From Thermodesulfobacteriota bacterium (GTDB taxonomy: Bacteria; Desulfobacterota; BSN033; UBA1163), in contig JASEIE010000098.1 of assembly GCA_030024065.1 (NCBI GenBank), positions 1 through 11,509 on the forward strand: 11,509 nt of DNA, written 5' to 3'. The translations under genes were made by a program, and so were the position numbers. This document shows positions 1 to 11,509 of this stretch, piece by piece. The notes beneath the pieces are model-generated. The model was not told the DNA's origin, did no database searches, and worked only from the letters and a program-made list of their open reading frames with translations. Position 1 is the stretch's first letter; each line of letters begins with the position of its first letter.

Positions 1-83
1 TTCGCCGGAAAGACGACTTTTTAAAAAACCGTAGTTTATAAACAGACTCTAATTAAAAATCCAAGACAAAAGAGTATCTTCCT

Positions 84-1106
84 ATGATTCATTCAATAGA
101 TAAGATGGCTCAAAGGTTTAAGCAAGACCTCTCTGGCGAGATACTTACCCTAAGCGAGCTTGTCGAGATAGCAGAGGAAGAAAAGCTTTCGCTCAGCCAA
201 CTCGTTGTCGCCGAAGCTATGGTCAAAGAAGCCAAGACATACGAAGAAATTCTCTCAAGTGCTATGGAAGCATTTGAACATAATTTAAAGGCACTGGAAG
301 TTGGGTTGACCCGGGGTAGGAGTTTTCTGCTGGGTACGGTAGGTTATGACTTGGCTCGATATGAGGATAGAGCCTTGATCGATGATTCACTGATAAATAA
401 GGCATTGATTTATACTCTGGCCACAGAGGTGGGAAATCATGAAATTGGCTTTCGACCTTGTGCTGGTACAGGGGACTCCTGTTCGTATACCGGATTAATC
501 CGGGCATTAAATGAGGAAGGTTTTTCTAAAGAACAGGTTGCTTTATCTGCGGCACTGATGCTTAAAGTCGGGAGCATTTTTAGGGCAGGCAAACAGACAA
601 CGGGATGTAATATGGAAGGTTTTGGGGCTGGAGCAGCAGCGACAGCAGCCGCCCTGACCGACCTCAGAGGCGGCACTCCTCGTCAGGTTGCCAAATCTAT
701 CATTTTAGCACTTTCGCCGACGATTGCTGTTCCCTGTACCCCCAGAGTGATGGTGGCAGGTCTATGCGCAACCCATATCAGTGGAGCCATTTTAATAGGA
801 AATCAAGCGTCAAACCTGATCTTGAAAACGTCCTTACCTGTTGATGTAGATGTGGATGTCATGATTGCCATGGCTGCCCGAATTCATGTCGAAGCAGCTC
901 CCGTGATCACAGCCATTAACCTTGAATACTTAGAACCCTATTTTCAAAAAAAACCTCAGATCGAGCCCTTTGTAAACGAGGAGATAAGGAAAACAGAGAT
1001 CGACCTCACCACTGACCTTTTTTCACGCCGTGCCATTAACCTCCCAGCCATACTGATGGGAGCCATCTATGGAGCCAAAACAGGGGATGTCGAGATTGTA
1101 TCATAA
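84..1106 (+). CDS. L-serine dehydratase alpha-subunit-like Fe-S protein
   Basis: 340 residues resembling the alpha (catalytic, [4Fe-4S]) domain of bacterial L-serine dehydratase. Cysteines lie at 126 and 133 (CAGTGDSC), 175 (TTGCNMEGFGAG), 218 (VPCTP) and 228 (GLC). The 175-218-228 spacing (43 and 10) closely matches the three cluster-ligand cysteines I recall for the family (about 42 and 11), so a cluster is likely. Family members eliminate water from L-serine to give pyruvate and ammonia in the cytoplasm. Here the usual CDPVAG stretch is replaced by PCTPRVMV and no beta subunit is seen, so the substrate may be another hydroxy acid; the UPF0597/CyuA cysteine-desulfidase branch is a further alternative. 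ATG 84 was chosen because the frame opens there; only a weak purine stretch (AAGAG) precedes it. It is the first gene of the cluster, and its last 20 bases overlap the next frame. Fold assignment is fairly sure, substrate is not. Confidence 0.8.
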   Translation: MIHSIDKMAQRFKQDLSGEILTLSELVEIAEEEKLSLSQLVVAEAMVKEAKTYEEILSSAMEAFEHNLKALEVGLTRGRSFLLGTVGYDLARYEDRALIDDSLINKALIYTLATEVGNHEIGFRPCAGTGDSCSYTGLIRALNEEGFSKEQVALSAALMLKVGSIFRAGKQTTGCNMEGFGAGAAATAAALTDLRGGTPRQVAKSIILALSPTIAVPCTPRVMVAGLCATHISGAILIGNQASNLILKTSLPVDVDVDVMIAMAARIHVEAAPVITAINLEYLEPYFQKKPQIEPFVNEEIRKTEIDLTTDLFSRRAINLPAILMGAIYGAKTGDVEIVS

Positions 1107-1323
1107 GGTTTTTGAAAAACCTGAAATTAAGAATGTAGAAATTAAGATCAATAAGGTCAATGTTCCTGAGGTACAACGCATCCGAATAGAAGCAACTTAG
1201 AAGAGTGCTATGGTTGATGCCAGAAATCGTGGCGGAGGCCGTGTAGCCATTATCGATGCCAAACCATCGTTAGAAGAAGCACTTGTTGTGGCAAAAAGAC
1301 TGGGCATTGAAGTGGCGAATTAG
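1087..1323 (+). pseudogene. Small ORF interrupted by one in-frame TAG
   Basis: A frame opens at ATG 1087, inside the 3' end of the preceding gene. It runs 37 codons to a TAG at 1198-1200, then continues in the same frame for 40 more codons to TAG 1321-1323. Read through, it would be a 78-position protein. Its second half (DARNRGGGRVAIIDA, then SLEEALVVAKRLGIEVAN) looks like a genuine beta-strand/helix end of a protein. ATG 1210 with AGAAGAG just upstream could start a 37-residue product on its own. The next gene starts only 15 bases later, so it sits in the same transcription unit. I do not recognise the family; its position suggests a small partner of the dehydratase-like protein. A point mutation or sequencing error at the TAG is the simplest explanation, and amber readthrough or pyrrolysine is less likely. 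Confidence 0.45.
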
Positions 1324-1338
1324 TCGAGGGAGATAAAA

Positions 1339-1740
1339 ATGTATTCTTCCATTCATGTGATTCATACCATAGAGAGAGTTTCTCAAGACCTTTTGGAGCC
1401 CATGAAAGGATTTTCTACTGCAACCATCTCTGAGGCTTACGGTGGAAAAGGAGCACTCCCCCACACCATTAAACCTATCAGCACAGACATGAGGCTTTGT
1501 GGTCCTGTCATTCCTGTCATGACCCGCCCCGGGGACAACCTCATTTTGCATAAGGCAATTTATGTGGCTAAGCCAGGAGAGGTCTTGCTGGTTGGTACTT
1601 GCTCTTTTGTTGAGGCCGGATTCTGGGGAGGCATCATGATCGTAGCAGCCAGACAAAGAAAAATCGCAGGGTTGGTGACGGACGGTGGGGGATTATATAG
1701 AGGATGTTTTACCAGGGGAAGTTGTGGTTCTGGACAATAA
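1339..1740 (+). pseudogene. RraA-like / HMG aldolase-family gene, 3' truncated
   Basis: The first ~115 residues are the N-terminal half of an RraA-like protein (the family that includes 4-hydroxy-4-methyl-2-oxoglutarate/oxaloacetate lyases). It shows TATISEAYGGKGALP near the start, then GPVIPVMTRPGDNL, then KPGEVLLV and FWGGIMIVAARQRKIAGLVTDGG. The family motif should go on as DGxxRD, which supplies the active-site Arg and the metal-binding Asp. Here the sequence switches at about 1684 into a second gene in another frame, and this frame ends in unrelated codons at TAA 1738-1740. The product lacks the Arg/Asp and the C-terminal half, so it should be inactive. The start is well supported: GAGGGAGAT lies just upstream of ATG 1339. 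It probably belonged to the dehydratase/ubiD cluster. Confidence 0.7.
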
Positions 1741-2158
1741 CGGAAGAACCGACTGTACTGTATGGGGAGATATTTTGACAGTGACAGCCAAGATGAAGTC
1801 CATTTCAGGGACTGTTATCGATGGTGTTTGCCGGGATGTCTCCACGATTTTAGAAGAGAGGTATCCAATCTTCTCTCGTGGGAAATTTATGATGACAGGG
1901 AAGGATCGGGTGATGGTCGAGGCAACACAGGTCGTTGTTTCTATTGGAAAGGTTCAAGTTAAACCAGGAGATATCCTTATAGGTGACGATAGTGGGGTGG
2001 TGGTTGTTCCTCAGGAGATGGCCCAGAAGATTCTCGAAGCCGCCCTGGCGATAGAAGAGGCAGAAAATTTAATTGTTGAGGGGGTAAGAGGCGGTATGGA
2101 TTTAAAAGAGGCCCGAAAAAAATTCGGTTATCATACATTACAAACAAAGAAAGGATAG
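1685..2158 (+). pseudogene. Second RraA-like gene, 5' truncated
   Basis: The frame encodes the C-terminal two thirds of an RraA-like protein. It has LPGEVVVLDNNGRTDCTVWGD, then SGTVIDGVCRDV with the family Arg-Asp pair, then KPGDILIGDDSGVVVVP, and ends KFGYHTLQTKKG. It re-covers the PGEV...WGG...DG region already present in the upstream remnant, so this is a different paralogue and not a simple frameshift continuation. About 75-90 N-terminal residues typical of the family are missing. GTG 1685 is the only plausible start and has no good ribosome-binding site; a TGA at 1676-1678 closes the frame upstream. The Arg/Asp pair survives, so activity cannot be fully excluded, but a truncated protein is the likely outcome. 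The stop is immediately followed by a repeat fragment. Confidence 0.7.
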
Positions 2159-2214
2159 ACCTTAACGTTGCATTGGAAAAGCGGCCAGATGTCCTTCCAA
2201 ACCTTTACAAAGTA
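2159..2214 (+). repeat. Partial third copy of the palindromic repeat
   Basis: This stretch reads ACCTTAACGTTGCATT, then AAGCGGCCAGATGT, then CCAAACCTTTACAAAG. It matches the outer ~55 bases of the repeats at 5261-5491 and 8989-9199 with only a few substitutions. It starts right after the stop of the rraA-like fragment and stops after ACAAAG; the other ~160 bases are absent. It lies in the 5' leader of the ubiD-like gene and supplies a spurious in-frame TTG at 2173. Confidence 0.8.
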
Positions 2215-2229
2215 GAGAAGAGGGTTTTT

Positions 2230-3597
2230 ATGAAAGAGAAGGATTTAAGAAGCTATCTTGAGAAGTTAGAAAAAGAGGCACCCGATGAGATCCAGTTTGT
2301 AAATAAAACCGTCAACAGCAAATTCGAACTGTCAGCCGTCCTCGCAAAGCTTGAGACTCAAGATCGATATCCAGCGGTATTATTCAATCAGGTGAATCAT
2401 TACAAGATGCCCGTATTGAGCAATCTCTTCGCTACACGAAAGAGGTTGGCCTTCGCAATAGGATGCGATGAAAAAAATCTAAACGAAGTCTATCGAGAAA
2501 GGGAGGACAATAGGATAGAACCCGAGCTGGTGGACACTGGACCGGTGAAGGAAATCATTCTAACCGGAGGTGATGTGGATCTGACGAAGCTTCCCATTGC
2601 TACTCATAATGAAAAGGATGCGGGCCCTTATATGACCGCAGGAGCCATGGTTTTAAAAGACCCCGAGACAAAAAAAAGAAATATCGGTATGTACAGGCAT
2701 ATGCTGCATGGTCCAAAACAGCTTGGCGTTCATTTTGCTGAAACCAGTCACTCCAATCTTATTTATGAAAAACATATCAGGAGGGGCAAGCCCATGGAGG
2801 CCGCGATTACCCTGGGTATGCATCCCGTTTTCTATCTCGGGGTATTGAGTTTTGTGCCCTTTGGGGTAGATGAATATACGATTGTAGGTGGATTGATGGA
2901 GGAACCCCTGAGACTGGTAAAATGTGAAGCCGTGGATCTTGAGGTGCCATCCATGGCAGAAATTGTTATTGAGGGGATCATCGATCCCCAAAAGCGAAAA
3001 GAGGAAGGACCTTACGGAGAGTTTACAACGCTCTATGGGAAACAGTTGATGAATCCGGTGGTCGATGTCACTGCCATTACGATGAGAAAGAACCCGATTT
3101 ATCTCGATATCTTTTCTGGGCATTTTGATCAACAACTGCTCGGAGGTACACCTCGACTGAGTTCGATCTACAAGGCCGTTCAAGTGGCCTGTCCTACTGT
3201 TAAGGATGTATTTATGCCTCCTTCAGGGTGTTGCCGCCTGACCTGCTATATTTCCATTGAAAAGAGGCACGAAGGGGAGGCAAAGAATGCTGTCTGTGCA
3301 GCCTTTGCTGCTGATCCATTTATAAAGTATGTGGTGGTGGTCGATTCGGATATCGATATATTCAGTGATTCAAGTATCTGGAGGGCCATCGCCACAAGGG
3401 TAGATGTGGATGAAGACGTTTTCATGATTAAGAACGCGAAAGGCCACCCATTGGATCCAACGGCAAAGAAAGGATTCCTGGTGGGCAAAGTGGGTATCGA
3501 TGCAACGAAACCTATTGCCGGCTATCCGGAAACCATCATCGTGCCCGGTTTTGCCGAACTCGACTTAAATCAATACTTGGAATCCAATAGATCTTAA
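2230..3597 (+). CDS. UbiD-family prenyl-FMN-dependent decarboxylase
   Basis: 455 residues, a normal length for the family. UbiD enzymes reversibly (de)carboxylate aromatic or alpha,beta-unsaturated acids using prenylated FMN, Mn/Mg and K in the cytoplasm. NIGMYR (N151, R156) and EGPYGE (E259, E264) reproduce the Asn/Arg and Glu-x4-Glu pairs that bind cofactor and act catalytically. GGTPRLSSIYKAVQ and a C-terminal PGFAELD stretch also fit. I chose ATG 2230, preceded by AGAGGG, over the in-frame TTG 2173, because the 19 extra residues are encoded by an inserted repeat. No UbiX-type prenyltransferase is in the window. The substrate is unknown; the neighbouring flavoprotein and TRAP transporter suggest catabolism of an imported acid. 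A fragment of a second, diverged ubiD lies at 6816-6908. Confidence 0.92.
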   Translation: MKEKDLRSYLEKLEKEAPDEIQFVNKTVNSKFELSAVLAKLETQDRYPAVLFNQVNHYKMPVLSNLFATRKRLAFAIGCDEKNLNEVYREREDNRIEPELVDTGPVKEIILTGGDVDLTKLPIATHNEKDAGPYMTAGAMVLKDPETKKRNIGMYRHMLHGPKQLGVHFAETSHSNLIYEKHIRRGKPMEAAITLGMHPVFYLGVLSFVPFGVDEYTIVGGLMEEPLRLVKCEAVDLEVPSMAEIVIEGIIDPQKRKEEGPYGEFTTLYGKQLMNPVVDVTAITMRKNPIYLDIFSGHFDQQLLGGTPRLSSIYKAVQVACPTVKDVFMPPSGCCRLTCYISIEKRHEGEAKNAVCAAFAADPFIKYVVVVDSDIDIFSDSSIWRAIATRVDVDEDVFMIKNAKGHPLDPTAKKGFLVGKVGIDATKPIAGYPETIIVPGFAELDLNQYLESNRS

Positions 3598-3641
3598 AAA
3601 AAGAGGATAGGGACTGATAAAAATTCAACCGGTTTAAAGCA

Positions 3642-5267
3642 ATGCAAAAGCTCGATTGCGATATATTAATTATTGGTGGCGGGGCAGCAGGCAGCCGGGC
3701 TGCCTACGAAGCCAAAAAGGCCCATCCTGAATTGAGGGTCTTGATGGCGGTGGCAGGTGGCTTTGGTACAAGCGGCAGCACGAATTTGATGGCCTCTGAG
3801 AGTCTGGGGATCAATGCCCCTTTCAATTATATGGAAGATGGTGATAGCCCGGAGGTTTACTATCACGACATGATAGAAACGGGTGGAGGACTGGGCGATC
3901 CTTTGCTATGCAAGATTTTAGCTGATGAGGCCCGCGATCGTGTGAAAGAACTCGTCGCTTTGGGAATGAAATTTGACAGTAAGAACGGAAAAATCATCCA
4001 GCGTAAGCTATCAGGATGCACAAAGGCAAGGTCCTTGACCTGTGGTGGATCGACAGGCAAGGAAATCGTAAGGGTCTTAAAAACAGGGATTACAAAGTTA
4101 GGCGTGGAGGTACTTGAAAATGTCCGCATCCTTGATCTGGTTCAGGATGACCATGGAAGAATCTGTGGTGCAGTGGGGTTGGCCATAGGTAAACCCATTT
4201 TCATCGGGTCAAGAGCAGTTGTTCTGGCCAATGGCGGCGCTGGTAGAATTTTCCAACACAATGTTAACCCGATCTCAGTTGAGGGAGATGGTTGGTGCAT
4301 GGCTTACAGGGCAGGGGCCCGGCTGGTCAATATGGAGTTCTTTCAGATGGGTCCTGCTGTTTATAAACCTAACATCATGTTTATCATCCATAGCCACATG
4401 TGGCGCCTTCGCCCTCGCCTCACGAATGCCCTGGGTGAGGAGTTTTTGCCAAAATATTGTCCTCATGGGGTCGACCCAGCCGAAGTCATAGTTCTGAAGG
4501 CGATGTCTTACCCATTTTCGGTGCGGACTGCGGCTAAATACCTTGACATCGCCATTTTTAAGGAGGTGATGGATGGAAGGGGAACAGAATCTGGCGGAAT
4601 CTATTTTGATGTCACCCATGTAGGTCAGGATATTCTGTTGGAACGCGCTCCCATCACCTATAGGACGCTCAAGCAAGCTGGGGCTGATTTGGCCAAAGAG
4701 AGAATCGAGATCGGCATGGTCGTCCAGAATTTCAATGGAGGCATCTTCATTGATTCAAATGGCTTTACAGGGATTGAGGGACTTTTTGCTGCAGGAGAGG
4801 TTACAGGAGGAGTTCATGGTGCTGACCGACCCGGTGGAAACAATCTCATCGATACTCAGGTCTTTGGCTATAGGGCTGGCAAGGCTTCGGCAGAATATGC
4901 TGCTACCCAAGAGAAGAAGCCGCGGGAAATGGGTCTACCATTTGAATTTGAGCCTCTTACTCAAGAGGATGAGTTATTAATAGCTAAGAGTGCGGACCTT
5001 TATTATAGAAACCTGACAATTGTGAGGACCCAGAGCGGTCTTGAGGAAGTGCTTCAATTTATCGATTCGCATCGGGAGAATCGTAATTTCATGGTAAAAA
5101 ACAGACTTCTTCTGGGATCTGTATTGGCGACCGCGGCTCTAACCAGAAAGGAAAGTAGGGGAACCCATTATCGGGAAGACTTCCCTCAGAATAACCCGGC
5201 ATGGGTAAAAAAAATAATCATATTCCAAGGTAAAGAAGGGATTCCAGCGGCAGATATTTTAACCTGA
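3642..5267 (+). CDS. FAD-dependent fumarate reductase/SdhA-type flavoprotein
   Basis: 541 residues. The N-terminal dinucleotide-binding motif ILIIGGGAAGSRAAYEA (residues ~8-24) is followed by TCGGSTGKEI, by VVLANGGAGRIF near residue 195, and by the hallmark HGADRPGGNNL plus VFGYRAG of the FrdA/SdhA/AprA superfamily. A C-terminal helical domain of the SdhA type follows (NRLLLGSVLATAAL). Such proteins reduce or oxidise a C=C bond next to a carboxylate, with covalent or tight FAD. The usual RGEGG-like active-site stretch of fumarate reductases is replaced by a sequence around HMWRLRPRLTN, so the substrate probably is not fumarate. No iron-sulfur or membrane-anchor subunit adjoins it. It starts 44 bases after ubiD with a weak RBS and is likely co-transcribed. 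Its TGA stop lies at the outer edge of the left repeat. Confidence 0.88.
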   Translation: MQKLDCDILIIGGGAAGSRAAYEAKKAHPELRVLMAVAGGFGTSGSTNLMASESLGINAPFNYMEDGDSPEVYYHDMIETGGGLGDPLLCKILADEARDRVKELVALGMKFDSKNGKIIQRKLSGCTKARSLTCGGSTGKEIVRVLKTGITKLGVEVLENVRILDLVQDDHGRICGAVGLAIGKPIFIGSRAVVLANGGAGRIFQHNVNPISVEGDGWCMAYRAGARLVNMEFFQMGPAVYKPNIMFIIHSHMWRLRPRLTNALGEEFLPKYCPHGVDPAEVIVLKAMSYPFSVRTAAKYLDIAIFKEVMDGRGTESGGIYFDVTHVGQDILLERAPITYRTLKQAGADLAKERIEIGMVVQNFNGGIFIDSNGFTGIEGLFAAGEVTGGVHGADRPGGNNLIDTQVFGYRAGKASAEYAATQEKKPREMGLPFEFEPLTQEDELLIAKSADLYYRNLTIVRTQSGLEEVLQFIDSHRENRNFMVKNRLLLGSVLATAALTRKESRGTHYREDFPQNNPAWVKKIIIFQGKEGIPAADILT

Positions 5268-5491
5268 CAGTCTACCTTAACGTTTCATTGCAAAGGCGGC
5301 CAGATGTACTTCCAACCCTTTACAAAGCGGGTTTATTATAAGTTTTATGGGTAACAATCCATGTCACCTAATGTGGCCTTTGTAAAATGTTTGGCAACTC
5401 TGTGGTTAAACGTTCAAAGGTGCTGCTGTAAAGGTTTTTTCAGCACACCTGGCCGCTTATTGGTAACTTTTTATGCAACAACTGTCGGGTC
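5261..5491 (+). repeat. Left copy of ~230 bp palindromic repeat
   Basis: From 5273 on, this region aligns with the reverse complement of 8989-9199 with about 7 substitutions and 3 indels (3, 10 and 3 bases, counted by eye). It runs from TACCTTAACGTTTCATTGC to ACTGTCGGGT. It is itself an imperfect palindrome: the ends pair (CCTGACAGT at 5263 with ACTGTCGGG at 5481; GGCGGCCAGATGT with ACACCTGGCCGC), and the centre is ATGGGT-AACA-ATCCAT. No coding potential is credible. This resembles a MITE-type non-autonomous element. Together with the following leader it fills the gap between the flavoprotein gene and the TAXI gene. Confidence 0.8.
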
Positions 5492-5688
5492 TATTCACTA
5501 TGAAGGAAGACAGGGGTCATTTATGAAAAAAGGAGGTGGTATTTATGGGGGTTTGAAGGGGAATAATAGATTTCTAAGCTAAAATGTTCTTTTTAAACTC
5601 GTATGTGCTTGAAAAATCCGTTTTCTTTTTCAACAGTTATTTATTTAGCCAAACCCTTAGCATATTAGTTTTCAAGGAGGTAAAACTA
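5492..5688 (+). other. Leader between left repeat and TAXI gene
   Basis: About 197 bases without a recognisable gene. A 19-codon ORF (5523-5582, starting MKKGGG) has no support. TTGAAAAA (5609-5616) and TTTTTCAA (5626-5633) form a perfect but AT-only inverted repeat, too weak to call a terminator. The only strong signal is AAGGAGG at 5674-5680, the ribosome-binding site that fixes the start of the next gene at ATG 5689. Confidence 0.5.
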
Positions 5689-6639
5689 ATGAAAAAAGCG
5701 TTGATCATATTTCTATTCTTGTGTCTGGCCATGCCATTTTTGGCAGAGGCGAAAAAAGTGATCAGTATCGGCACGGCGCCAGCTGGCGGCGCTTGGTTTG
5801 GCCTCGGCGGCGCTTTAGCGGACATCATCACCAAAAACATTGAAGGGGTAACGGCTGTGGCGGAGGTCACCGGTGCGGCCGTTGATAATGTCAGATTTGT
5901 AGGAACCAAAAAGATCGATATCGGCTTTACCATTGCCACCGTTGGTCAGCAAGGTTACGGCGGCGAGGCACCGTTTAAAGAGAAATATCTGAACCTTCGC
6001 ACCCTCGTCTCCAACGTTCAGAAGGGCCTTCTGCATGTTGTGGTATTGAAAGATTCGGGGATGAATTACATTGGCGAATTAAAAGGGAAGAGAGTGGCCG
6101 TTGGGCCCTCAGGCCACGGCGGCTTACCACGGCTTGCGGAAATCTTCAATGTCTTAGGTTTCACTTTTAAAGACTTTACTCCGGTATATCTGCCGTATGA
6201 CCAGTCCATAACGGCTCTGGGCGACCGGAAAGTGGATGCGGCCGTCCTGTACGTAGCCCCACCTGTTCCGGTGATTAGTGAAGTCAGCCTGTTCAAAGAT
6301 ATCAACATCCTTGAACTAAGAGAGGCAGATCAGAAGGCCATCCTTGATAAACATGGCCATTACGTGGACAGTTTTGTCCCCAAGGGCACATACAAGGGTG
6401 TGGACAAAGATAAACGGACAGTAGCCACGCCCAATATCATCATCGTCGATGCTGGCCTGGATGAAGAGTTAGTTTACAAGATAACCAAAGCCCTCTTTGA
6501 AAACATCGATAAATTCAGAGCCGGCCATCCGTCGGCCAATGAATTTACTTTGGAAGGTGCAACCAAAGGTTCGCTTGTGCCTTTCCACCCCGGTGCTATT
6601 AAATATTTCAAAGAGAAAGGGGTTTGGAAGGACAAATAG
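5689..6639 (+). CDS. TAXI-family TRAP transporter substrate-binding protein
   Basis: 316 residues. A clear signal peptide (MKKALIIFLFLCLAMPFLAEA) sends it to the periplasm. The mature start VISIGTAPAGGAWFGLGGAL is the typical first strand and loop of TAXI solute receptors. The middle has the GELKGKRVAVGPSGHGG strand, and IDIGF and KVDAAVLY fit the two-lobed periplasmic-binding fold. Such proteins capture a small carboxylate and hand it to a fused TRAP permease, here at 6968. ATG 5689 is fixed by AAGGAGG eight bases upstream; the frame stays open back to 5584, but that part is AT-rich and has no RBS. It is separated from its permease by an unusually long spacer of about 330 bases containing debris. 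Ligand unknown; the ubiD-type neighbours hint at an unsaturated or aromatic acid. Confidence 0.92.
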   Translation: MKKALIIFLFLCLAMPFLAEAKKVISIGTAPAGGAWFGLGGALADIITKNIEGVTAVAEVTGAAVDNVRFVGTKKIDIGFTIATVGQQGYGGEAPFKEKYLNLRTLVSNVQKGLLHVVVLKDSGMNYIGELKGKRVAVGPSGHGGLPRLAEIFNVLGFTFKDFTPVYLPYDQSITALGDRKVDAAVLYVAPPVPVISEVSLFKDINILELREADQKAILDKHGHYVDSFVPKGTYKGVDKDKRTVATPNIIIVDAGLDEELVYKITKALFENIDKFRAGHPSANEFTLEGATKGSLVPFHPGAIKYFKEKGVWKDK

Positions 6640-6781
6640 TTGCTCCCTAACCGGGAACGGGCATCTGGCAGGGATTTAACGGTCTTGCTGGGCCAGACTT
6701 AACCCTCAAAGATGAGGGCCGTGGCTTGAAGACTGCCTGCACCCGACTTTTTATTTGGGCGTCTTGCTCTTCGGTGAAGCT

Positions 6782-6800
6782 CCCCGTCCACAGGACGGGG
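6782..6800 (+). repeat. GC-rich hairpin, possibly an IS200/IS605-type end
   Basis: CCCCGTCC (6782-6789), loop ACA, GGACGGGG (6793-6800): a perfect 8-bp stem, flanked by AAG and CTT that extend the pairing past a two-base bulge, followed by a G run. Without a T run it is a poor terminator. Hairpins of this kind occur at the right ends of IS200/IS605 (TnpB-type) elements, so it may be a remnant of one, but no tnpB coding sequence is visible. Confidence 0.35.
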
Positions 6801-6815
6801 CTTGGGGGGCACTTG

Positions 6816-6908
6816 CCGGTCAAAGATGTGTTCATTTCGCATTCAGGTTGCTGCCGTTTGACCTGCTATGTTTCGATCGAAAAGCGCCATGAAGGCGAGC
6901 CCAAGAAC
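6816..6908 (+). pseudogene. Fragment of a second ubiD-like gene
   Basis: About 31 codons translate to PVKDVFISHSGCCRLTCYV followed by SIEKRHEGEPKN. The intact UbiD protein (residues ~324-354) has PTVKDVFMPPSGCCRLTCYI and SIEKRHEGEAKN at the same place. Nucleotide differences are frequent and mostly at third codon positions, so this derives from a diverged functional paralogue and not from a recent copy of the 2230-3597 gene. Homology ends abruptly on both sides and no start or RBS exists. It marks a deleted ubiD between the TAXI receptor and the TRAP permease genes. Confidence 0.85.
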
Positions 6909-6967
6909 GGAGGCTTGAACCCGTCAAATGGCCGATAAGCCTTCACCTTGAAAACATGGGGGGACAG

Positions 6968-8830
6968 ATGGTTGCTAATGCTAAGATTGCTAAGATTATT
7001 TTTTTGATTGCTTCCGTTTTCGCCATTTACGCTAATATTTTTATGCTTCTTCAGCCCATCGTTTTCAGGAGCATATTCTGGGCGCTGATAGCCATGGCCG
7101 GTTTCTTAGGGACGACCTCAGGCTTTTGGGGTGCAAAAGGCAAGTCAAAAACCAAATTGATGTCTTTGCTCGATGCTGTTTTGGCCATCCTTGTTGCCTT
7201 GAGCACGCTGCTGTTGGTTATAAGATGGGAAGGGTTTACTGCTGGCGTTCATGACGCTACACTCCTGGAAAACCTGGCCGCCGGGATCATGGTGGTTATT
7301 GTAATTCTGGCCACAGGCCGGCTGGTCAGTTGGGCTTTAGCCGGCGTAACCGTTTTGTTTCTTCTCTATGCCTTGTTTGGCGACTATGTCCCCGGCATTT
7401 TCGTCGGCAAGGGATACGAGTTGTCGCGGGTTTTGCCTTTCATGTTTTGGGATACTATGGGAATATACGGCCTCCCCATGTATATTGCCGCCAGCTATGT
7501 CATTCTGTTCGTTATATTCGGCCAATTTCTGCTCAGTTGCGGTGGTGAAAGATGGTTTATGGATGCGAGTTTCGCCGCTGTGGGCCCTTATCGAGGGGGC
7601 CCAGCCATGACCTCCGTCGTCACCAGCGCTGCATTTGGTATGATGTCCGGCTCTCCCGTAGCCAATGTAGTCACGACAGGCTCTTTCACTATCCCGCTGA
7701 TGAAGGAGATTGGTTATAAACCTCAAATCGCCGCAGCGATCGAGGCGGTGGCTTCGACTGGCGGCATGTTTACTCCACCGATTATGGGGGCGGCGGCCTT
7801 TCTGATCGCCGAATATACCAGCACTGCTTATTATAAGGTCGCCTTGGCCGCAGCCATTCCTGCCGCACTCTATTACGCCACCCTGCTCTGTATCGTTTAC
7901 CTCTGGGCGCGTAAAAGGGATCTGCCGGTTCTGAGCAAAGACCAGATTCCAAACCTGTCGGCAACCTTGAAAAATTACGGTCACCTCAGCCCGCCGATCT
8001 TCATCCTTTTGGCCATGATGCTGTCCGGTTGGAGCCTTTTGTGGTCTGCCTTTTGGTCGATCGTGGCCATCTTGGCTTTGTCCTTGCTGAGAAAGCACAC
8101 CAGGATGTCTATTCCTAAAATCATCGAGACCTTGGGAGAAGCAGCCAGAATTAGCATGCCGGTTGTCGTCGCCTGCGCCGCGGCAGGCATAATCTTCGGA
8201 GTGATTTCTTTGACCGGCTTGGGTTTCCGGGTCTCCTCAATGTTGCTTTTTCTGGCTGGGGACAGCAAATTCCTGCTGCTGCTCCTTACCATGATAAGCG
8301 CCATCGTCCTGGGATGTGCCATGCCACCGACCGCCGCATATATCATCTTGGCGGCGCTGGTCGTCACTTCTCTCTTGGAAATAGGCTTGCCTCCACTGGT
8401 GGCTCATATGTTCATCTTTTTCTTCTGCTCCATAGGACCGATCACTCCGCCCGTGGCCCTGGCCGCCTATGCAGCCGCCAGTATCGCCGACGCAGATCCC
8501 AATATCACAGGTTTTTGGGCTTTCCGGTTGGGACTGGCCGCTTTTATCCTCCCATTCGCTTTTGCTTATAATCCAGAGATACTGCTTGTCGGCTCAGCCT
8601 TAGAGATTACTTGGGCGGTTTTACGGGTATTGCTGGGGCTCTTACTAATGGCAGCAGTTTTTGAAGGCTTTTTGTTTAAAGGCACCCCTTGGCCGGCTCG
8701 AGCCCTGTTGGCAATTGCCGGGCTGGGCTTTTTCGTCCATCAGCCCTACGTTACCCTCGCCGCCTCGGTTCTGGCCTTTGTTTTGATATATCTAAACTAC
8801 CGAGGCTGGAAAAAGCAAAGCCCGGCGTGA
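6968..8830 (+). CDS. TRAP transporter fused permease (DctQM type, TAXI partner)
   Basis: 620 residues and very hydrophobic, with a short 4-helix DctQ-like N-terminal part fused to a large DctM-like part: the single-polypeptide arrangement that works with TAXI receptors. The signature block GGPAMTSVVTSAAFGMMSGS, then ANVVTTGSFTIPLMK and EAVASTGGMFTPPIMGAAAF, is typical. A second half-repeat GCAMPPTAAYIILAALV followed by FCSIGPITPPVALAAYAAAS supports the two-fold elevator domain. It would import the receptor-bound substrate by sodium or proton symport across the inner membrane. I chose ATG 6968, with a G run (6958-6963) just upstream; ATG 6956 is in frame but has no RBS. Its TGA stop is followed by ~160 bases with nothing recognisable and then the right repeat. 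Confidence 0.93.
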   Translation: MVANAKIAKIIFLIASVFAIYANIFMLLQPIVFRSIFWALIAMAGFLGTTSGFWGAKGKSKTKLMSLLDAVLAILVALSTLLLVIRWEGFTAGVHDATLLENLAAGIMVVIVILATGRLVSWALAGVTVLFLLYALFGDYVPGIFVGKGYELSRVLPFMFWDTMGIYGLPMYIAASYVILFVIFGQFLLSCGGERWFMDASFAAVGPYRGGPAMTSVVTSAAFGMMSGSPVANVVTTGSFTIPLMKEIGYKPQIAAAIEAVASTGGMFTPPIMGAAAFLIAEYTSTAYYKVALAAAIPAALYYATLLCIVYLWARKRDLPVLSKDQIPNLSATLKNYGHLSPPIFILLAMMLSGWSLLWSAFWSIVAILALSLLRKHTRMSIPKIIETLGEAARISMPVVVACAAAGIIFGVISLTGLGFRVSSMLLFLAGDSKFLLLLLTMISAIVLGCAMPPTAAYIILAALVVTSLLEIGLPPLVAHMFIFFFCSIGPITPPVALAAYAAASIADADPNITGFWAFRLGLAAFILPFAFAYNPEILLVGSALEITWAVLRVLLGLLLMAAVFEGFLFKGTPWPARALLAIAGLGFFVHQPYVTLAASVLAFVLIYLNYRGWKKQSPA

Positions 8831-9247
8831 GAAGCCATTGTTGTCATCTATAACAGCCTCTACAACAAATAATATCCTGGATCAAAATGGCAGGGTCTGG
8901 CCTGATATTGCTGTTCATCTTCGGAATAAAAATTTTTTCTCCAAGAAGAGTAACGGAAGGGGAGTGTCTCGGCTAATCAAGGCTTGCATAAACCCGACAG
9001 TTGCTTAAAAAGTTACCAATAAGCGGCCAGGTGTGCTGAACAGCGGCACCTTTGAACGTTTAACCACAGAGTTCCCAAACATTTTACAAAGGCCACTTTA
9101 GGTGACATGGATTGTTATCCATAAAACTTCCTATAATAAACCCGCTTTGTAAAGGTTTGGAAGTACATCTGGCCGCCTTTGCAATGCAACGTTAAGGTAA
9201 ATTCTTTAACAGGAAAGGCGCGAGATTCTTTAAGAGCCGAAACTAAG
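8831..9247. other. Gap between permease and MFS gene
   Basis: Bases 8831-8988 carry no gene, terminator or repeat that I can see. Bases 8989-9199 are the right repeat. Bases 9200-9247 are unique sequence directly before the MFS gene and hold no convincing promoter. Whatever promoter and 5' end the MFS gene originally had may have been displaced by the repeat. Confidence 0.5.
8989..9199 (-). repeat. Right, inverted copy of the palindromic repeat
   Basis: It is the reverse complement of 5273-5491, from AACCCGACAGTTGC at the inner end to GCAACGTTAAGGTA at the outer end. Its centre keeps the perfect ATGGAT-TGTT-ATCCAT palindrome (9107-9122), which is mutated by one base in the left copy. Relative to the left copy it lacks a 10-base stretch (TAAAGGTTTT-like) and has three extra bases. 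The outer end reaches a TTG at 9179 that opens the long frame of the MFS gene. Confidence 0.85.
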
Positions 9248-10480
9248 GTGACTCCAAAATCACTCAAACTCTTTTCAATCTTCTTTGTTCTCTCCGCCCT
9301 CTTTGTCCTTTCCATGTTCTACCGCGTCTCCAATGCCGTCATCGCTCCCAATCTCATCCAGGATCTGAAACTCAGTGCCCAAACCCTCGGCATTCTGGGG
9401 GGGGCCTATTTCTACTCCTTTGCCATCCTTCAGATTCCGGTGGGGCCGATGCTCGACCGAATCGGTCCCCGGATCATCATCTCCTCATTCTCCTTGATCG
9501 GAGCCCTGGGTGCCTTTCTCTTTGCCTCAGGAGAATCACTTACGGCTGCCTTTCTGGGAAGAATTCTGATCGGCGTGGGAATGGCATCCGTTCTGATGGG
9601 GGCTATGAAGATCTTTGTATTAAGGTTTCCTCCGGAGAAGTTCGCCACCCTCGTTGGCATTCTCCTCTCGGTCGGGACACTGGGAAATATCTTTGCCACC
9701 TCTCCTCTGGCTTTTCTCACTTCCGCAATCGGGTGGAGGATGACCTTTATCTTCGCAGGTGGAATGACAGCCCTTTTTGCTTTCCTCATCTTCTGGGTTT
9801 TGGGAGGAGAGATGAGGGAAGCGGAAACTTTCCCCTCCCCCTTACCCAAGCCGGAAATAACCGTTCTTCAGTCAATGCGAATGATTCTCAAGTCCCTTGC
9901 TTTCTGGCAGATAGGAGCTGTTGCCTTCTTTAGATATGGAACCTTCGTTGCCCTTCAAGGTTTGTGGTTGGGTCCTTACCTCATGGAGATTAAGGGATAT
10001 TCACCTGTTCAAACGGGTAATGTGCTCATTCTGCTGGCCATTGGAATGATTGTGGGAGGCCCTATCGCAGGCCGTCTCTCCGATCGTACCTTTCGTTCGA
10101 GGAAGGGTGTGGCCCTGGGGGGATTGAGTCTTTATTGCGTGAGTCTTTTTCTTTTGATCGGAGTGCTTAAAATCCAGGCCCCTTTCTGGTACGCACTCAT
10201 CTTCTTTTTCATTGGGTTCTTCGGTAGCTTCGGTATGCTGATCTACTCCCATGCCAAGGATCTCTTTCCCGCTGCGATCTCAGGAACGGTCATGACCCTG
10301 GTCAACTTCTTCACCATGGCAGGGGCGGCCGTTTTCATGCCAGTCCTCGGGAAGATCATCGAATCCTTTCCCCGGACGAACCACGCCTATCCTGCCGAAG
10401 CCTACCATTTCTCCTTCCTCATCTGTTTTTTAGGGATGAGCGCAAGCGTGATTTTTTACGCTTTCTCCAGACAGAGATAG
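9248..10480 (+). CDS. Major facilitator superfamily transporter
   Basis: 410 residues with about 12 predicted membrane segments. The cytoplasmic loop between helices 2 and 3 carries motif A (GPMLDRIGPR, residues 66-75), and the matching loop of the second half has GPIAGRLSDRTFRSRKG. This is an inner-membrane secondary transporter. The substrate cannot be told from sequence; carboxylate or drug transport are both possible. The frame is open back to TTG 9179, but those first codons lie in the inserted repeat. GTG 9248 gives a sensible short N-terminus before the first helix (LFSIFFVLSALFVLSMF), though its RBS is poor; ATG 9314 would cut into that helix. The original start may have been lost to the repeat. 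The gene ends one base before a strong terminator. Confidence 0.85.
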   Translation: MTPKSLKLFSIFFVLSALFVLSMFYRVSNAVIAPNLIQDLKLSAQTLGILGGAYFYSFAILQIPVGPMLDRIGPRIIISSFSLIGALGAFLFASGESLTAAFLGRILIGVGMASVLMGAMKIFVLRFPPEKFATLVGILLSVGTLGNIFATSPLAFLTSAIGWRMTFIFAGGMTALFAFLIFWVLGGEMREAETFPSPLPKPEITVLQSMRMILKSLAFWQIGAVAFFRYGTFVALQGLWLGPYLMEIKGYSPVQTGNVLILLAIGMIVGGPIAGRLSDRTFRSRKGVALGGLSLYCVSLFLLIGVLKIQAPFWYALIFFFIGFFGSFGMLIYSHAKDLFPAAISGTVMTLVNFFTMAGAAVFMPVLGKIIESFPRTNHAYPAEAYHFSFLICFLGMSASVIFYAFSRQR

Positions 10481-10555
10481 ATAGGGCGTTGGGGAGATGA
10501 GGAGATAGGGAGATTTCACCCTATCACCCTACCTCCCTATCTCCCTATTATTTTT
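10481..10555 (+). terminator. Long hairpin terminator after the MFS gene
   Basis: The left arm (10481-10512) and right arm (10517-10548) pair at about 24 of 32 positions around a 4-base loop, followed by TATTATTTTT. The arms consist of irregular GATAGGGA/GGAGATAG-like 8-mers, so the hairpin probably grew by short tandem duplication. The T run at 10551-10555 supports rho-independent termination on the + strand. Confidence 0.7.
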
Positions 10556-10611
10556 CAGCAGGGAAAGCCATCTGGTCTCCGCAAGTGACAGGAAAAAGAA
10601 AGGATCTCTCC

Positions 10612-10640
10612 TTGATTTAACCCGGCTTGAATGCTATTTC
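10612..10640 (+). promoter_or_regulatory. Weak sigma-70-like promoter for the small membrane protein
   Basis: TTGATT (10612-10617) and TATTTC (10635-10640) are 17 bases apart, downstream of the MFS terminator and 18 bases before the next start codon. Matches to the consensus are partial. Some promoter is expected here because the preceding hairpin should stop read-through. Confidence 0.3.
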
Positions 10641-10657
10641 TTAATAAGGAGGAAGTT

Positions 10658-10819
10658 ATGATTTTAAGGGTCTTTTTAGGTTTGATCGTTGGTGGCTTGG
10701 CCGGTTTTATTTTGAGCTACCTTACCCGGGGTATCGGGAGTTCCTGAGCCCTTACCTGCAACCCCTATGTCAGCGTCCCTTTGGGCGCTATATTAGGGTT
10801 AATCTGGGCCTTAGGTTAA
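10658..10819 (+). CDS. Putative selenocysteine-containing DUF6132-like membrane protein
   Basis: ATG 10658 has a strong AAGGAGG (10646-10652). The frame reads MILRVFLGLIVGGLAGFILS, then YLTRGIGSS, an in-frame TGA (10745-10747), then ALTCNPYVSVPLGAILGLIW and ALG, with TAA at 10817-10819. With TGA as Sec the product is 53 residues with two membrane helices and U30-x3-C34 between them. In DUF6132-type small proteins, as I recall them, the linker has GCSSGTCxITSNP, followed by a small-residue helix with YGAxxG. Sec aligns with the second Cys (U-A-L-T-C-N-P against C-x-I-T-S-N-P). The conserved reading after the TGA argues against chance. A stem-loop with a bulged U follows at SECIS distance. A thiol/selenol redox role at the membrane is plausible but unknown. 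The alternative is a nonsense-mutated gene, since other genes in the window are damaged. Confidence 0.6.
10772..10789 (+). promoter_or_regulatory. Candidate bacterial SECIS stem-loop
   Basis: AGCG, bulged T, CCC, loop TTT, GGG, CGCT: seven base pairs in two blocks with a single bulged U on the 5' side. This resembles the upper part of the E. coli fdhF SECIS (GGU-U-GCA-GGUC-UGC-ACC). The apical loop starts 32 bases after the TGA at 10745-10747, inside the usual 16-37 range. The loop lacks the G expected among its first bases, which is the main weakness. Confidence 0.45.
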
Positions 10820-10857
10820 GGCTGAAACTAATCTATTTAGTAAAGGAGGTTTCACTT

Positions 10858-11145
10858 ATGGCAAATCCAGAAAAGGTTGTCTTAAAAGTTGTTTCCATCA
10901 AAGGGACCTGTGCCGCTGGACATTATGTCGGCCAGGAATTTGATCTGAGCCAGGATTTCATCCTTGGAATGTCAGGAGATCCCCGGGCCATCTGCCCTTC
11001 TGCATTTCATGCAATCTTCCCCTCGTGGCGCGTGCTCCGGCACGGAGGAGAGTATCCATGGGAAGAGGATAAAGATAAAACCACCATCGCCTGCCCCGAT
11101 CCTTTTAACCCTGTTGTGATGGAACTCCGGAGAGTCAGAGAGTAA
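10858..11145 (+). CDS. TIGR04076-family small cysteine protein
   Basis: 95 residues. It shows VVSIKGTCAAGHYVGQEFDL at the N-terminus, AICPSAFHAIFPSWRVLRHG in the middle, and PWEEDKDKTTIACPDPFNPV before a C-terminal VMELRRVRE. This pattern of three conserved Cys (GTC, ICP, ACP) with His residues fits the TIGR04076 family, whose function is unknown. The cysteines could bind a metal or serve redox chemistry. The start at ATG 10858 is firm: AAAGGAGG at 10842-10849. It follows the putative selenoprotein by 38 bases with no terminator between, so the two are probably co-transcribed. It is cytosolic, with no signal peptide or membrane segment. Confidence 0.85.
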   Translation: MANPEKVVLKVVSIKGTCAAGHYVGQEFDLSQDFILGMSGDPRAICPSAFHAIFPSWRVLRHGGEYPWEEDKDKTTIACPDPFNPVVMELRRVRE

Positions 11146-11167
11146 TCCATTGTCAAGAAAGTTTAAA

Positions 11168-11196
11168 TTGACACGTTGTTCTCCAATCGCTAATAT
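11168..11196 (+). promoter_or_regulatory. Sigma-70-type promoter upstream of the last gene
   Basis: A perfect -35 box TTGACA (11168-11173) is followed, after 17 bases, by TAATAT (11191-11196, four of six consensus bases). TATAAA at 11194-11199 is an alternative -10 with a longer spacer. TGTCAA (11151-11156) and TTGACA form an inverted repeat over the -35 that might be an operator. It would drive the gene at 11348 and leave a ~140-base leader containing the two palindromes. Confidence 0.55.
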
Positions 11197-11256
11197 AAAA
11201 ATCAATCAATCTCCTTCCCACCTTTATTAAAGGGAAAAGTATTTGTTCCTCCCTTT

Positions 11257-11327
11257 GGCAAAGCCTGCCTGCCGGTAGGCGGGGTCTCTGACCCGGAGGG
11301 CAAAGCCTGCCTGCCGGTAGGCAGGGG
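11257..11327. repeat. Two copies of a palindromic GC-rich repeat
   Basis: Two ~28-base copies (11257-11284 and 11299-11327) share GGCAAAGCCTGCCTGCCGGT followed by AGGC. Each forms a hairpin with CCTGCCT pairing to AGGCAGG (AGGCGGG in the first copy) around GCCGGT. The spacer of 14 bases is unrelated. Such interspersed palindromes are frequent in many uncultivated bacterial genomes. The position in the leader of the next gene could affect its expression. Confidence 0.75.
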
Positions 11328-11347
11328 AGGTTGGGGGGGATTTTAGT

Positions 11348-11509
11348 ATGACCGCAAAAAAAGAGTATTGGCAGATCAACACAGCCCGAATCGCCGATGA
11401 AATCCAGGCGGTCGCTTCAGGAGCGCGCACTGAAGAAGACCTCAAGATGCGCGTTGAACCCATTTTAAGGAAATCATTCAAAGAAATCGGCATAGATATT
11501 GATATCGTC
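11348..11509 (+). CDS. Partial gene, N-terminus only, unidentified
   Basis: ATG 11348 opens a frame that runs off the window after 54 codons. It has a G-rich stretch at 11333-11339 as a possible RBS and a promoter at 11168. The protein begins MTAKKEYWQINTARIADEIQ and is helical and charged, with ARTEEDLKMRVEPILRKSFK further on. Short helices of the type TEEDLR-x3-EPILR occur at the N-termini of some N-6 adenine DNA methyltransferases and restriction enzymes, which is the best guess, but 54 residues are not enough to assign a function. Confidence 0.6.
   Translation, partial: MTAKKEYWQINTARIADEIQAVASGARTEEDLKMRVEPILRKSFKEIGIDIDIV

What the first reader, a model, noticed from the sequence alone, without database searches (positions are those of the whole stretch)
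10658..10819. Probable undescribed selenoprotein: DUF6132-like with Sec at a conserved Cys
An ORF with a strong Shine-Dalgarno contains one in-frame TGA. Reading it as Sec gives a complete 53-residue two-helix membrane protein with U-x3-C in the inter-helix linker, and the residues after the TGA (ALTCNPY...GAILG) continue the family-like pattern. I am not aware of a described Sec form of this small family, though I cannot search.
Basis: partly seen in the sequence, partly recalled or inferred. Interest (0 to 1): 0.88.

Follow-up and report, generated by a model that had tools for sequence, protein, structure and literature searches.

The report
Tiny membrane selenoprotein, unlisted family
A 53-residue bacterial membrane protein very probably carries selenium, because a stop-like TGA codon stands exactly where related proteins have a cysteine and is kept in dozens of related genomes; its biochemical job is still unknown.

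Summary
Observation confirmed; the selenoprotein reading is strongly supported for the family, though selenium was not measured and the window's own genome is not held. Window 10658-10819 has one in-frame TGA (codon 30). TGA stands at this codon in 41 distinct places including the window; the one exception is a decayed fragment with TGT. Of 67 database proteins 54 have Cys there, 4 W, 9 are fragments. pN/pS is 0.36 before and 0.34 after the TGA. Downstream RNA helices co-vary, but the window's own hairpin breaks one SECIS rule. All 25 carriers checked have selB or tRNA-Sec; selB is common in the phylum anyway (353 of 395). The family is DUF6132 at profile level; the window protein alone misses that Pfam model. 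Sec forms fall in three groups on a poorly resolved tree. The window's group has U-x3-C instead of C-x4-C. In one order trxA lies directly upstream in 7 of 7 carriers. The family is absent from a 119-entry catalogue; 27 members hit no NCBIfam selenoprotein model. Function, thioredoxin-linked membrane redox, is inference.

The parts
10612..10640 (+). putative promoter TTGATT-17 nt-TATTTC
   Evidence: alignable upstream of close relatives; not listed by the consensus scan; inferred
10646..10652 (+). Shine-Dalgarno AAGGAGG, 5 nt before the ATG
   Evidence: sequence
10658..10819 (+). selenoprotein gene, 53 residues with TGA read as Sec
10745..10747 (+). Sec codon TGA (residue 30)
   Evidence: TGA in all genomic relatives found but one decayed fragment; Cys at this column in 54 of 67 database relatives
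10757..10759 (+). Cys34 (U-x3-C), putative resolving cysteine
   Evidence: present in 24 of 27 rows of A3, the other three being group B, which has Cys before the Sec instead
10759..10801 (+). SECIS-like RNA: helix 10759-10764/10796-10801 enclosing a 7-bp hairpin 10772-10778/10783-10789 (loop CUUU, 31 nt after the UGA)
   Evidence: co-variation of the outer helix in 21 sequences; hairpin in the folds of the window; the window's loop lacks the consensus G and its C10759-A10801 pair is broken
10807..10823 (+). conserved 7-bp hairpin spanning the TAA stop codon (GGCCTTA GGT TAAGGCT)
   Evidence: 97.3% of cells paired in 21 sequences; penultimate Leu codon TTA in 22 of 22; its exact core found only at this gene or its decayed copy in 17 genomes
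9179..10480 (+). MFS transporter, 178 nt upstream, same strand
   Evidence: a homologue lies within 200 nt upstream in 7 other loci
10858..11145 (+). TIGR04076 family protein, 38 nt downstream
   Evidence: not among the recurrent neighbours printed

Best explanation
A selenoprotein gene. The UGA at codon 30 is decoded as selenocysteine by the SelB/tRNA-Sec system, helped by an RNA structure that starts 11 nt downstream inside the coding region. The product is a 53-residue helical-hairpin membrane protein of the DUF6132 superfamily in which Sec replaces the family's conserved cysteine and pairs with Cys34 (U-x3-C) in the linker between the helices. Most likely it cycles between selenol/thiol and selenenylsulfide, taking electrons from thioredoxin and passing them at the membrane surface to an oxidised substrate (peroxide, disulfide or persulfide). 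Supported by sequence evidence: TGA conservation, Cys homologues, purifying selection past the TGA, co-varying RNA, Sec machinery in relatives' genomes. Inferred: Sec rather than another residue in the window's own host, membrane insertion, the selenenylsulfide, the thioredoxin partner, the substrate. Separate estimates: encodes Sec 0.97; thiol/selenol redox role 0.7; thioredoxin as direct reductant 0.45.
For: TGA at this codon in 5 of 5 confirmed genome-contig loci, in 26 of 27 matches in 395 genomes, in 13 of 13 DUF6132 matches in the same 395 genomes, in 15 of 15 and 7 of 7 matches in one family and one order (most of these places are the same as). Of 67 database relatives 54 have Cys at the column. 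Eight records of 29 to 38 residues end just before the Sec, and a 35-residue record, Glov_2727 of Trichlorobacter lovleyi, is only the part after it. pN/pS 0.36 before and 0.34 after the TGA over 231 pairs. Co-varying helices: 15 cells changed on both sides, shuffled mean 5.6, 0 of 500 shuffles; 5 cells, shuffled mean 1.3, 0 of 500. The window's genes at 3642-5267 and 6956-8830 end with TGA, so TGA is also a stop there. trxA directly upstream in 7 of 7 carriers of one order, thioredoxin reductase 48 nt downstream in another genome, superoxide dismutase, WrbA or rubrerythrin in others.
Against: No direct evidence of selenium. The window's own genome is not held, so its Sec machinery is untested. 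selB passes the cut-off in 353 of 395 genomes of the phylum, so its presence in carriers says little; the selB and tRNA-Sec models also ring weakly in all 14 control genomes. The window's SECIS-like hairpin fails the published rule of a G in the first two loop positions, and the 45-nt stretch with it is not unusually stable (30 of 200 shuffles fold as well); by my enumeration 12 of 25 group-A sequences meet all rules, only 7 of them with the hairpin at the same place, and the window does not. The weaker co-variation measures do not stand out: further pair types 77 of 500 shuffles as high and 334 of 500; pairs changed on both sides 47 of 500. Shuffles ignore relatedness. trx linkage is confined to one order; around the window the neighbours are an MFS transporter and a TIGR04076 protein. 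The one Cys-type locus read, on a Riemerella plasmid, lies next to a heavy-metal-associated domain gene, which points to metals rather than thioredoxin.
Confidence: 0.88

Rival explanations
1. The protein binds or moves a soft metal or metalloid (mercury, copper, arsenic, selenium) across or along the membrane with its U/C pair, like small Mer-type transporters; Sec only raises affinity.
For: A Cys-type DUF6132 gene on a Riemerella plasmid lies 2 nt after a heavy-metal-associated domain gene, with a TonB receptor beyond it on the other strand. The window gene and 7 other loci follow an MFS transporter on the same strand. A Sec-containing putative mercuric transport protein family is already catalogued.
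Against: None of the ten neighbour proteins of Sec genes that I scanned is an HMA-type metal-binding protein, and among them are thioredoxin, thioredoxin reductase, superoxide dismutase, WrbA and rubrerythrin; the other neighbours were not scanned, so absence is not shown. Two helices alone could make a transporter only as an oligomer.
Confidence: 0.25
2. TGA is a true stop: the gene makes a 29-residue single-helix peptide and what follows is untranslated.
For: Several database records stop there (P0059, P0060, P0064, P0065, P0067, 29 residues).
Against: Purifying selection on amino acids after the TGA equals that before it; the stretch after the TGA continues the pattern of Cys-type homologues.
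Confidence: 0.01
3. TGA is read as tryptophan or another residue by an altered code or a suppressor tRNA.
For: Four database proteins show W at this column (P0002, P0004, P0021, P0022), as a caller using code 4 would write; I could not see their DNA.
Against: No genomic relative found here has TGG at the codon; 54 of the 58 database proteins with a residue there have Cys; two window genes end in TGA; Sec machinery occurs in relatives' genomes.
Confidence: 0.02
4. The gene is mainly a selenium-responsive RNA switch: UGA stalling or termination lets the stop-codon hairpin or the alternative UGA-containing helix form and controls downstream expression or mRNA decay; the peptide is secondary.
For: Hairpin over the stop codon kept with wobble pairs and one paired change; its exact core found only at this gene or its decayed copy in 17 genomes; the same 5' arm can also pair with the UGA region (fold; 95.2% of cells paired).
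Against: Downstream genes differ between loci; the UGA-region helix shows no co-variation above shuffles (107 of 500 as high); I see no such hairpin by eye in the group-B genes; the protein is under purifying selection.
Confidence: 0.07

Closest known systems
DUF6132 (Pfam PF19628), Cys-type
   Same: Glycine-rich helix pair with a conserved Cys at the Sec column, most followed by xxTxNP-like residues and a second glycine-rich helix
   Different: The 54 Cys-type proteins seen have C-x4-C. The window's group has Sec, lacks the -5 Cys and has a Cys at +4. The window protein alone gives no PF19628 match at E up to 10.
Catalogued prokaryotic selenoprotein families (119 families/subfamilies in PMC13188914, Table 1)
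   Same: In-frame UGA at a position where homologues have Cys, downstream RNA structure, Sec machinery in the lineage
   Different: No entry is named DUF6132 or carries a UxxxC motif; none of 27 members scanned hit a selenoprotein model of NCBIfam at E up to 1, including the models listed there for unnamed proteins such as DG, DF, GOS_B and GOS_C.
Putative mercuric transport selenoprotein (PF02411) and YeeE/YedE selenoprotein (PF04143)
   Same: Transport families with Sec in that catalogue; that they are membrane proteins is recalled
   Different: Different Sec motifs (C/SxxU; GUxSG) and different Pfam families; neither is in the list of Pfam matches for the 27 members, of which 25 of 26 families were shown.

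Membership tests
Bacterial selenoprotein | In-frame UGA conserved, with Cys at the column in non-Sec homologues | tested here: met
Bacterial selenoprotein | Coding selection continues past the UGA | tested here: met
   pN/pS 0.36 before, 0.34 after, 231 pairs, uncorrected and not independent
Bacterial selenoprotein | Sec machinery in the same genome | tested here: inconclusive
   Window genome not held. Carriers: selA 4 of 4; selB-class E of 1e-95 or better in 23 of 25 and tRNA-Sec over 70 bits in 21 of 25, each of the 25 having at least one. Of the 11 genomes, 10 have such a selB match. selD not tested.
Bacterial selenoprotein | Published bSECIS consensus: G in the first two loop positions, 16-37 nt spacing, upper stem 4-16 bp, energy of -7.5 or lower | tested here: not met
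   Window: 7-bp stem, spacing 31 and energy -10.9 are met, loop CUUU fails the G rule; 12 of 25 group-A sequences meet all by my enumeration. Group B: loop GGUC at spacing 19 in 13 of 13, energy not computed. The review says some elements break the rules.
Bacterial selenoprotein | Selenium shown in the protein | not testable with these tools
   needs labelling or mass spectrometry
DUF6132 (PF19628) | Sequence matches the Pfam model | tested here: not met
   Window protein alone: no match at E up to 10. 17 of 27 aligned Sec relatives match at E up to 1, best 9.9e-12.
DUF6132 (PF19628) | Profile-level homology to annotated members | tested here: met
   Profile A3, led by the window protein and holding three group-B members, finds PF19628-annotated proteins, best E 3.6e-9 (that one, P0004, has W at the column), best Cys-type 4.0e-8
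DUF6132 (PF19628) | C-x4-C linker motif | tested here: not met
   Window has U-x3-C and lacks the -5 Cys; group B has C-x4-U or C-x5-U

The most novel reading that the evidence does not exclude
DUF6132 is a hot spot for Cys-to-Sec exchange: a minimal, two-helix selenol relay at the membrane, re-invented with Sec at least three times, in which the resolving cysteine of the window's group moved from five residues before Sec to four after it, fed by thioredoxin; and its message carries, besides the SECIS, a second RNA hairpin over the real stop codon that takes part in UGA decoding or in quality control of read-through.
Probability: 0.25. Interest if true: 0.82.

Novelty: new variant of a known kind. 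Interest (0 to 1): 0.62.

Why it matters
It adds a selenoprotein family that gene callers cut at the UGA: databases hold stubs that end just before it, W-bearing translations and an orphan C-terminal half. At 53 residues with a single linker, Sec chemistry sits in an almost minimal membrane scaffold, with Cys and Sec forms to compare. It gives a functional lead (thioredoxin linkage) on DUF6132, on which my search found no relevant paper. A cultured bacterium, Trichlorobacter lovleyi, probably carries a group-B form (inferred from its C-terminal half, P0068), which would make it testable.

Tried and rejected
Pfam and NCBIfam with the window protein alone: no DUF6132 match. Rfam: no match in the window at gathering scores. 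Solved structures by sequence: none at E up to 1; by fold: no match at E 0.001 or better, best 5.0, chance-like for a helical hairpin. A code-4 genome was rejected because two other window genes end in TGA. The UGA-region helix (columns 5-10 with 72-77 of A5) shows no co-variation above shuffles. selB presence as a discriminating test was dropped as most of the phylum has it. A search of viral contigs was not possible with A3 and was not tried otherwise. A tree of 95 rows on 55 columns forces three Sec/Cys changes by starred branches, but the tool warns of too few columns; the four W proteins were labelled Sec by me.

Rows left out before counts: A3 leaves out L028 (partial), L035 (decayed) and L010, L011, L013, L014 (copies of L001-L004). 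A5 leaves out L020 (two bases inserted in the hairpin arm) and L030-L036; L090-L092 were fetched later. The pN/pS set leaves out L005, L028 and L029 and the divergent L030-L036. The Leu-codon count is of 22 group-A genes. The tree leaves out proteins under 45 residues and duplicates. Neighbours were compared in 37 places; L005 and L090-L092 were not among them. Family scans of neighbours covered ten proteins chosen by me, seven of them and none else from those loci again with NCBIfam or Pfam (repeats six).

Full report
Observation. The frame at 10658-10819 is as described: one TGA at codon 30, TAA at the end, Shine-Dalgarno AAGGAGG at 10646-10652. In close relatives the DNA aligns from a TTGATT-17-TATTTC-like element through the gene; the promoter scan did not list that element.

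Relatives. With a profile of these six (A2), 25 of 395 genomes of one phylum matched; of 27 matches 26 had one TGA, at this codon, and one, a decayed extra piece in G217, had TGT. With the Pfam DUF6132 model, 11 of the same 395 genomes matched, 13 matches, all with one TGA; these form a second group (B), and only two of the 11 genomes are among the 25. No Cys form was found in these 395 genomes by either search. In the family of G001, 15 of 17 genomes carry the gene, all with TGA, three places being new; in the order of G224, 7 of 8, all with TGA, none new. Counting each place once: 26 + 10 new + 3 new + L005 + the window = 41 TGA places.

Cys homologues. Searches of the protein database (the last two scored only the 7990 and 7995 candidates sharing most words) gave 67 proteins. 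At the Sec column 54 have Cys, 4 have W and 9 have no residue. All 54 have C-x4-C in that alignment. The four W proteins group with Sec forms and are most simply TGA read by a code-4 gene caller; I could not see their DNA. Of the nine fragments eight stop just before the Sec and one, Glov_2727 of Trichlorobacter lovleyi SZ, holds only the part after it. P0025 has Cys at -5, at the column and at +4, an intermediate between the two layouts. Group B is C-x4-U or, in three members, C-x5-U. The window's layout, U-x3-C, is in 24 of the 27 rows of A3, the other three being group B.

Selection. Over 231 pairs of 22 group-A genes, pN/pS is 0.36 before and 0.34 after the TGA. The values are uncorrected for multiple hits, and pairs are not independent.

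RNA. Group A, 21 sequences: helix CAACCC/GGGUUG (10759-10764/10796-10801) is 96.0% paired, three of its six pairs with changes on both sides; the inner three pairs 85.7%; the stop-codon hairpin 97.3%. Whole structure: 15 cells changed on both sides against a shuffled mean of 5.6 (0 of 500 as high), 5 pairs so changed against 3.0 (5 of 500), further pair types 13 against 11.9 (77 of 500). The window itself breaks one pair (C-A). Alone, the window's 91 nt from before the UGA past the stop fold better than most shuffles (z -2.55, 2 of 200 as good), but the 45 nt with the inner hairpin do not (z -1.12, 30 of 200). Group B, 13 sequences: a hairpin with loop GGUC begins 14-15 nt after the UGA, 93.8% paired, 5 cells changed on both sides against 1.3 (0 of 500), 2 pairs against 0.9 (47 of 500), further types 4 against 3.6 (334 of 500). 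Shuffles do not keep relatedness, so these are not probabilities. A GGUC loop is, from recall, like that of E. coli fdhF. Against the published bSECIS rules (review PMC13188914, section 5 read) group B fits on loop and spacing. By my enumeration, which allows one mismatch and folds the cut-out piece, 12 of 25 group-A sequences fit all rules, 7 of them with the hairpin where the window has it; the window does not, for lack of a loop G. The review says that some putative elements break the rules.

Stop-codon hairpin. The penultimate codon is Leu TTA in 22 of 22 group-A genes, against 32 of 199 at other Leu positions (related sequences, so not independent). Where the stop is TAG (L022) or TGA (L026) the stem is kept by a wobble pair; in L005 both sides of one pair change; in L020 a two-base insertion moves the arm but keeps pairing (by eye). 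The exact core pattern occurs 15 times in 14 of 17 genomes, each time at this gene or its decayed copy; the reversed control pattern occurs twice. No terminator-like site was found there. I do not know its role.

Machinery. selA in 4 of 4. Of the 25 genomes, 23 have a selB-class match at 1e-95 or better (G085 and G090 do not) and 21 have tRNA-Sec over 70 bits (G004, G027, G060 and G355 do not; the tool counts 22 of 25 over the gathering score, G004 lying on it); each has at least one. Of the 11 genomes, 10 have such a selB match; tRNA-Sec was not sought in the nine that are not also. But 353 of 395 genomes pass the selB cut-off, so this is permissive, not discriminating; both models also ring weakly in all 14 controls, over the cut-off in 2 (selB) and 5 (tRNA-Sec). 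selD was not tested, and the window's genome is not held.

Neighbours. 37 places including the window were compared. In 7 loci, all of one order, a thioredoxin gene lies directly upstream on the same strand, gaps 13-24 nt in six and overlapping in L088, where the gene's own start is missing (one of them, L070, tested; the rest by BLAST cluster). L073: thioredoxin reductase 48 nt downstream. L054, L056, L060: a superoxide dismutase-like gene 27 nt downstream, then WrbA on the other strand (L056 tested). L064: rubrerythrin 37 nt downstream. L083 and, by eye, L078: a CGGC-domain protein just upstream. L061, L062, L063, L065: a galT-like gene downstream (named by recall). The window and seven other loci: MFS transporter within 200 nt upstream. 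Most group-B loci, and the window, show no recognised redox neighbour. One Cys-type case, on a Riemerella plasmid, follows a heavy-metal-associated domain gene.

Tree. 95 proteins, 55 columns: three changes between Sec and Cys, three forced by starred branches, 3-4 in bootstraps; group A is one set and group B two. With few columns and an arbitrary root, direction is not shown; Cys to Sec three times is the plain reading if Cys is ancestral.

Structure. Two helices 2-26 and 36-52, pLDDT 79, pTM 0.53; no credible fold match, none by sequence in solved structures.

Print. PMC13188914: outline, section 5 and parts 1-2 of 3 of section 7 (with Table 1) read; 119 families/subfamilies, none named DUF6132. 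PMC12013277: outline and the section on new selenoproteins read, none by name; its figures were not seen. DUF6132 gave one paper, from its title about DUF6; none of the 30 papers listed in a later search holds the word. Other searches: listings only. The library holds open-licence papers only; supplementary tables were not read. NCBIfam of June 2026 gave no selenoprotein model for 27 members, three of them group B, scanned with Cys for Sec.

Verdict. The TGA is very probably a Sec codon and the family appears uncatalogued in what I searched. Function is inferred from neighbours and chemistry.

Noticed in passing
window 1339-1740 and 1685-2158: Two overlapping frames on the + strand look like one RraA-like gene (name from recall) split by a frameshift in the overlap.
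   Followed up: no
window 6726-6938: A short frame repeats a stretch (VKDVF..SGCCRLTCY.SIEKRHEGE) of the UbiD-type gene at 2173-3597: a partial duplicate between the NMT1-like and DctM-like genes.
   Followed up: no
window 10488-10550: By eye, an inverted repeat of GGGAGATAGGGAGA-like units between the MFS gene and the selenoprotein gene; may end the MFS transcript.
   Followed up: no
window 11263-11322: By eye, a GCCTGCCTGCCGGTAGGC unit, partly palindromic, occurs twice.
   Followed up: no
G217 contig C52, L035:102-173: A second, decayed piece of the gene with TGT at the Sec codon and Ile at the +4 position, keeping the stop-codon hairpin sequence.
   Followed up: partly
protein P0025: DUF6132 protein with Cys at -5, at the Sec column and at +4, intermediate between the two layouts.
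   Followed up: partly
protein P0068 (Glov_2727): Trichlorobacter lovleyi SZ has a record that is only the part after the TGA of what looks like a group-B selenoprotein (near-identical to L042's C-terminal part); its upstream DNA was not seen.
   Followed up: partly
L088: In G177 the thioredoxin frame runs into the selenoprotein gene, whose start is missing: an internal deletion or an assembly fault.
   Followed up: no
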